Assembly (NCBI GenBank): GCA_003193925.1
Contig: PSPG01000001.1
Span: 124,001 to 188,000, forward strand
Source: Candidatus Thalassarchaeum betae
GTDB lineage: Archaea > Thermoplasmatota > Poseidoniia > Poseidoniales > Thalassarchaeaceae
Length of the DNA: 64,000 bases
Direction of reading: 5' to 3'
Shown here: positions 1 through 64,000 of the stretch, piece after piece
Numbering within the stretch: the first letter of the stretch is position 1
Layout: every line of letters starts with the position of its first letter
The notes under the pieces: generated by a model
Told to the model about the DNA's origin: nothing
Databases searched by the model: none
Seen by the model: only the letters and a program-made list of their open reading frames with translations
Made by a program: the position numbers and the translations under genes

Positions 1-3
1 ACC

Positions 4-573
4 ATGGACGCCATCTGCGAGGTCGCGCATTCGAACGGATGCCGAGCCCATCTCGATGGCGCAAGGCTGTTCAACGCCGTAGTCGCAAGCGGAGTCGATG
101 CCGCTCGGATGGTCAGGGACTTCGACACCATCTCGATCTGCTTCTCCAAAGGGCTCGGAGCCCCAGTGGGCTCAGTCTTGGTAGGTGACGCCGCGATCAT
201 CGCAGAAGCTCACAGGTGGCGCAAGATGTTCGGTGGCGGGATGAGGCAGGCGGGTGTGCTTGCAGCTGCCGGGATATACGCCTTGGAGAACAACATCGAG
301 CGGCTGGCAGAGGACCACGCACGCGCCCGCCGGCTGGCAGAGGCGGTGAACTCGATGGACGGCTACTCGGTGGACCTCGGGGCAGTCCAGACGAACATGG
401 TATACGTCTCCTGCAAGGAAGGCGGTGCGAGAGCACTCGTCGCGAGCCTCGCTGAGCAGGGCGTCGATGTGCTCGACCTCGAGGAATCCACAATCAGGGC
501 GGTAATGCACCTGCACATCACCGACGAGGACACCGACAGGGCAATCGCAGCCTTCGAGAACGCTCACATCTGA
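4..573 (+). CDS. ltaE: low-specificity L-threonine aldolase / beta-eliminating lyase family, 5'-truncated by window edge
   Basis: AHLDGARLFNA, SICFSKGLGAPVGSVLVG (PLP-Lys region) and RKMFGGGMRQAG motifs typical of threonine aldolases; N-terminus probably outside the window. Confidence 0.85.
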   Translation: MDAICEVAHSNGCRAHLDGARLFNAVVASGVDAARMVRDFDTISICFSKGLGAPVGSVLVGDAAIIAEAHRWRKMFGGGMRQAGVLAAAGIYALENNIERLAEDHARARRLAEAVNSMDGYSVDLGAVQTNMVYVSCKEGGARALVASLAEQGVDVLDLEESTIRAVMHLHITDEDTDRAIAAFENAHI

Positions 574-611
574 CCCAAGCCTTTGAGAGCGGGACAGAGC
601 GGCGATTCACC

Positions 612-1505
612 ATGCGAGGCCGCATAGCGCTCGTCCTCATCATCGTGCTGCTCACGCCCGCACCTGGGCAGGCAACCGAGGCAGTCGACCTCTCAGAGAG
701 CAGAGGCATCGTGGGCGGCCTCGTCATCGACCTCGGACTCGGCGAGCAGGATACCTCGGTCAGTGCTCAGGCCGAGGACCTGCCTCGGGTGGTCGAGGTG
801 TACACGGCTACGTGGTGCGCTAACTGCGTCGGCGCCGAGCACGCGCTCGACGAGGCGATTGAGGGCGAGAACGCCGTGGTCCTCTCTCACCACCGTTCGA
901 TCGGCGAGGTCGAAGACCCCTTCGGCACACAGGACGGGGACTGGCGCTGGGAAGACCTGTACGGTAGTGCCTCCCAAGAGGTAACCGGGCTCATGAGAGC
1001 CGCCCCGACCATGGTCTTCGACGGCTGCAGGGTCAAGGTCGGGACCTCTCCCAGCGGAGACTCGCTACAGACGGATTACGAAGAACTCCTCGCATTGCCG
1101 ATGCCCGTTTCAGGTGCGGAGTCATCGACTCTGACTTGGACGGGTAACAACAACTCGGGCACGGTTGGCTGGGGCTTCTCCTTCGCCCCCGCGGAGACGA
1201 CCAGTTGGGTTCACCGGTTGATGGTCGTCGAGGCGGTCGCGAACTTCCCCGAGGGCAGCAACGGCTTAGAGGACTACACCACCGTCGTCAGGGAGGTGGT
1301 GACTCTCAATGGAGACGATGGCAGCATGGCGCTGGAACTGCCAGCGGCCTGGGATGGAGACGACCTCTATCTGGTTCTGCTGCATGAGTGGACAACTGTG
1401 GCTGAGGAGGCTGACGGCGGCATTCTCAGCGCTCTTCCAGGCCTTGGAATGCTCACTCTCCTGCCAATCCTGGCAGCTCTCCTGCCTTCCCGCAGAGAGC
1501 GCTGA
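612..1505 (+). CDS. secreted thioredoxin-like protein with C-terminal PGF-CTERM-like anchor
   Basis: N-terminal signal peptide MRGRIALVLIIVLLTPAPGQA, TATWCANC (CxxC), C-terminal LPGLGMLTLLPILAALLPSRRER. Confidence 0.6.
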   Translation: MRGRIALVLIIVLLTPAPGQATEAVDLSESRGIVGGLVIDLGLGEQDTSVSAQAEDLPRVVEVYTATWCANCVGAEHALDEAIEGENAVVLSHHRSIGEVEDPFGTQDGDWRWEDLYGSASQEVTGLMRAAPTMVFDGCRVKVGTSPSGDSLQTDYEELLALPMPVSGAESSTLTWTGNNNSGTVGWGFSFAPAETTSWVHRLMVVEAVANFPEGSNGLEDYTTVVREVVTLNGDDGSMALELPAAWDGDDLYLVLLHEWTTVAEEADGGILSALPGLGMLTLLPILAALLPSRRER

Positions 1506-1565
1506 TTTCTTACCTGCGGCTACTTCTCCTCAGGTGGGTTGAATAACCCCGCCTTGCCATTGCGC

Positions 1566-4500
1566 ATGCTCGGTGATGCCATGACTTCCACACCTCCACT
1601 TCAAGTGACCAGCGAGGAGGTCTCCCGCGGAGCTACCCCGTCTTGGCTGATGGAGCACATGATGCATCAGGCGCTGGGTCCGACGGACACCGAATCAGGT
1701 GGCTCCGGGCGAATTCTGGTAGTCTATCCGACTGAGGAGTCCCGCAGGCAGACCATGTCTCTGCTCGATGGAGCAGGCACCGCTGTCGACCGGACACTGC
1801 ATCACACGGTCGAGTCGCTGAAGTCCTCCCTAGTCGCAGACCTGCGACTGCCGAGGGTGTTGACCAAGGGGGGCGCCTTCGATCTGATTCTGCACGAGGC
1901 GTGCCGTCAGGGGGCGGCGGGACTCGCCTTTCCGCTAATCAACCCTCTGCCCGACATGAACTGGGGTAGGGGGAAGACGGCGGCTCTGGCAGAATTGCAC
2001 TCGTTCCTGTCTAGCGAGTCCGCTGCTGGGAGCTGGGAGGGGCCCGGTATCACCTCCTTCAGGATGATTCTCAGACGGCTTGAGAAGGAACTCCGGGGAA
2101 CGCATCCCGACATGGTCGCGTCGCGCATCGTTGAGGGGCTGGAGAGCGGGTCAGAGCCGTTCACCCTCATCGACGTCGATGGCATCATCATGCTCGACCA
2201 TCCTCCAGGAACCCCCCGCGCACACACGGAACTCATGCTGGCTCTGTCGAGGCATTGCCCGGTGCACCAGTTGGCCTACCCGGGCAACTTCCGACTAGGC
2301 CACCACGGCCACCTGCTGCTGGACGAGCACCCGCTCAAGAGATCAGCCGAACTGCCGAGTTGGGTTCCGAACCACGAGCCCGACGCATCGGATTCCCTCA
2401 GCGGCGCCTCGCGCCTGCTTCTGCACAGGGAGGAGCATTCATTCGATGCGGCAATCGGCCTAGCGCGAGAGCGCCTGGAGTCGAGCAAGGAAGACCGAGT
2501 GATCATCGTCGATCCGGCCTTGGAGTCCAACATGCCCCGTTGGGAGCGCGCTCTGCGCGACCTCGGAATCCCGGCCACTCCCTCGCAGGTACCAGTCTCC
2601 TCGCACTCACTGGGACACTGGCTCGGCTCACTCGCCAATCTGGCACACGGAGCCGACGCATTCTCACTGGAAAGCCTGCGCTCGCTCTCCCTGCAGCGCT
2701 CAATCAGCGCCCTCGACGAGCCCGAGCAGCACCCGTCCGAGGGCAGGGTCAGTCCACATGCGGATTCGGACCTGCTCACCGAGCTCGCCCGCGGTGAGCA
2801 CGTCCTGGGCGGTCCCGGCGCTCTCAGGAGATGGCTCCAGACGATGTCGAGGCCTACGCTCTCGGAACGAGACGGCATCAGGAAGGAGTCCACCCAGTGG
2901 TGGCTCCTATGCGTGGCCAATTCACTGAGGCCGCTGCTCAGCGGCGAGGACTGCGCGGCTTTGCAGGAGGAGCATGTCAGGGTCGGCTGTCACACCGGAG
3001 CGATTCTGCCTTTGAGTGAGCCGACTCGGAGCGGAGATGCATGGCTGCTGGCCACACTCGGACTGATCGACCTCGAATCGGCGATGGAGTTGTGCGATGG
3101 TGAGGGCACTTCGCCGGCCGCGGTGGTCCAGGCTGTAGTCAGGGACCACAGCGCCCTGAGGGCGATGCAGGGCAATATCGGACAGGAAACCCCTCGCATC
3201 GGTCCCGACTGGGTCGACGAGTTCACTTCCCTGATTCAATCCTCGAGCATCCAACAAGGTGGCTCCAACGCCACCAGCAGGGTCAGGGTATTGACTCCCT
3301 CTGATGCTCTGGGTTGCACTGCCGAGCTGGTCATCCTCACAAATCTGTCCAGTTCCTCCTGGGACCTCAGGGTCCCTAAGATGGCCTTCCTCGGCGACGA
3401 GGAGCGCCATTCGCTAGATCTCCTCCGACCCGACGGGCCAGTGCGCGACGCCCGCCACCATCTCGAGCACCTGCTCGCGGCTGCCCCGGAGACCATCCTG
3501 CTGGACCCGAGCCTCGATGACGCATCTCCTGCCGCTGCGCCGATCAGGGAATGGGCAACCGCCAACGACCCCGACGACGAGGCGGAGATCCTCGACTCCC
3601 GCCCCAGCCACCCAGTGAGTCCCCGTGACTTCCGCCAGTCTGATGGAATCCTACTCAGGAGCATGAGACCCCCTATCCACCCGCCGATCAATCCCAACTC
3701 GGTCTCGATATCGATGGACCTGCAGTTGCAGCGCGACCGTGAGAGGAGGCAACCCAGTCGCTCGGAGGATGACGGCTACCTGCCTGACGGCGTCGCACCA
3801 CACCTCTTCTCAATCGAGTTTGGGGACCTGTTCCGCAAGACTCCAGCAGGGGTCGAGCCGCCCCGTGCGCATGCGAGGTGGCCGCTCGTCGGAGGCTACA
3901 CACAGGGTGGCAAGAGGACGCCCACCATCGATCCCCGCCCATTCTCCCCCGCAGCCTCGGGCTCGATGGTCAGCGACTCGAGGCACGGCCACTCCCCGGG
4001 GGCAGAGCAGGACGTCGCGATCTGGTCGGCCAGCAGGCTCCACGAGTGGCTGCAATGCCCTAGGAGGGGATGGCTGTCAAGGGGGCTCAAGGCGGAGCAG
4101 GAGGAACTGCAGGCCGAGGACCTTGATCCTCGTACCCACGGAGAGCTCCTGCATCTCGTCCATCACGACATGCTGTGCGAGATCCTCGACCTCGATATCG
4201 GGGACGAGCGCGAGTTCGGGGGAAACGGATCAATCAGGAGTATCGCTCAGTCGGGAACCGATGAGAACGAGTTGATGCGAATAGCCCTCGAGTCACTCGA
4301 TTCCAGAGCGCCATGGCTCGACAGGACCGACGCGGTGTCCACCCACAGGCTGAGGCTCCTCACCGGGATGGACCGCGGAGCCTGGAACAGTTGGCTGGCC
4401 GACCCCAGGCCAATTCCACCGGCCGGAAGGGTCGGCACCATCGTGAGGGCCGAGAGCAGGCTCGGCGATGCTGCTCCGGTCTGCCTCGAGTGGAGCATGA

Positions 4501-5162
4501 CGAGCCACGACGAGGCGGGCATCGAGGTCTCTCTTCCCGCTGAGCTGACCTGTGGGGGGGAAGAACTCCCCACCATCCGGGTGCGGGGCTACGTCGATAG
4601 AGTGGACATTCTGCCTATGGACGAGGAGGGACTCGTATGGATGGATGCTGACGGGAACGAAAGCGTTGCCCCGATCAGAGTCCACGAATCAGGCTGGAAG
4701 CCCCGCCGACTGGTCGCAATCAGGGATCTCAAGACGTCTGAGTCCAAGTCGGCAAAGGACCGCCACTCTGGCGGTCTGCTGGATGAGTTGCAACTAGCCC
4801 TCTACGCAAGAGCATGGGAGATCGCCCACCCTGGTGACTTGGTAGTGGCAGCCGGTATCTCTCTCTTCAGTCACAACACCGAGCACATGCTCGAGATGTC
4901 CACATGGTACTCCGCTTCTCACGCAGAGTTGCAAGTGGGTACCCGCACCGATGTCACTGCGAGTCTGCACAGGTTCGCTGACGAGGGGCCCTCGCCGGGC
5001 AGTGACCACTTCAGGGCATGGCTGGCACAGCGTCTGTCCGTTGCTCTGGGGGTTGCTGCCGGGGCGGCTTCAGGCAGCGTGCACCCGACCCCGTCGAAGG
5101 GGGTATGCAGGTACTGCCCTGTCAGCAACACCTGCGAAGTCAGAATGGAGGATGATTACTGA
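1566..5162 (+). CDS. AddB-like PD-(D/E)XK nuclease with inactivated helicase-like N-terminal region
   Basis: C-terminal WSASRLHEWLQCPRRGWL, VAIRDLKTSES...DELQLALYARA (PD-(D/E)XK core) and CRYCPVSNTC; no Walker A; directly upstream of and overlapping the AddA-like gene. Start chosen at first ATG after the TTG in the ORF track. Confidence 0.75.
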   Translation: MLGDAMTSTPPLQVTSEEVSRGATPSWLMEHMMHQALGPTDTESGGSGRILVVYPTEESRRQTMSLLDGAGTAVDRTLHHTVESLKSSLVADLRLPRVLTKGGAFDLILHEACRQGAAGLAFPLINPLPDMNWGRGKTAALAELHSFLSSESAAGSWEGPGITSFRMILRRLEKELRGTHPDMVASRIVEGLESGSEPFTLIDVDGIIMLDHPPGTPRAHTELMLALSRHCPVHQLAYPGNFRLGHHGHLLLDEHPLKRSAELPSWVPNHEPDASDSLSGASRLLLHREEHSFDAAIGLARERLESSKEDRVIIVDPALESNMPRWERALRDLGIPATPSQVPVSSHSLGHWLGSLANLAHGADAFSLESLRSLSLQRSISALDEPEQHPSEGRVSPHADSDLLTELARGEHVLGGPGALRRWLQTMSRPTLSERDGIRKESTQWWLLCVANSLRPLLSGEDCAALQEEHVRVGCHTGAILPLSEPTRSGDAWLLATLGLIDLESAMELCDGEGTSPAAVVQAVVRDHSALRAMQGNIGQETPRIGPDWVDEFTSLIQSSSIQQGGSNATSRVRVLTPSDALGCTAELVILTNLSSSSWDLRVPKMAFLGDEERHSLDLLRPDGPVRDARHHLEHLLAAAPETILLDPSLDDASPAAAPIREWATANDPDDEAEILDSRPSHPVSPRDFRQSDGILLRSMRPPIHPPINPNSVSISMDLQLQRDRERRQPSRSEDDGYLPDGVAPHLFSIEFGDLFRKTPAGVEPPRAHARWPLVGGYTQGGKRTPTIDPRPFSPAASGSMVSDSRHGHSPGAEQDVAIWSASRLHEWLQCPRRGWLSRGLKAEQEELQAEDLDPRTHGELLHLVHHDMLCEILDLDIGDEREFGGNGSIRSIAQSGTDENELMRIALESLDSRAPWLDRTDAVSTHRLRLLTGMDRGAWNSWLADPRPIPPAGRVGTIVRAESRLGDAAPVCLEWSMTSHDEAGIEVSLPAELTCGGEELPTIRVRGYVDRVDILPMDEEGLVWMDADGNESVAPIRVHESGWKPRRLVAIRDLKTSESKSAKDRHSGGLLDELQLALYARAWEIAHPGDLVVAAGISLFSHNTEHMLEMSTWYSASHAELQVGTRTDVTASLHRFADEGPSPGSDHFRAWLAQRLSVALGVAAGAASGSVHPTPSKGVCRYCPVSNTCEVRMEDDY

Positions 5163-8100
5163 TGCGTCTGAACACGGCTCAGCGACTCGCACTGAATCTG
5201 GATGCTCACATCGTCATCGACGCGGGGGCTGGCACAGGCAAGACCAGCACCATCGTCGACCGGGTCATCGAGCATTATCTCACCGAAGACCAGCGAGCGA
5301 CCCGCCTCCTGCCCAAGCCGGAGAGGCCGTCGAGGCTCCAGGGGGGGATGATCACGCCTCCCTCCTCCGAGCGCATGGACCTGCGCGAGTGGGGCGGGCT
5401 GCTTCCCGGAGAGGTCGTTCTGCTGACCTTCACCAACCGGGCGGCCGACGAGATGAGGGACCGCCTGCGTCGAAGCATCGCCCGCCTGCGGCCCGGTCCC
5501 GTGGGCGACGACGGAACTCACAGGAGCGACCCGCGAATCAGGCACGAGGGCTTCGGCGAGCAGTTACTGACCCTGCTCGAAGACGCCCCGATAGGAACCA
5601 TCGACTCGTTCCTCAATCAGCTTGTGGCACCCTATCGCGGCCTACTGGGCGACGCGCTCAGCCGCGAGAACATCTCGGACGCGGGCAGGATACTACTGGT
5701 CGATTCCGCACTCAACACCCTGTGGAGGCTGCCCAGTTCCCTATCGCACATCGGCGAGGCCGTGGATGCGGGGATACCCGCCCACATCGCCTCGGAGGTG
5801 CTTGCCGCGCGCGACAGAATCGCCCGCCATTACTCGGGGCGCAGGTCAGCCGCTGGCGTCCTGCGCAGCCTCGTAGGGCGCTCCGTGTTCATCGAGGAGG
5901 CTGCGCGCAGGATCATGGACGAACAAGGCAGGATCACCCCTGAGCTGCTGCGCCAGCAGATCATGGCGACTATCGATCCCGGTGACATCGCCGAGCACAC
6001 GCATGAGGTTCATGGGATCATCGCGGAGTTCTGCGAGCTGGTCAGGGAGAACATCGCGGTACTCGCGGCAGGGGGATGGCCGGCCGAGTCCCGAATGGCC
6101 TGCCTGGACTCCCTAGCGAGTGACGGCCCACCAGACGATGCATGGGGACAGTTGACATGGCTTAGCCACGTTCTCATTTGCACGGTCAGCGCCGCCAGCC
6201 TGATGGGAAGGAATCTGACGTTCTTCCCCAACACACAGTTCCCAGATGACTCTTGGGTGCCTGGAATCGGGAAGTTCTCCGGAATCCGCGACAAGAGCAC
6301 GAAAGAGCATGTCCGAGACAGCATGAAGCGCAGCATATCGACTCTGAAGGAGGCGTGGTCGACTGACCGGGGCAAGCTCCTGCTGCACTTCTCACGCATC
6401 GCCCTGCTGCTGGACGACTCCTCCCCCCCGGCAACCCCCGCCGATTGGGAGCCCCCCCTCACCCCACTGCCCGACCCCGTGCCAGAGCGACTCCAGAGGA
6501 CCAGAGCTGACCAGCACTACTTCACGTTCGAGGCAGAGGTGCGCAACCTGCAGGACCTGTACATCATCCATCAGGGATTCCAGGGCGTCATCCAGAAACT
6601 CAAGGAGCATGACGAGGTACATGACTTCGATGACATACAGAGACTCGCGGGCGACCTCCTCCTCGCCAACTGCCCGGCAACCTGCAGGGCCTTCTACCAT
6701 CCCTCCATCCAGAGCGCCTTGGACTCCATGGCTGACAGCCCGTGGCGCGACGACCACGTAACCGCAGCCTTCGCAGCTCTCGCCGCACTGGAGGCCGAGC
6801 CGAGCAGAGCGGGAGACTCCGCTGGCCATTTAGGCGCAATACGCGCCGACCTGGAGAGCAGGTGCGACCTGCTGAGAAGGATCAGGAGGAGGTACCGTGC
6901 CTTCGTCATCGACGAGGCCCAGGACAACTCCCCCCTGCAGTGGAGACTCCTGTCGAGGCTTTGGGGCGAGCGTCAGACCGAGGACGGCGACCCACAGACC
7001 CCCGACACGCCTTGGCAGCCTACCGTCTGCTACGTCGGCGACGTCAAGCAGAGCATCTACGCCTTCAGGCAGGCCGAGGTCACGGGTTTCCTAGAGTACG
7101 CAAGGTACCTCAGGACGGTCAACATCCACGAGTTTTCTAGCGTCGCCGAACTCACTCGCAAGCCCGCACTCAGAAGCGAGTCCCACAGCCGCGACCCGCG
7201 CAACGCCCACGCGGTCACCATCGCGACTGCCACCGAGCACATGGAGAAGGGAGGGCGCGATCTGATTGCTTGGATCCCCTTCGACGCGTCCGATAGGAAT
7301 CTCCCCTCGCCTGACGGTGCGGAGGTAGACGCACGCAGGGAGGGACTGATTTCGCTTCAGGTCAACTACCGCACCGAGGGCGGGTTGCTGAGAGCGATGA
7401 ACGAGTGGTGGAACGACGTCTTCTCGCCGAGGCACCGCCATTTCCCCAACGGAGACTTCTACGCAACTCCCCAGACCCTGTTCGGCAGCCCCGAGAAGCA
7501 CGACAACTCCGGCTCGATCGAGTGGCTCTGCCCATTGAGCACCGGCGGCGACAGCGATCCCACTACCGACCTGTCCATCCCGCTGGACCCCTTCGGCCCG
7601 GGCAAACCCGACTCCCTGGAGAGACAGGGGATGCTCATCGCCTTGCGCGTGCGCAGCCTGATCGAAGGCTCTCCGGTCAGGGTCCGCTCGGCGGACGGGC
7701 GCTGGCATCGAGTCGACGCCGAGGAAATGGTCTCGCCCAGTGACATCATGATCCTGCTGTCGAGCAGGAGTAAGATCAGGGACATCATCATCCGACATCT
7801 CCATGATCTGGGGATACCAGCCCAAGCGGACCGCGAGGGAGGCCTGCTCGACAGACCGGCCGCTCATGCTCTGGAAGGACTCCTGCAATTCATCGCCAGA
7901 CCGCGCTCCCGTCATCACGCCGCGTGGGTCGCGCGCTCCGTCCTCATCGGTCTGGATGACGCGCAGTTGCAGGATTTCATCGGTGGCTCGGAGCGCGGCG
8001 AGGACCTATTGACCAGGCTGTTGGAGCATACTGTCAACGAGCGGCAGCGAGCACTGGTGGCGAGATGGAGCGAGCTTTCCAGCGCTGGCCGTCTCATCGA

Positions 8101-10093
8101 CCTGCTGGAGGAGACCATCGACAGGTCGGACATCCTCACCGCGTACCCCGACCTAGTCTCACGTCAGGACGTCGAGCAGATAGTCGAGGTCATCCGCGCC
8201 CTGTCCATCGAGGTAGGGGGCGACCCGATGGTCCTAGCAGACAGGGTTCGCGACCTGCGCGAGCGCAGCTCGGACGCCTTGGAGGCAGTCACCGTGCCCC
8301 CCAGCGACGCTGTGAGGGTGATGACCATCCACGGCGCGAAGGGTCTCGAGGCGAAGGTGGTGATACTGGCCGACGTGTTCTCGAACAGACTGACCAACCT
8401 GAACATCGAGGACCGCAATCGCCTCATCGTCAGTCCAGAGCTCTTCGCCGGCAACCCGAAGCCCTGGTCCAACGAGAAGTCCCCGAAGTCCGCCCTCTGG
8501 TCGCACGTCAGGATGATCCACCGGGCTCGCAAGAGTGCCGAGGCCCGCAGACTGCTCTACGTCGGTGCTACGAGGGCCGAGGAGCGCCTGATTATCGTAG
8601 GCTCGACGAGAGGGACAGACTGGTCGGACGGCGAGGGTCTGAGGGTGCCATGGACATACGACCGGGCTATGCCGCAAATCGGCCAGATGTGGATTGAGTC
8701 ACTGCGTCAGGGCTCATGGCGTCGTGGTGAGACCGATTCGCCATGGCTCGATACGGACGACGGCGAGGAGCAGCCCGGGATCAAGACTCGGGGGCATCGG
8801 GTCATCGATCCTGCGAGGATGCTCTCAGGAGGCTCGCTGGGAGAGGACTCCGCCCTTTCCAGAATGCTCGTCATTCACCATCCGGACTGCTTCGACGCCG
8901 AAGACGGCGATCCTACCGGCGTCCTGACCCCACTCCAGCGCATCGAGAGGCTCGATGATGCCACTCGCACCTCCGTTGAGGAGGCTGCACCGGGGTTCCC
9001 GAAGCCTCGGCAAGAGCCAGCCCCCCGAATCCGAATCACGCCCAACAGGCTCCCGGCCTTCCAGGAGTGCGGCCGCCGCCACTGGTTCGAGACCAGGGGC
9101 GGCTTGGAACCTGATCCCATCATTCCCCGGGGCGAATCAGTAGCCGACGATGGGATGCCCGAGGGCGTCGACCCCGCCACCTTCGGCACCATCGTCCACA
9201 GAGTCATGGAAATCGGAATCGGCAACCCCGGTTCCAGTGAGGACGGACTCAGCAGCCCCCTCCTCAGATCATGGACCTCCCTCATTGAGGACCGAATGGC
9301 CGACCCGGATATCCACCGCACCGTTTTCTTGGAACTCCTGCCTACGGGAGCGGACGAGGAGCACACTGCCCGACTCGTGGAGACCATGGTCGAACATCTG
9401 CAAGCCGGCCCTCTGGGCGCCTTGGTTTCAGGAGACGCTGTGGATGGCCACAAGCTCGAGGGTCTGCGAACCGAGATGCCCTTCCACATCGCACTGACTG
9501 TGCCTCTTGGGGGGATGGTTCGACACAGATGGACTCCGGATGGGCCAGAGCCCCTCACGAGACTGGATGAAGCTACGGTCGAGATGAGCGGCATAATCGA
9601 CCTCGTCCTGTGCACCAGGACATCAGAATCCTCGACGATCCGGCCGGTCGACCTCAAGACCGAAGGAGCCGGGAGGATGTCCGAGGGAGGCTCGAACGAG
9701 CTTCTCGCTGCATTGGGTTCCGAAAAGACCGGGCCAGCCTGCGAGGCTGAGGAGGCGACTCTGAGGCAGCACAGGATGCAACTGGCTCTGTACTACCGCG
9801 CCCTGAGCAGCATCGAGCACGCTAGGCAGGAAGCAGGTCTGCCCCACAGGGAGGTGCTGCGACCGGCCATCCTCATCGGTGTCACGGGCAGGATGGTCGA
9901 GTATCCCGAGGACATGCTGAAGGAGTCATTGGATGAGCTCGATGAGTTACTGGCCAGCACGGCTCGCATGGCCCTCTCCTCCGATATGCCGATCTCGCAC
10001 TTCGCCAGATTGTCAGGAGAAGCCGCTTCGGCCTGCGAGAAGTGCCCCTTCCATCGAGGCTCTCTGCCGATATGCGGGCCAGCCGAGCAGTGA
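5162..10093 (+). CDS. AddA-like UvrD/Rep superfamily 1 helicase-nuclease
   Basis: Walker A DAGAGTGKTSTI, LTFTNRAADEMRDRL, FVIDEAQDNSPLQ, YVGDVKQSIYAFRQA, MTIHGAKGLEAKVVILAD, LLYVGATRAEERLIIV; C-terminal DLKT...QLALYYRAL nuclease motif and ACEKCPFHRGSLPIC. Confidence 0.9.
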   Translation: MRLNTAQRLALNLDAHIVIDAGAGTGKTSTIVDRVIEHYLTEDQRATRLLPKPERPSRLQGGMITPPSSERMDLREWGGLLPGEVVLLTFTNRAADEMRDRLRRSIARLRPGPVGDDGTHRSDPRIRHEGFGEQLLTLLEDAPIGTIDSFLNQLVAPYRGLLGDALSRENISDAGRILLVDSALNTLWRLPSSLSHIGEAVDAGIPAHIASEVLAARDRIARHYSGRRSAAGVLRSLVGRSVFIEEAARRIMDEQGRITPELLRQQIMATIDPGDIAEHTHEVHGIIAEFCELVRENIAVLAAGGWPAESRMACLDSLASDGPPDDAWGQLTWLSHVLICTVSAASLMGRNLTFFPNTQFPDDSWVPGIGKFSGIRDKSTKEHVRDSMKRSISTLKEAWSTDRGKLLLHFSRIALLLDDSSPPATPADWEPPLTPLPDPVPERLQRTRADQHYFTFEAEVRNLQDLYIIHQGFQGVIQKLKEHDEVHDFDDIQRLAGDLLLANCPATCRAFYHPSIQSALDSMADSPWRDDHVTAAFAALAALEAEPSRAGDSAGHLGAIRADLESRCDLLRRIRRRYRAFVIDEAQDNSPLQWRLLSRLWGERQTEDGDPQTPDTPWQPTVCYVGDVKQSIYAFRQAEVTGFLEYARYLRTVNIHEFSSVAELTRKPALRSESHSRDPRNAHAVTIATATEHMEKGGRDLIAWIPFDASDRNLPSPDGAEVDARREGLISLQVNYRTEGGLLRAMNEWWNDVFSPRHRHFPNGDFYATPQTLFGSPEKHDNSGSIEWLCPLSTGGDSDPTTDLSIPLDPFGPGKPDSLERQGMLIALRVRSLIEGSPVRVRSADGRWHRVDAEEMVSPSDIMILLSSRSKIRDIIIRHLHDLGIPAQADREGGLLDRPAAHALEGLLQFIARPRSRHHAAWVARSVLIGLDDAQLQDFIGGSERGEDLLTRLLEHTVNERQRALVARWSELSSAGRLIDLLEETIDRSDILTAYPDLVSRQDVEQIVEVIRALSIEVGGDPMVLADRVRDLRERSSDALEAVTVPPSDAVRVMTIHGAKGLEAKVVILADVFSNRLTNLNIEDRNRLIVSPELFAGNPKPWSNEKSPKSALWSHVRMIHRARKSAEARRLLYVGATRAEERLIIVGSTRGTDWSDGEGLRVPWTYDRAMPQIGQMWIESLRQGSWRRGETDSPWLDTDDGEEQPGIKTRGHRVIDPARMLSGGSLGEDSALSRMLVIHHPDCFDAEDGDPTGVLTPLQRIERLDDATRTSVEEAAPGFPKPRQEPAPRIRITPNRLPAFQECGRRHWFETRGGLEPDPIIPRGESVADDGMPEGVDPATFGTIVHRVMEIGIGNPGSSEDGLSSPLLRSWTSLIEDRMADPDIHRTVFLELLPTGADEEHTARLVETMVEHLQAGPLGALVSGDAVDGHKLEGLRTEMPFHIALTVPLGGMVRHRWTPDGPEPLTRLDEATVEMSGIIDLVLCTRTSESSTIRPVDLKTEGAGRMSEGGSNELLAALGSEKTGPACEAEEATLRQHRMQLALYYRALSSIEHARQEAGLPHREVLRPAILIGVTGRMVEYPEDMLKESLDELDELLASTARMALSSDMPISHFARLSGEAASACEKCPFHRGSLPICGPAEQ

Positions 10094-10137
10094 GGGGCCG
10101 TCGAAGAGTCCTTGTGCTCAAGGTCGCACACAAGGCC

Positions 10138-11550
10138 ATGGAGCCAGACCTCGACGCGCTGCTCCAGCGCAGCGATGAACTCTGGGAGGAATCCATCCTG
10201 CCCAGCTTGTCAGGGTTCATTGAGATACAGGCGCTATCGCCGCTCTTCGAGCCGAACTGGGCCGAGATGGGCGAGCTGGATGCCGCCATCAACTTGTTCT
10301 GCGGCTGGCTCGACGAGCAGACCATATCGGGCATGAGTTATGACGTTCACCGCATCGACGACAAATCTCCCGTCCTTCTCGTTACGATAGAGGGCACAGG
10401 TCCGGGTGAGGCCATCTTCTACTCACACCTCGACAAGCAACCCTCCAAACCTGAGCTTTGGTCCGAAGGCCTCCACCCATTGAAGGCAGTTCGCAGGGAT
10501 CCTTGGCTATACGGCAGGGGTTCAGTCGACGACGGCTATGGGGGATATCTCTGTGTGACATCAATTCGCCTGCTCCAGGAGGCAGGTATTCCGCACCCAC
10601 GGTGCGTTTTCCTCATTGAGACTTGCGAGGAATCTGGCTCATTCGACCTCCCCCCGTACTTGGATGCATTGAGCGAGCAACTCGGTAATCCCGACATGAT
10701 CGTTGTGTTGGACAGTGGCGGCCCTGACTACGACCACGTTTGGATGACAGAAGCTCTCAGAGGGCTGGTCTCGGGGACGCTATCCGTGCGGGTATCACAC
10801 GAGGGCATTCACTCAGGGACCTCAGGCGGCTCGATAGCCTCCTCCTTCAGGATTCAGAGGGTGCTGCTGGACAGGGTCGAGGATTCCACTACTGGAGAGG
10901 TATTAATTCCAGAGATGCACGTCGAGATTGACGCCGGTATTCGTGACAAGGCAGGAGCTCTTGCCGAGGTGGTCGGAAACAGCGTGTGGGATCAACTTCC
11001 CACTGTCGATACTCTAGTACGAGTCGCTGATTCAACCGAGGACATGATCCTCGCGATGAACTGGCAGCCCACCTTGTCCATCATCGGCGCTGACGGCATG
11101 CCACCCGTCCAAATCGCGGGCAACGTCCTGCGAACGAACACTGACCTAAAGCTAAGCTTCAGGATTCCCCCTGGAGTTGATTCCGAGTCGGTTCTTGCAA
11201 AGGCCAAGCAGATCCTTGAGGCGAATCCACCCTACGGGGCCGAGGTCACATTCACCGCGGACTCTTGCGCCGACGGCTTCCACGCTCCGCCCCTAGCGGG
11301 TAATGTCAGCAATGCAATCCACGACGCCTCAATGGCACTCACCGGCTTGCCGCCGCTGGCATCTTGGACAGGTGGTACAATTCCATTCATGGCAATGATG
11401 CAGGGCAAGTATCCGGAAGCCATGTTCCTCTGCACTGGCTCCTCCGGCCCCGGCAACAATGCCCACGGGCCCGACGAGAAACTGCATATCCCATCCTCAA
11501 AGAGGCTCACTGCGGTGCTGTCGGCAACCATAGCCGCGGTTTCAAGATGA
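10138..11550 (+). CDS. M20 family metallopeptidase (dipeptidase/carboxypeptidase-like)
   Basis: YSHLDKQP, YGRGSVDDGYGGYL, IETCEESGS, LDSGGPD, PGVDSESVLAKAKQIL; ORF track start (10042) overlaps the upstream gene, ATG at 10138 preferred. Confidence 0.85.
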   Translation: MEPDLDALLQRSDELWEESILPSLSGFIEIQALSPLFEPNWAEMGELDAAINLFCGWLDEQTISGMSYDVHRIDDKSPVLLVTIEGTGPGEAIFYSHLDKQPSKPELWSEGLHPLKAVRRDPWLYGRGSVDDGYGGYLCVTSIRLLQEAGIPHPRCVFLIETCEESGSFDLPPYLDALSEQLGNPDMIVVLDSGGPDYDHVWMTEALRGLVSGTLSVRVSHEGIHSGTSGGSIASSFRIQRVLLDRVEDSTTGEVLIPEMHVEIDAGIRDKAGALAEVVGNSVWDQLPTVDTLVRVADSTEDMILAMNWQPTLSIIGADGMPPVQIAGNVLRTNTDLKLSFRIPPGVDSESVLAKAKQILEANPPYGAEVTFTADSCADGFHAPPLAGNVSNAIHDASMALTGLPPLASWTGGTIPFMAMMQGKYPEAMFLCTGSSGPGNNAHGPDEKLHIPSSKRLTAVLSATIAAVSR

Positions 11551-11632
11551 CGCCGGCTAACCCCGCGCTGGCATGAGAAAGACTCCGCCGAGGTTAAAGC
11601 AGATGCACCGGTCGAGCCCCTTGAGGGCTCGT

Positions 11633-12271
11633 ATGAGTGAAGATGAGGAAGGCACCATCACGCCTGAGCTCCGTATCAGCCAACTCGAGGAGAGGCTGAC
11701 CGAGGAGACCGACCGCCTGGAGAAGCTGTACGTCGCTTACAAGAAGGCCGAGCAGGAGCTCGAGGAGAGGAACGCGATTATCGAAGTCCTCGAGAAGGAG
11801 GCCATAGACAAGGAGATCGACAAGGAGGGACTGGAGTCCCTGCTCTCGAACAAGGAAGCGATAATCCACGACATCGAGATTGAGGGCGCCAAGACGGCCA
11901 AGCGTGTCGAGCACCTAGAGCCCGAACTCGAGAAGATGGAGGAGATGTACACTCGCGAATCAGCCCGCCTCGGACGCGTCTTCGAGGTCGCCGAGGAGCT
12001 GGACGAGGCCAATCGCGTCGCCAACGCCGAATTGGGCGCCCGCGACGACTGGTACGTCCAGCACATGCAAGTCTTCGAGCAACTCAACGAAGCGATCCAG
12101 ACCCGCTACTCTATGATTGACCGAGCAGTCGAAGCCGCAAAGGAACTGCTCGCCAAGCAGGACACCTTCAAGGAGCGCATGGAAGAGGCGCTCGAGTCGG
12201 TCAAGGAAACGGCCGAGGACCTCATCGATGGCGATGACGACGAGGAAGAGAGCGACCAGGACGAGTCCTGA
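11633..12271 (+). CDS. acidic coiled-coil protein of unknown function
   Basis: Long heptad-rich E/K/L sequence (ELEERNAIIEVLEKEAIDKEIDKEGLESLL...), acidic tail DGDDDEEESDQDES; ATG at 11633 preferred. Confidence 0.6.
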   Translation: MSEDEEGTITPELRISQLEERLTEETDRLEKLYVAYKKAEQELEERNAIIEVLEKEAIDKEIDKEGLESLLSNKEAIIHDIEIEGAKTAKRVEHLEPELEKMEEMYTRESARLGRVFEVAEELDEANRVANAELGARDDWYVQHMQVFEQLNEAIQTRYSMIDRAVEAAKELLAKQDTFKERMEEALESVKETAEDLIDGDDDEEESDQDES

Positions 12272-12991
12272 TTACTCCGGTTTGGTCCCATCAGCCAATC
12301 TGATGCACCTCGCGGGTACCCCACCCCATACTTCACCCACTGGGATGTTGGTCCACTTCGGGACGACCGCCCTCGAGGCCACAACCGCGCCCTCGCCGAT
12401 CACGCAACCGGGCTGCACGATGCTTCCTGTGCCGAGCAGGGCGTTGTCCCCCACTCGAACCGGCGAGAGCACCAACTCGCCTTTCTCCGTGAGGTGGGCA
12501 TTGATGGTCGCATGTCCTCCCATCACTACCCCAGCTCCTAGTGTCACCATCCCTGCATCGTTGATGTTGTCCGTGTTGAGTTGCGCTCCCTTGCCGATCT
12601 TGGCTCCCATCAGCCGGTAGTAGGTGTTGCCGAGGAACGAGGGCACTATGACCCACAGGAAAAGCAGGGCCGACCTGTGGAATATCATCGACCAGGCCCA
12701 CCGGATGGTGGTGAAGGACTCGATAGGTACCCTGCCCTCCTCGAGCCTAGGTCTCGACAGACCTCCTAGGAAGCCGCAGAGAAGGACCATGCAGATTCCC
12801 CAACAGAGGTAGCCCAAACCGAGTCCGACACCCGTCCCGACTGCTTCCAGCAGCAGGCCCTCACCGACGACACGACTCCTGATTTCCATCACGATGAGGT
12901 AGCCGGGAGCAGCCGATATCCCCCATATGACGGCGATGAACAGCATCACTACGACTGACAGGACGTTCTGAATCAGGTGGAAACCCCTCAT
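12272..12991 (-). CDS. membrane-anchored left-handed beta-helix (hexapeptide-repeat) acyltransferase-like protein
   Basis: Hydrophobic N-terminal half then hexapeptide repeats IGKGAQLNTDNINDAGMVTLGAGVVMGGHATINAH...LGTGSIVQPGCVIGEGAVVASRAVVPKWTNIP. Confidence 0.75.
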   Translation of the reverse strand: MRGFHLIQNVLSVVVMLFIAVIWGISAAPGYLIVMEIRSRVVGEGLLLEAVGTGVGLGLGYLCWGICMVLLCGFLGGLSRPRLEEGRVPIESFTTIRWAWSMIFHRSALLFLWVIVPSFLGNTYYRLMGAKIGKGAQLNTDNINDAGMVTLGAGVVMGGHATINAHLTEKGELVLSPVRVGDNALLGTGSIVQPGCVIGEGAVVASRAVVPKWTNIPVGEVWGGVPARCIRLADGTKPE

Positions 12992-13079
12992 GTCACCGCT
13001 GCCTGCGCCTCAGACACCTGACTTCCCCCTAAAGCATCGTCTACGGCATCCTCAAGGCGTCGCCAGCAGCGGCACGCTC

Positions 13080-14213
13080 ATGGCACAGGCCTCGGGCATG
13101 CTGGGCGACGGCTCGAAGTCCGTCAAGGTCCACCACCTGGTCAAGGCCCCGGAGAACACCGCCGACTCGGTTCGGAAACGCGAGTCATGGGACGCGACCG
13201 AGCCCGCGACTGTCTACAAGACTCCCGAGGTGCTGCCTGACGGGACGCCGTGCACCGCGGCCACGGTGATCTTCCGAACCCGCGGTTGCGTATGGTGGTG
13301 GAAGTCCGGATGCACCTTCTGCGGATACTTCAACGACGTGCGTGACGATGTGACCGCCGACGACCTGTTCGCCCAATGGGAGGAGGCGAAGCGGAGACTC
13401 GATGACTTCGAGGGCTGCAGCATGGTCAAGGTGTACACCTCCGGTACCTTCTTCGAGGACCGGGAGAATCCACCTGAGTGGCAGGAAGCCATCCTCAGGG
13501 AGACCCACGAGCGTGGACTTCACCTGGTAATCGAGGCGCAGGCGCAGTTGTGCACTCCAGAGAAGCTGGCTTGGGTGGCCGAGCGCCATCCGGGCTGCAC
13601 GGTGGCGGTAGGCTTGGAGGCCTATGACGACGCAGTGCTTCGATTCCACGTCAACAAGGGCTTCTCCACGAAGCAGTGGCACCGCTCCGTCGACATGCTG
13701 AGGGATAACGGGCTGCGAGTCAAGACCTACCTCCTGTTCAAGCCCCCCTTCATGTCCGAGGGCGACGCACTCGAACTCACCAGCAGGTGGATCAGTCAGG
13801 TCGCACCCCTCTCGGACGATGTCTCGGTCAATCCGATGAACATCCAGAAGCGGACCATCGTCGAGCGCCTATTCCGCAACCGCGAGTACCGCCCGCCTTG
13901 GCTGTGGTCGCTGGTCGAGATGATGGAGCGGGTCCACGACGACATTTCGGAGGCGCAGACCCGTATCATAGTTCACCCAACTGCGGCGGGCCGGATCAGG
14001 GGAGCTCACAACTGCGGAGCCTGCGACGCAGAAGTGGTCGCAGCCATCGAGCGATACTCAGTGTCAGGCGACACCCGCGAATTCGCAGACTTGGACTGCG
14101 ATTGCAAGAGGGTCTGGAGGGCCGAGGTAGACAACGACCTGAGCCTGCCGGCGCCTCTGGGCACTGGGGTCGACAGACGAGGCGCCCCCGTCGACCTCGC
14201 CCGCGCACCTTAG
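13080..14213 (+). CDS. radical SAM protein, probable archaeosine synthase subunit RaSEA
   Basis: FRTRGCVWWWKSGCTFCGYFND (CxxxCxxC-type radical SAM cluster region), EAQAQLCTPEKL, VGLEAYDDAVLRFHVNKGFS; ATG at 13080 preferred, follows a TATA-like CCCTAAAG. Confidence 0.75.
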   Translation: MAQASGMLGDGSKSVKVHHLVKAPENTADSVRKRESWDATEPATVYKTPEVLPDGTPCTAATVIFRTRGCVWWWKSGCTFCGYFNDVRDDVTADDLFAQWEEAKRRLDDFEGCSMVKVYTSGTFFEDRENPPEWQEAILRETHERGLHLVIEAQAQLCTPEKLAWVAERHPGCTVAVGLEAYDDAVLRFHVNKGFSTKQWHRSVDMLRDNGLRVKTYLLFKPPFMSEGDALELTSRWISQVAPLSDDVSVNPMNIQKRTIVERLFRNREYRPPWLWSLVEMMERVHDDISEAQTRIIVHPTAAGRIRGAHNCGACDAEVVAAIERYSVSGDTREFADLDCDCKRVWRAEVDNDLSLPAPLGTGVDRRGAPVDLARAP

Positions 14214-14214
14214 C

Positions 14215-14235
14215 GCGAGGGACTGCGTCCCTCGC
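14215..14235 (+). terminator. perfect hairpin immediately after the radical SAM gene stop
   Basis: GCGAGGGAC-TGC-GTCCCTCGC, 9-bp stem, 3-nt loop, 1 nt after TAG; followed by TATA-like GCTTAAGGGG. Confidence 0.5.
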
Positions 14236-14301
14236 CCAATGCTTAAGGGGCAATCTCCGGTGGTAGCGCCATTCCCATTGGGTCACGGGCGAGGGACGAA
14301 G

Positions 14302-14580
14302 ATGTCTGATGACGGCTCCGAAGCGATAGGCGAGTTCCTGCAGGGGGAGCATGAGCCTGCGTCATCCTGGATCGTTCTGGCTTTCGGGCTGGTCACAGCA
14401 CTGGTATTGCTGGTTCTCCACAGCATCCTCTACCCGGGACGGGAGTTGCCGGTGATAGCCGAGATCCTCCCTGTATTCGAGGGCGTATTCGACTCCGGAA
14501 TCTGGTTCTTCATCCTAGGAGTCATGCTGGGGGGGTTCGCGATAATCGCCACCATGCTGACGGAGGCCACCAGCGAGTGA
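14302..14580 (+). CDS. small membrane protein (about 92 aa, two predicted TM segments)
   Basis: SSWIVLAFGLVTALVLLVLHSIL and IWFFILGVMLGGFAIIATML; ATG 14302 after TATA-like box. Confidence 0.55.
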   Translation: MSDDGSEAIGEFLQGEHEPASSWIVLAFGLVTALVLLVLHSILYPGRELPVIAEILPVFEGVFDSGIWFFILGVMLGGFAIIATMLTEATSE

Positions 14581-14589
14581 GGGATTCCC

Positions 14590-16254
14590 ATGGATGAGGT
14601 TCTCACAACCATGGCCGTCTTCTGGGCCCTCATGCTCCTGACTTACTTCCTGATGCAGAACGGCCTGTCGATATTCAATGACGTCGCCAAGAGCATGGGG
14701 ATGTTCATGCTCGAGAAGGCGCTGGGGCCGGCAATCGACCTCGTCGAGGGAAGGCCCGGCTCCGCCTCGAAGGCCTGGTTCATGCAGGGCCTGCTTTGGC
14801 TGTTGGCGGCATCCACGTTGACCTTTGAGGGACTCTGGTTGATGCATGAACCGGCGGCCCTGCACAGTCTGTCCGCCTGGGGCTACAACCCCACTTCCGA
14901 CTCCCTCCTGTACGCCGGCAACTACGCCGTTCTCTATGGCGGCATCGGGATGCTCCTGATAGGCGCCGGTCTGCATATACTACCGCGACTAGCCCGAACC
15001 GAGCTTGCCAGCGAGAAGAACGCGGTACTGGTCTCCTTCCTTTGGACCCTCTCCGTGATGGTCTTGGTGATTGGTGCACACGACTCCGTGATACTCGGTG
15101 TGAACATCATATTCCTAGGCACGGCGATGCACGTACTCGCATTCTCCGCCGTGGTCATCAACCAGCTTCTGACTGTCTCCAAGCGCCAAGGCGCACTCGC
15201 GATTCCGGGATGGCTGATCATCTTCGGACTGCTGGCAGATCCAGTCGCGACGGCTGCGACGTTCATCTCGGGCTCTATCGAGACCGGTGTGGGCCAGTGG
15301 CTGCTCGGCCACATGGTCGGCGGCACCTTCTTCTTCGCCTCGGCTGCGGGAGTAGCACTCTACGCCGCGTCCAGCGCAACCGGCAACCCGCTGTGGTCCA
15401 AATCGCTCGCAGCAGCGGTCCTGGTCGGGTCAATGGCCACCATCAATCCGATGGGGGAGATCGACGGCAGGATGGCCGCGGACATGCTCGGGCTGAGTCT
15501 CGGGGACTTTCAGTTCACCACTGAGGACAATCTGGTCGCCGCCTTCCTGATGGCTCTGGCGACCATACCAATCATGGCCTTGGCGGCCAATGTCCTCATC
15601 ACGTTGAGAGGCGGCGATGCCTTCGTCGAGAATCCTGACTCCGCAGGCACTGCGGAACTGAATCTGGGAGCCTCCATGCTGCTGCCTCTCGCCATAGGCT
15701 CCATGTTCATCCAGTCGGATGCGTTCGCGGCGTCCCCAGAACTCTCCGGACTCGCTCCCTCTCTGATGCTGATAGGGATCTGGTTGGTCTTCGTGCCGAT
15801 CTCGCTCGGCGCTGCTCTGCACCTGTTCCCCGCCGTCACCGGCCGGCATCTGCTATCTCGCAATCGCGCCCGATGGGCCTTCTGGATGATGGGAGGCGGG
15901 GCTTTCCTCGGCCTGACGGTGACGATGATGGCCGATATGATTGACATGGCGCTGATAGAGGCGACTGTCGGGGATCCGAGTTCTCTGGCCGGTGAGCTCC
16001 GAGTGGTCGGCGCGGTACTCTTCTACGGCACCGTCGTCGGCGCAGTGCTGCATACTCTCAACGCCGTCAGCGGTCTGTTCCGTGGAACCAGGGTGGACTC
16101 TGAGAGGGAGACCTCCAGCAGCCTCTCGCCGGAGTCGTACTCGCTCGCCTCCCCTACTTCTGTGCGCAGGATTCTAGCCAGCGGAGCGAACCTGGAAACA
16201 ACAGTGGTACCCGTCGGGGAGAGCGATGATGCCGGTAGCGCCACAGAACTATGA
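14590..16254 (+). CDS. polytopic membrane protein, divergent heme-copper oxidase subunit I-like
   Basis: About 12 hydrophobic segments; LLGHMVGGTFFFASAAGVALY and LHLFPAVTGRHLLSRNRARWAFWMMGGGAFLG resemble oxidase subunit I helices; no HH pair found. Confidence 0.5.
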   Translation: MDEVLTTMAVFWALMLLTYFLMQNGLSIFNDVAKSMGMFMLEKALGPAIDLVEGRPGSASKAWFMQGLLWLLAASTLTFEGLWLMHEPAALHSLSAWGYNPTSDSLLYAGNYAVLYGGIGMLLIGAGLHILPRLARTELASEKNAVLVSFLWTLSVMVLVIGAHDSVILGVNIIFLGTAMHVLAFSAVVINQLLTVSKRQGALAIPGWLIIFGLLADPVATAATFISGSIETGVGQWLLGHMVGGTFFFASAAGVALYAASSATGNPLWSKSLAAAVLVGSMATINPMGEIDGRMAADMLGLSLGDFQFTTEDNLVAAFLMALATIPIMALAANVLITLRGGDAFVENPDSAGTAELNLGASMLLPLAIGSMFIQSDAFAASPELSGLAPSLMLIGIWLVFVPISLGAALHLFPAVTGRHLLSRNRARWAFWMMGGGAFLGLTVTMMADMIDMALIEATVGDPSSLAGELRVVGAVLFYGTVVGAVLHTLNAVSGLFRGTRVDSERETSSSLSPESYSLASPTSVRRILASGANLETTVVPVGESDDAGSATEL

Positions 16255-16314
16255 GCAGCCGTAGCCGACCGTCACCTTGAGAGCGAGTGCCCCGGTTCAC
16301 TCAGGGGGGATGCC

Positions 16315-17601
16315 ATGCGAATAGGGCTGGTCGGCAAGCCGAACGTGGGCAAGTCTACCACGTTCTCCGCGCTGACGGAGACACCGGTCGATATCGCCAA
16401 CTACCCGTTCACGACCATCGAGCCAAACGTCGGGGTGGCTTGGCTGCCTCTCCCCTCGCCCTGCGCCTGCGCCGAGTTGCGCAGACGCAAGGAGGCGGCC
16501 GGACGACTGGAGCCATATTCGGACGACGACCCTCGAAGGGGCAGCATCTGCATTCCCAACTCGGGCTCCTGCACCGCTCACCGGCGGCTCGTCCCGGTGA
16601 CTATCGTCGATGTCGCGGGGTTGGTCCCGGGTGCGCACGAGGGTAGAGGCAGGGGGAATCAGTTCCTCACGGACCTGGCCCGCTGCGACGCCCTGATCCA
16701 GGTCGTGGACATCTCGGGGTCGACCGATATAGACGGCAATCCCGTCGGTAGCGGCGGCTCGGACCCGATCGAGGAGCACAAGTTCCTCGTCGAGGAGCTG
16801 GAGGCTTGGATCGTCGGCATCCTGAGCGTAGGCTGGAAGCGCGGGGCGAGACGGGTGCAGGCCGAAGGCGACCGGGCTCTGATGGAATACGTCGTCGACC
16901 AGCTCACTGGCATAGGGGCCACCGAGCAGCATGTCTCGGCCGGCTTCAACGCGGTTCGCTCAAAGCACCCTGATTCCGGGGTCCCGTGGAGTTGGGGCGA
17001 TGCGGAACTCACTGCAATGGCATCGGCTATCCGATTCGAGTTGTTCCCTATCTCCATCGCTGCGAACAAGGCCGACAGAGCCCACTCTGGCTCATGGGCG
17101 CCCCTGTCGGAGATGATCACCAGAGAGGGAGGCATCCTCCTGCCTACCAGTGCCGAGGCCGAACTGGCTCTGAGCAGGGCCTCACAAGCCGGACTGATCG
17201 AGCACAGTCCCGGCGAGCCTACATTCGAAATCACGCCGGAGGGTGAGGAGAAGCTCTCGCAAGCACAGAGGAGAGCGCTCTCCTCGATAGCGGAGTCACT
17301 CGGCTCGTGGGAGGGCGGCGGCCTTTTTGGCCTGCTCTCTCAAGTTGTATTCGGGACACTGAGCCGCAGAGTAGCCTATCCGGTTCAGGACGAGACACAT
17401 TGGGTGGACGGCGAGGGCAACATGCTCCCAGACGCGCTCCTCGTGCCACAGGGAACAACTGCGAAGGGACTGGCCTACGCTGTCCACACCGACCTCGGTG
17501 ACGGCTTCATCCGCGCGGTCGACGCCCGTAGTTCGAGAGTCATCGGAGCAGAACACGAAATCCAGAACGGCGATGTCATCAGCATCTACGCCAAGACGTG
17601 A
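16315..17601 (+). CDS. YchF/Obg-family GTP-binding protein with C-terminal TGS domain
   Basis: GLVGKPNVGKSTTFSALT, ANYPFTTIEPNVG, VDVAGLVPGAHEGRGRGNQFL, NKAD, C-terminal VIGAEHEIQNGDVISIYAKT. Confidence 0.9.
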   Translation: MRIGLVGKPNVGKSTTFSALTETPVDIANYPFTTIEPNVGVAWLPLPSPCACAELRRRKEAAGRLEPYSDDDPRRGSICIPNSGSCTAHRRLVPVTIVDVAGLVPGAHEGRGRGNQFLTDLARCDALIQVVDISGSTDIDGNPVGSGGSDPIEEHKFLVEELEAWIVGILSVGWKRGARRVQAEGDRALMEYVVDQLTGIGATEQHVSAGFNAVRSKHPDSGVPWSWGDAELTAMASAIRFELFPISIAANKADRAHSGSWAPLSEMITREGGILLPTSAEAELALSRASQAGLIEHSPGEPTFEITPEGEEKLSQAQRRALSSIAESLGSWEGGGLFGLLSQVVFGTLSRRVAYPVQDETHWVDGEGNMLPDALLVPQGTTAKGLAYAVHTDLGDGFIRAVDARSSRVIGAEHEIQNGDVISIYAKT

Positions 17602-18279
17602 TCAGGTCTCGACCTCGACGACCGGCTCCAGCACGAGCTCGTAAGTCATCGCCGTCCAAGTGATGTCGTACTCCTCGTCGGAATCGACGATGGAGCCCAC
17701 AGGACCGGGCAGCGCGTTGATGTCAGCAGTGATGGTTGCAGCCCATGTCCCCTCTCCGAACCCACCGTCGTTCCACAGCGAACGGAGCTCCCCCTCGCTC
17801 ATGTTCTCGACAGTTATGTTCTGGCCTGTGTAGTTGTGAGTCACGTCCCACCTCATCGTGAAGCCGGAGTCGCCCCCCGAGCACGGACCGCTCGCCTCTT
17901 GGTCCTCGAACTCCCCCTCCGCCCCACTGACATCGCTGCTCCCATCGGCGCTGTCGGTGAACCCGGGTCCGGGGTCGTCGTTGTCGTTGCAGTCGACATC
18001 CAGCTCGATGTAGCCGATGTCGAGCTCGGTCGTCACGTCGAAGTAGGTGTCATGTGTGTCACCGTCACCGAGCACCTGGTGCTCCTCCATGATGATAGGA
18101 GTCTCGGAGAAGCTGACCGTCCACTTGCCAGACGGACCTGAGGAGCCGCCGCTCATCAGGTCGTCGTCGATCAATGACGGCATAATCTGGAAATAGACCG
18201 GGAAAGCAATCAGGAAAGCAACGCTGATGCTCAGAATGCGTATCTTGCGAGGGGTGTTGACAAGGTCCTCGAAGTCCAT
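17602..18279 (-). CDS. hypothetical single-pass membrane/secreted protein
   Basis: N-terminal hydrophobic segment ILSISVAFLIAFPVYFQIM, acidic low-complexity extracellular region. Confidence 0.5.
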   Translation of the reverse strand: MDFEDLVNTPRKIRILSISVAFLIAFPVYFQIMPSLIDDDLMSGGSSGPSGKWTVSFSETPIIMEEHQVLGDGDTHDTYFDVTTELDIGYIELDVDCNDNDDPGPGFTDSADGSSDVSGAEGEFEDQEASGPCSGGDSGFTMRWDVTHNYTGQNITVENMSEGELRSLWNDGGFGEGTWAATITADINALPGPVGSIVDSDEEYDITWTAMTYELVLEPVVEVET

Positions 18280-18391
18280 TGCTGTCCCGTTTCGCGGTCA
18301 TCACCCTCCCTATCAAACACTCTCATTCTGCGATTGCGACAGATTCGTTCACGAACCCCCGGTACAACAGTCGGCTGTAAGCGGCTTCGAC

Positions 18392-19519
18392 CTAGGAGTT
18401 GTCCCCACTATCGTCATGGCCACCACCAAGCCCCCCCGCCTCTTCCCAGCACGAGTCTTCGAGGTTGCTCTCCGCCCCATCCTGCTTCAGGCACGGGTGG
18501 TGGTTGGTGAAGACGTCGAATTGGGTGAGCCACGGCTCGATGATCCATGCGTGAGTCATCCAGTAGTCGTCTAGGTGCACGTTGGTCCCATCCATGGAAT
18601 GGCACTGCTCGTCGCTGATGTCCTGGCCGACCACTTGGAAACTGGAGTTCGTGAAGCAGAGCACCTCGTGGACATGCCACCAGTCGTTGCCACCAGGGAA
18701 CCCGGCCGGTGGATTCTCTGAATCAGTCCTCACGTACCATGCGAACCCAACTAGCACTGCATCCTGTGCGCTGCTGGCGTACATCAGGAACTCAGGTCGT
18801 TCGAAATCGAAATCCTCGTCCATCCTAGTGCCGGGGAACTCTGGGTTGAGGGGGTCGAAGCCGTCGGGCTCCATCGAGAAGCCCTCGAGCCTGATGTGAT
18901 GCGTGCCCATGCCCTTGACGTAGTCCACAGCCATGTGGAAACCGTCCGCTTCGGCATCGGCGACTGTGGGCCACTGCATCGCCCACTCGATAGCAGCCTC
19001 GAACTGCTCTGAAAGGTCGAGACAGTCCTGCCATGACAGCATCCCCTTCGTCATACCGTGATAGGCAGGGGCGAGGTGGTCGCCGTGCTCTTGACCATCG
19101 CCGTGACCGGTGCCCATCGAGTGGCACCACCATGGGCGCATCGACATGTCGACCTCGACATCCGCGCAGCCGTCACTGGCCGCTGTCTCGTTAGCAGGAG
19201 TCGATGGGCAGGAGTCGTCCGCGTCGACGAGACCGTCACCGTCACTGTCCCTCTCAGTAGCGCCACAGCCAGATCCGTCCACAACTTCACTGACCGGGGT
19301 CGTGGCGCATTCATCGATGGCGTCTGAGACGCTGTCACCATCCCCATCTAGCTGAGTTGCCGAGCAACCGTCCTCGTCGACCAGTTCCTCAATTGGGGTC
19401 AGAGAGCACAGGTCGAGCTCGTCGGTGACGCCGTCATCGTCCTTGTCGGGAGGTCCGACGCAGCCGGCTAGCGAGCCGCACAGCAGTAGCAGGGCCATCA
19501 GCGCGGCTCGGAGACTCAT
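18392..19519 (-). CDS. secreted lipoprotein with thrombospondin type 3-like repeats
   Basis: Lipobox-like LLLLCGSLAGCVG; repeats DKDDDGVTDELDLC, DGDGDSVSDAIDEC, DSDGDGLVDADDSC. Confidence 0.7.
   Translation of the reverse strand: MSLRAALMALLLLCGSLAGCVGPPDKDDDGVTDELDLCSLTPIEELVDEDGCSATQLDGDGDSVSDAIDECATTPVSEVVDGSGCGATERDSDGDGLVDADDSCPSTPANETAASDGCADVEVDMSMRPWWCHSMGTGHGDGQEHGDHLAPAYHGMTKGMLSWQDCLDLSEQFEAAIEWAMQWPTVADAEADGFHMAVDYVKGMGTHHIRLEGFSMEPDGFDPLNPEFPGTRMDEDFDFERPEFLMYASSAQDAVLVGFAWYVRTDSENPPAGFPGGNDWWHVHEVLCFTNSSFQVVGQDISDEQCHSMDGTNVHLDDYWMTHAWIIEPWLTQFDVFTNHHPCLKQDGAESNLEDSCWEEAGGLGGGHDDSGDNS
19130..19450 (-). repeat. TSP3-like Ca-binding Dx[DN]xDGxxDxxDxC repeats (three units, within 18392..19519)
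   Basis: Three units in the translation, each followed by PxxExVDxxGC spacers. Confidence 0.6.
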
Positions 19520-19552
19520 GCTGGGAAGAAGACTCGATGGGTGATAAATCCA

Positions 19553-20056
19553 TCATGCGCGCGACCCGCCGCCCTGCCAATTGTCGATATCGATTCTCTC
19601 GCCCCGGAAAAGCACTCTGGAGCGACGGAACTCAGGCAGGAAATAACCGATCATCGAACGCTCACCGAAGCTCCACTTCCAAGGACAGCGAGGCAGCGAA
19701 TCGCTCCACTCCCTCAACAGAGAAGTCCAGCTCTCGCCCTCTAGTTGACGGGGGACCTCGAAGGAGACCGTCGAGAGCCTGCCGGCTGAGCCAGGAATGT
19801 AGGACCAGGAGCGTATCGAGAGCCCAACGGCCTCACCGTCGTCCACAACTAAGCCGAGCACCCTTGCCTGCCTCGATAGGGGGACCACGATCGCCCATCT
19901 GTGAACCATCCTTGACTCTTCGATTCGGTGCATGCTCCAGCCGCGCGACTCACCGATCAGCCGCAGAGCGCGGATGGCATCGGTAGGGGCGATGCTGACA
20001 GGAATCTCAAGCAGGCGGCTCGGCGCCATCGAGATACCCTCTAGGCTCTCGCCCAT
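19553..20056 (-). CDS. hypothetical protein
   Basis: Open frame directly downstream of L12, no recognised motif. Confidence 0.45.
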   Translation of the reverse strand: MGESLEGISMAPSRLLEIPVSIAPTDAIRALRLIGESRGWSMHRIEESRMVHRWAIVVPLSRQARVLGLVVDDGEAVGLSIRSWSYIPGSAGRLSTVSFEVPRQLEGESWTSLLREWSDSLPRCPWKWSFGERSMIGYFLPEFRRSRVLFRGERIDIDNWQGGGSRA

Positions 20057-20088
20057 AGCGGCTTCGCGTAAGTCGTGTCTGTGCGGGT

Positions 20089-20406
20089 TCAGCCGAAGAG
20101 CGAGCCGAGGCCCTCGAAGCCCCCGCCCTCTTCCTCAGGCTCTTCCTCTGCAGCCGCTTCCTCAACCGGAGCCGCCTCAGCAGCCCCACCGCCACCAGCG
20201 GCGGCAGGTGCGGCTGAAGCCACCGGGGCTGCCACGGCGGTAGCCATGGCCTCACCAATGTCGACAGAGCCCAAGGATGCGATCAGAGCCTTTACACGGG
20301 CTCCGTCAGCATCCACCCCAGCGGCGGTCAAGACCGCGCTGACAGCGTCTTCGTCGATGTTCTTCTCAGCAGAGTGCAGTAGCATTGCAGCATATACATA
20401 TTTCAT
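20089..20406 (-). CDS. rpl12: 50S ribosomal protein P1/L12
   Basis: MKYVYAAMLLHSAEKNIDEDAVSAVLTAAGVDADGARVKALIASL... Ala/Glu hinge and GLGSLFG C-terminus. Confidence 0.95.
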   Translation of the reverse strand: MKYVYAAMLLHSAEKNIDEDAVSAVLTAAGVDADGARVKALIASLGSVDIGEAMATAVAAPVASAAPAAAGGGGAAEAAPVEEAAAEEEPEEEGGGFEGLGSLFG

Positions 20407-20459
20407 TTTTTTTCACCTTTCCTTCAACCGAAGAGATCGCCCAGTCCGTAGAACCCGGC

Positions 20460-21407
20460 TCACTCCTCTTCCTCCTCTTCCTCCTCGGGAGGCGCCTCAG
20501 CACCAGCATCCAAGTCAGCCGCATCGGAGGCGGCGGCGTCAGCGCCCTCGAGCGCTGAGGAATCTAATTGGCCAGCGATGGCCAGAGCACGGGCGCTCGC
20601 CCGCGCGACGAGCATGGAAGCGGTTTCGTCGTTGACGACTCCGGCTTCGATGGCCACTGCCATGGCCTCGCTGCTGGCCTTGGACAGCAGGGCGGGCACG
20701 GTGGCAGTGGAGAACCAGCGAGTGTTGCACGCTAGGTTGAAGGCACCCGAGGTCGCTGTCATGACATCGTTTCGGAAGCCTTCGAAATCGAGTTTGAGCG
20801 AGGAGGCTGGGAACACGAAGCCGCCCTCGATGGCCCCGGTCAGGATGAGCCCGATCTCGATTGGTGTGATTCCCAGCTTGGCCAGCATGATACCCAGGTC
20901 ACCAGTGATTGCCTCGCCCTCGTTGACGACCGTCACGGTCCTCTGGATGGCGACCTTGCCCCTGTCTATCTTGGCTGGGATCCCGACGGCGTTGAACTCC
21001 CCGACGATGGGGCCGGGACCGAACTCGGTCGGCCCCTTCTCGACGACGATGTCTACAGGGGCCAACTCACCTTCCTTGGCAACTCGCCCCTGACGGGTCT
21101 TCTCCAGCTCGGCGAACAGCTCGAAGGCGTTCAGGGATTCCGAGTGAACTACACAAGGCTGGGCGGCGCCCTCGAACAGTTGCTCCAATTCCACCTCGGA
21201 GCGACCAGCCTGCTCCCAAGCGAGCTTGATCAGCGTCTTCTTCGCCACGGTCATCGTCATCTGGTCGCGCAGCGAGCTGCGCATGTCGAGCATATTGCCC
21301 GCAGGGACCCCGCTGATGTCCACGATGCCGACTATGCCATCGCCGCTGAGTATCTCGGCGAGCTCAGAGACGCGGTCTTTCTTCCAAGGGGCTGCCTTGG
21401 CTATCAC
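20460..21407 (-). CDS. rplP0: 50S ribosomal protein P0 (uL10), ending at TGA just before an in-frame GLGDLFG tail
   Basis: APWKKDRVSELAEILSGDGIVGIVDISGVPAGNMLDMRSSLR...; GTG start overlaps the L1 stop; ORF track start at 21509 is over-extended; in-frame tail continues to 20424. Confidence 0.9.
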   Translation of the reverse strand: MIAKAAPWKKDRVSELAEILSGDGIVGIVDISGVPAGNMLDMRSSLRDQMTMTVAKKTLIKLAWEQAGRSEVELEQLFEGAAQPCVVHSESLNAFELFAELEKTRQGRVAKEGELAPVDIVVEKGPTEFGPGPIVGEFNAVGIPAKIDRGKVAIQRTVTVVNEGEAITGDLGIMLAKLGITPIEIGLILTGAIEGGFVFPASSLKLDFEGFRNDVMTATSGAFNLACNTRWFSTATVPALLSKASSEAMAVAIEAGVVNDETASMLVARASARALAIAGQLDSSALEGADAAASDAADLDAGAEAPPEEEEEEEE

Positions 21408-22048
21408 TCGACCACCTCCACCTTGACAGAGGGCCCCATCGAGGTCTTGACGTAGCAGGAGCGAATGTTGCCCGCACCGCGCTCCAACTTGCCTGTGACC
21501 CTGTTCCATACGGCCATTGCGTTAGCAGTCAGTTCGTCGAGACCCTGCTCGCGCGAGCCCACCGCGGTGTGGAAGGTGATTCTGTCACGCGACCTGATGA
21601 CCGCGGTGTCCTTGAGCCCCGCAGCGATCCTAGCGGGATCGAGGTTGGGAGGGACCGGGCGCGGCATCTTGCCACGCGGTCCCAGAACCACTCCGAGGAA
21701 CCGCCCGACGGTTCCCATGTGAGGGATCTCGGAGAGGAAGAAGTCGCTTTTGTTCGCGATCTTCCTAGCCATCTGGCGGTTGCCGCCGAGGTCCTCGATG
21801 GTCGCGGGGTCGATCACATCGATTCCTGCGGCCTTGGCTTTGGTGGCCATCTCGCCGCCGGCGAACATCGTGATGCGAATCGGCTTGCCCCTCCCGGAGG
21901 GCAGCCTGACTTCCTCTTGGATTCTGTTTGCGGGGTTCTTCAGGTCGACGTCCTTCAGGGTGAACGCGATTTCGATGGATTCGACGAACTTGCGCTCAGG
22001 AGATTCATCGAGCGCCCGTTGAATCGCTGTCTGGATGTTTTCCTGCAT
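21404..22048 (-). CDS. rpl1: 50S ribosomal protein L1
   Basis: DVDLKNPANRIQEEVRLPSGRGKP, GVVLGPRGKMPRPVPPN, conserved gene order. Confidence 0.95.
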   Translation of the reverse strand: MQENIQTAIQRALDESPERKFVESIEIAFTLKDVDLKNPANRIQEEVRLPSGRGKPIRITMFAGGEMATKAKAAGIDVIDPATIEDLGGNRQMARKIANKSDFFLSEIPHMGTVGRFLGVVLGPRGKMPRPVPPNLDPARIAAGLKDTAVIRSRDRITFHTAVGSREQGLDELTANAMAVWNRVTGKLERGAGNIRSCYVKTSMGPSVKVEVVE

Positions 22049-22100
22049 TTTTCCTCACCTCTGCGGTCAACGAGGAAACCCTCTCCCGCAACTCGTGTCC

Positions 22101-22379
22101 TCAACTGAAATGTTCGCTAAACTCTCCCTCACTCATCGCTTGCAGGGCATCCTTCGGAGTCATGCCCTCCACGTGCACTCGCATCGAGACGCAGGTGCCC
22201 ATCACCTCGCGGCACCGAGCGTACAGGTCAGCACCGGTCAGACGGTCCTTCTGATCCTCTGCGATTTCCTTGACTTGATCCATGGTCAGATTCTCCGAAG
22301 CCTCCTCCCAGGAGCCGTTGCAAGTCTTCTGCCCCAGCATCTGAATCACCTTGTGCGGTGTTTCGTTACGTGCAGACAT
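22101..22379 (-). CDS. rpl11: 50S ribosomal protein L11 (uL11), C-terminal domain only
   Basis: TPHKVIQMLGQ...NLTMDQVKEIAEDQKDRLTGADLYARCREVMGTCVSMRVHVEG matches the uL11 CTD; SD AGGAGG 9 nt upstream of ATG 22379. Confidence 0.85.
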   Translation of the reverse strand: MSARNETPHKVIQMLGQKTCNGSWEEASENLTMDQVKEIAEDQKDRLTGADLYARCREVMGTCVSMRVHVEGMTPKDALQAMSEGEFSEHFS

Positions 22380-22440
22380 TCGTGATAGCCTCCTGTAAGT
22401 GCGCCCCGCCGACCTGCTTTCCATATTTGAGAGTGATGCA

Positions 22441-22455
22441 ACGCCCGCAGGGCGT
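22441..22455 (-). terminator. perfect hairpin between spt5 and L11
   Basis: ACGCCC-TGC-GGGCGT on the minus strand, about 10 nt after the spt5 stop, followed by TATA-like CAAATATGG. Confidence 0.45.
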
Positions 22456-22465
22456 GCTTCTAGGG

Positions 22466-23332
22466 CTACTCCACGCGCTGAGTCACTCGAACCTGATCGG
22501 CGCGCACGGTCAGAGCCACAGGAACAGCGGCCTCAAAGAGCTCGACCGTGACTTCCTCCTTGGATTCGGTGACCCGTGTCACGCGAGCAGCCTGGCCGCG
22601 GAAAGCACCACCGTGGATCTCCACGATGCAGCCTTCCTCGATGCCGGCGGTGGCCGCCTTCGGCTCGAGGTACGGCAGGACGTCACCTAGAGGCGACTCG
22701 CCATCGAGCACCTTGCGGCAGTTCTTCATCGGCGTAGTGGACACTCCTACGCGCCCGATGAGCTTCTCGACATGGTGCAAAGCGGAGGCCTCGACGAAGA
22801 TGTAGCCGCGCATGAAGTGCGGGCTCAGGACTCCGAAGATCTGGTCTTGGATCTCCTTGAGCGAGCCGGTCCCAGAGAGTCTTGCGCGGATCTCCTTGGC
22901 GACGTTCTGCTCCTGGCCGATCGAGGTCTTGAGGATGTAGAGGAACGAGGCGACATCGCCATACATCTCACGGAGCTGCGGGGTAGCGTACTTCTTGTCT
23001 TGAATGCTGCCGGGGTCGACCCACTCGAATGCCGTGTACAGGCCTCGCGGATCGACTTCCTCGGCAGAGCTGGCGAATAGCACCGGGGTGACCTCGTTGA
23101 GGCGGTTGCCGAAGGCGAGGCCGCGAGCCTCGCCCGAGCGGACGAACTCCAGATTCTCGGCATCTATTCCGGTGACTTCGGTGATTCTGGCGGTGACGGC
23201 GTCCGCATCTTCCGGGTCGCCGACGCCGTAGATGCCATCCCAAGCCCCGGGGAAGTCTGCAACCCCGTCTGCTCGCTGCATCAGCAGGACCCTCTCCCCG
23301 TTGCGGATGAAGACAGTGAACGCGTCCGACAT
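22466..23332 (-). CDS. spt5: transcription elongation factor Spt5 (NGN+KOW) with N-terminal Nudix-like extension
   Basis: FLYILKTSIGQEQNVAKEIRARL (NGN), PHFMRGYIFVEA, EEGCIVEIHGGAFRGQAARVTRV (KOW); first ~125 aa resemble a Nudix fold. Confidence 0.85.
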   Translation of the reverse strand: MSDAFTVFIRNGERVLLMQRADGVADFPGAWDGIYGVGDPEDADAVTARITEVTGIDAENLEFVRSGEARGLAFGNRLNEVTPVLFASSAEEVDPRGLYTAFEWVDPGSIQDKKYATPQLREMYGDVASFLYILKTSIGQEQNVAKEIRARLSGTGSLKEIQDQIFGVLSPHFMRGYIFVEASALHHVEKLIGRVGVSTTPMKNCRKVLDGESPLGDVLPYLEPKAATAGIEEGCIVEIHGGAFRGQAARVTRVTESKEEVTVELFEAAVPVALTVRADQVRVTQRVE

Positions 23333-23341
23333 GTACCCACC

Positions 23342-23608
23342 TCATGTGCCGGTGAGCCAACCGAAGAAGGACGGGAAGGCGCTGTCCATCAGCCACAGTA
23401 TCACAAATCCAATGGCGCCGAGGATGAACATCCCGATACCGCAGACTATCACGGTCTGGCGGAACTCCTGCTTCGTTGGCTTCCTAGCCATCTTGAGGAT
23501 TCGGGCGTAGGATCCGGTCTGGAGGCTTCGAACGCGTCCCTCGATCTCGTCCTGCCAGCCCTGCACGGTCTCTTCGATCGGACCGACATTGGAACTCTCG
23601 ATAGCCAT
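23342..23608 (-). CDS. secE: preprotein translocase subunit SecE/Sec61-gamma
   Basis: YARILKMARKPTKQEFRQTVIVCGIGMFILGAIGFVILWL; located between ftsZ and spt5. Confidence 0.9.
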   Translation of the reverse strand: MAIESSNVGPIEETVQGWQDEIEGRVRSLQTGSYARILKMARKPTKQEFRQTVIVCGIGMFILGAIGFVILWLMDSAFPSFFGWLTGT

Positions 23609-23648
23609 GACTAACCCTCGAAGCGACCCGGCGACCGACAGACCCCAT

Positions 23649-23655
23649 TTAAGCA
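23649..23655 (-). promoter_or_regulatory. TATA-like element upstream of secE
   Basis: GTGCTTAAATGGGG on the minus strand, about 41 nt upstream of the secE ATG. Confidence 0.4.
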
Positions 23656-23662
23656 CGCCGGG

Positions 23663-23680
23663 CGAGCCCTAAGGGGCTCG
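23663..23680 (-). terminator. perfect hairpin downstream of ftsZ
   Basis: CGAGCCC-CTTA-GGGCTCG on the minus strand, 20 nt after the ftsZ stop, upstream of the secE TATA-like box. Confidence 0.45.
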
Positions 23681-23700
23681 AAATCCATTGTCGACCTCAT

Positions 23701-24819
23701 TCAGTTCACGAACTCGACGGTGCGGTCCCTAAGGTTGCGCATCTGGGTGTGCAGCGCCGCACCGTGAATTTGCTCGCTCTTCACGCCGGTCAGCACGAGC
23801 AGGACCCTGATTTCGTCTCCCATCGAATCATCGGTGGTAGCACCCCAGATTATCCGAGCGTAGGGATTGATCTTGTCGCGAATCAGCTTGGCGCACTGCT
23901 CGGCGTCCCCGAGTGACAGGGTAGGCCCGCCGACGACGTTTACCAGAGCGCCGCGGGCATCGGAGATGTCGATGTCCAGAAGCGGTGATCGCAGAGCCTC
24001 CTCCGTGGCCTTCTCGGCGCTGCCTTCTCCTCTCGCCTCGCCGAGCCCGATCATCGCCACGCCGCCTCCGTTCTCCATGACGGAGCGGAGGTCCTCGAAA
24101 TCAAGGTTGACCACGCCCTCTTTGGCAATCATCTCGGAGACTCCGGCGATGCTCCTCATCAGCAGCTCATCGGCGACGCGGAATGCAGCGTCGAGGGGCA
24201 GGTCCCGTACCCCGTCGACTTCAAGCAGGCGCTCGTTGGGAAGCACGACTACCGTGTCGCACACCTCCCGCAACCTCTCCAAACCCCATTCCGCATTCTG
24301 CTTTCGCATGGCCCCCTCCGAGAGGAAGGGATAGCTCACCACAGCGATGGTCAGTGCTCCGGCTGTACGAGCCAGCCGGGCAACTACGTGGGCACTCCCT
24401 GTCCCAGTGCCACCTCCCAATCCCGCTGTGATGAATGCCAGGTCGCACCCGTCGACCTCTGTCTTGAGCGCCCGCTCCGACTCGTATGCGGCCTGCTCCC
24501 CCTTCTCAGGGTTACCGCCTGCGCCTCTGCCTCTAGCGGAGCGCCCAATCAGCACCTTGTTCTCGACGCTGACCGTCAGCAGGTGCTGGGCGTCGGTGTT
24601 GACGGCCAGACCCTTGACGTAGGTCCCGTCAAACAGCCCCTCGAGCTCGAGCCTCGCTACGGTGTTAGAGCCGCAGCCTCCGCAGCCGAACACTCGTATC
24701 TTAGGTTGCAGCGACCTGAGGAGACTCTTCAGCTCCGAATCGCTCTCCGTGCCGACCGGGGCCTTTGGTATCCCCTCGTCATCATGGAGTTCCAGAACTC
24801 TATCGATGAGGTGCTTCAC
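23701..24819 (-). CDS. ftsZ: cell division protein FtsZ
   Basis: VFGCGGCGSNTVARL, AVNTDAQHL, FITAGLGGGTGTGSAHVVA, VVLPNERLLEV; GTG start. Confidence 0.95.
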   Translation of the reverse strand: MKHLIDRVLELHDDEGIPKAPVGTESDSELKSLLRSLQPKIRVFGCGGCGSNTVARLELEGLFDGTYVKGLAVNTDAQHLLTVSVENKVLIGRSARGRGAGGNPEKGEQAAYESERALKTEVDGCDLAFITAGLGGGTGTGSAHVVARLARTAGALTIAVVSYPFLSEGAMRKQNAEWGLERLREVCDTVVVLPNERLLEVDGVRDLPLDAAFRVADELLMRSIAGVSEMIAKEGVVNLDFEDLRSVMENGGGVAMIGLGEARGEGSAEKATEEALRSPLLDIDISDARGALVNVVGGPTLSLGDAEQCAKLIRDKINPYARIIWGATTDDSMGDEIRVLLVLTGVKSEQIHGAALHTQMRNLRDRTVEFVN

Positions 24820-24857
24820 GAGGTCGAGGCGAGTCGTAGAGAGGATAACCGTTACCC

Positions 24858-24872
24858 CCCGCCTCCGGCGGG
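24858..24872 (-). terminator. perfect hairpin downstream of CDP-alcohol phosphatidyltransferase gene
   Basis: CCCGCC-GGA-GGCGGG on the minus strand, then GGGTAACGGTTATCC before ftsZ. Confidence 0.4.
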
Positions 24873-24906
24873 ACAGGCGTGTTTCAGCGGGTGCTCCACG
24901 AGCCCA

Positions 24907-25587
24907 CTAGCCGAGCAGTTGACTGCGAGTCTTGACGAAGCGGGAGAGGAAGGTGTAGACTCCGCCCCAGGCAGAAATCGCCAAGGCGGCGGTCATGCCG
25001 TTCAAATTGGAGTTGCCCAGCATCAGCCAGTCGGCGTAGTCGATGCCGCTGACGTCGATGCCGGCTCCGCCGGAGTATGCTTGCCAAGCGGCCGCAATCA
25101 GACAGGCGAGAGTGAGGACCAGACGGTCCGCCCGGGAGAAGCCGCCGTAGATCCGGTCGAGTCCGACAGACTGGGATTGTGTTCCCATGTAGGAGCCGAT
25201 CAGAGTCAAGACGGCGGCGACCAAGCCGGAACTCAACTCGTCGACGAAGGCGGCATTCATTCCGATGGCGATCAGGAGGCCGACGTCGACGACCCTGTCT
25301 ATCGTGTGGTCGAGGAAGTCGCCGTACGGCCCATCGACGCCCTGGTGTCGAGCCAGAGCCCCATCTAGGGCGTCGAGCACCCCGGCGAGCATGATGAGCA
25401 GAACGGCTCCGCCAATCATCGTCGCGCCATTGCCGTCGAGCCCAGCTCCGGCGAGCAGCCAGAAGGCCAAGAGTGCGACGACCAGGCTACCCCAAGTCAG
25501 AACATTGGGGTCGAGATTGCCCAGCCTCAGCACGAGGGGCTCGATTGCCTTGCTCCAAGTGCCCCTCATCTTCTCGAACATACTCAC
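24907..25587 (-). CDS. CDP-alcohol phosphatidyltransferase (archaetidyl-inositol-phosphate-synthase-like)
   Basis: GVLDALDGALARHQGVDGPYGDFLDHTIDRVVD (CDP-alcohol phosphotransferase motif). Confidence 0.9.
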   Translation of the reverse strand: MSMFEKMRGTWSKAIEPLVLRLGNLDPNVLTWGSLVVALLAFWLLAGAGLDGNGATMIGGAVLLIMLAGVLDALDGALARHQGVDGPYGDFLDHTIDRVVDVGLLIAIGMNAAFVDELSSGLVAAVLTLIGSYMGTQSQSVGLDRIYGGFSRADRLVLTLACLIAAAWQAYSGGAGIDVSGIDYADWLMLGNSNLNGMTAALAISAWGGVYTFLSRFVKTRSQLLG

Positions 25588-26153
25588 TCCTCCATCAGGG
25601 CAACCCAGTCAATCACCGAGCCCGGGCTTGCTGGCTTGAAGCCATCTGCTATCCAATGCGACAGAGCAGCAACGATGGAGCCGGCATCGCTGTCCGTGCT
25701 GTCGAACTCGATCCACGGGGCATCTCCTTCGCGCTCGTTCCACGCCCCACCGAGCAACTCCCATTCCCAGTTGGCCTGCGTCTTCTCGGCCGAGTACCCC
25801 CTGCTCGCGAGCCTCTGCTCGAGGACGTCGGGCGAGCAGCGCAGCACAGCCACGGCATCGCTGGGAAGGTGGTGAGACAGGTGCCCGTCGACGATGAGTG
25901 GTTCTGCGGGTGGCGAGGACCACTCTGGGGCCAGCGAGTCGTACAATCTGTCGAGGTCGACCGGCCTGGCCCCGTCGGCTGGGTCGAGCTCGCCCAGACA
26001 GCCATGCTCCTGCGCGAGGGACTCGACTGAAACCATCGTGTATCCTCTCACCTTGAGCATCTCCGCTATGGTGCTCTTCCCAGTACCCGGGGTACCGGTG
26101 AGGGCGAGGCGAAAGCCACCTGTCACATAACCCCCGGCTGGTAAGGAAGCCAT
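25584..26153 (-). CDS. adenylate kinase AK6/Fap7-like P-loop kinase
   Basis: LALTGTPGTGKSTIAEML, LIVDGHLSHHLPSDAVAVLRCSPDVLEQRLASRGYSAEKTQANWEWELLG. Confidence 0.85.
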   Translation of the reverse strand: MASLPAGGYVTGGFRLALTGTPGTGKSTIAEMLKVRGYTMVSVESLAQEHGCLGELDPADGARPVDLDRLYDSLAPEWSSPPAEPLIVDGHLSHHLPSDAVAVLRCSPDVLEQRLASRGYSAEKTQANWEWELLGGAWNEREGDAPWIEFDSTDSDAGSIVAALSHWIADGFKPASPGSVIDWVALMEE

Positions 26154-26219
26154 GAACGCTACGCGTCGCCGGCGCAACATTGACCTTCTCCTCCGGGCCC
26201 GCACGGGGTCGAGAGAGCC

Positions 26220-27350
26220 ATGGGAGAGGGCGAAGTCAATTGGATGAGAGCGATGGACCCGCGTCAGTCCAAGCTCAATCTCATGCTTCTGGCGATTCCA
26301 GCAACCTTCTACTTCGCGTACGTGTCAGGAGACCAGACAGCTGCCTTCTTCGCCTCGATGGTGGCGATAATGCCGCTCGCCTTCCTGATGGGCTTCGCAA
26401 CCGAGGAGATCGCCCTGCGGACCTCGGATTCGATTGGCGGTCTGCTCAACGCCACCTTCGGCAATGCGGCCGAGTTGATCATCGCGACATTCGCAATATG
26501 GGCGGCCTACCAAGCTGGTGCCGGCTCTGAGACTGCAGACGTCATGGTGCACATCGTCCAAGCCAGTCTGATAGGAAGCATCCTCGGCAACCTCCTGCTG
26601 GTGATGGGATTGGCATTCGTCTGGGGTGGAATCCATCACAAGGTTCAGACCTTCAATGAGACCCAATTCGTCGCCAACAGCTCGCTGCTGCTGCTCGCGG
26701 TGATTACCCTGGTCGTCCCCACCGTGTACCACCTCACCGTGGGAGGGGAGGAAGGCAACGCAGGGGTGGTTAATCTCTCGAGGGCGGCCGCGCTGGTCCT
26801 GCTCGGGATGTACGTTCTGTTCCTGCTGTTCCAACTGCGCACGCACTCCGACCTTTTCGCCACCGACGGCATTAATGACGAGGAGCCCCAGATGAGCAAG
26901 CGCGACGCGGTCGTGCTTCTCCTAGTCGCCACGGTGTTCGTCTCTTGGATGGCTGAGATTCTCGTACACTCACTGGAGACCGCGGCCAATGAGGTCGGCC
27001 TGTCGTACCTCTTCATCGGAGTAATCCTGGTCCCGCTTTTCGGCAACGCGGCCGAGCACTTCACCGCGGTGACCGTCGCAGGCAAGGACAAGATGGACCT
27101 CTCGTTCGCCATCGCTATCGGCTCGAGCACCCAGATCGCGGTGTTCGTAGCCCCCTTGATGGTGGTCTTCGCCTGGATGCTCGGCGTCGGGCTGACCTTT
27201 GAGTTCGGGATCTTGGAAACGGTCGCCGCCTTCCTCGCCGTGATGATCGTCAACGCCATCGCAGCGGACGGCAAGAGCAACTGGCTTGAGGGCGCGATGC
27301 TTCTGGGAGCCTACACCGTCTTGGCTCTGGCCTTCTGGTTCCATCCCTGA
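26220..27350 (+). CDS. cax: Ca2+/H+ antiporter (CaCA superfamily, Cax)
   Basis: GGLLNATFGNAAELIIATFAI and VPLFGNAAEHFTAVTVAGKDKMDLSFAIAIGSSTQIAVFVAP repeats. Confidence 0.93.
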   Translation: MGEGEVNWMRAMDPRQSKLNLMLLAIPATFYFAYVSGDQTAAFFASMVAIMPLAFLMGFATEEIALRTSDSIGGLLNATFGNAAELIIATFAIWAAYQAGAGSETADVMVHIVQASLIGSILGNLLLVMGLAFVWGGIHHKVQTFNETQFVANSSLLLLAVITLVVPTVYHLTVGGEEGNAGVVNLSRAAALVLLGMYVLFLLFQLRTHSDLFATDGINDEEPQMSKRDAVVLLLVATVFVSWMAEILVHSLETAANEVGLSYLFIGVILVPLFGNAAEHFTAVTVAGKDKMDLSFAIAIGSSTQIAVFVAPLMVVFAWMLGVGLTFEFGILETVAAFLAVMIVNAIAADGKSNWLEGAMLLGAYTVLALAFWFHP

Positions 27351-27443
27351 ACAGAGGAACGCGTCTAGTTCGTCCCATATAGATCAAACAAATATTAGCA
27401 GTTGAAGATAGATATTTTATGGAAAAAACGGTTGCCTGAAATC

Positions 27444-27677
27444 ATGATGTTCGAATGCAATATAGACGCGAGAGGTAAGGCGTATCGCCTCAAGCTCGGA
27501 ATCATGGGGGTCGTAGTTGGGTTGGTATTGGCGGCAGTCTTCTACTTTGCAGGAATCGATTGGGGTGTTCTACGGTTAATTCCTATGGCAATCATAGGCG
27601 GAGGAGTATTTTCTATTTTCGAAGGCCTGGCTGGGTGGTGCGTTGTACGAGCATTGGGATTCCGAACTCCTCTGTGA
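27444..27677 (+). CDS. hypothetical small membrane protein in AT-rich islet
   Basis: IMGVVVGLVLAAVFYFAGI and LIPMAIIGGGVFSIFEGLAG hydrophobic segments; locally AT-rich. Confidence 0.45.
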   Translation: MMFECNIDARGKAYRLKLGIMGVVVGLVLAAVFYFAGIDWGVLRLIPMAIIGGGVFSIFEGLAGWCVVRALGFRTPL

Positions 27678-27834
27678 GAGAAATCAGATACTCCTCCGCA
27701 TGCCCAGAGGGTCCCTCAGTGCGGACTCAAGATCTTCGTGCACAAAGTCGTAACTCTCCTTCTGCATTGACTGTGGTTGTGTGTTAATATTTGTAAAATT
27801 AATCACCTCAGTTTCTACTTGGGTACCCTCTGAT

Positions 27835-29085
27835 TCAGATTTTCGAGTAGTATTCTGAGACTGCGTCTTCTAAATCGGAGCCCGCACGGCTCTCGTCGAT
27901 GCTCACAGTCACACCGTCACGACGGATTGCTTGACCTCCGACCAGTACGTCGAGACACCTCGTTCCGCTGTAGATCAGGTTGGCCAGCAGCCTCCTGCCG
28001 TCACGGCCCCACGGCCGCATCCTGATGTCGTCGAGATCCCAGGTGACCCAGTCGATGGAACCCTTGGTGGCCAGTTGCCAGGTTTCCACGGGGTTGAGGA
28101 TCCTCGCATCCCAGTGGTCGTGCCTCTGGATCAGACTCGCCACCTTAGCCTCGGCACGCATGTCGAGGCTGTTGTTGCTGGCGGCGCCGTCGGTCCCTAG
28201 ACGGATGTCGACGCCGGCCTCGCGCATAGCCGGGTAGGACATGGTGCCGCCGCAGGCGAGCTTCTGGTTGCTGTTCGGACAGTGGACGGCGTGAGCCTCG
28301 TGACCTGCGAGTATGCGCATCTCCTTCTTGGTGACCCAGCCGCAGTGGGCGCACACCGTGCCCTCCTGGAAGTAGCCGATGGAGTCGAGGTACTCGACGG
28401 GGTACATGCCGTGCTCGGCGTGGCAGTCGGCGACCTCCTTGCGGGTCTCGCTGGTGTGTATGTGGAGTCTGCAGCCGAGCTCAGAGGCCATCTCGGCAGC
28501 CTTCAGCAGCGTCTCCTCGCTGCAGGTGTAGACCGCGTGGGTGCCGATCCCGTACTCGACTCGGTCGGACGGTACTCCTCCTCTCAGCAGACCACCCATC
28601 TTCTGCAGGGCCTCGGCCCCGCCAGAGGGGTAGGAGGGAGTCGGGAAGTCGGTGATCGGCCCGCAGGCGACGCCTCGCATGCCAGCCTCGACTAGGACGC
28701 CGGCCACCACGTCCGGGTGGTAGTACATGTCACAGGCGAAGGTCGTGCCAGTGGCAATCATCTCAGCCGCAGCTGCTCTGGTGCCCGCTTCGACGAACTC
28801 AGCAGTTAGGCCCTTCTCCACAGGGAAGACCGAGGTCTCGAGCCACTCCATCAGCGGCAGACCCTCGCCCATCGAGCGATTGAGGATCATCGCGAGGTGG
28901 GTGTGCCAGTTCTGCAGGGAGCGCGTCACCAGGCGCATCGTACCGTCAATCGTCTCGGCCACGTCCTCGTCGCCATTGCTCGCACAGTACGAGCCGTCTG
29001 GGTGGAGTAGGAAATCGCCGTGCTGGACTGCACCATCATGGTCAACCAGGCGCGTTCCTGTGACCCGTCGCACACCCCCGTCCAT
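27835..29085 (-). CDS. amidohydrolase (SAH/MTA or guanine deaminase-like)
   Basis: QNWHTHLAM, HIHTSETRKEVADC, VCAHCGWVTKKEM, HCPNSNQKLACG, LGTDGAASNNSLDM. Confidence 0.88.
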   Translation of the reverse strand: MDGGVRRVTGTRLVDHDGAVQHGDFLLHPDGSYCASNGDEDVAETIDGTMRLVTRSLQNWHTHLAMILNRSMGEGLPLMEWLETSVFPVEKGLTAEFVEAGTRAAAAEMIATGTTFACDMYYHPDVVAGVLVEAGMRGVACGPITDFPTPSYPSGGAEALQKMGGLLRGGVPSDRVEYGIGTHAVYTCSEETLLKAAEMASELGCRLHIHTSETRKEVADCHAEHGMYPVEYLDSIGYFQEGTVCAHCGWVTKKEMRILAGHEAHAVHCPNSNQKLACGGTMSYPAMREAGVDIRLGTDGAASNNSLDMRAEAKVASLIQRHDHWDARILNPVETWQLATKGSIDWVTWDLDDIRMRPWGRDGRRLLANLIYSGTRCLDVLVGGQAIRRDGVTVSIDESRAGSDLEDAVSEYYSKI

Positions 29086-29123
29086 GGACGAGCGAGCGGC
29101 CCGCCCGACTCAAGTGTTCTCCA

Positions 29124-30152
29124 TCAGTAGTCGTAGACCATCTCTGAGAAATGCAGCAGGTTCCCCTCCCTCGCGTTCTCCGACATGTACTGGATGAAGT
29201 AACGCGCTCGCGCGCCCTGATCGAAGGTTATCTCGCTACGCTCACCATAGCGGCTCATCAGATTGGTCACCGAGGGATTGTGCTGGTCGACGGTGCACTG
29301 AGCGACCTCGCTGGGCTCTTGGCCGGGCTTGTAGCCCTCGTAGAGGTCGCTCGCGTTGCAGCCGATATCATCCTCACACCAGGTATAGCAGTCGTAGGGG
29401 GTCGAGCAGATGAAGTCGCCAGTGCGGTAGCATTGGTCGGTGGGAGTGACCCAGTCCTGCGTCCAGATGAATGCCCGCGAGAGGTCCGAGTCCGAGTTCG
29501 GATCGTCGTGGAACTGGTGGGTGTGGTAGAGGCCGAGGAAGTGCCCGAGTTCGTGGCTCGGAACGGGGCTTGTCGCGAATGTCGAAGCGCGCACCGTGCT
29601 GAAGTAGTATTCTCGCGAATACCACGGATACATGCTGTAAGATCCCCAGCCGTTGCTCTGCATGACGATGTTGACATTGGCTGGGTTGTAGCCTTCAACG
29701 AAGGCGTCGCCGAGTTGGGATATCGAAATCTGGTCACCGAAATCACCACCGTCTTCGCTCGAGTTGTTGAGTGTGCCCGGCTTCTCACCCTCCTCCCCTT
29801 CCTCCTCGTCTTGGACGTCGGGGAAGGCGTCGTCGACCCAGATTATCTCGTCGAGGACGAAGTCGATTCCAGAGGGGTTGTAGACCGAGTTAATCATTTC
29901 GATTCCGGTGGCGATGGAGGTCTCGTTGATGAGCCATTCGACACCGTCGTTGTCTCGATAGACGAAGATGGTGATGGAGAGTTGTCTCACTGGCCCTGCC
30001 TCGCAATCTAGTCCCGGGTAGGGCGAGTCCTCGGTGATTTCTACCCAGTATCCCTGCTCATCGCAGCCTTCCGGCTCCGCCTCGCCACCGAGGCAGCCCG
30101 AGAGAACGGGTGCGACGAGAATCAGCACGAGCAAGGCGGCAGCTCTTCGCAT
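29124..30152 (-). CDS. secreted M43 (pappalysin/cytophagalysin) metalloprotease lipoprotein
   Basis: Lipobox LSGCLGG; HELGHFLGLYHTHQ matches HExxHxxGLxH; Cys-rich STPYDCYTWCEDDIGC. Confidence 0.85.
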   Translation of the reverse strand: MRRAAALLVLILVAPVLSGCLGGEAEPEGCDEQGYWVEITEDSPYPGLDCEAGPVRQLSITIFVYRDNDGVEWLINETSIATGIEMINSVYNPSGIDFVLDEIIWVDDAFPDVQDEEEGEEGEKPGTLNNSSEDGGDFGDQISISQLGDAFVEGYNPANVNIVMQSNGWGSYSMYPWYSREYYFSTVRASTFATSPVPSHELGHFLGLYHTHQFHDDPNSDSDLSRAFIWTQDWVTPTDQCYRTGDFICSTPYDCYTWCEDDIGCNASDLYEGYKPGQEPSEVAQCTVDQHNPSVTNLMSRYGERSEITFDQGARARYFIQYMSENAREGNLLHFSEMVYDY

Positions 30153-30197
30153 GAGCCTGACTCGAGGTGGTAGGGCTAAACCCTTGCTGGCCCGGCT

Positions 30198-30893
30198 TCA
30201 GTTGCTGGACTTCGGCATGAACGGTATCAGCTTGCCCGCCAGCGCTTCGATGTTCCGAGTTTGGATCCAAACCTTGCCCGCTCCTGTTAACCGCAGTACA
30301 AAACCTTCGCCTCCGAACATGGTAGTCTTGAGTCCTCCCGACGGAGCCACACCGTAGGACACCCCCTCAGTGAAGGCTACGAGGTGTCCGTTGTCCACAA
30401 TTATCGGGGCATCTGGTGTTACTTCGAGCTCCTTGACAGCCCCGTAGGAACTGTAGAAAACCTGACCGGGACCACCTTGTGAGAATGCCCTCAGGAAGAA
30501 GCCTCCTTCTCTGGACAGGAGCGCCTTGGCACCTTGGAATTTGGTATCGTACTCCACGTTCGGCGAGCAGGCCATGAAGGCCCCCCCTTGCATGTACAGT
30601 CCTTCACCCGGGACCAAGTCAAATGTTGAGACATCTCCCGGAGCTGAAGGAGCCATCGATATCCATCCACCAGAAGGTCCTGCGGTGTATGTGTTGACGA
30701 AGAACGACTCCCCGCCCACTACGGCCTTGAAGAGACCCCTCATCAGTCCCCCCTTACTTGCTCTGCCTGTGCTGACACTCACATCAGATGACTGGGCCAC
30801 CATGGCACCGGGTTCGACCTTGATTGACTCTCCAGGTCCGAGGTTGGCGGTCATCAGTGTGAAGGCTGGTTGGAACTCGCATTCTGCGTCCAT
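30198..30893 (-). CDS. AIM24 / TIGR00266 family protein
   Basis: LGPGESIKVEPGAMVAQSSDV, GGLMRGLFKAVVGGESFFVNTYTA, ATG at 30893 preferred. Confidence 0.85.
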   Translation of the reverse strand: MDAECEFQPAFTLMTANLGPGESIKVEPGAMVAQSSDVSVSTGRASKGGLMRGLFKAVVGGESFFVNTYTAGPSGGWISMAPSAPGDVSTFDLVPGEGLYMQGGAFMACSPNVEYDTKFQGAKALLSREGGFFLRAFSQGGPGQVFYSSYGAVKELEVTPDAPIIVDNGHLVAFTEGVSYGVAPSGGLKTTMFGGEGFVLRLTGAGKVWIQTRNIEALAGKLIPFMPKSSN

Positions 30894-30937
30894 GACAACT
30901 CTCTGGAAGCACGGCTTTTTAATTGAATGGGGATGGA

Positions 30938-31558
30938 TTAGACAACGCATTTCGCATTGAGGAGGCTGACCGTCTCACCTTCGGAGTTCTTCATCCATGC
31001 CTCCACTACATCCCCCTCATGCATCGGTCCGACGCCTTTCGGGGTGCCAGTCCAGACAAGGTCGCCCGGTGAGAGATCGTACCAGCCCTTGAGGTGGCTG
31101 AGAATTGACTCGACAGAGTGCACCATCAGCTCGGTCGAGGCCTGCTGCCTCACCTCGCCATTGACCGACATCCCGATCTCGACCGGTCGAGGATCCCAAG
31201 CCGTCCAGGTCCCGAGCACTCCCGAGCCTGCGAAGCCCTTGCCCTCGAGCCAGGGCCAGCCATTGTGCTTGGCATGTGTCTGACGAGTCCTGTTGGTGGT
31301 GTCGTTGCCTACGCACATCTCGACCGGCTCCAACTCATCACCGAGTCGGATGACCAACTCGACCTCGTGGTCGATGTGCTCCTCAGCCACCCCGAGTGCG
31401 ATCACGTTGTTGCCGTTCTCGTCGGCCTCGATGAGAGCGGTCGGTGGCATCAGGAAGAAGCGGGGGTAGTCGGTGATGTCCCCGTGAATCTCCTTGGCGT
31501 GCCCCACGTAGTTGCGGAAAACAGCCCAGCCGACGCCCACGGCGCCGCCAGCGAACAC
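30938..31558 (-). CDS. fumarylacetoacetate hydrolase family protein
   Basis: NYVGHAKE, EVELVIRLG, NDTTNRTRQ, KGFAGSGVLGTW, PGDLVWTGTPKGVGPMHEGDVV; start uncertain (GTG at 31558 or 31540). Confidence 0.82.
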   Translation of the reverse strand: MFAGGAVGVGWAVFRNYVGHAKEIHGDITDYPRFFLMPPTALIEADENGNNVIALGVAEEHIDHEVELVIRLGDELEPVEMCVGNDTTNRTRQTHAKHNGWPWLEGKGFAGSGVLGTWTAWDPRPVEIGMSVNGEVRQQASTELMVHSVESILSHLKGWYDLSPGDLVWTGTPKGVGPMHEGDVVEAWMKNSEGETVSLLNAKCVV

Positions 31559-31628
31559 AGCACCATTAGCACATCGGTGCCAATCACCCTCCGAGGGTTG
31601 AAGGCTCTCCCTCCGACCAAAGCGCTCG

Positions 31629-32615
31629 ATGGCCGAGGACCCGTACCGCGTTCTAGGCGTTTCTCCCGACGCGACAGACGCGGAAATCAAGCGGGCCTAC
31701 CGCAAACTCGCCCGGCAGTACCACCCCGACCGCAACCCGGGTGACGCAGCGGCCGAGGAGCGGTTCAAGGCGATTCAGGCTGCCTACGAGGCCGTAGGAA
31801 CGGCCGAGGCGCGCAAGGAGAACGACCAGCGCCGCCGGATGGAGGAGATGTTCGGAGGCGGAGGCTCCCAGGGCAACCCGTTCGGAGGGGGCTCCGGAGG
31901 AGTCGACCTAGGCGACATCATCTCGCAGTTCATGGGTGGACGGGGGACATCGACTCCTGGCTTCGATTTCAGGTTCTCTCAGGGCTTCGGAGGCAGGCAG
32001 ACCCAGCAGCCCAGGAGCGAGCCCACCGAGCCATCTAGGGGAGCGGTCATCGAGGCTGGACTCGATGTCTCGCTCGAGCAGGCCTCGAGCGGTACCGAGG
32101 TCAAGTTCGCCCACCGCAGACTGAAGCGCTGCGACAAGTGCAAAGGCTCGAGTTTCGGCACCTCGAAGCGCTGCGCTCCGTGCAACGGCACAGGGGTCCA
32201 GACCAAGGGAAGCACACTCGCGGTGAAGGTGCCCCCGAACGCTAGCCACGGGCAACTGCTCCGACTGAAGGGAATGGGCCACGAGCACCCGCAGGGCGAG
32301 CCGGGGGACCTGCTTATCACCCTGAGGCTCGACGCCGAGGAGGGCCGCCGCTGGGAGGACGGCAGGCTGGTCCAAGAGGTCCCCATTCCCATCACCACAC
32401 TGTTGCTCGGCGGCAAGGTTAGAATCAGCACTCCTGTCGGCAAACGGGTGCAGATCGATGTGCCAGAGGGGACCCGGGTAGGCGACCGCCGGCGACTGCA
32501 GGGCCACGGCCACTCAGGGGGCCCTCTGGACATCGAATTCACGCTCGCTGAGCCAGACAAACTGACCAAGTCCCAGCGCGACGCCTTAGAGAGCCTGCGG
32601 GACAGCGGCCTGTGA
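31629..32615 (+). CDS. DnaJ-like co-chaperone with reduced (two-motif) zinc finger
   Basis: J domain DPYRVLGVSPDATDAEIKRAYRKLARQYHPDRNPGD; CDKCKGS and CAPCNGTG only; DnaJ C-terminal substrate domains. Confidence 0.88.
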   Translation: MAEDPYRVLGVSPDATDAEIKRAYRKLARQYHPDRNPGDAAAEERFKAIQAAYEAVGTAEARKENDQRRRMEEMFGGGGSQGNPFGGGSGGVDLGDIISQFMGGRGTSTPGFDFRFSQGFGGRQTQQPRSEPTEPSRGAVIEAGLDVSLEQASSGTEVKFAHRRLKRCDKCKGSSFGTSKRCAPCNGTGVQTKGSTLAVKVPPNASHGQLLRLKGMGHEHPQGEPGDLLITLRLDAEEGRRWEDGRLVQEVPIPITTLLLGGKVRISTPVGKRVQIDVPEGTRVGDRRRLQGHGHSGGPLDIEFTLAEPDKLTKSQRDALESLRDSGL

Positions 32616-32666
32616 CCGCGGAGCCATCCACGGAAGGATTGAAGCCAGCGATTCAGAGGCTCGCGC

Positions 32667-35600
32667 GTGGAGCAGGTGCGCGACTTCAGCAAGCTCGCCG
32701 GGCTTCTGCTCGAGCGGCGCCCACAGGTGCACATCACCATCCTGCTGGTCTCGCTACTGATGATTCCCGGAATGCTCGCCAGCCTGACTCCGATAGACAT
32801 CGAGTCCTACGACATGGAATCCCCCGAACTTACTGCTTACAAGGTGCTCAACGAGGAATTCGCCTCCGCTGAAGTGATGTACGGGATGATGGTGTCGATT
32901 CGCGACCCAACGCATTATTCGAGCGGTCCCGAAGCCCCTCACCGCGACGCTGATGGGAACGTTCTGACGGAACAGCTCCCCCAGATTGAGGAGAGGATTG
33001 CCTATCCCGGGGACAATGCCGGACTGGTCGGTGAGGGAGTTCCCATCGGTGGTATACTGAACCTCACGGTTCTGCGTGAGATTGACGGGAAGGCCGCTGA
33101 GATACGCGCCGACCCCATCTCAGAGTTCTCCCGCCCCATGGTCAGCGAACTGACGGGAGAGGGGAGCGATGGGGTGCTGGCTCTGCCGGACCAGTTCCGC
33201 TCGTTCATGTCCAATCGCTCTATGCTGACTCGCGACACGGTGAACGAGTTCGGGCAATTCGTGCCTGCCCGCACCAATTGGACCGACTGCTGGCCGCTGG
33301 AGTGTCTCGAGTTCGATGACCCGGGAATCACCCAGTCCCACATCGACCTCGCAGCCCATCGCATGATTGCCTCGAGCGAAGGCGTCTTCATGCGCTGGAT
33401 GTCCACTGACCGAGGATTCACCTCCGATCCCAGCAGCCCGGTCATTGGCCCGATCGGTGGTAGGATTACCGAGGACGGCACCTTCGAGGGTGCGGAATGG
33501 GGACCGGGTCGTTGGTCGGCCTCTACGACTTGGATGCTCCTGCAAGTCAGCCGCGACGCGATGGAGGAAAGCGGTTTCACCCATTCCTGGAGCAACGCCA
33601 GATCGGAGCCGGATGGCTGGTCATATCATGGCCTGCAGCTTCTCACGACGCCCCCTCACCGAACCACAGAGGAGTGCAGGGCGCTAGTGGAGGGAGGAGG
33701 AGCCCCCTGTGCGGCCGAGTGGGCCATAGTCGCGCTCGAGGAGAATATCCGAACCACCGACCAGTTGACCGTTTCGATGATAATCGGCGAGGGGATCAAC
33801 GTCGAAGTCAACCGAGAGCTCCAGGAATCCGCGATTCTGCTTGCCGGGATGGCCATAGCGATACTCGTGCTGCTTTGGTTCAGCCTCCGACGCCTCTCCG
33901 ACGTGGCAATCGTCGGCGCCACCTTGGTATTCAGCCTCCTGTGGATGCAGGGCCTTATTGGCTGGGGCATAATCGTCGGAAGCGAATTCGACCTCAAGAT
34001 CATCAGCCGCAGCCAGTTCTCCATTCTGCTACCGATACTGATATTGGCTCTCGGTATCGATGATAGCCTCCACGCGCTTCACCGATACAAGGAGGAGAGA
34101 CGGAACGGCAAGCCTCCCGAGGACGCCGCCCGCGTCTCGCTCACGCGCGTCGGCCGCGCGATAATGCTCACCTCGTTCACCACCATGGCGGCCTTCGCCG
34201 CCAACTTCACGTCGGAAATACCGGCCCTGCGCTCGTTCGGCTTGGAAGCGGCGTTCGGCGTAGGCTCCGCATTCATTCTCACAGGGCTCTGGGCTCCGAT
34301 TATCAGGTTGGACTGGGATTTATGGATCTTGAAGCGCGGTGAACTTGGAGAGGAGGACGGGACCACTTTGCACATGATTCGGGAGGAATGGCTCGCAGAG
34401 GTCGCGGGAACCTCCTCGAAGAAGTCCTCGCTCATCTTGGCTGCTGTATTGGTCCTCTCAGCGCTGGCCGTGCCGATGATGCTCGGTCTCGAGGGCGATT
34501 TCAAAGTCGAGGACTTCTTGGACGGTGAGAGCGATTTCGCCCAAGGCGTCGAGATAGTCAACACGCGGTTCACGGACGAAGGGGAGCCTGCTGCCATCGT
34601 CATCGAGGGCGACATGCTCGACCCAAGGGTGTACGCGGCGATCGGCGCCACCAGGGAGAACATGCTAGATGCCTCTGAGGACGACCCCCAGAGATTCACT
34701 CGCACTCCTCTGGGGGTGCCGGAGTTGCACGGCGTGGACGAGCTCGCTCTGTTCGCGATGGCCAGCATGGGGGCGAATGCCACGCCCTTCATCGAAGCGG
34801 GTTGGGCTTCTGAATCGAACAGCGGTTGCGCTATCACCTCCAACGGCCTGCCTGAGACTACAGACCGAGACTGCCTGAGGTTCCTGTACGGCTTCCTGTT
34901 CACACACGGCATCCCTGAGGGAGGGCTCATCCCGCACATTCCAGCCAGCATAATCGCGTTGTACATCCTGCCCTCATGCGAGTTGGACCCACAGGCAGTC
35001 CACCTCTGTTCTGACGGCAGCGGTCCGAGTTACGAGCGGATGACCCTGCGCTGGGGTGTCAGCGACGCCGAGAAGTTCAACTTGGTCGAATTGACTCTGG
35101 CGGAGCTCGAGAGGGACATGGCTCCGTTCCAGGAGTTGGCCGGTCAGGACATCTCGCTCCGTGTGCCCGTCAGTGAGGCCAGTGAGGAGTTTCCAGTCAC
35201 GTGGGCGATACCGACGGGTGATCCTGTGACCCGGTACGTCGCCGCCTCGAGCATGCAGAACGAGCTGCAAGGGACCCTGATGCTCGGAGTCGTGTTCTGC
35301 CTGATTACGCTGTGGTGGGGATTCAGGAGGGTTGGCGCCAGTTTGAACTCGTACTCAAAGCGCGAACTCGTTCTCTCTCTGCCGGTCATCGCAGGCATTG
35401 CCTACTTTGTTCTCTGGTCGACCGGCTCCGCGACCATCTGTGCCGTGATCACTGTCTGGCTACTGCTCAATGCCGGGCTCTGGGGGACTCGTGCGCTCAG
35501 TATGGCGATGGTCACCACCACCCCCATCATCGTAGTGGTCATCTGGCTCTACGCGATCATCTACCTAGCCGGATACGGGCTCAACATGGTCACCGTCGCC

Positions 35601-35918
35601 ATCGCGGCGATGTCTCTCGGGGTCGGTATCGATTACGTCATACACGTCGTCGAGCGCTACCGTGAGGAACACTCGCGCGGTGCGAGCTCAGAGATGGCGG
35701 TTCGCGCCGTTGGCGGAGCCGCGGGGCTGGCGCTGTTCGGCTCCGCCGTATCCGACGTGACTGGATTCCTCATCATAGCCCAGTCGCCGATGGGCTTCTT
35801 CTCATCTTTCGGCCTGTTCTGCGCCGCGATGATCGGCCTCTCTCTACTCGCGGGCCTAGTGCTCACGCCGGCGTTGCTGAGCACCATCAACAGACATCCG
35901 TCCAACAACTCAGTCTGA
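32667..35918 (+). CDS. RND superfamily / MMPL-like transporter
   Basis: Two duplicated multi-TM halves, LILALGIDDSLHALHRYKEERR and MSLGVGIDYVIHVVERYREEHSRG; GTG start. Confidence 0.85.
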   Translation: MEQVRDFSKLAGLLLERRPQVHITILLVSLLMIPGMLASLTPIDIESYDMESPELTAYKVLNEEFASAEVMYGMMVSIRDPTHYSSGPEAPHRDADGNVLTEQLPQIEERIAYPGDNAGLVGEGVPIGGILNLTVLREIDGKAAEIRADPISEFSRPMVSELTGEGSDGVLALPDQFRSFMSNRSMLTRDTVNEFGQFVPARTNWTDCWPLECLEFDDPGITQSHIDLAAHRMIASSEGVFMRWMSTDRGFTSDPSSPVIGPIGGRITEDGTFEGAEWGPGRWSASTTWMLLQVSRDAMEESGFTHSWSNARSEPDGWSYHGLQLLTTPPHRTTEECRALVEGGGAPCAAEWAIVALEENIRTTDQLTVSMIIGEGINVEVNRELQESAILLAGMAIAILVLLWFSLRRLSDVAIVGATLVFSLLWMQGLIGWGIIVGSEFDLKIISRSQFSILLPILILALGIDDSLHALHRYKEERRNGKPPEDAARVSLTRVGRAIMLTSFTTMAAFAANFTSEIPALRSFGLEAAFGVGSAFILTGLWAPIIRLDWDLWILKRGELGEEDGTTLHMIREEWLAEVAGTSSKKSSLILAAVLVLSALAVPMMLGLEGDFKVEDFLDGESDFAQGVEIVNTRFTDEGEPAAIVIEGDMLDPRVYAAIGATRENMLDASEDDPQRFTRTPLGVPELHGVDELALFAMASMGANATPFIEAGWASESNSGCAITSNGLPETTDRDCLRFLYGFLFTHGIPEGGLIPHIPASIIALYILPSCELDPQAVHLCSDGSGPSYERMTLRWGVSDAEKFNLVELTLAELERDMAPFQELAGQDISLRVPVSEASEEFPVTWAIPTGDPVTRYVAASSMQNELQGTLMLGVVFCLITLWWGFRRVGASLNSYSKRELVLSLPVIAGIAYFVLWSTGSATICAVITVWLLLNAGLWGTRALSMAMVTTTPIIVVVIWLYAIIYLAGYGLNMVTVAIAAMSLGVGIDYVIHVVERYREEHSRGASSEMAVRAVGGAAGLALFGSAVSDVTGFLIIAQSPMGFFSSFGLFCAAMIGLSLLAGLVLTPALLSTINRHPSNNSV

Positions 35919-36073
35919 GTTGTCGAGCACCGAGAACTTGGAAAACTCCCTTCCCACCCATTGCGAGTGCGCGTCAGTCATCATACCCCCCCCCAGGCTA
36001 AGAACGGATCAGACACCTGATTGACGAGGCACTGAAACCACAGTTAAAACCACCCGAGGCACAAGCCCTTCTC

Positions 36074-36397
36074 ATGGAGGGACGCGAGTCGCTGACCGAC
36101 CTCGAACGCGGCGATGAGGACTGCGTACTCCGATTCGCTGACGGCGCGGCCTTCACAGTCAGTTACCTTGCTATTCGATGTCGCTGCCAGTGCGCCAAGT
36201 GCAAGCCCCGTCAGGAGAACGAGCAGAGGCTGCTCGAGTTCGAGGAGGAGGTCGCGAGGCTTCGGGTGGAGAAGCCCAAGGCCGAGCCGGTTGGTCACTA
36301 TGGAATCATCTTCGATTGGCGGACTGGATGCTCCAGTGGAATACACTCCTTCAGCCATCTGAGAAGAGTTGCGGAAGAACTGGGTATCTCGCTCTGA
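36074..36397 (+). CDS. DUF971 / GBBH-like N-terminal domain protein
   Basis: LRFADGAAFTVSYLAIRCRCQCAKC...VGHYGIIFDWRTGCSSGIHSFSHLR. Confidence 0.75.
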   Translation: MEGRESLTDLERGDEDCVLRFADGAAFTVSYLAIRCRCQCAKCKPRQENEQRLLEFEEEVARLRVEKPKAEPVGHYGIIFDWRTGCSSGIHSFSHLRRVAEELGISL

Positions 36398-36492
36398 ACC
36401 ACATATTCCCAGCCCGAAGAGGTCAAAGGTGAGCCTTCGGTCGCGTATTCATCGAATACACGGGTTCCCCCCGTGGCTTCGGTGGTGATCCG

Positions 36493-37920
36493 ATGAATTG
36501 GGATGGTCCTGATACAGGCGAGCCGAAGCTCGACGAGGAGGATGAGTGGCAACTCTACGCCAGCGCCGGGTACGCCTCTGCAGAAGTCGTCACCGAGACT
36601 GAGGGGATCGAAGAGGAGGAGCATGAGGAGGTCTGGTTCGACGGCGACGACCTAGAGCTCACCGGCGCCCCGATAGACTGGGACGCACCTCCTTGCCCCG
36701 CCCCGCTCGGGATTGCCCACATCATCAGGATAGGAGCATGCGACCACTGCCTGCACAGGTTGGCCGGCCGCAGGACCGAGCTCCCTGGAGCGCCGGGGGG
36801 CGAGGAGATTCGCATTGAGGCTCTCGCCAGAGATGCAGAGCTGGCTAAGTTCGAGACCCCTGACCTGTGCCCCTTGTGCGAGGACCTGTTCGACGACGTC
36901 GGCAACATCGTCAGCAGAGTCGTCGAGTCCACCGAGGGAATCGAGCATTCCACCATCCAGTTCGGGATCCACCTGCCCAAGGACCTGATACAGGAGGAGG
37001 ACCGCATCCGCAGCAGGCACGGAGCGCCGGCTTCGAGGCCTCTCAAGGCGGCCTTCGTCGACGCCATTCAGAACGAGTTATCCGGGCACATGCCCAATGT
37101 CAAGTTCATCAAGGAGAGGCCTGACCTTATGATACTGGTCGACGGCCTGACCTTGCGTATCGACGTCGATGTAAGACCGGTCTTTCTCTATAGCAGGTAC
37201 CGCAAGCTCAGTCGGGAGATTCCGCAGACCCGCTGGCCGTGCAGAGCATGCAGGGGCAGGGAAGACGGTTGCGAATCCTGCGAGGGGACTGGACTCCAGT
37301 ACCTCCACTCCGTGCAGGACCTCATCGGCGAGCCCCTTCGCATCGCTCTCAACGCCGAGGACACTTCCTTCCATGGCATGGGCAGGGAAGACATCGACGT
37401 CAGGTGCCTCGGCTCGGGCCGTCCCTTCGTCTTGGAGATCAAGAATCCGAAGATTCGCGAGACCGACTTAGACAAACTCGTCTCGACGGTCAATGAGAGC
37501 GCCGAGGGCAAGGTCGAGATCGACTCGCTGAGGTGGTCCAAGCGGGGTGAGGTGAGAAAGGTCAAGGAGACCCGCTCCGAGAAGACCTACACCATCCGAT
37601 TGAAGGTCGACGACATCCCCGATGAGAACACCGTCGTCAAGTCCATCTCGAGCCTCTCTGGGGTCGTGTTGGAGCAGGAGACCCCCAAGAGGGTCTCTCA
37701 CCGCAGGGCGGCAAAGACCCGCAAGAGGAAGATAGTCTCCATCAGCGATGTTTTCGTCGAGGGCGACGAGGTCCAGATGACGCTGCGCTGCGAGGCGGGG
37801 ACCTACATCAAGGAACTCGTACACTCGGACGAGGGCAGGACCGTCCCATCGGTGAGCGGCGCGCTTGAGAGGGAATGCGAGGTCCTGTGGCTCGATGTCG
37901 AGGAGATTCACGCTGACTGA
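36493..37920 (+). CDS. pus10: tRNA pseudouridine synthase Pus10
   Basis: Cys pairs ACDHCLHR/CPLCEDLF, FLYSRYRKLSREIPQTRWPCRACRGREDGCESCEGTGLQY, FHGMGREDIDVRCLGSGRPFVLEIKNPKIR. Confidence 0.93.
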   Translation: MNWDGPDTGEPKLDEEDEWQLYASAGYASAEVVTETEGIEEEEHEEVWFDGDDLELTGAPIDWDAPPCPAPLGIAHIIRIGACDHCLHRLAGRRTELPGAPGGEEIRIEALARDAELAKFETPDLCPLCEDLFDDVGNIVSRVVESTEGIEHSTIQFGIHLPKDLIQEEDRIRSRHGAPASRPLKAAFVDAIQNELSGHMPNVKFIKERPDLMILVDGLTLRIDVDVRPVFLYSRYRKLSREIPQTRWPCRACRGREDGCESCEGTGLQYLHSVQDLIGEPLRIALNAEDTSFHGMGREDIDVRCLGSGRPFVLEIKNPKIRETDLDKLVSTVNESAEGKVEIDSLRWSKRGEVRKVKETRSEKTYTIRLKVDDIPDENTVVKSISSLSGVVLEQETPKRVSHRRAAKTRKRKIVSISDVFVEGDEVQMTLRCEAGTYIKELVHSDEGRTVPSVSGALERECEVLWLDVEEIHAD

Positions 37921-37995
37921 GCCCTGAACCTCATCCGAGCCCTTAAGAGGAATCGGCAGGTCGAACGCTTCCGCGACCTACGGTCGAAAGGTGAT

Positions 37996-38292
37996 TTGTT
38001 GGCTAAGAGAGCACATGGCACACGCCAAGGCACTCGCAGCATTCTCAAGAAGAAGAAGGCCGAGCGCAGCCGCGTTTTCATCAACCGAGTGATGCACCCC
38101 TACGCCGATGGCGACAGCGTCGCGATCGTGCTTGATGGAGCCCAACAGAAGGGAATGCCCCACCGACGCTTCCAAGGCAAGACAGGAGTCATCTCCGGGA
38201 CCCAGGGACGAGCATACATCATCACCATCTCCGACGGAAACATGCAGAAGACGATAGTGGCCCGCCCCGAGCACCTCAGACCGATCGAGTGA
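37996..38292 (+). CDS. rpl21e: 50S ribosomal protein L21e
   Basis: AHGTRQGTRSILKKKKAERSRVFINRVMHPYADGDSVAIVLDGAQQKGMPHRRFQGKTGVISG. Confidence 0.93.
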   Translation: MLAKRAHGTRQGTRSILKKKKAERSRVFINRVMHPYADGDSVAIVLDGAQQKGMPHRRFQGKTGVISGTQGRAYIITISDGNMQKTIVARPEHLRPIE

Positions 38293-38301
38293 GTGATTCA
38301 G

Positions 38302-38655
38302 ATGGTAGAACGCGAGTACGTCGATTTCGCCACCGTCCGCGACTTGCTGCTGGACGCCAACGAGCGCCGAGGCGACCTGTCATACGAGCAGAAGATGGCC
38401 CTTGGTCACGCCGAGTGGGCAGCCAGTGAGAGCCGTGGGGGGATCAAGACCGATAAGGAGGTCTTCCGCGGGCTGCGCGACGCCCTCATGGAAAACGAAA
38501 AACTCTCCCCGCATCCCGAGATATGTGCCAAGTTGGCAGAACTCCACCCCATCGTCGTAGCGGATGTGAGAGTGGTCGTCGCAAGCAAGAGAATCGCGAT
38601 GGACACACCTGAAATCGAGGAGATCATCACTATCATCCGGCGGCACGTGCTCTGA
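38302..38655 (+). CDS. rpoF: DNA-directed RNA polymerase subunit F (Rpb4)
   Basis: DLSYEQKMALGHAEWA, HPEICAKLAELHPIVVADVRVVVASKR, conserved L21e-rpoF-DUF655-ksgA order. Confidence 0.85.
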   Translation: MVEREYVDFATVRDLLLDANERRGDLSYEQKMALGHAEWAASESRGGIKTDKEVFRGLRDALMENEKLSPHPEICAKLAELHPIVVADVRVVVASKRIAMDTPEIEEIITIIRRHVL

Positions 38656-38657
38656 AC

Positions 38658-38675
38658 CGTCATTCTGACGTTTTT
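38658..38675 (+). terminator. hairpin plus T-tract after rpoF
   Basis: CGTCA-TTC-TGACG-TTTTT starting 2 nt after the TGA. Confidence 0.55.
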
Positions 38676-38725
38676 CCGCAACAATTCCATTCAAGGGGGG
38701 GGACCGCTCTGAATAAACGAGGGAT

Positions 38726-39298
38726 ATGCAACCTGGAGGCCAGAGCGAGCCAGACGAGGACGGCCCCGGGCTGTTCGACTCCGAGATTCACGTCAGGATC
38801 CTAGACCTGCAGGAGAGGCGGCCATTCGGACATGAGGTTCACGGTCTGAGCGAGCCCTCCTTGCATCTGGTTCGAGCGAGGGTCAACGACCTCGGGGGAC
38901 TTACGAGCGGCTCCAAAGTCAAAGTCGACTCTGACAGCCTCGGGCCGTTGTCTGAGATCAGGCATCGTGACCTCTCTGCGGCTGCCAACGGTGAGTTGAC
39001 CGAGGCAATCATGGATGTGATTTCGGAGGATTCCGAGAGGCATCTGGGCTTCTACAACCGCGCCAACAACCTCTCACTCAAGATGCACGCCTTCCAATTG
39101 CTGGCGGGCATCGGCAAGGCGAAGGCGCTGCAGATGGTCCAGCTTCGTGGAATGGTCGGTTGGAGCAACTTCGAGAAGGTCGACGAGGCTTGCGGCATCG
39201 ACTCAGCCAGACTGCTCGCAGAGCGTTATGTCAAGGAGATGGAAGACGCAGCCCAATCGCCCCGTCTGCTCGACCTGCTGGTTCGCTCCGAGATGTGA
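38726..39298 (+). CDS. DUF655 family (HhH) protein
   Basis: FYNRANNLSLKMHAFQLLAGIGKAKALQMVQLRG; position upstream of ksgA. Confidence 0.85.
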   Translation: MQPGGQSEPDEDGPGLFDSEIHVRILDLQERRPFGHEVHGLSEPSLHLVRARVNDLGGLTSGSKVKVDSDSLGPLSEIRHRDLSAAANGELTEAIMDVISEDSERHLGFYNRANNLSLKMHAFQLLAGIGKAKALQMVQLRGMVGWSNFEKVDEACGIDSARLLAERYVKEMEDAAQSPRLLDLLVRSEM

Positions 39299-39312
39299 TT
39301 CGGGGTCGGGCC

Positions 39313-40203
39313 ATGGATGACTTGGACACGCGTCTCCTAGTCGACCTCCTGCGAGACAGGGTTCGCCCGAACAGGTCCCTCGGACAGCATTTCCTGGTCG
39401 ATGACGCAGTTATCTCCCGCTCGGTGGTCCTGGCTTCCTGCGCGAACCCCCTCGATTCGGACTCGCATGTGCTTGAGATAGGGCCGGGACCCGGCTCTCT
39501 CACACTGGCGCTTCTGAGGACCGGGGCTAGGGTGACCGCGTTCGAGGTGGACGGCGAGGCCGTCTCCCACTTGCAGCGCGTCTTCGGAGACGCTGACGGC
39601 CACCTCGACCTCCGTCAGGCCGACGCGTTGGAGGGCGACTGGCCTGCTGACGTAACTCACATGGTGGCCAATCTCCCCTATCAGATATCCAGCCCCGTCT
39701 TGGAGAGGATACAAAGGCATCACGCCGAGCATCCAATGGCGGCGGTCGTACTGCTCCTGCAGGCGGAGTTCGCAGAGCGGATGGCCATCAGCAGGAACCA
39801 GGCAGCTCTGAGTCCACTCGGCCTCTCTCTCTGGCTGGATTTCGACGTAGAGTTGGATGCCAAGGTGCCCCCGCACTCGTTCAGCCCCTCCCCCAGCGTG
39901 AGCTCCCGTCTGGCCTTGCTGCGCCCGGTGGACAGGGAGCCCGGGATCGACCGCAGGATGTTCAGGGCCATTACCCAGCACTGCTTCGCCAACAGGCGGC
40001 GGAAGTTGCGGACCCTGCTGTCCAAGCCGCCAAACCGCCTGAGCCGGATCAAGGGCTGGCACAGGCAGCGCTGGGCCGAAGCTGTCGACACTGTCATCCA
40101 GGCTGCTCCAGAGGGTCTCCCGGAAGGCTGGCTGGATCTGCGACCAGAGAATCTGGAGACATCCAACTGGGTCTCTCTCACGAACGCAATTTCGTTGAAT
40201 TGA
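39313..40203 (+). CDS. ksgA: 16S rRNA (adenine dimethyl) methyltransferase KsgA/Dim1
   Basis: SLGQHFLVDDAVISR, VLEIGPGPGSLTLALL, VANLPYQISSPVLERI; true start inside the longer ORF. Confidence 0.93.
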   Translation: MDDLDTRLLVDLLRDRVRPNRSLGQHFLVDDAVISRSVVLASCANPLDSDSHVLEIGPGPGSLTLALLRTGARVTAFEVDGEAVSHLQRVFGDADGHLDLRQADALEGDWPADVTHMVANLPYQISSPVLERIQRHHAEHPMAAVVLLLQAEFAERMAISRNQAALSPLGLSLWLDFDVELDAKVPPHSFSPSPSVSSRLALLRPVDREPGIDRRMFRAITQHCFANRRRKLRTLLSKPPNRLSRIKGWHRQRWAEAVDTVIQAAPEGLPEGWLDLRPENLETSNWVSLTNAISLN

Positions 40204-40303
40204 ACCGATTTGCTGGGGTTTTGACCACGCCTTGATAGAGCACCCTCGGCTCGGCGGGTCAGGGTGGCGAGCACGCGACGGGCCCGAGCTAGGATGAGTA
40301 CTC

Positions 40304-41395
40304 ATGGCGAAGAAGGACACCTATCTCGCGCTGCTTCGACGCGGCATCGACGAGAACACGGCTCACATCCTTTCCGACAGCGGCGTCAAGGTCGGCGATC
40401 TGAAGAAACTGGACCCCGAGACGCTCATCAACAACTACGGCCTGAAGAGGGGGATAGCGAAGTCTGTCTTGGACGCAGTACGCTCAGGCCCGCGTGACTC
40501 GAGCCAGCAGAGATTCCTCGCCGACGTCCTCTCCGGCCGCGGCAAGAAGAAGGTCGACAAGATCGAGGAGCAGCGCTTCAAGCGGGAGCAGAAGGACCTG
40601 CACGCCGAACTACTCGAGAAGAAGGAGCAACTCAGGATAGCCAGAGTCGAGTCATTCCGCAACAAGAAACTGGTCATGAACCGCCTAGGCAAGACCATCG
40701 AGCTCATCGTCAAGCTGGAGAACACCTTCGATGACGAATCCAAGGACGAACAGCGCTCCAAACTGCGAGACCAACTCGAGACCAGAGGGCTCGAGGCCGC
40801 CAGAGACCACGAGATGCTCGAACTGGTCGGGACACCGCAGGACATCGTCGACTTCCGTCGGAAGATAGCACCGACGCTCTGCCTCCATGCATGCCCCTCG
40901 TGCGGAGAGGAAATGGACCCACGGGGCGGCAATGTCGTGGAGGACATGAGCGATTTCATGCTGGTTTGCTGGGAGTGCGAGGAGGAATTCAGAGCGCCAA
41001 TGGCCCAAATCGTCGAAGATTGGTTGGAAAACGGCTCCAGAATCAAGATCGACCCGAAAAAGAAGCCCCGCCTGCCGGTCGCAAGGCTTCCGAAGAAAAA
41101 GGACACGCCTTCGGTGACCGACTTGATGATCCGCGACCTCGAGTCGACCGGAGCCACGGCAGAGGAGCTCGAGGCAGCCGTGCAGTCGAGCAAGCTCTCT
41201 GGCGTGCTGATGAGCATAGACGACTGGATCGACCAGACGATAGCCGCCAAGGGCTACATCCAGGCGCAGGAGCACCGCGAGGAGTTCATCATCGCCACAG
41301 GCGCGGGGGCTACGAAGTTCAACAAGTGGATGAAGAAGGCTGGACTGGTCTTCAACAAGCAGACTGGCAGATGGACACGTTGGGAAGACCGCTGA
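40304..41395 (+). CDS. uncharacterised protein with N-terminal helix-hairpin-like region and 4-Cys zinc-ribbon
   Basis: CPSCGEEMD...CWECEEEF, coiled-coil middle, GAGATKFNKWMKKAGLVFNKQTGRWTRW C-terminus. Confidence 0.55.
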   Translation: MAKKDTYLALLRRGIDENTAHILSDSGVKVGDLKKLDPETLINNYGLKRGIAKSVLDAVRSGPRDSSQQRFLADVLSGRGKKKVDKIEEQRFKREQKDLHAELLEKKEQLRIARVESFRNKKLVMNRLGKTIELIVKLENTFDDESKDEQRSKLRDQLETRGLEAARDHEMLELVGTPQDIVDFRRKIAPTLCLHACPSCGEEMDPRGGNVVEDMSDFMLVCWECEEEFRAPMAQIVEDWLENGSRIKIDPKKKPRLPVARLPKKKDTPSVTDLMIRDLESTGATAEELEAAVQSSKLSGVLMSIDDWIDQTIAAKGYIQAQEHREEFIIATGAGATKFNKWMKKAGLVFNKQTGRWTRWEDR

Positions 41396-41404
41396 GGCAG
41401 GTCC

Positions 41405-41704
41405 ATGGCGGACGAGACCCCCGTCATCCGGTTCTTCCGAGGCTCGAGGCCGCTGGGAACGGCCCGAATCGTGCCTGACACGCCGATTGTGGAGATAGCG
41501 GAACTCGCAGGCGTCGAGATTCCGACTAACTGCACCGCGGGGAACTGTGGGACCTGTCTCGTCAGGCTGGTTAGAGGCCGAGTCGACCTTCCCGAAGAGC
41601 TCCCGCCGGGACTGGACGATGATGTCGTGGCTGAAGGCGGCATCCTGACATGCTGCCTGTACCCTACAGGATCATGCGACATCGACGTGATTCCCCCGTT
41701 GTAG
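41405..41704 (+). CDS. 2Fe-2S (plant-type) ferredoxin
   Basis: NCTAGNCGTCLVRL...LTCCL Cys pattern. Confidence 0.85.
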   Translation: MADETPVIRFFRGSRPLGTARIVPDTPIVEIAELAGVEIPTNCTAGNCGTCLVRLVRGRVDLPEELPPGLDDDVVAEGGILTCCLYPTGSCDIDVIPPL

Positions 41705-41712
41705 GTGAGTGA

Positions 41713-41880
41713 ATGGTGGATTGGAGCGATCCCGAGTTTCAGAAGAGCCTGATTATCTCGATAATCGGCTTGAGCGCGGGCATCTGGTGGATATCTGGCA
41801 GGATTCGGGCCAAGTTGGCTGAAGTCGAGGAGAGAAGGGCTAGGAGATGGCATGAAACCGATGAAATCTCGGACGAATGA
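41713..41880 (+). CDS. small single-TM protein, 55 aa (not in supplied ORF track)
   Basis: MVDWSDPEFQKSLIISIIGLSAGIWWISGRIRAKLAEVEERRARRWHETDEISDE; 8 nt after the ferredoxin stop. Confidence 0.5.
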   Translation: MVDWSDPEFQKSLIISIIGLSAGIWWISGRIRAKLAEVEERRARRWHETDEISDE

Positions 41881-41889
41881 CGGGTTTTG

Positions 41890-41903
41890 TTAATAATTAT
41901 TAA
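41890..41903. terminator. AT palindrome between convergent genes
   Basis: TTAATAATTATTAA, perfect 14-nt palindrome preceded by GGGTTTTG. Confidence 0.35.
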
Positions 41904-41917
41904 ATAATGCCAGTCAA

Positions 41918-42235
41918 TCACTCGTTCACAGCCGCAGTCCATCGTTCTGCCTGTGGCACTCCAACCACCTCAATATGGCATCCCAGAATGCCTTTCTGCG
42001 AAGTCACCTCGTTTCTCAGTCTAATCAGGTCATCGAGGCAGCACGGGCAGTGGGGATGAGGTGGTTTGACCCACAATTCCACTATTCCGGCCTCGTCGAC
42101 CTCGACCCCCTTCAGAACCGACTCGTCGGTGATTGGCTTGCCGTGCGGCTCGTTGCGACCCCTCAGCACTCTCGCGAGCCTCATCTGAGCCGTTTGCTTC
42201 GCCTTGGTCACAGTCCCAGCACCTCCGAAAGCCAC
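41918..42235 (-). CDS. MIP18/DUF59-like protein (tentative)
   Basis: ITDESVLKGVEVDEAGIVELWVKPPHPHCPCCLDDLIRLRNEV...GCHIEVV resembles DUF59 layout. Confidence 0.45.
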   Translation of the reverse strand: MAFGGAGTVTKAKQTAQMRLARVLRGRNEPHGKPITDESVLKGVEVDEAGIVELWVKPPHPHCPCCLDDLIRLRNEVTSQKGILGCHIEVVGVPQAERWTAAVNE

Positions 42236-42729
42236 GCCTTAGCGGCATCAACATCGGGCAAATCAGCGACCTCAGCACCCTCTCTGCGGTGATCCAGCCT
42301 CCTTCCAGCGAGCTCGGAGGCCCAGCCTCCGGTGCTCGACATCGTGGCTACCGGCTTTTCGATCTGCCACGCGAAGGCGATTTCAGAGAGTGTGCCAGAG
42401 CCCCCTCTGACCGCGATGCAGGCATCGCCTGCGCGAGCCACCAGCATGTTCCTGAACAGCCCGAGACCGGTAGGGATGACCACGTCGATGTGCGGATTGG
42501 CTGAATCAGGGTCCTCCATCGGCAGGATCCCGATGGTGTCTCCACTCTGGTATGACTGGCTGCTCTGTGCGCCCCTGCAGACCGCCGTCATCGAACCGCC
42601 GAGCCCTCCGCAGGCCACTCTGCAGCCCAAATCGACGATGGCTCTGCCCAGATCCTCGCACAGAGCCTCGACCTCGGGGACCTCGGAGAGGTCGTTCGAG
42701 CCGAATACGGAGACTATCGGCTTCCTCAT
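42208..42729 (-). CDS. TIGR00725 / LOG-like Rossmann protein
   Basis: VSVFGSNDLSE, CGGLGGSMTAVCRGA, VRGGSGTLSEIAFAWQIEKPV. Confidence 0.85.
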   Translation of the reverse strand: MRKPIVSVFGSNDLSEVPEVEALCEDLGRAIVDLGCRVACGGLGGSMTAVCRGAQSSQSYQSGDTIGILPMEDPDSANPHIDVVIPTGLGLFRNMLVARAGDACIAVRGGSGTLSEIAFAWQIEKPVATMSSTGGWASELAGRRLDHRREGAEVADLPDVDAAKAWLSEVLGL

Positions 42730-42730
42730 G

Positions 42731-43984
42731 CTACCACTCCGTGAGTATCGGGAACGACTTCCCCATCGTCAGGCACTCCATGCCATCGCTCGTTCGAACC
42801 CAGCTGTCTTCTGTCCCGATGGCACCCTCAGGGTAAATCACCTTAGGCTCGATCGCCATTGTGCCGCCTACCTGCAGAGGCCGATCGAAACCTCGAGCCA
42901 CCACCGGGGTCTCGTCGAGCTCGAGCCCGATCGAGTGGCCTAGGAACTTGGCTTGGTCGGGTGGCATGCCCATCAGGTGCTCGCCGCGCCCCATCTCGGC
43001 AACCAGCGAACTGCCAGCATCCCAAACAGCCGAGCAATCATCGCCTTTTCCGAGGCTGTCGACGACTAGGTCGCGTACCTGCGCCATGTCATCGAGCCTT
43101 TGCGTCCACTCGTCAGACAGCCGCCCGGCGCTGAACATGCGTGTGCAGTCTGAGACGTATCCCCGGTGTAAGTGAACGATGTCGACCAGCACCGGCTCAC
43201 CCTCGGCAACCCTAGCGAAGCCCGCGCCGAGTGAGGAGATAGGACTCGCTCCCAGACCAGCCACTGCAGAGTCGAAGTACGAGGGCACAGCGCCCGAGCG
43301 ACCTGCGGCGATGACGACCCTGTCGCAATCCATCGGCCACGTGCGCATCCTGATGCGGCCGCCGAAGCCTGCCGCCCTGCTGACCTCATCGGCGGCGCCG
43401 GCCATCTCAATCTCAGTGAGTCCAAGCCCCCCTCGGTCGCGGATAGCCTCGAACATCATCCGGTTGATCTCACCACTCCCGCGGTGCATCTCGAGCTCCC
43501 AGGCTGACTTGGTCTCCCTGAGGGTGAACAGCAGTCCTGTACAATCGGAGCTCTGCCCTTCGAGCCCACTCATCTTGGATGTGAGGAAGGACCAACGCTT
43601 CTGTGGGACCTTGCCTGCGAGCAATCCGGGTGCTTGAGTGCAACCAGCAGCCCGCAACGAGTCCTCGAAGTCCCCCATACTCGGGTGTCCCTCGATGGCA
43701 TGGGGCGAATCTCCTCCCCCTGCCTCGAAGCGAGCCCGCTTCAATGAACGCCTCACCCATTGCGTACTCCCGATGCCAGAGTCATCTGCACCGACTAGGA
43801 ACAGAGAGTTCTGACGCCCGCCGGTGAGCCAGTAGAGCTCTACCGGATCATCGACTAGGACGGATTCGTGGCCGGCTTCGGCGAGTGCCGCAGACAGCCT
43901 GCCCTGCCTGTCCTCCAATTCCGAGACTGGCACCCGCCAGTCCTCTCCGTCGGGGCCAGTCAGGCGCTCGGCATCCCAACTCAT
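42731..43984 (-). CDS. M24 family metallopeptidase (Xaa-Pro peptidase-like)
   Basis: N-terminal creatinase-like region, DIVHLHRGYVSDCTRMFSAG, GHSIGLELDETPVVARG, AIEPKVIYP. Confidence 0.85.
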   Translation of the reverse strand: MSWDAERLTGPDGEDWRVPVSELEDRQGRLSAALAEAGHESVLVDDPVELYWLTGGRQNSLFLVGADDSGIGSTQWVRRSLKRARFEAGGGDSPHAIEGHPSMGDFEDSLRAAGCTQAPGLLAGKVPQKRWSFLTSKMSGLEGQSSDCTGLLFTLRETKSAWELEMHRGSGEINRMMFEAIRDRGGLGLTEIEMAGAADEVSRAAGFGGRIRMRTWPMDCDRVVIAAGRSGAVPSYFDSAVAGLGASPISSLGAGFARVAEGEPVLVDIVHLHRGYVSDCTRMFSAGRLSDEWTQRLDDMAQVRDLVVDSLGKGDDCSAVWDAGSSLVAEMGRGEHLMGMPPDQAKFLGHSIGLELDETPVVARGFDRPLQVGGTMAIEPKVIYPEGAIGTEDSWVRTSDGMECLTMGKSFPILTEW

Positions 43985-44072
43985 GCGGCTGCTTCGAGCG
44001 CCACCCGTGAAAGGCATTGTGGGGCCACGCGGAGCGTGTTCGCCACCCACAACGGCCATAGAGGGACCGCTA

Positions 44073-45356
44073 GTGCCGCCAATCGTGACAACCGTCCTGT
44101 CGCTGGACGACGTCCGCCTCGCGGGACGGACTGTGCTCTATCGAGTAGACGTAAATTCGCCCCTCGAACCGTCCACTGGGGCCTTCCTCGATGACAGCAG
44201 ACTGCGCTCTATCCTCGAGACTCTGAGGAGCCTCTCAGACGCCAAGGTAGTGATCATGGGGCACCAGTCGAGACCAGGCAAGGACGACTTTACTGGCATG
44301 GAGGGTCACTGCGACCGACTCTCGCGCCTCCTCGGGCAGCAGATACGCTTCGTTGCCGATGTCTGTGGCGACGATGCCATCGATGCCATCGAGGAGATGC
44401 AGTCCGGCGAGAAGATATTCCTCGACAATGTCCGCCTCCATTCCGAGGAGTACGGCCCAGAGAAGGTTAGCTTCGAGGCGGAACCATCCTCCGAGATTGT
44501 TACCCGCCTGTCAGCCGTCGCCGACGTGTACGTCTCTGACGCCTTCGGCGCAGCCCATCGAAACTCGCCTTCCCTCACCGGCTTCGCCGAGGAGATGCCC
44601 TGTATCGCAGGCCGCCTGATGAACAGGGAGATCAGGGCCCTTGGCTTGGCCGTGGACGACCCTCCTCGACCCTACGTGGCGATTCTGGGAGGGGCGAAGT
44701 GCGACGACTCGCTGAGGGTCGCACTCAACCTCATCGAGCGCGGCGTCGTAGACTGCATCCCGATGGTGGGAGTGGTCGGCAACCTGATGCTGTGGGCTAG
44801 CGGGCACGACATAGGCGAGAGGAACAAGGAGTTCATCAGAAGCACGATGGGCGAGGCCTTCGACGAGACTTGGCAGATGGCCCAGCGCCTAGCGAGCGAC
44901 CATTCCAAGATGCTCTTCCTCCCCAGTGACCTAGCGGTGGAAATCGATGGGAAGCGGCATCCCATAGGAGTCGACGAACTTCCCACTGAGCATTCGATAT
45001 ACGACATAGGCTTCCAGACCCTGATGGAACTACGACCACTGATGTTAGACGCCAAATGCATCCTGTGGAACGGGCCGGCCTCATTCTTCGAGTACCCTGA
45101 GTTCGCCATCGGAACCATCGAGATTCTCAACATGTGCGCCGAGGCCACCGGTGTGACCATCGTCGGAGGGGGCCACACCAGCGCTCTGGTCAACCAGCGT
45201 GGCCTGTCCGGGGAAATCAGCCACAACAGCACCGGGGGGGGTTCGGTGCTGGGCATGCTCTCGGGCGAGCCGATGCCGGTGATCGACGCGCTCGCGCGCT
45301 CGAACGACAAGTACAGGCCCCTTCTCGGTGCACTAGAGCTGGAACCGATTGATTGA
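44073..45356 (+). CDS. pgk: phosphoglycerate kinase
   Basis: RVDVNSPLE, GHQSRPGKDDFT, SDAFGAAHRNSPSLTGFAEEMPCIAGRLMNREI, ILGGAKCDDSL, WNGPASFFEYPEFAIGT. Confidence 0.93.
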   Translation: MPPIVTTVLSLDDVRLAGRTVLYRVDVNSPLEPSTGAFLDDSRLRSILETLRSLSDAKVVIMGHQSRPGKDDFTGMEGHCDRLSRLLGQQIRFVADVCGDDAIDAIEEMQSGEKIFLDNVRLHSEEYGPEKVSFEAEPSSEIVTRLSAVADVYVSDAFGAAHRNSPSLTGFAEEMPCIAGRLMNREIRALGLAVDDPPRPYVAILGGAKCDDSLRVALNLIERGVVDCIPMVGVVGNLMLWASGHDIGERNKEFIRSTMGEAFDETWQMAQRLASDHSKMLFLPSDLAVEIDGKRHPIGVDELPTEHSIYDIGFQTLMELRPLMLDAKCILWNGPASFFEYPEFAIGTIEILNMCAEATGVTIVGGGHTSALVNQRGLSGEISHNSTGGGSVLGMLSGEPMPVIDALARSNDKYRPLLGALELEPID

Positions 45357-45357
45357 G

Positions 45358-45430
45358 AGCCACTGGGGAGACTCGAACTCCCGACCTCTTGATTACGAAT
45401 CAAGTGCTCTACCAGCTAAGCTACAGTGGC
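45358..45430 (-). tRNA. tRNA-Thr (anticodon CGT)
   Basis: GCCACTG/CAGTGGC acceptor, CTTGA-TTCGTAA-TCAAG anticodon arm, GGGAG-TTCGAGT-CTCCC T-arm; all stems pair by hand; no encoded CCA. Confidence 0.95.
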
Positions 45431-45512
45431 GTCAGCGCAACCAACTGAACCATTCGCATAAGAGAATCGGTGCGGCAGACAATGCTAAGTCAGCAAGCAT
45501 ACACCGGACTCT

Positions 45513-46043
45513 ATGGAGGAGACCGAGGGGGGTGCAGCCCCGGAAGAAACGACATTCTCGGGAACACCGAACGCAGAGCCAATGCAGACCCAGGAAGTCT
45601 TCGAAGAGCCCGAAGTGCAGTACGTCAAGAGGTCTGCTGTCCCCGTCGTCATCGGGGCCATCTACTCCCTCTTCCAGGTACTCGGAGTGCTGGTTTCTTT
45701 GGCCATACTCCTCGGAGGTGCTCTGCTTGCAGGATTTGCACCAGAAATCGGAGAGGGCGCAGCCGAGGCTAGCATCTTGGTAACCGTGCTCGGCGTCGTT
45801 ATGCTTGCATTATCCAGCCTGGGCGTCTATGCCGGCATACTCATGATCCGGTACCAGAAGAGGGGCATTCACATCGCATTGGGTCTGCTTGCTCTAGGCG
45901 TGGTCATGGGAGTAATCACGAACGTCGCCTTTGAGATGTCCGCCACCGATGGTTTGGTAGGCACAGTCGCTACCAACGGTATTTGCGCGGTGCTTGTCGC
46001 AATACCCTTGCTAGTATCTGGCATATCCGAACAGATGGAATAG
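45513..46043 (+). CDS. hypothetical membrane protein, four predicted TM segments
   Basis: Hydrophobic segments after acidic N-terminus (VVIGAIYSLFQVLGVLVSLAILL...). Confidence 0.6.
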   Translation: MEETEGGAAPEETTFSGTPNAEPMQTQEVFEEPEVQYVKRSAVPVVIGAIYSLFQVLGVLVSLAILLGGALLAGFAPEIGEGAAEASILVTVLGVVMLALSSLGVYAGILMIRYQKRGIHIALGLLALGVVMGVITNVAFEMSATDGLVGTVATNGICAVLVAIPLLVSGISEQME

Positions 46044-47429
46044 TCAGCGCAGCGCGCTGAGATCCGCGATGTGCCCGATGCGGGCGTTCACATCCGCGAG
46101 GATTCCCTCCAGCGCAACCTCGCTCCGACCCTCTGCTCGCATCACCAAGATGTCCTCAGTGTTGCTGGCCCGACACAGGTACCAGCCGTCCTCATAGCTC
46201 ACCCTGATGCCATCCACCGTCGAGCACTCCATGTCCGCGAAGGCCGCCTCTACAGCCGCCATGACCTCCTCACGCTCTCCGGGCAGGGGGATCTTGGCCT
46301 CCCCTGTTGAGGGGTAGTCGGGCAGGAACGAGAAGCGCTCGGAGAAGGACGGCCCGCCGTCGGCCGGAGCGGGGTCGCGCCCAATGATCTCGAGCAGGCG
46401 GGCGCTGTTGTACAGCGAGTCGTCGAAACCGGGCCAGCGGTCGTGCAGGAAGAAGTGGCCCGACATCTCACCAGCCATCGGGGCCTGCGGATTGTCCCAC
46501 AGCTCGCGCTTCATGAACGAGTGACCGGTCCTCACCATCCTCGGCACCCCGCCGGCAGCTGCAATCGCTTCCTCGAGCGCCATGCTGCACTTGACGTCGA
46601 AGTAGACAGTCCGTTCGTCCTCCGACGCGTCACTATCGAGATTCGAGAGCACGTCCTTCGCGAAGATCGCCATCAAGCGGTCAGGGTGGATGAAGCGACC
46701 GGTCTCATCTACCACTCCCATTCGATCGCCGTCACCGTCCATCCCGATGCCGAACTCAGCGCCGCTCTCGACCACCGCTGCGGCGAGGTCGGTCATGTTC
46801 TCAGGGCGAGTTGGGTCAGGAGGGTGGTTGGGGAACGAGTTGTCCCAGTCGCAGTGCAGAGGCACGGCATCGACGCCCAGACCCTCCATCAACCGCATCG
46901 CGAGCGGGCCGGGCACGGCGTTGCCGCAGTCGAGCACGATGCGAATCGGCCTTGCTGGTTTTCCCGCATTCTCTACGACGATGTCGATGTACTGGTCCTC
47001 AAAGTTCTCCACCGTGAAGTGAGAGCCTGCACCCTCACGGAACTCGCCACTCTCGAAGGCCTCGCGCAGCATCTGCAGGTCGTCTCCGGCCACGGGCAGC
47101 TTCCCGTGGCAGATCTTGAAGCCGTTGTACTCTGGCGGGTTGTGGCTGGCTGTGATGGCAACCGCAGCCTGGACTGGCAGGTCGACGGTGGCGCGGTACA
47201 GCACTCCAGTGGTAGTCACGCCTAGGTCAAGGACGTCTGCGCCAGTGCTGACTATCCCTTCGACGAACGCCGCATGGAGCTCCGCCCCCGAATCCCTGAT
47301 GTCGCGTGCGACGGCGACGGCGCCAACGTCCAGATGGGTTGCTACCGCCTTGCCGAGCGTGTTCGCGAACTCAACCGTCAGCTCGCTTCCCGCGATGCCG
47401 CGGATGTCGTACGCCTTGAACACGCTCAC
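46044..47429 (-). CDS. phosphomannomutase/phosphoglucomutase
   Basis: FKAYDIRGIAGSELT, AVAITASHNPPEYNGFKI, GMDGDGDRMGVVDE, GEMSGHFFLHDRW; start uncertain (GTG 47429 or 47423). Confidence 0.92.
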   Translation of the reverse strand: MSVFKAYDIRGIAGSELTVEFANTLGKAVATHLDVGAVAVARDIRDSGAELHAAFVEGIVSTGADVLDLGVTTTGVLYRATVDLPVQAAVAITASHNPPEYNGFKICHGKLPVAGDDLQMLREAFESGEFREGAGSHFTVENFEDQYIDIVVENAGKPARPIRIVLDCGNAVPGPLAMRLMEGLGVDAVPLHCDWDNSFPNHPPDPTRPENMTDLAAAVVESGAEFGIGMDGDGDRMGVVDETGRFIHPDRLMAIFAKDVLSNLDSDASEDERTVYFDVKCSMALEEAIAAAGGVPRMVRTGHSFMKRELWDNPQAPMAGEMSGHFFLHDRWPGFDDSLYNSARLLEIIGRDPAPADGGPSFSERFSFLPDYPSTGEAKIPLPGEREEVMAAVEAAFADMECSTVDGIRVSYEDGWYLCRASNTEDILVMRAEGRSEVALEGILADVNARIGHIADLSALR

Positions 47430-47473
47430 GACCTTGCGAGCGATGCGGCATTCATCATCTCTGTGGGTCGATG

Positions 47474-47848
47474 TCAGGCGCCAGAGCCCCGAAACGCCTC
47501 GCACACTATCTCGACTAGAGCCCCAGCCGGAAGATTCGGCACCTCGTACGCAGCACGCGCGGGCGGGGTGGTGCCATCGAGCCATTCGGAGTAAATCTCG
47601 TTGATGGTGCCGTAGAAGCCGATATCGGTCATCAGCACTGTCACCTTGACTAGGTCGGCTTTCGAGCTGTTCGCTGTTTCCAGAAGCCCCTCGATCTTCG
47701 CTAGGGTGCCTCTAGTCTGCGACTCGATGTCATCCCCAGCGTCGGTGGCTATCTGTCCGGAAAGCCAGATATGGTCCCTCACGGTTATCCCCGGGCTGTA
47801 GGGCCCCAGAGTACCGCCTCCGGTGTCGATCCTCAGTTTGCGAGTCAT
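47474..47848 (-). CDS. RidA/YjgF family protein
   Basis: LGPYSPGITVRDHIWLSGQIATD, KVTVLMTDIGFYGTINEIYSEW, PARAAYEVPNLPAGALVEIVCEA. Confidence 0.92.
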   Translation of the reverse strand: MTRKLRIDTGGGTLGPYSPGITVRDHIWLSGQIATDAGDDIESQTRGTLAKIEGLLETANSSKADLVKVTVLMTDIGFYGTINEIYSEWLDGTTPPARAAYEVPNLPAGALVEIVCEAFRGSGA

Positions 47849-47878
47849 GCACGTCGCAAAGGCCAGCGGGTGATAGGC

Positions 47879-48331
47879 TTACTCACGCAGTATATCGACG
47901 ATTCTGATGTGGTCTCCGGCCATCTGGTCGGCGGTCAGCCCGTCTATCGGCACCCAAGCGGCATCAACAGCGTCGTCTCCGCCCCTCGGCCCTGCTTCCG
48001 GGTCGACATCCACGAGGTAGAACAGCGCCACGATGTGCTTCCTGGGGTCCCTGTCGGGGTCACCGTGTATGGCGAGCGCGACCGGGTCGAAGCCATCGAC
48101 CCCAGTCTCCTCCCTGAGCTCGCGCAGCACAGCGTCCTCTGGATCCTCCCCGATGTCGACGAAGCCACCTGGGAAGGCCCAGCGGCCCTCCCATATCTCA
48201 GGCTCCCTGCCCCTCCTGATGAGCAGGACCTCGGTTCCCGACTCGCCTTCCCTAAGTGCGACGGCGTCGACGGCGACGGCGGGGTTGCGGTGGCCGTCGC
48301 GGCCGCACTCGTCGCAGACGTCATCCGCCAT
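47879..48331 (-). CDS. NUDIX hydrolase with intact Nudix box
   Basis: GGFVDIGEDPEDAVLRELREETGV. Confidence 0.95.
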   Translation of the reverse strand: MADDVCDECGRDGHRNPAVAVDAVALREGESGTEVLLIRRGREPEIWEGRWAFPGGFVDIGEDPEDAVLRELREETGVDGFDPVALAIHGDPDRDPRKHIVALFYLVDVDPEAGPRGGDDAVDAAWVPIDGLTADQMAGDHIRIVDILRE

Positions 48332-49202
48332 AGCGCCGCCTCCTGCTCTGATACGACTCGATGGCCTCGTACAGGTCGACCTTCGAGAACGACGGCCAGA
48401 AGACGTCGGTGAAGTGCAGTTCGGAGTACGCTATCTGCCACAGCAGGAAGTTCGAGATTCGCTCCTCGCCGCTGGTGCGGATCACCAGATCCGGGTCGGG
48501 CAGGTCGGAGGTGTACATCCTGCTGGAGATTTGCATCGTGTCTATCGATTCTAGGGGCAAGTCACCCTTGGCGTGATCCGCCGCGACCTCGCGCACCGCG
48601 TCGACGATCTCCTCCCTGCCGCCATAAGCCAGGCACACGGTGAACAGGAAGTCGGTGTAAGACTCGGTTCGTGACTGGGCGTTGCTGATGGCCTCGCGCA
48701 CCCGCTCGGGCAGCATCTCCAGACGACCCATCGCCTGCACCCTGACGCCGCGCTCGTGTATTTGCGGGTCATCGGCGATCTCGTTTAGCCCAGCGACATA
48801 GAGGTCGTAGAGGGAATCGAGCTCGCCAGGGGAGCGCTCATTGATGTTCTCCGTCGAGAGGGCGTAGACGGTGAGATAGGGTATTTCGAGGTCGAGAATC
48901 CAGTCCATGACCTCCTTGAGTTTCTCCTTGCCTCGTCGGTGTCCGAGGTCACGTTCGATGTTACTGTTCCAAGCGAAGCGACGGTTGCCGTCCATGATAA
49001 TCGAGATGTGCTGAGGCAGCTCGCCTTCCTTGAGGCGGTCTCGTAGCCTGTTTGCGCGTATTCTGTCTGTGCGCGAGATGAAGCTCCATGCGTAGCTGGA
49101 GTTGGCGACAGCCCTCGCTGGTATCGAAACCAGTCTGAATCTCAGGAGCCACTTAGCGAGGTAGTCGATTCGACGCCCGAGCGACTTGCGTATGCGGCCC
49201 AT
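48321..49202 (-). CDS. uppS: cis-isoprenyl diphosphate synthase (UppS family)
   Basis: ISIIMDGNRRFA, LTVYALSTENINERSPGE, LVIRTSGEERISNFLLWQIAYSELHFTDVFWPSF. Confidence 0.95.
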   Translation of the reverse strand: MGRIRKSLGRRIDYLAKWLLRFRLVSIPARAVANSSYAWSFISRTDRIRANRLRDRLKEGELPQHISIIMDGNRRFAWNSNIERDLGHRRGKEKLKEVMDWILDLEIPYLTVYALSTENINERSPGELDSLYDLYVAGLNEIADDPQIHERGVRVQAMGRLEMLPERVREAISNAQSRTESYTDFLFTVCLAYGGREEIVDAVREVAADHAKGDLPLESIDTMQISSRMYTSDLPDPDLVIRTSGEERISNFLLWQIAYSELHFTDVFWPSFSKVDLYEAIESYQSRRRRYGG

Positions 49203-49251
49203 GCACTCACCAAATGCTGACTGCGCTAAAGGGCGTCGCCTCTCCTCGCAC

Positions 49252-49797
49252 CTATTCGAAGACGATGTCAGCCGACTCTCCTAGTTTGTCCAGAACTCCT
49301 TTACCGGGGTTCACGACCACTATCTGTCCGGCTCGCTCCCAAACAGCCAGGTCATGGCGGCTGTTGCCGGCGTAGCCGAACCCCTTCTCGCCGTAGCGTG
49401 CCACCAGCGCCTCGGCCTTGCGTCGGTCGCGCAGGTTGTAGTTCACGTCCGAGGCCATCACGTCTGAGAACAGGCCGACGTGCGCCGCGACTCTCTCGGC
49501 AACGATGCGGTCCGATGCGGTGGCCAGCACCAGCGTGCGACCCCTCGCATGCTCGCCGGTGATCCAGTCGAGAAAAGCCTCGTGGTAGACCAGTTCCGCT
49601 GGGTCGAAGACCAGCCTCTCGGCCAAGTCTCGCTTCCACTGCGCCCTCTTTCCTGCCAGTTCCTTCAGTAGCATGCCCGGAAGCACCCACGGGCGTCTCG
49701 CGATGACTCGCGAGAAGCTGATTCTGCTCATGTCTGAGAGAATCAGAGTGCCGTCCAGGTCGACAGCCAGAGGTATGTCAGACACAGTATCTCCCAC
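49252..49797 (-). CDS. HAD superfamily phosphatase
   Basis: AVDLDGTLI, LATASDRIVAERV, YAGNSRHDLAVW. Confidence 0.85.
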   Translation of the reverse strand: MGDTVSDIPLAVDLDGTLILSDMSRISFSRVIARRPWVLPGMLLKELAGKRAQWKRDLAERLVFDPAELVYHEAFLDWITGEHARGRTLVLATASDRIVAERVAAHVGLFSDVMASDVNYNLRDRRKAEALVARYGEKGFGYAGNSRHDLAVWERAGQIVVVNPGKGVLDKLGESADIVFE

Positions 49798-49920
49798 GCA
49801 CCTCGCTGAGGGGTGTGTGATTCAAGGCTTCGCAGACCGATTCAATGAAGCCGTCGACCACGTCGTGACCTCGGGGCAGCGACCGTGGCTGGGGGGGAGA
49901 GAGCTTGGAGACCGGCCGCT

Positions 49921-51132
49921 ATGGCCGAGATTGAGAGCGATTCCGAGGCTCCAGCCGGCTTCCGTGCAGTCAGGTTCGCAGGAATAGGGTTGGTGGCCAG
50001 CATGATAGAGCCGACTTCCGTCTCCAATTTGGATGACTGGAAAACGCTCGTTTCCGAGTTAGAGGCTTGGGGAGAGGTGCCGAATCCGGATTCCATCACT
50101 CGAATCTCCTCCGAATCTTCCGACCGTGGCATGATTGCCGCTCTGAGTGCTGGCAGCGCTTGGACCGCAGAGTTCCTCCCGTGGGGCTCGGACGGTCGCC
50201 TCAGGGCTAGAGCCAAAGCGGCACCTGACGGCTCACACGTCCCCTCAGGCGGGTATACTTGGGCGGATAGGGACATGATTCTGCTCAGGAGGACCTCGGA
50301 TGCGGGTTCTGATACAGCCTCGGAGTTGAAGGAGGCCCTGCGTGTGGATGACTTGTCCGATGCACAGGAGGCTCTCCGCATAGCCGGAGAGGTGCTGGGC
50401 CGGTACCACTCCGCGGTGGAGACAGTCAGAACGACTCCGCCCGATCCCTCTCGCTGGAACGCTAGGACGCAGTGGCTGGAGGAGAAGCTCCGGGCGACCC
50501 TCATCTGGCGCGCCAAGTACTCAAAGAACCAGCCCTGCACCCTCAGCCTGGGCGAAGTCAGGCTGTCGGACGTCTCCGGGGACTCGCTCAGGATAGGCAG
50601 GCCGAGGCTGGCAGACGGTCTTCGCGCCCACACCTGCGAGTTCCCAGCGATGCGCGACCTCGCATCGCTGGTCCACGATCTGTCCCGTATCCACCACTCC
50701 TCTTCCACCAGTCTGGAGCTGACTCCACTACGCTTGGCGCTGATCGAGGGATGGAAGTCAACAGCGCCGGCGGATTGGACCTCCGACGACGCCTTCTACT
50801 CACATCGGGGAGGCTTGGCGATATGGGAGTACGAGCAGTGCCTGCTCGACGTGCTCGAGGCCACCTCGCACCAATCAGGTCCGCCTGAGCCAGCAGTGAC
50901 GACGTTGGCCTACGTCAAGGCGTACCAGAAGCGAATGTTCAGCAACCGCACCTACGGAGCGCTTTCGATGATGGCCGCGTTCTTCGGGATCGCCTCCCTG
51001 GTCAACACCTTCCCCCCTGCCTTGGGGGAGATTCCGATCCCAATCGCCTGCCTCGTTGTGAGTTACTGGCTGTATGGGGTCTACAAGCGTTTGTCCCCGC
51101 CACCGGAGCGGCCTTTCACTCATCTCGGGTGA
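49921..51132 (+). CDS. uncharacterised protein, degenerate phosphotransferase-like core plus C-terminal TM segments
   Basis: EALRIAGEVLGRYHSAVETV and CEFPAMRDLASLVHDLSRIHHSS suggest an APH/kinase-like layout; two hydrophobic segments near the C-terminus. Confidence 0.4.
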   Translation: MAEIESDSEAPAGFRAVRFAGIGLVASMIEPTSVSNLDDWKTLVSELEAWGEVPNPDSITRISSESSDRGMIAALSAGSAWTAEFLPWGSDGRLRARAKAAPDGSHVPSGGYTWADRDMILLRRTSDAGSDTASELKEALRVDDLSDAQEALRIAGEVLGRYHSAVETVRTTPPDPSRWNARTQWLEEKLRATLIWRAKYSKNQPCTLSLGEVRLSDVSGDSLRIGRPRLADGLRAHTCEFPAMRDLASLVHDLSRIHHSSSTSLELTPLRLALIEGWKSTAPADWTSDDAFYSHRGGLAIWEYEQCLLDVLEATSHQSGPPEPAVTTLAYVKAYQKRMFSNRTYGALSMMAAFFGIASLVNTFPPALGEIPIPIACLVVSYWLYGVYKRLSPPPERPFTHLG

Positions 51133-51715
51133 TGACTCCCTTATCGTAGGTGTAGTGAATCGGCTCCCCGGTCGGTATCTCGAGGGACACGATGTCCTCG
51201 GACGATATGTCCTCGATGTGCATGACAATCGAGCGCAGCGAGTTGCCGTGGGCCGAGACCAGCACGTTGTGGCCCTGCTCGAGGTCGGGTACAATCTCGT
51301 CGACGAAGTACGGGATGGTGCGCTGGGCAGTCGTCTCGAGGCTCTCCCCCTCGGGAGGGGCCACATCGTAGGAGCGACGCCAGATGTGCACTTGCTCGGC
51401 GCCGTGCTTCTCTGCGGTCTCGGCCTTGTTCAGTCCCTGCAGGGCGCCGTAGTGACGCTCGTTCAGCCTCCAGTCGCATCTGGTCGGCACACTCTCTGAA
51501 GCCCGATTGTGCCGCATGATGATCTCAGCCGTCCTCTGGGCGCGAATCAGGTCGCTTGTGTGCACAACGTCAATTCTGACGTCAGCTAGTTGCCGACCGG
51601 CCCCGTCTGCCTCCGCGACCCCCTGGTCAGAGAGCTCGACGTCGGTCCAGCCGGTGAAGCGGTTGGCGGCGTTCCAGACCGATTGGCCGTGACGGACCAG
51701 AATCAGCCTGGTCAT
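51116..51715 (-). CDS. gpmA: 2,3-bisphosphoglycerate-dependent phosphoglycerate mutase
   Basis: LVRHGQSVWNAANRFTGWTDVELSDQG, LNERHYGALQGLNKAETAEKHG, SAHGNSLRSIVMHIE. Confidence 0.93.
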   Translation of the reverse strand: MTRLILVRHGQSVWNAANRFTGWTDVELSDQGVAEADGAGRQLADVRIDVVHTSDLIRAQRTAEIIMRHNRASESVPTRCDWRLNERHYGALQGLNKAETAEKHGAEQVHIWRRSYDVAPPEGESLETTAQRTIPYFVDEIVPDLEQGHNVLVSAHGNSLRSIVMHIEDISSEDIVSLEIPTGEPIHYTYDKGVITRDE

Positions 51716-51726
51716 CGTTCCACCGT

Positions 51727-52800
51727 TCACATCTGCGTTCTGCGCCGCGGCTCGTGGAACTTCAGACCGCTCTCGATGCCGCCAGCGCGGGCCATCAGCA
51801 GGATGTCCTCGGTGAACTCCCTCTGGGTCTTGGCCGAGGACAAGCAGTAGAAGTTGCTCGAGACCGTGATCTTAGACGGAAGACTCTCGGTGACTCGGAC
51901 CCACGAGTCATCGGACTTTGTGGCCCTCGGGTCTGCCAGCACCTGCTCGTACACCGACTCGCAGAACTCGCGCAAGGAACTCCCGTCGCTGTCCCCCTCG
52001 AACTCGAAGCTCGGGCGGATCCTGCGGAACCTCCGTTGGCTGAAGTTCTCGACCGGTGAGTTGGTGATGTTTGAGTTAGGAATGGTCACCATAGTGTCCG
52101 CCCCGGTCCTCAGCATGGTCGTGCGCAGGCCGATGGTGATGACCTCCCCCTCGACTCCGTCTACGATGATCCAGTCGCCGACGTGGAACGGCTGGTCCAC
52201 GATGATCGAGATGGCGCCGAAGACGTTGGCGACCGAGTCTCGGGCTGCCAGCGCGAGCGCCAGACCGGTGATACCGAGACCGGCGATGAGCCCGTTCAGG
52301 TTGACGCCGAAGAGTCCTGCGACGACGAAGAATCCGACTACTACCACGGCGAGCCTGCCAATCGACTCAGCAACGCTCGCGAGAGAGCGGCGAGCCGCCA
52401 TGTTGTCTCCCTCGACTACGATGAAGGCGTCGAGGTAGTCGACCAGCCTGTAGGCTGTCAGAAGCATGAGAATTACGAAGCCAGCCCAGGCAGCGGTCGC
52501 GACATCCTCCATCAGCGCGGCGTCCCATACAGGCTCGGTGTTGGTTGCGAGCCAGTCCAGAGAGTACCACATCATCAAGAAGACAACCATCCACCTGAGT
52601 GACTTGGGGGCGAACAGGTTCCCGGCATCTATCCTCTCAATCTTGGAGAAGATGTCCATCAGTCGGGGGAAGATCATCCTCCTGGACATGACTCCAGTTG
52701 CTACACTGAGCACCGCGCAGGCGATTACAACAATCAGAGTGCCGGTCGAGAACCCGCCAATCACGGCCTCGCCCTCCATGAATTCATCGAGCATTTCCAT
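51727..52800 (-). CDS. MscS-family mechanosensitive ion channel
   Basis: ALALAARDSVANVFGAISIIVDQPFHVGDWIIVDGVEGEVITIGLRTTMLRT...TIPNSNITNSPVENFSQR. Confidence 0.92.
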   Translation of the reverse strand: MEMLDEFMEGEAVIGGFSTGTLIVVIACAVLSVATGVMSRRMIFPRLMDIFSKIERIDAGNLFAPKSLRWMVVFLMMWYSLDWLATNTEPVWDAALMEDVATAAWAGFVILMLLTAYRLVDYLDAFIVVEGDNMAARRSLASVAESIGRLAVVVVGFFVVAGLFGVNLNGLIAGLGITGLALALAARDSVANVFGAISIIVDQPFHVGDWIIVDGVEGEVITIGLRTTMLRTGADTMVTIPNSNITNSPVENFSQRRFRRIRPSFEFEGDSDGSSLREFCESVYEQVLADPRATKSDDSWVRVTESLPSKITVSSNFYCLSSAKTQREFTEDILLMARAGGIESGLKFHEPRRRTQM

Positions 52801-52899
52801 GCTCCGGCCGAGGACCCCTCCCTCAAAAAGGCAACCCCGGTCCTGTGGACCGCTCTGCGAGGGATTGAATACCGTCCCTATGGTCGCAGAGACGTTCCC

Positions 52900-55080
52900 A
52901 TGTCGTCTAATGCGACCCCGCGAGCCGGGGATGATGAAGCACGACTCCGGCGAGTTCCGGTGACTGCGATGCTGCTTCCGTTGCTGCTTTCGGTTATCGC
53001 CCCGGCGTCCTTGCTGGCACCCGTCGGTGCTCAGGACGACCCCCCCGGCTACGCTCCGGAGGACATCTGGTCGGACGAGTACGTATCCCAGATATTCCCT
53101 TGGGGCAACCCCCAAGACGAGCGAGTCCAGTTCAGGATGTATCACGACTACTTCACGATGAAGGACAGGATGCAGTTCCTCGCCGATCGCAACCCCGACA
53201 TCATATCATTCCATGAAGGACTCATCGGCGGCATCAACTCCCGTGGCAACGAGATGGGCTCCGATGACTATGAGGGCTGGTACTACAACCACGCCAGTCC
53301 TTGGGTGAAGATCACAGCGGACGTAACCGGAGGAGATTGCAACGACTTCGTCGGAGACTGCGGCAACTACGCTGACCGTCCCGATGTCATGTTCGTAGGT
53401 AACCACCACGCAAGGGAGTGGATGTCCTACACCGTACCGATGTTGTTCATTGAGACCTTGGTGTACTACTACGGTCAGGCCGGGGTGGACAACGACGGCG
53501 ACGGCCTGATTGACGAGGATGGCTGGGACGGCATCGACAACGATGGGGATTGTTTGAGGCTCGATGCTAGCATTCAGGACTACAATGGCGACGGCGTTGC
53601 ATGCGGTCCCGGGGACTTGGGAGTGGACGAGGACTTCTCGGAGCAGTTCATCACCGACCTCGTCAATTCGAGGGAGATCTATGTGATTCCCATGCTCAAC
53701 GTCGACGGCAATCGCTACGATCGTGAGGAGTACTGCGGCGAGACCGCATGGGAGAACTGCAGGACCAGCGGTTGGAGGAAGAACCTGCGAGACAACACCG
53801 TGACAGGAGTGACACCTTTGCCGGACATCGATGAGGAGGTCGACGAGGGCTGCGACGGGGTCGACCTGAATCGCAACTACCAGTTCGAGTGGGGCGCGCC
53901 TCTCGGCGCGACCGGACCGCTCTTTCCGGGGATGTGCTACGCCGACGGGCCGAACAACGATGTCTACAACGGACCGGTCGACACCGTCGACAACGATGAG
54001 GACGGCAAACTCAACGAGGATCACGTCGACGGCAAGGACGACGACGCGGACGGTCTGGTAGACGAGGACTGGATGGGCGGGCACAGCGAGCCTGAGACCA
54101 AGTTCATCCAGGATTTGACCGAGATGAATGACGACGACGGCGACGGGTCTTCCGAATTCAAGACCACGATCACATGGCACTCGTACTCAGAGCTGGTCCT
54201 ATGGCCATGGGGGCACTGCACCGACTGCATCACCCCCGATGACGTGTATCTCATCTATCATGGGAACATCATGGCTCAGATGACAGATTACGCCCCGATG
54301 CAGTCATCAGACCTGTACCCGACCACCGGAGACTTCTGCGACTGGCATTACGGGGTCCACGATTCTTACTGCTATACCATAGAGATCGGCAACGCCTTCC
54401 ACGAGCTTCCCGAGGACATCGCCCATACCGCAGTTCGAAATCTGGGGATTTCATTCTACATGTCGGAGATTGCCGATGACCCCCGATACAGGGCGATCGT
54501 GGGGATCGAGAACACCACCACCCGTCAGTGGCTGGCAGACCCCGCCAATGTCACTGTCCCGGAGAACGGCGACATACCCATCGAGTTGTGCCTCGATGTC
54601 GCATTCCCCTACACCACTCAGATCGAGCGCACACATCTCATGTGGCGCTTCGTCGAGCCAACTAGGCAGCAGAACGACTTCGGCCCGACAGAATGGGTCG
54701 AAGTCCCATGGAAGATGTCCGCGTTCGCAGAGACTGAGGACCCCTGCGTGCTTCTAGACGGTGCCAACGGCACCCTACTCTCCGCGGACATCCCACTTCC
54801 AGATACCTCGGTCGGCAAGATCCAGTACAAGGCGATGCTAGGCACTACCAACGGGGCCTTCCCGTTCACCTACCCATCCGTGGAGGAGGGATGGAACTAC
54901 TACGAGTTGACGATTCCATACCGGGCCTCCTTCGGCTCTTCGATTCTGGCTGTCCTGATGTTCCTGGTGATAGCCAGCTTCGTCTGGGGCGGCCTCGGCT
55001 ACACCCTGCGGGCGATGTTCGACGATGAGCGTGGCGTGATCGGGCTGCCCGATGAAATTGGCTCGGGTGACGGAGGATGA
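52900..55080 (+). CDS. secreted M14 zinc carboxypeptidase with Ca-loop-like insertions and C-terminal TM
   Basis: NHHAREWMS, MLNVDGNRYD, GCDGVDLNRNYQFEWG, CYTIEIGNAF; DNDGDGLIDEDGWDGIDNDGDC and DNDEDGKLNEDHVDGKDDDADGLVDED inserts. Confidence 0.88.
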   Translation: MSSNATPRAGDDEARLRRVPVTAMLLPLLLSVIAPASLLAPVGAQDDPPGYAPEDIWSDEYVSQIFPWGNPQDERVQFRMYHDYFTMKDRMQFLADRNPDIISFHEGLIGGINSRGNEMGSDDYEGWYYNHASPWVKITADVTGGDCNDFVGDCGNYADRPDVMFVGNHHAREWMSYTVPMLFIETLVYYYGQAGVDNDGDGLIDEDGWDGIDNDGDCLRLDASIQDYNGDGVACGPGDLGVDEDFSEQFITDLVNSREIYVIPMLNVDGNRYDREEYCGETAWENCRTSGWRKNLRDNTVTGVTPLPDIDEEVDEGCDGVDLNRNYQFEWGAPLGATGPLFPGMCYADGPNNDVYNGPVDTVDNDEDGKLNEDHVDGKDDDADGLVDEDWMGGHSEPETKFIQDLTEMNDDDGDGSSEFKTTITWHSYSELVLWPWGHCTDCITPDDVYLIYHGNIMAQMTDYAPMQSSDLYPTTGDFCDWHYGVHDSYCYTIEIGNAFHELPEDIAHTAVRNLGISFYMSEIADDPRYRAIVGIENTTTRQWLADPANVTVPENGDIPIELCLDVAFPYTTQIERTHLMWRFVEPTRQQNDFGPTEWVEVPWKMSAFAETEDPCVLLDGANGTLLSADIPLPDTSVGKIQYKAMLGTTNGAFPFTYPSVEEGWNYYELTIPYRASFGSSILAVLMFLVIASFVWGGLGYTLRAMFDDERGVIGLPDEIGSGDGG

Positions 55081-56891
55081 ACCCGCAGTCCGAGCCCTCC
55101 TCGGACCAGTTCAGTGGCCGTCTCGGACTCATCTTCGCCACCATCGGTGCCGCCATCGGCACTGGCAACATCTGGCGCTTCCCGAGGATGGTAGGCGCCA
55201 ACGGCGGCGGCTCCTTCCTCGTGCCGTGGCTCCTCTTCCTATTCCTCTGGTCGATTCCGCTCATCATCGCCGAGTTCGCGCTGGGCAAGCGCAGCAGGAC
55301 CGGGACCGTCGGCACCTTCCGCATCTTCGCCGGCCGCAACTTCGCTTGGTTGGGGCTGTGGACGGCGTGGATTTCGACTGCAATCGGCTTCTACTACGCA
55401 GTAGTAACAGGATGGTGCCTCAACTACTTCCAAGCCGCCATGCGGGGCGGACTGGCCGAGGGTGTCGACACCATTGAGGTCTGGAACAACTTCCTCCAGG
55501 CACCCGGCCAGGTCATCATCTTCCAAGCGGTCGCGATACTGATCACGATGGCCGCCATCTGGCGCGGGGCGAGGGCCATCGAGAAGGCCAACGTCTGGCT
55601 GATGACATCCCTCTTCGTTCTCCTGTTCGTCGCCCTCTTCCTCGCTTTCGTGATGGACTTCGAGGACGGCACCCTCGACGGCTTCGTCTTCATGTTCACC
55701 ATCCAGCCCGAGTATCTGATGCAGCCTGAGACCTGGATCAACGGCCTCTCGCAGTCAGCATGGTCCTGCTCTGCCGGGATGGGCATGGCCATCACCTACT
55801 CGGTGTACATGCGCAAGGACGAGGACACCACCCTCAACGCCGCCACTATGTGCCTAGCCAACAACAGCGTCTCGATCATCGCAGGACTCACCGTGATGAT
55901 GGCTGTGTTCGCAGTGGTCGACGACCCGCTCAGCGCGGTCGGCGGCGGCAGTTCGGCAATCACCTTCCTCGTACTGCCGGAGGTCTTCGCGCAGGCCCCA
56001 GGCGGCCCCGCGACCCAGCTTCTGATGGTCGCAGTCTTCTTCCTCGCCCTCTCGTTCGCAGCGCTGACCTCGATGATCTCGACAGTCGAGCTGTGCGTGC
56101 GCAACTTCGTCGACCACGGCGTCGACCGCTCGCAGGCGGTCGGCTTCACCGGCGCGGCCATCTTCCTCTTCGGCCTGCCGAGCGCGGGTCTGTGGATCCT
56201 CGTGGACGACTCGACAGGCGTGGCCTTCCCGCAGTTCCTCGAGGTGCAGGACCACATCTGGGGCTACGGCCTGCTGTTCAGCGGGTTGTTCATCGCCTAC
56301 AGCATCTGGAAGTACGGCTGGAGCCGTTACAAGTCGTGGCAGGAGGAGAACGAGGTCGAGGACTTCGACATGGGAGACTACGTGGAGAACGGCGTCTCGG
56401 CGTTCCGCGACGACTTCATCAACACCGGCGACAACGACTGGTGGATCGGGCGCTGGTGGGACGTCATCATGTACATCGGGTTCCCGGCGATGTTCTCCAT
56501 CCTGATACTCTCCTACTTCGCCGACCTGCTGACCACCGTGCACGACCCGTGGAACCCCTCGAACCCGGACGGCATCTCAATCATCCTGCTGTTCTGGGGG
56601 GTCACGGCATCCATCTTCTTCTCGCTGAACAAGTATGTCCTCGTCAACCGGATGGTCCCGACGACCGACTCCCGGTGGCCTCTCTATATCTTCTCAAGAG
56701 ACTTCGAGCTTGAGCCGCGCCCGCTGTTCCGCAACGTCCCCGAGGGCGCGGACGCGTCGATTGACATGCTGCCGGGAGGCGACGACCCGTTCGTCGTACA
56801 GTCCGGGGCAGAATTACCGGATTCATTCGTCGACGAACACGGCGAGATCCGCAGCCACTCTATGGCAACAGTTGAAGCGGAATTCGCGTGA
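55077..56891 (+). CDS. sodium:neurotransmitter symporter (SNF) family transporter
   Basis: RLGLIFATIGAAIGTGNIWRFPRMVGANGGGSFLVPWLLFLFLWSIPLIIAEFALGK. Confidence 0.95.
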   Translation: MNPQSEPSSDQFSGRLGLIFATIGAAIGTGNIWRFPRMVGANGGGSFLVPWLLFLFLWSIPLIIAEFALGKRSRTGTVGTFRIFAGRNFAWLGLWTAWISTAIGFYYAVVTGWCLNYFQAAMRGGLAEGVDTIEVWNNFLQAPGQVIIFQAVAILITMAAIWRGARAIEKANVWLMTSLFVLLFVALFLAFVMDFEDGTLDGFVFMFTIQPEYLMQPETWINGLSQSAWSCSAGMGMAITYSVYMRKDEDTTLNAATMCLANNSVSIIAGLTVMMAVFAVVDDPLSAVGGGSSAITFLVLPEVFAQAPGGPATQLLMVAVFFLALSFAALTSMISTVELCVRNFVDHGVDRSQAVGFTGAAIFLFGLPSAGLWILVDDSTGVAFPQFLEVQDHIWGYGLLFSGLFIAYSIWKYGWSRYKSWQEENEVEDFDMGDYVENGVSAFRDDFINTGDNDWWIGRWWDVIMYIGFPAMFSILILSYFADLLTTVHDPWNPSNPDGISIILLFWGVTASIFFSLNKYVLVNRMVPTTDSRWPLYIFSRDFELEPRPLFRNVPEGADASIDMLPGGDDPFVVQSGAELPDSFVDEHGEIRSHSMATVEAEFA

Positions 56892-56899
56892 GTCCGACC

Positions 56900-58339
56900 A
56901 TGTCCGAGCCGGCACGCTGGGAGCTCCGCTGGTCCGAGGTCGCAGTTCTTGATGGCAACGCTGCGGCGTTGGGCATCGATGAATCCTCTCTGATGGATGC
57001 CGCCGGCATGGCGCTGGCCGAGGCGGCAGCAGAGATGGCCGACGGAGCGGTGCTGGTGCTGTGCGGGCCGGGCAACAACGGCGGCGATGGCTTCGTCGCC
57101 GCGCGTTACCTGCGTGAGTGGGGCACCGAGGTGTCCGTGTTGGCCAGTCATGCCATCTCGCGCGGCGAGACCGCGCGCGAGGCCCGGAGATCGACAGGAG
57201 CGGAGGTCCGCGTCTGGCCGGAGCAGCCGTCCGGGGAGAGGACCCTCGTGGTCGACTGCTTGCTCGGTGCTGGGGCTGCGGGCCCCGGGTACAGCCTCAG
57301 GGGACCAATCAAGGAGATTGCGGCGTGGGCTGGGGGGCTCGGACTACCGGTCCTGGCATGTGACATCCCAACAGGCTTGGGAGGGCCCGACGCTCTGCAA
57401 GCGGATGCCACAATTACATTCCATAGTATGAAGGAGGGATTGGCCTCAACCGGCTCGGGGGTTGTAACAGTGGCGCCGCTTCCCTGGCCGGCCGATGTGG
57501 AGAATTGCGGCTCTGGCGATGCGGCCCGCTATCCGCCACTGGATGCCTCGGCTCGCAAGGGCGACCGCGGCAGGTTGTGGGTCATCGGCGGCGGGCCGTA
57601 CCACGGCGCTCCCCTACTCGCAGGCATGGCCGCCGCTCGCAGCGGTTGCGACCTCGTCCACGTGGCGATGCCGAGCGCTGCCGCGGCAAGGGCCGAGTGG
57701 CCGCCGACTCTGATTCCCGAGGTCCTGCCTGACGAGGACAAGCTGACCGAGGCCTCACTCGCACACGTAGCCAGCGCGTTCGGAGCCCGTGGAGCACAGG
57801 CGTTGGTGATCGGGCCGGGACTGGGCAGGGACGAGGCCACCATGCACGCGGTAGGCGCACTCCTCAAGCAGGCTTCGCAGAAGGGCATCCCAGTGGTGGT
57901 CGACGCTGACGCAATCAACGCCCTACCCAAGGGGGCATGGCCAGTCGGCCTGCAAGGTGTTGCGACCCCCCACCCCAAGGAGGCCGAGCGCTGGCTCGAA
58001 GGAGCATCACCAGTGGAGGCCTTGGCCGACTGCTCGGGTGAGTCGGTGACCATCGTGGTCACCGGACCCGAGGACTCCCTCACCGGCCCGGAGGGCCGGG
58101 TCTGCCGCGCCACCGGCGGTCACTCTCGCATGGCTGTGGGCGGCACTGGCGACCTTCTTGCTGGGACGATAGGCGGGCTGCTTGCCCAAGGCATGGCAGC
58201 TTGGCCGGCAGCGAGACTCGGCTGCGCGCTGCTGCGCGAGGCCGGTGCGCGCGCAGCCCAGGGCACGGGCCCCGGGCTGCTCGCGGAGGACGTTCCCGTG
58301 GAGCTAGCCAGAGTCCTGTCGGAGTGGACCGAGGGCTAG
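56900..58339 (+). CDS. nnr: bifunctional NAD(P)H-hydrate epimerase / ADP-dependent dehydratase
   Basis: LMDAAGMALAE, VLCGPGNNGGDGFVAARYL, TPHPKEAERWL, AVGGTGDLLAGTIGGLLAQG. Confidence 0.92.
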   Translation: MSEPARWELRWSEVAVLDGNAAALGIDESSLMDAAGMALAEAAAEMADGAVLVLCGPGNNGGDGFVAARYLREWGTEVSVLASHAISRGETAREARRSTGAEVRVWPEQPSGERTLVVDCLLGAGAAGPGYSLRGPIKEIAAWAGGLGLPVLACDIPTGLGGPDALQADATITFHSMKEGLASTGSGVVTVAPLPWPADVENCGSGDAARYPPLDASARKGDRGRLWVIGGGPYHGAPLLAGMAAARSGCDLVHVAMPSAAAARAEWPPTLIPEVLPDEDKLTEASLAHVASAFGARGAQALVIGPGLGRDEATMHAVGALLKQASQKGIPVVVDADAINALPKGAWPVGLQGVATPHPKEAERWLEGASPVEALADCSGESVTIVVTGPEDSLTGPEGRVCRATGGHSRMAVGGTGDLLAGTIGGLLAQGMAAWPAARLGCALLREAGARAAQGTGPGLLAEDVPVELARVLSEWTEG

Positions 58340-58340
58340 C

Positions 58341-58814
58341 ATGCTGGTGAGCGAGGAGTACCCGTGGCGCAAGCTGCTGCGCGAGTACGCGACCTACTGC
58401 GCTGTGGGCTGCATCAACGTCGTGGTCTTCTTCGTGCTCTACGATTGGCTGTACGGAATGGGTCTGTCCGAGCGGTTCCCGGCCGCCAGCGCATGGGCGA
58501 TCGCCTACTTCGTCAGTTCTTGGCAGGCGCACTTCCTGCACCGTTGGCTCACCTTCGAGTCACCGACCGGATACACCCGGAGCCTCACCGTGATGATGGT
58601 GATCTACACCATTCTGTGGGCTATCTCGACCGTCTCGATAGCCTACTTCAGCGACACCCTCGGATACAATCACCTCTATTCGTGGGCCGCCAACACAGCA
58701 GCCTTCGGGTTCCTCACCTTCCTCGCACTGCGAATCTTCGCGTTCCCGCTCTCGGACGGCCGCATCACGCGCAAAGAACGCCTCGAGCAGTACAAAGAGC
58801 GGCGTAGGGCTTGA
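58341..58814 (+). CDS. GtrA family membrane protein
   Basis: LREYATYCAVGCINVVVFFVLYDWL, AYFVSSWQAHFLHRWLTF. Confidence 0.85.
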   Translation: MLVSEEYPWRKLLREYATYCAVGCINVVVFFVLYDWLYGMGLSERFPAASAWAIAYFVSSWQAHFLHRWLTFESPTGYTRSLTVMMVIYTILWAISTVSIAYFSDTLGYNHLYSWAANTAAFGFLTFLALRIFAFPLSDGRITRKERLEQYKERRRA

Positions 58815-58838
58815 AGTGGGCTTGTTCGTGGCGCGGCC

Positions 58839-60095
58839 GTGACCCAGGGGGTACGAGGCACCCGGGACTTCTATCCCGGGGACATGCGGGTACGCAACTG
58901 GCTGTTCGACAACTTCCGCAGCGCTGCGCGCAGCCACGGCTTTGAGGAGTACGACTCCCCGGTGCTCGAGTACGAGGAGCTCTACACCCGCAAGCAGGGC
59001 GAGGAGATAACCCAGCAGTTGTACAACTTCGAGGACAAGGGCGAGCGCAGGGTCGCTCTGCGCCCTGAGATGACGCCGTCCCTCGCTCGCATGGTGATGG
59101 CCAGAGCCAGTGCTCTGCCCACGCCGATCAAGTGGTTCTCGATTCCGCAGTGCTGGCGCTACGAACGCACCCAACGCGGACGCGGGCGCGAACACTACCA
59201 GTGGAACGTAGACGTCTGGGGCACGGAGGCGCTGGAGGCTGACGTCGAACTGCTTTCGGTGCTCGTGACCTTCTTCGAGGGGGTCGGCCTGAGCGCCGAC
59301 GACCTCGTCATCAGTATCAGCAGCCGCAAGGTGCTCGAGGAGGTGCTCGGCTCGCTCGGGATCTCAGGGGATGCCTTCGCGGCGACCTGCATCGTCGTCG
59401 ACAAGATGGGCAAACTCCCGGACGATGTCGTCGCAGAGCAACTCGCAGAGCAGGGACTTGGCGCGGATGCGGTAGCCACCATCCAGTCGACTCTGGCACT
59501 CAGGGATCTGGATTCGCTCGCAGGAGCGCTGGGTGGGGGCAGCGCAGCCGTGGCAGAGCTGGTGGCATTGTTCGATTTGGTCGATGCCTATGGCATCGCA
59601 GACTGGGTCGCCTTCGACGCCTCGGTGGTACGGGGGCTGGCCTACTACACCGGACCCGTCTTCGAGGCGCACGACCGCGCCGGAAATCTTCGCGCCATCT
59701 GTGGCGGCGGGCGCTACGACAGGCTGCTGTCGAGCCTCGGCGGCAACGACATGCCGGCCACCGGCTTCGGCTTCGGTGACATGGTCATCATGGAGCTGCT
59801 GATGGAAGAGGGACTCGTGCCAGACTTGCCTTCGGGCAACGAGGACATCGTAATCGCCCTGAGCGAGGATCTCCGACCTGCCGCTATGTCGGTCGCCGCC
59901 AGGCTGAGGGCCAGCGGGCGCTCGGTCGACCTAGTGCTCGAGGACAAGCGCATGAAGTGGGCCTTCCGGCACGCCGAGCGCAGCGGCGCTCAGAGGCTGG
60001 TGATGGTCATGCCCGAGGAGTGGGCCGCCGGCAATGTCAGGATCAAGCAGCTCGAAAGCGGCGAGGAGTCAGACGTCGCCTTGGGCGATCTGTGA
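58839..60095 (+). CDS. hisS: histidine--tRNA ligase
   Basis: GVRGTRDFYPGDM, LRPEMTPSLARMV, QCWRYERTQRGRGREHYQWNVDVWG, GLAYYTGPVFEAHD, CGGGRYDRLL; GTG start. Confidence 0.95.
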   Translation: MTQGVRGTRDFYPGDMRVRNWLFDNFRSAARSHGFEEYDSPVLEYEELYTRKQGEEITQQLYNFEDKGERRVALRPEMTPSLARMVMARASALPTPIKWFSIPQCWRYERTQRGRGREHYQWNVDVWGTEALEADVELLSVLVTFFEGVGLSADDLVISISSRKVLEEVLGSLGISGDAFAATCIVVDKMGKLPDDVVAEQLAEQGLGADAVATIQSTLALRDLDSLAGALGGGSAAVAELVALFDLVDAYGIADWVAFDASVVRGLAYYTGPVFEAHDRAGNLRAICGGGRYDRLLSSLGGNDMPATGFGFGDMVIMELLMEEGLVPDLPSGNEDIVIALSEDLRPAAMSVAARLRASGRSVDLVLEDKRMKWAFRHAERSGAQRLVMVMPEEWAAGNVRIKQLESGEESDVALGDL

Positions 60096-60971
60096 TCACT
60101 CTTCGCGAGAGAGTCTGCTAGCACCGACCGCGGCCAGTGCCAGAGCACCGATGCCGGCTACGAGTCCGAATCCCGGTAGAGCATCTGATACCGCGTCTCC
60201 GATTCCACCGTCACCACCGCCTTCTCCAGGGATGGTCTGGTTAACTACAGGGAACCCGACTTCAGCACTGTCATTGCCAGGTGTATGGTAATACATCCTA
60301 AATGAACCGCCACAATAGAAGAAGATACAAGTGAAGGGACTGTCATAACCAGGATACGAATACTCAACCCTAAGTTGAGGTTCCTGAGTGCGATTAAATC
60401 TGGTCATATTTTTATCAATGTTGATATCCCAAGTCACAGTGTCATCCTGACCGGATCTATCAACCGAAGGAAACTCCTGCCTCGCTATTTGAAAAGTCCC
60501 TTTGTACAATGTTAGATTCAGATTCTCGCACTTCCGATCACCTGTACACTCACCGTCAGCATCAATATTGAAATTCAGTAAAATCTGAATAGTTCCATTC
60601 GGGTTAAGATACATGTCTTGCTTGAATGACTCCTCCATCTTGCAGGTGTAGTCCATCTCAATTTGCTGTCCATTCTGATTTGGCCACACTTCTTCCCCGT
60701 ATCCTTGTTCGGCTGAACCAGTAGTATCGTTTCCATCAAAATGAGCAAAACAATTGCTTAGGTCATCATTTCCATAGATGTGCATGTGGGGATTGTCGAC
60801 AGAGGGCTGCTTGGGGTCCTGAACCACATCCTGCGCGCTCGCGGGCGCGGCCACGGCCGACAGGGCTAGCAGCAGGGCCAGTCCCAAGGCGTGTGCAGCA
60901 TGGTGCGTCTGCATGTTTCCGACTCCAAATGCTCCCTGTTTGAGACTTACCCCGTTCTGGGCCCCCTTCAA
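60096..60971 (-). CDS. secreted surface protein with PGF-CTERM-like C-terminal signal
   Basis: Signal peptide ALGLALLLALSAVAAPASAQ; C-terminal DALPGFGLVAGIGALALAAVGASRLSREE. Confidence 0.65.
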   Translation of the reverse strand: MKGAQNGVSLKQGAFGVGNMQTHHAAHALGLALLLALSAVAAPASAQDVVQDPKQPSVDNPHMHIYGNDDLSNCFAHFDGNDTTGSAEQGYGEEVWPNQNGQQIEMDYTCKMEESFKQDMYLNPNGTIQILLNFNIDADGECTGDRKCENLNLTLYKGTFQIARQEFPSVDRSGQDDTVTWDINIDKNMTRFNRTQEPQLRVEYSYPGYDSPFTCIFFYCGGSFRMYYHTPGNDSAEVGFPVVNQTIPGEGGGDGGIGDAVSDALPGFGLVAGIGALALAAVGASRLSREE

Positions 60972-62083
60972 TCGAACCTGTGGAATCCGCCTTCCGCGGT
61001 ACTGCGCCCCTTCCGGGCGATGTTCAGGGCCTCTCCGAGCATATCTGCGCTCATCATCTCCTGGTCGATGCGCGAGTTGGCCACTCCGGTGATGATCGAC
61101 ATGACCTTGATGGTGTCTCCGAAGGCGGGGTCCTGGCGGGCCCCGAAGATGACGTTGGCCTCCGAGGACAGCCTCGACGTCATCAGGTCACAGACCTGGT
61201 TGGCCTGCTCGAGGGTCATGTACGGGCCTCCTGTGACGTGGATGAGCGCACCCGTGGCACCGTCGATGTCGATGTCGAGCAGCGGGTGGTTGAGTGATTC
61301 GTGCACCACCTCCTCCGGCCCCTGGTCGCTCTCGCCGTAGAGCATCATCGTCACGCCACCCCCCTTCATGATGCTCCGGACGTCGGCGAAGTCGAGGTTG
61401 ATCAGGCTCGGCAGGGTGATGGTCTCGACCACTCCCTTGACTATCTCGGCGATGAGCTGGTCCATGATGCTGAAGGCCTCGTCAAGAGGCAGGTTAGGCA
61501 CGAAGTGCAGGAGCCTGTTGTTGTCGAGGACGAGCACCGCGTCGGCCGCCTTCCGGAGCAACTCCAACCCCTCGAGCGCCCGCTGCATTCTCTGCCTGCG
61601 CTCGACGGAGAAAGGAGTCGTGACGATGGCGACGACGAGGGCACCGGAGCGCTTGGCCTCCTCTGAGACAATCGGCGCGATGCCGGTGCCAGTGCCACCG
61701 CCTAGGCCTGCGGTGACGAAGACGAGGTCAGCCCCACTGACTATCTTGGCGATGACCTCTCGCCCAGCCTCGGCGCAGCGTCTTCCGGTGACGGGGTCAC
61801 CGCCGGCTCCAAGACCCCTCGTGATGTGCCTACCGATCAGCAGTTTCTGCATCGCCCTGGTGTGGTCGAGATGCTGCTTGTCGGTGTTGATCGCTACAGT
61901 GACAGCGCCTTCGACGCCGATGTGGGTGATTCGATTCATCGTGTTGTTGCCAGAGCCGCCGCAACCGCAGACCAGGATGCGCGGGTCGGGAGGTCCGAAA
62001 GACTCGAGTTCACGGTCAGTAAGAGCGGTCGGGATCCTACCATCTGGAATCTGGTCAATCGCTGACGCCGGCGCCTCCGTCAT
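60968..62083 (-). CDS. ftsZ: cell division protein FtsZ (second paralogue)
   Basis: ILVCGCGGSGNNTMNRI, AINTDKQHL, FVTAGLGGGTGTGIAPIVSE, LVLDNNRLLHFVP; ATG at 62083. Confidence 0.94.
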   Translation of the reverse strand: MTEAPASAIDQIPDGRIPTALTDRELESFGPPDPRILVCGCGGSGNNTMNRITHIGVEGAVTVAINTDKQHLDHTRAMQKLLIGRHITRGLGAGGDPVTGRRCAEAGREVIAKIVSGADLVFVTAGLGGGTGTGIAPIVSEEAKRSGALVVAIVTTPFSVERRQRMQRALEGLELLRKAADAVLVLDNNRLLHFVPNLPLDEAFSIMDQLIAEIVKGVVETITLPSLINLDFADVRSIMKGGGVTMMLYGESDQGPEEVVHESLNHPLLDIDIDGATGALIHVTGGPYMTLEQANQVCDLMTSRLSSEANVIFGARQDPAFGDTIKVMSIITGVANSRIDQEMMSADMLGEALNIARKGRSTAEGGFHRFD

Positions 62084-62239
62084 TCGTCTTACCCCAGTGC
62101 ATCCCCGGCATCGCTGCCTACGGTCGCGAAGTGCCTTTCTTGGCCTTCTTAACTTTGAGGGAAGTGAGGGAGTCATCGAGGCGATTATTCAGGGGTCTCC
62201 GGAAAGCGAGATAAGGAGGGGGTCGCTCCATTGGCATGG

Positions 62240-62345
62240 CCGCGCTTAGCTCAGTTGGCTAGAGCACCTGACTGTAGACTGGAAACACTTGGTTGTAGGC
62301 AGCCATCAGGGGGTCCCCGGTTCAAGTCCTCTCTCGACAGGCCCA
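62240..62345 (+). tRNA. tRNA-Tyr (GTA)-like gene with anticodon-loop intron; 3' half abnormal
   Basis: CCGCGCT-TA-GCTC...GAGC-A-CCTGA-CTGTAG [intron about 27 nt] A-TCAGG-GGGTC-CCCGG-TTCAAGT; the following CCTCTCTCGACAGG does not pair with CCCGG or CCGCGCT. Confidence 0.5.
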
Positions 62346-62409
62346 CTCGGACAATGTGGGCAGACTGATAAAGGGGGGTTTGGTCGGCAGGCCGCTACGA
62401 GGTCTGACT

Positions 62410-62997
62410 ATGGGTGTCCAGCAGTATGTCCGCTCACTCTGGAAGACTCCGAAGGCGTCGCTGCCGCCGAGGTACCGACGCGAGCGCATGGTGGGCTGGA
62501 GGCGAGAGCCGGTGTTCCAGCGAATCGAGCGACCGACCCGCATCGACGCGGCCCGCAGAGTCGGCTACAAGGCCAAGCAGGGCGTCGTCGTAGTGAGGAC
62601 TCGCGTACGTCGAGGAGGACTGCGCAAGGGCAAGATCCACATGAAGCGCAAGCCGTCCAAGTCCGGCATCAAGAAGATCACCATGGCTAAGTCAATCCAG
62701 CGTATGGCCGAGGAGCGGGTCAACAGGCGCTACCCGAACCTCGAAGTCCTCAACTCGTACTGGGTCGGAGAGGACGGCAAGAACAAGTTCTACGAGGTCA
62801 TTCTGCTCGACCCCGCACACCCCGCCATCAAGTCCGACAAGCAGCTTGGCTGGGTGTCGAGCGGCAACAGCCACAGGGGTCGCGCGTTCCGCGGCAAGAC
62901 CAGTGCAGGCAAGCGCGGGCGTGGGCTGTACAACAAGGGCAAGGGCGCTGAGAAGCTCCGCCCCAGCCTAAAGGCCAACAAAAACCGCGGCAAGTGA
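62410..62997 (+). CDS. rpl15e: 50S ribosomal protein L15e
   Basis: [14 protein letters not shown]...[30 protein letters not shown]...[29 protein letters not shown]...[15 protein letters not shown]. Confidence 0.95.
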
Positions 62998-63046
62998 GTT
63001 CTCACTCGCCGTCATATTGATGCCTGTCCCGTCTTGGCCAGTGCCG

Positions 63047-63301
63047 ATGGCCGACCTTCAAGTGTCCGAGATTCGCGGGCTCCCGGTGATTATGCCGAGC
63101 GGCAGATTGCTCGGCACCGTCCACGATACAGTCATCGACACCGACGGATGGACCTGCACCCACATCTTCGTCGCCGACCCTCCTGCGGACCTCGTCGAGG
63201 GACGGATCCACGTCGCCATACCGTGGAACTGGGTCCGCTCTATCGGGGACGTCGTCATGCTGCGCTGGTTCCCTCCGACCCCGATTCCCCGCAAGTTGTG
63301 A
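63047..63301 (+). CDS. PRC-barrel domain protein
   Basis: MADLQVSEIRGLPVIMPSGRLLGTVHDTVIDTDGWTCTHIFV...IPWNWVRSIGDVVML. Confidence 0.8.
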   Translation: MADLQVSEIRGLPVIMPSGRLLGTVHDTVIDTDGWTCTHIFVADPPADLVEGRIHVAIPWNWVRSIGDVVMLRWFPPTPIPRKL

Positions 63302-63341
63302 GAGTTCAATACGGGTCGGCTCCCGCATCGGCCTGAGAGAG

Positions 63342-64000
63342 ATGCTCGTACTGCATGTCCTAGGCACATCAGGCTCGCGCCCGACTCGCGGGCGCTCGGT
63401 CCCCGGTAACTATCTCTCGACGCCCTCCGGAGGTATCGTCATCGATTGCGGCGAGGGCTTCCAAGAGAGGCTGCTGAAGCACGATCTCGCTCTGAAGGCG
63501 ACCGGCACCAACAAGCGCGCTCGCGCCTCGAAAATCAGAGTGATTCTGCTCACCCACAGCCATCTCGACCACTGCTGGGGTCTCCTGCCGTTCCTCTACA
63601 CGATGGATCTCGACGGGCGCACCGCCCCACTCACCATCATCGCCCCTACCGCCTCCGAGAGAGCCCCGGCCCGCTCTGACTTCGCCGGCCTCTTCGAATC
63701 CTGGCGGGACCTGCTCGCCGGCGAGCTCTCTAGGGGAGGCCTCGGGTTCCCTGTCGAGTGGGTGCTGATTCCCGTCGACGGCGAAGAGCCGATCGAACCA
63801 CCGGTGCAGCCGCTAGAGGGCGTGCACCTGACAGCCGTGCCCACTAGGCACGGTGTCGTCTCGGTCGCTTGGATGGTCTCCACCCCCCAGCGCTCGGGAC
63901 GCTTCGACCGGGATCGGGCAGCCTCGCTGGGACTTGCCGACCATCAGGTTTCGCTGCTTGCTGCAGGAGAGAGCATCATCCATGACGGCGCGGAGTTGGA
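63342..64000 (+). CDS. rnz: ribonuclease Z, truncated by window end (no stop in window)
   Basis: MLVLHVLGTSGSRPTRGRSVPGNYLS, IDCGEGFQERLL, ILLTHSHLDHCWGLLPFL; not in the supplied ORF track because it is open-ended. Confidence 0.92.
   Translation, partial: MLVLHVLGTSGSRPTRGRSVPGNYLSTPSGGIVIDCGEGFQERLLKHDLALKATGTNKRARASKIRVILLTHSHLDHCWGLLPFLYTMDLDGRTAPLTIIAPTASERAPARSDFAGLFESWRDLLAGELSRGGLGFPVEWVLIPVDGEEPIEPPVQPLEGVHLTAVPTRHGVVSVAWMVSTPQRSGRFDRDRAASLGLADHQVSLLAAGESIIHDGAEL

Follow-up and report, generated by a model that had tools for sequence, protein, structure and literature searches.

The stalk operon and the end of P0

The window, that is the whole stretch of 64,000 nucleotides analysed here, comes from a genome of the Thalassarchaeaceae (marine Group IIb) and carries a ribosomal stalk operon arranged as L11-L1-P0-P1, in which models supported the assignment of L1, P0 and P1, whereas L11 was assigned from its position and sequence only. 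L1, upstream of P0, matched NF003244. P1 (L12; 20089..20406, minus strand), downstream of P0, is intact, ends in GFEGLGSLFG and matches TIGR03685 over the cut-off. The P0 gene itself (uL10, aL10; 20460..21407, minus strand) encodes 315 amino acids and ends in EEEEEEEE followed by TGA. Its start is a GTG at 21407 that overlaps the L1 stop; a 349-amino-acid version of this open reading frame would place the start inside L1. A sequence-only reading of the window had proposed that the gene is ribosomal P0, and this was confirmed by matches to NF003098 ('ribosomal protein L10'; E=2.9e-85, yet under the model's 331-bit cut-off) and to the P0 chains of PDB 3A1Y and 4V6U (E~1e-54). Homology to archaeal P0 extends over the rRNA-binding domain, domain II and the P1-binding spine (20559..21407, minus strand), and this body can be considered complete because its alignment spans residues 2-283 of Pyrococcus horikoshii P0 in 3A1Y.

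The P0 stalk tail is treated as conserved in archaeal and eukaryotic ribosomes. The translated open reading frame of the window, however, lacks the C-terminal GLGxLFG tail that an archaeal P0 shares with P1. On the minus strand, from 20486 to 20424, eight glutamate codons (GAG GAG GAA GAG GAG GAA GAG GAG) lead into a premature TGA (20460..20462), behind which eleven codons follow in the same frame (GCC GGG TTC TAC GGA CTG GGC GAT CTC TTC GGT; 20427..20459). They spell AGFYGLGDLFG, a vestigial stalk tail, and are closed by a second TGA that would be the ancestral P0 stop codon (20424..20426); P1 starts 17 bases later, at 20406. The letters bear out the earlier observation that a conserved stalk tail lies in frame behind the TGA. 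Tailed members of the genus carry EEEAGFDGLGDLFG or a close variant fused in frame at the equivalent position, so the resemblance reflects true homology and not chance, and the DNA of the window tail coincides with that of the closest tailed congener (G010) at 31 of 33 bases. The same reading was also judged right in holding a reassignment of TGA throughout the genome to be unlikely.

Tailless P0 within the genus and exchange of the P0 end

Relatives with 81-88% P0 identity to the window include 'Candidatus Thalassarchaeum betae' (G001), MED-G34 (G002) and UBA623 (G005). The sequence-only reading had named a sense codon at the position of the stop in close relatives as a finding that would refute it, and the genus turned out to hold both states: among its 12 members with a readable P0, seven have a sense codon (GAA or GAT) and the tail, and five have a stop, which is TGA in the window and TAA at the identical codon in G001, G002, G005 and G012. 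Among the matches listed from the 150 family genomes searched, an in-frame stop was found in these five P0 genes only, all of this genus; for nearly all of the remaining P0 of the family the match extended over the last position of the profile, and a few others were fragmentary or missing. At one further locus (L069, genome G023), the acidic linker of P0 enters a run of N in the assembly at the position of the tail.

The stop is accompanied by a second change. All five tailless species share the junction (20547..20548, minus strand) of a 39-nt (13-codon) deletion in the hinge, where the missing stretch, about DEALAQALGAAAS in tailed relatives, aligns as one junction, and because of it the five tailless proteins all have exactly 315 residues. 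Downstream of the stop, the tail has decayed in the four species with TAA, in forms such as AGFDELGYLFDW and AEFNGPGDSSN: the remnant of G001 is AGFDELGYLFDWKK, and that of G012, G002 and G005 is AEFN(G/D)PGDSSN. The terminal stop is gone from these four as well. P1 is intact and ends with GLGSLFG in every congener read.

The distribution of the tailless state conflicts with the relationships of the species. In a tree of ten genes the tailless species are not united: the window and G001 form one pair, while G012, the tailed G010, the tailed G009 and the pair of G002 and G005 form a ladder with strong support. The tree of the P0 body agrees with this arrangement. From about 20622 to 20428, however, most informative sites join G002 and G005 to G012 and separate them from G009 and G010, marking a recombinant tract (about 20428..20622, minus strand) that comprises the end of P0 with hinge, stop and tail and has a history different from that of its flanks. 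In the tract tree the five tailless species fall into one clade (98/96), the species grouping being rejected there (p=2e-7), and outside the tract it is the tailless clade that is rejected (p=9e-5). Sites that join all five number 13 in the 198-bp tract versus 2 among 1703 flanking sites (p=1e-11), and sites private to the window and G001 number 0/180 versus 87/1703 (p=2e-4); the limits of the tract were picked after viewing the sites, which makes these p-values somewhat flattering, and the size of the contrast is independent of that choice. Distances behave in the same way, since G002 and G005 lie 0.08 from G012 inside the tract versus 0.16 in the flanks (p=0.001), and 0.22 from their sister G009 inside versus 0.08 outside (p=2e-8).

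Homologous recombination is expected to leave a short tract whose tree disagrees with those of the sequences on either side. The trees and site patterns together indicate that the tailless state does not track the species tree and that a tract of ~200 bp at the end of P0 has moved between species by this route, probably more than once. Vertical inheritance of a single loss in a clade of five is rejected by the trees. Another scenario considered was that the group of seven species lost the tail once and that G009 and G010 regained it; monophyly of this group is not rejected (p=0.11), but the distances within the tract disfavour such a scenario. Since the distance between G002 and G012 is smaller within the tract than beyond it, the spread of a tailless allele seems to fit better than a regain of the tail.

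Other features of the neighbourhood also vary in the genus. By the stalk operon, positions 18392-19519 of the window encode a protein that begins like a lipoprotein and contains Asp-rich repeats; among the nearby genomes compared, it has a near full-length match only in G001, G002, G009 and G010; in other members of the genus, ~234 residues are matched at 51-55% identity. G005 and G012 diverge sharply from their sisters downstream of P1.

Absence of the P0 tail elsewhere in Thermoplasmatota

Outside the genus, several other lineages of the phylum lack the P0 tail. In family f16 all 30 of the 30 loci read have a P0 that ends right after the spine (for example in ...GLDDELKEMT), and the other f16 matches likewise stop before the tail. 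The tail is also absent from 5/5 loci of family f5, 2/2 of f21, from f29, from 1/2 of f23, from one locus of f54 and from locus L034. The P0 tail is consequently not universal in the protein family, as it is missing from several other Thermoplasmatota P0. The partner protein behaves differently: P1 keeps a GL(G/S)xLF(G/D/E) end in nearly all tailless loci, one locus being cut off. In the other family of the order, f2, and in f3, the readable P0 matches reach the end of the tail, and a few are partial or missing. When tail state is mapped on a tree of 58 P0 sequences, it must have changed six times, and well-supported branches force four of these changes.

The P0 ends found at these loci are of two kinds. 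At L065-L068, L078-L107, L178, L180, L184, L189, L192, L195 and L198-L200, which belong to several Thermoplasmatota families, P0 finishes right after the P1-binding spine with neither hinge nor tail, and the downstream P1 is tailed. At L034, L070 and L197, P0 retains a long acidic linker without the GLGxLFG tail; the linker and the tail have therefore been lost separately. No report of a natural loss of the P0 tail in archaea was found in the open-access literature searched.

The probable truncated allele and the stalk

The most probable explanation, to which we assign a probability of about 0.87, is that the P0 of the window is a truncated, tailless allele that was inherited, and that the tail DNA behind its stop is a non-coding remnant. 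The hinge deletion and the stop before the tail, common to five species of one Thalassarchaeaceae genus, belong to an allele that recombination carried from one species to another in a short tract over the end of P0, with the old tail DNA persisting downstream in differing stages of decay. On comparative grounds this tail is a fossil of a lost structure and does not point to hidden readthrough, since four sister species share the cut, their leftover tails are decaying and further lineages of the phylum have lost the tail too. The earlier suggestion of a recent nonsense mutation thus stands as regards a truncating nonsense allele and fails as regards its recent age, the allele being common to five species and spread by recombination. 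An error of sequencing or assembly, which had also been put forward, could have made the TGA by one base change in a single metagenome-assembled genome; its chance is negligible, because the five tailless P0 come from independent assemblies of several projects, and four other species carry a stop at the same codon together with the same deletion. A variant of the truncation explanation, which is no alternative to truncation, gives the window a stop of recent origin, unconnected with the TAA stops of its relatives; on this view only the tract with the hinge deletion is common to the five species, and stops at the same codon arose repeatedly. The use of TGA versus TAA, the intact tail of the window, a linker change at 20473 that is common to the four TAA species and absent from the window, and the lack of tract sites private to the window and G001 (0/180 versus 87/1703 in the flanks) all speak for it. 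It would nevertheless require separate stops to have fallen on one of ~12 codons able to give one; moreover, in the closest tailed relatives this codon is GAA, from which TGA is reached in two steps, most simply through TAA, and the T at 20462 is common to all five tailless species. We consider such an independent origin unlikely.

The remaining explanation is that TGA readthrough, programmed or tolerated, yields a minor tailed P0 beside the tailless form in the window species, where selection keeps the tail. Leaky readthrough of this kind would give a minority of tailed P0 and a mixture of six- and seven-tail stalks in the window species, the other tailless congeners having lost the tail permanently. 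TGA is generally the leakiest stop codon, and among the five tailless species the window alone has it and alone retains both tail and terminal stop. Besides, the tail has changed less than it should have under a genome-wide neutral clock: fourfold sites on the window branch show 0.40 changes per site, a rate at which ~10 changes are expected in the 33 tail bases and 1 is seen (P(<=1)=8e-5; P=8e-5 to 0.02 for this comparison as a whole), and this was counted against plain truncation. By the tract's own clock for the window branch, however, 2-3 changes are expected and 1 is seen (P=0.14-0.37), so that the excess vanishes and the retention of the tail is unremarkable. The only change on the branch is nonsynonymous, leaving the remnant with one amino-acid change and no synonymous ones, which is not the pattern of selection at the protein level. 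Selection on the window tail is therefore suggestive under one clock and absent under another, and the near-intact tail is read as a remnant that is young or that decays slowly, and its age appears to explain its state well enough. The four relatives weigh further against readthrough. A conserved TGA with conserved downstream context, for which the sequence-only reading had proposed a search, is not what they present: they have TAA and a decayed tail. Readthrough as a conserved mechanism is rejected on this finding, as neither the stop nor the downstream codons are kept. Among the tRNAs gathered by Rfam search and ARAGORN in this genome (~92% complete), no UCA anticodon was found among those that ARAGORN resolved (42 tRNA-like hits, 1 unresolved), and the Rfam matches to tRNA-Sec all fell below the gathering score. 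The one hit left unresolved (L137; G000:C21:92997-93146) is a 150-nt tRNA-like sequence that is probably an intron-bearing tRNA. The RNA after the TGA folds no better than most shuffles (z -1.4 to 0), with no unusual special structure found there. Programmed readthrough, raised at the outset as an option, finds no support in these results, and we regard even the leaky form restricted to the window species as very improbable.

In published structures, P1 dimers sit on the P0 spine. In the window their anchoring should be intact, because the alignment of P0 covers residues 2-283 of 3A1Y. Ribosomes would stop at the TGA, the intact spine of P0 would still anchor the P1 dimers, and translation factors would be recruited by the P1 tails alone, making P1 the likely sole remaining source of stalk tails. 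In yeast, the carboxyl end of P0 is reportedly essential only when P1/P2 are absent. The archaeal stalk is a complex aP0(aP1)6 of one P0 and three P1 dimers, and the P1 tail binds EF1A, EF2, IF5B and ABCE1 (PMC6791870, PMC11624264). Loss of the P0 tail would cut the number of stalk tails from seven to six. By analogy a six-tailed stalk may be tolerated, and the tailless state can be taken as viable because other lineages are tailless.

Comparison with known systems places this P0 among those of archaea. Its body, domain II and P1-binding spine can be aligned over their whole length with the P0 of P. horikoshii (3A1Y) and P. furiosus (4V6U), in the same L11-L1-P0-P1 order, but it differs from them in lacking a translated GLGxLFG tail and has a hinge 13 codons shorter than that of its congeners. 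It would resemble bacterial uL10 with bL12 in being an anchor devoid of a factor-recruiting tail, with lateral dimers supplying all the tails, although it has the domain II and spine of archaea and an archaeal P1 partner. A further parallel is the yeast P0 from which the tail was removed (Santos and Ballesta 1995, listed in PMC10552409 and known here by its title), where the P0 tail is reportedly dispensable while P1/P2 are present; the yeast protein was engineered, whereas the loss in the window would be natural, inherited and spread by recombination. Stop-codon readthrough in archaea is represented in a review by selenocysteine and pyrrolysine only (PMC8211752), and these recoding systems share with the window an in-frame stop with homologous sequence downstream, but here no decoding tRNA was found, the relatives have TAA and the downstream sequence decays. 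One archaeal phylum has thus shed the P0 tail repeatedly while keeping that of P1, with one genus displaying stages of the decay, and a tract of ~200 bp has carried part of a core ribosomal protein, one with relevance to function, from species to species. Close species pairs with and without the tail would constitute a natural test of the number of stalk tails that a ribosome needs.
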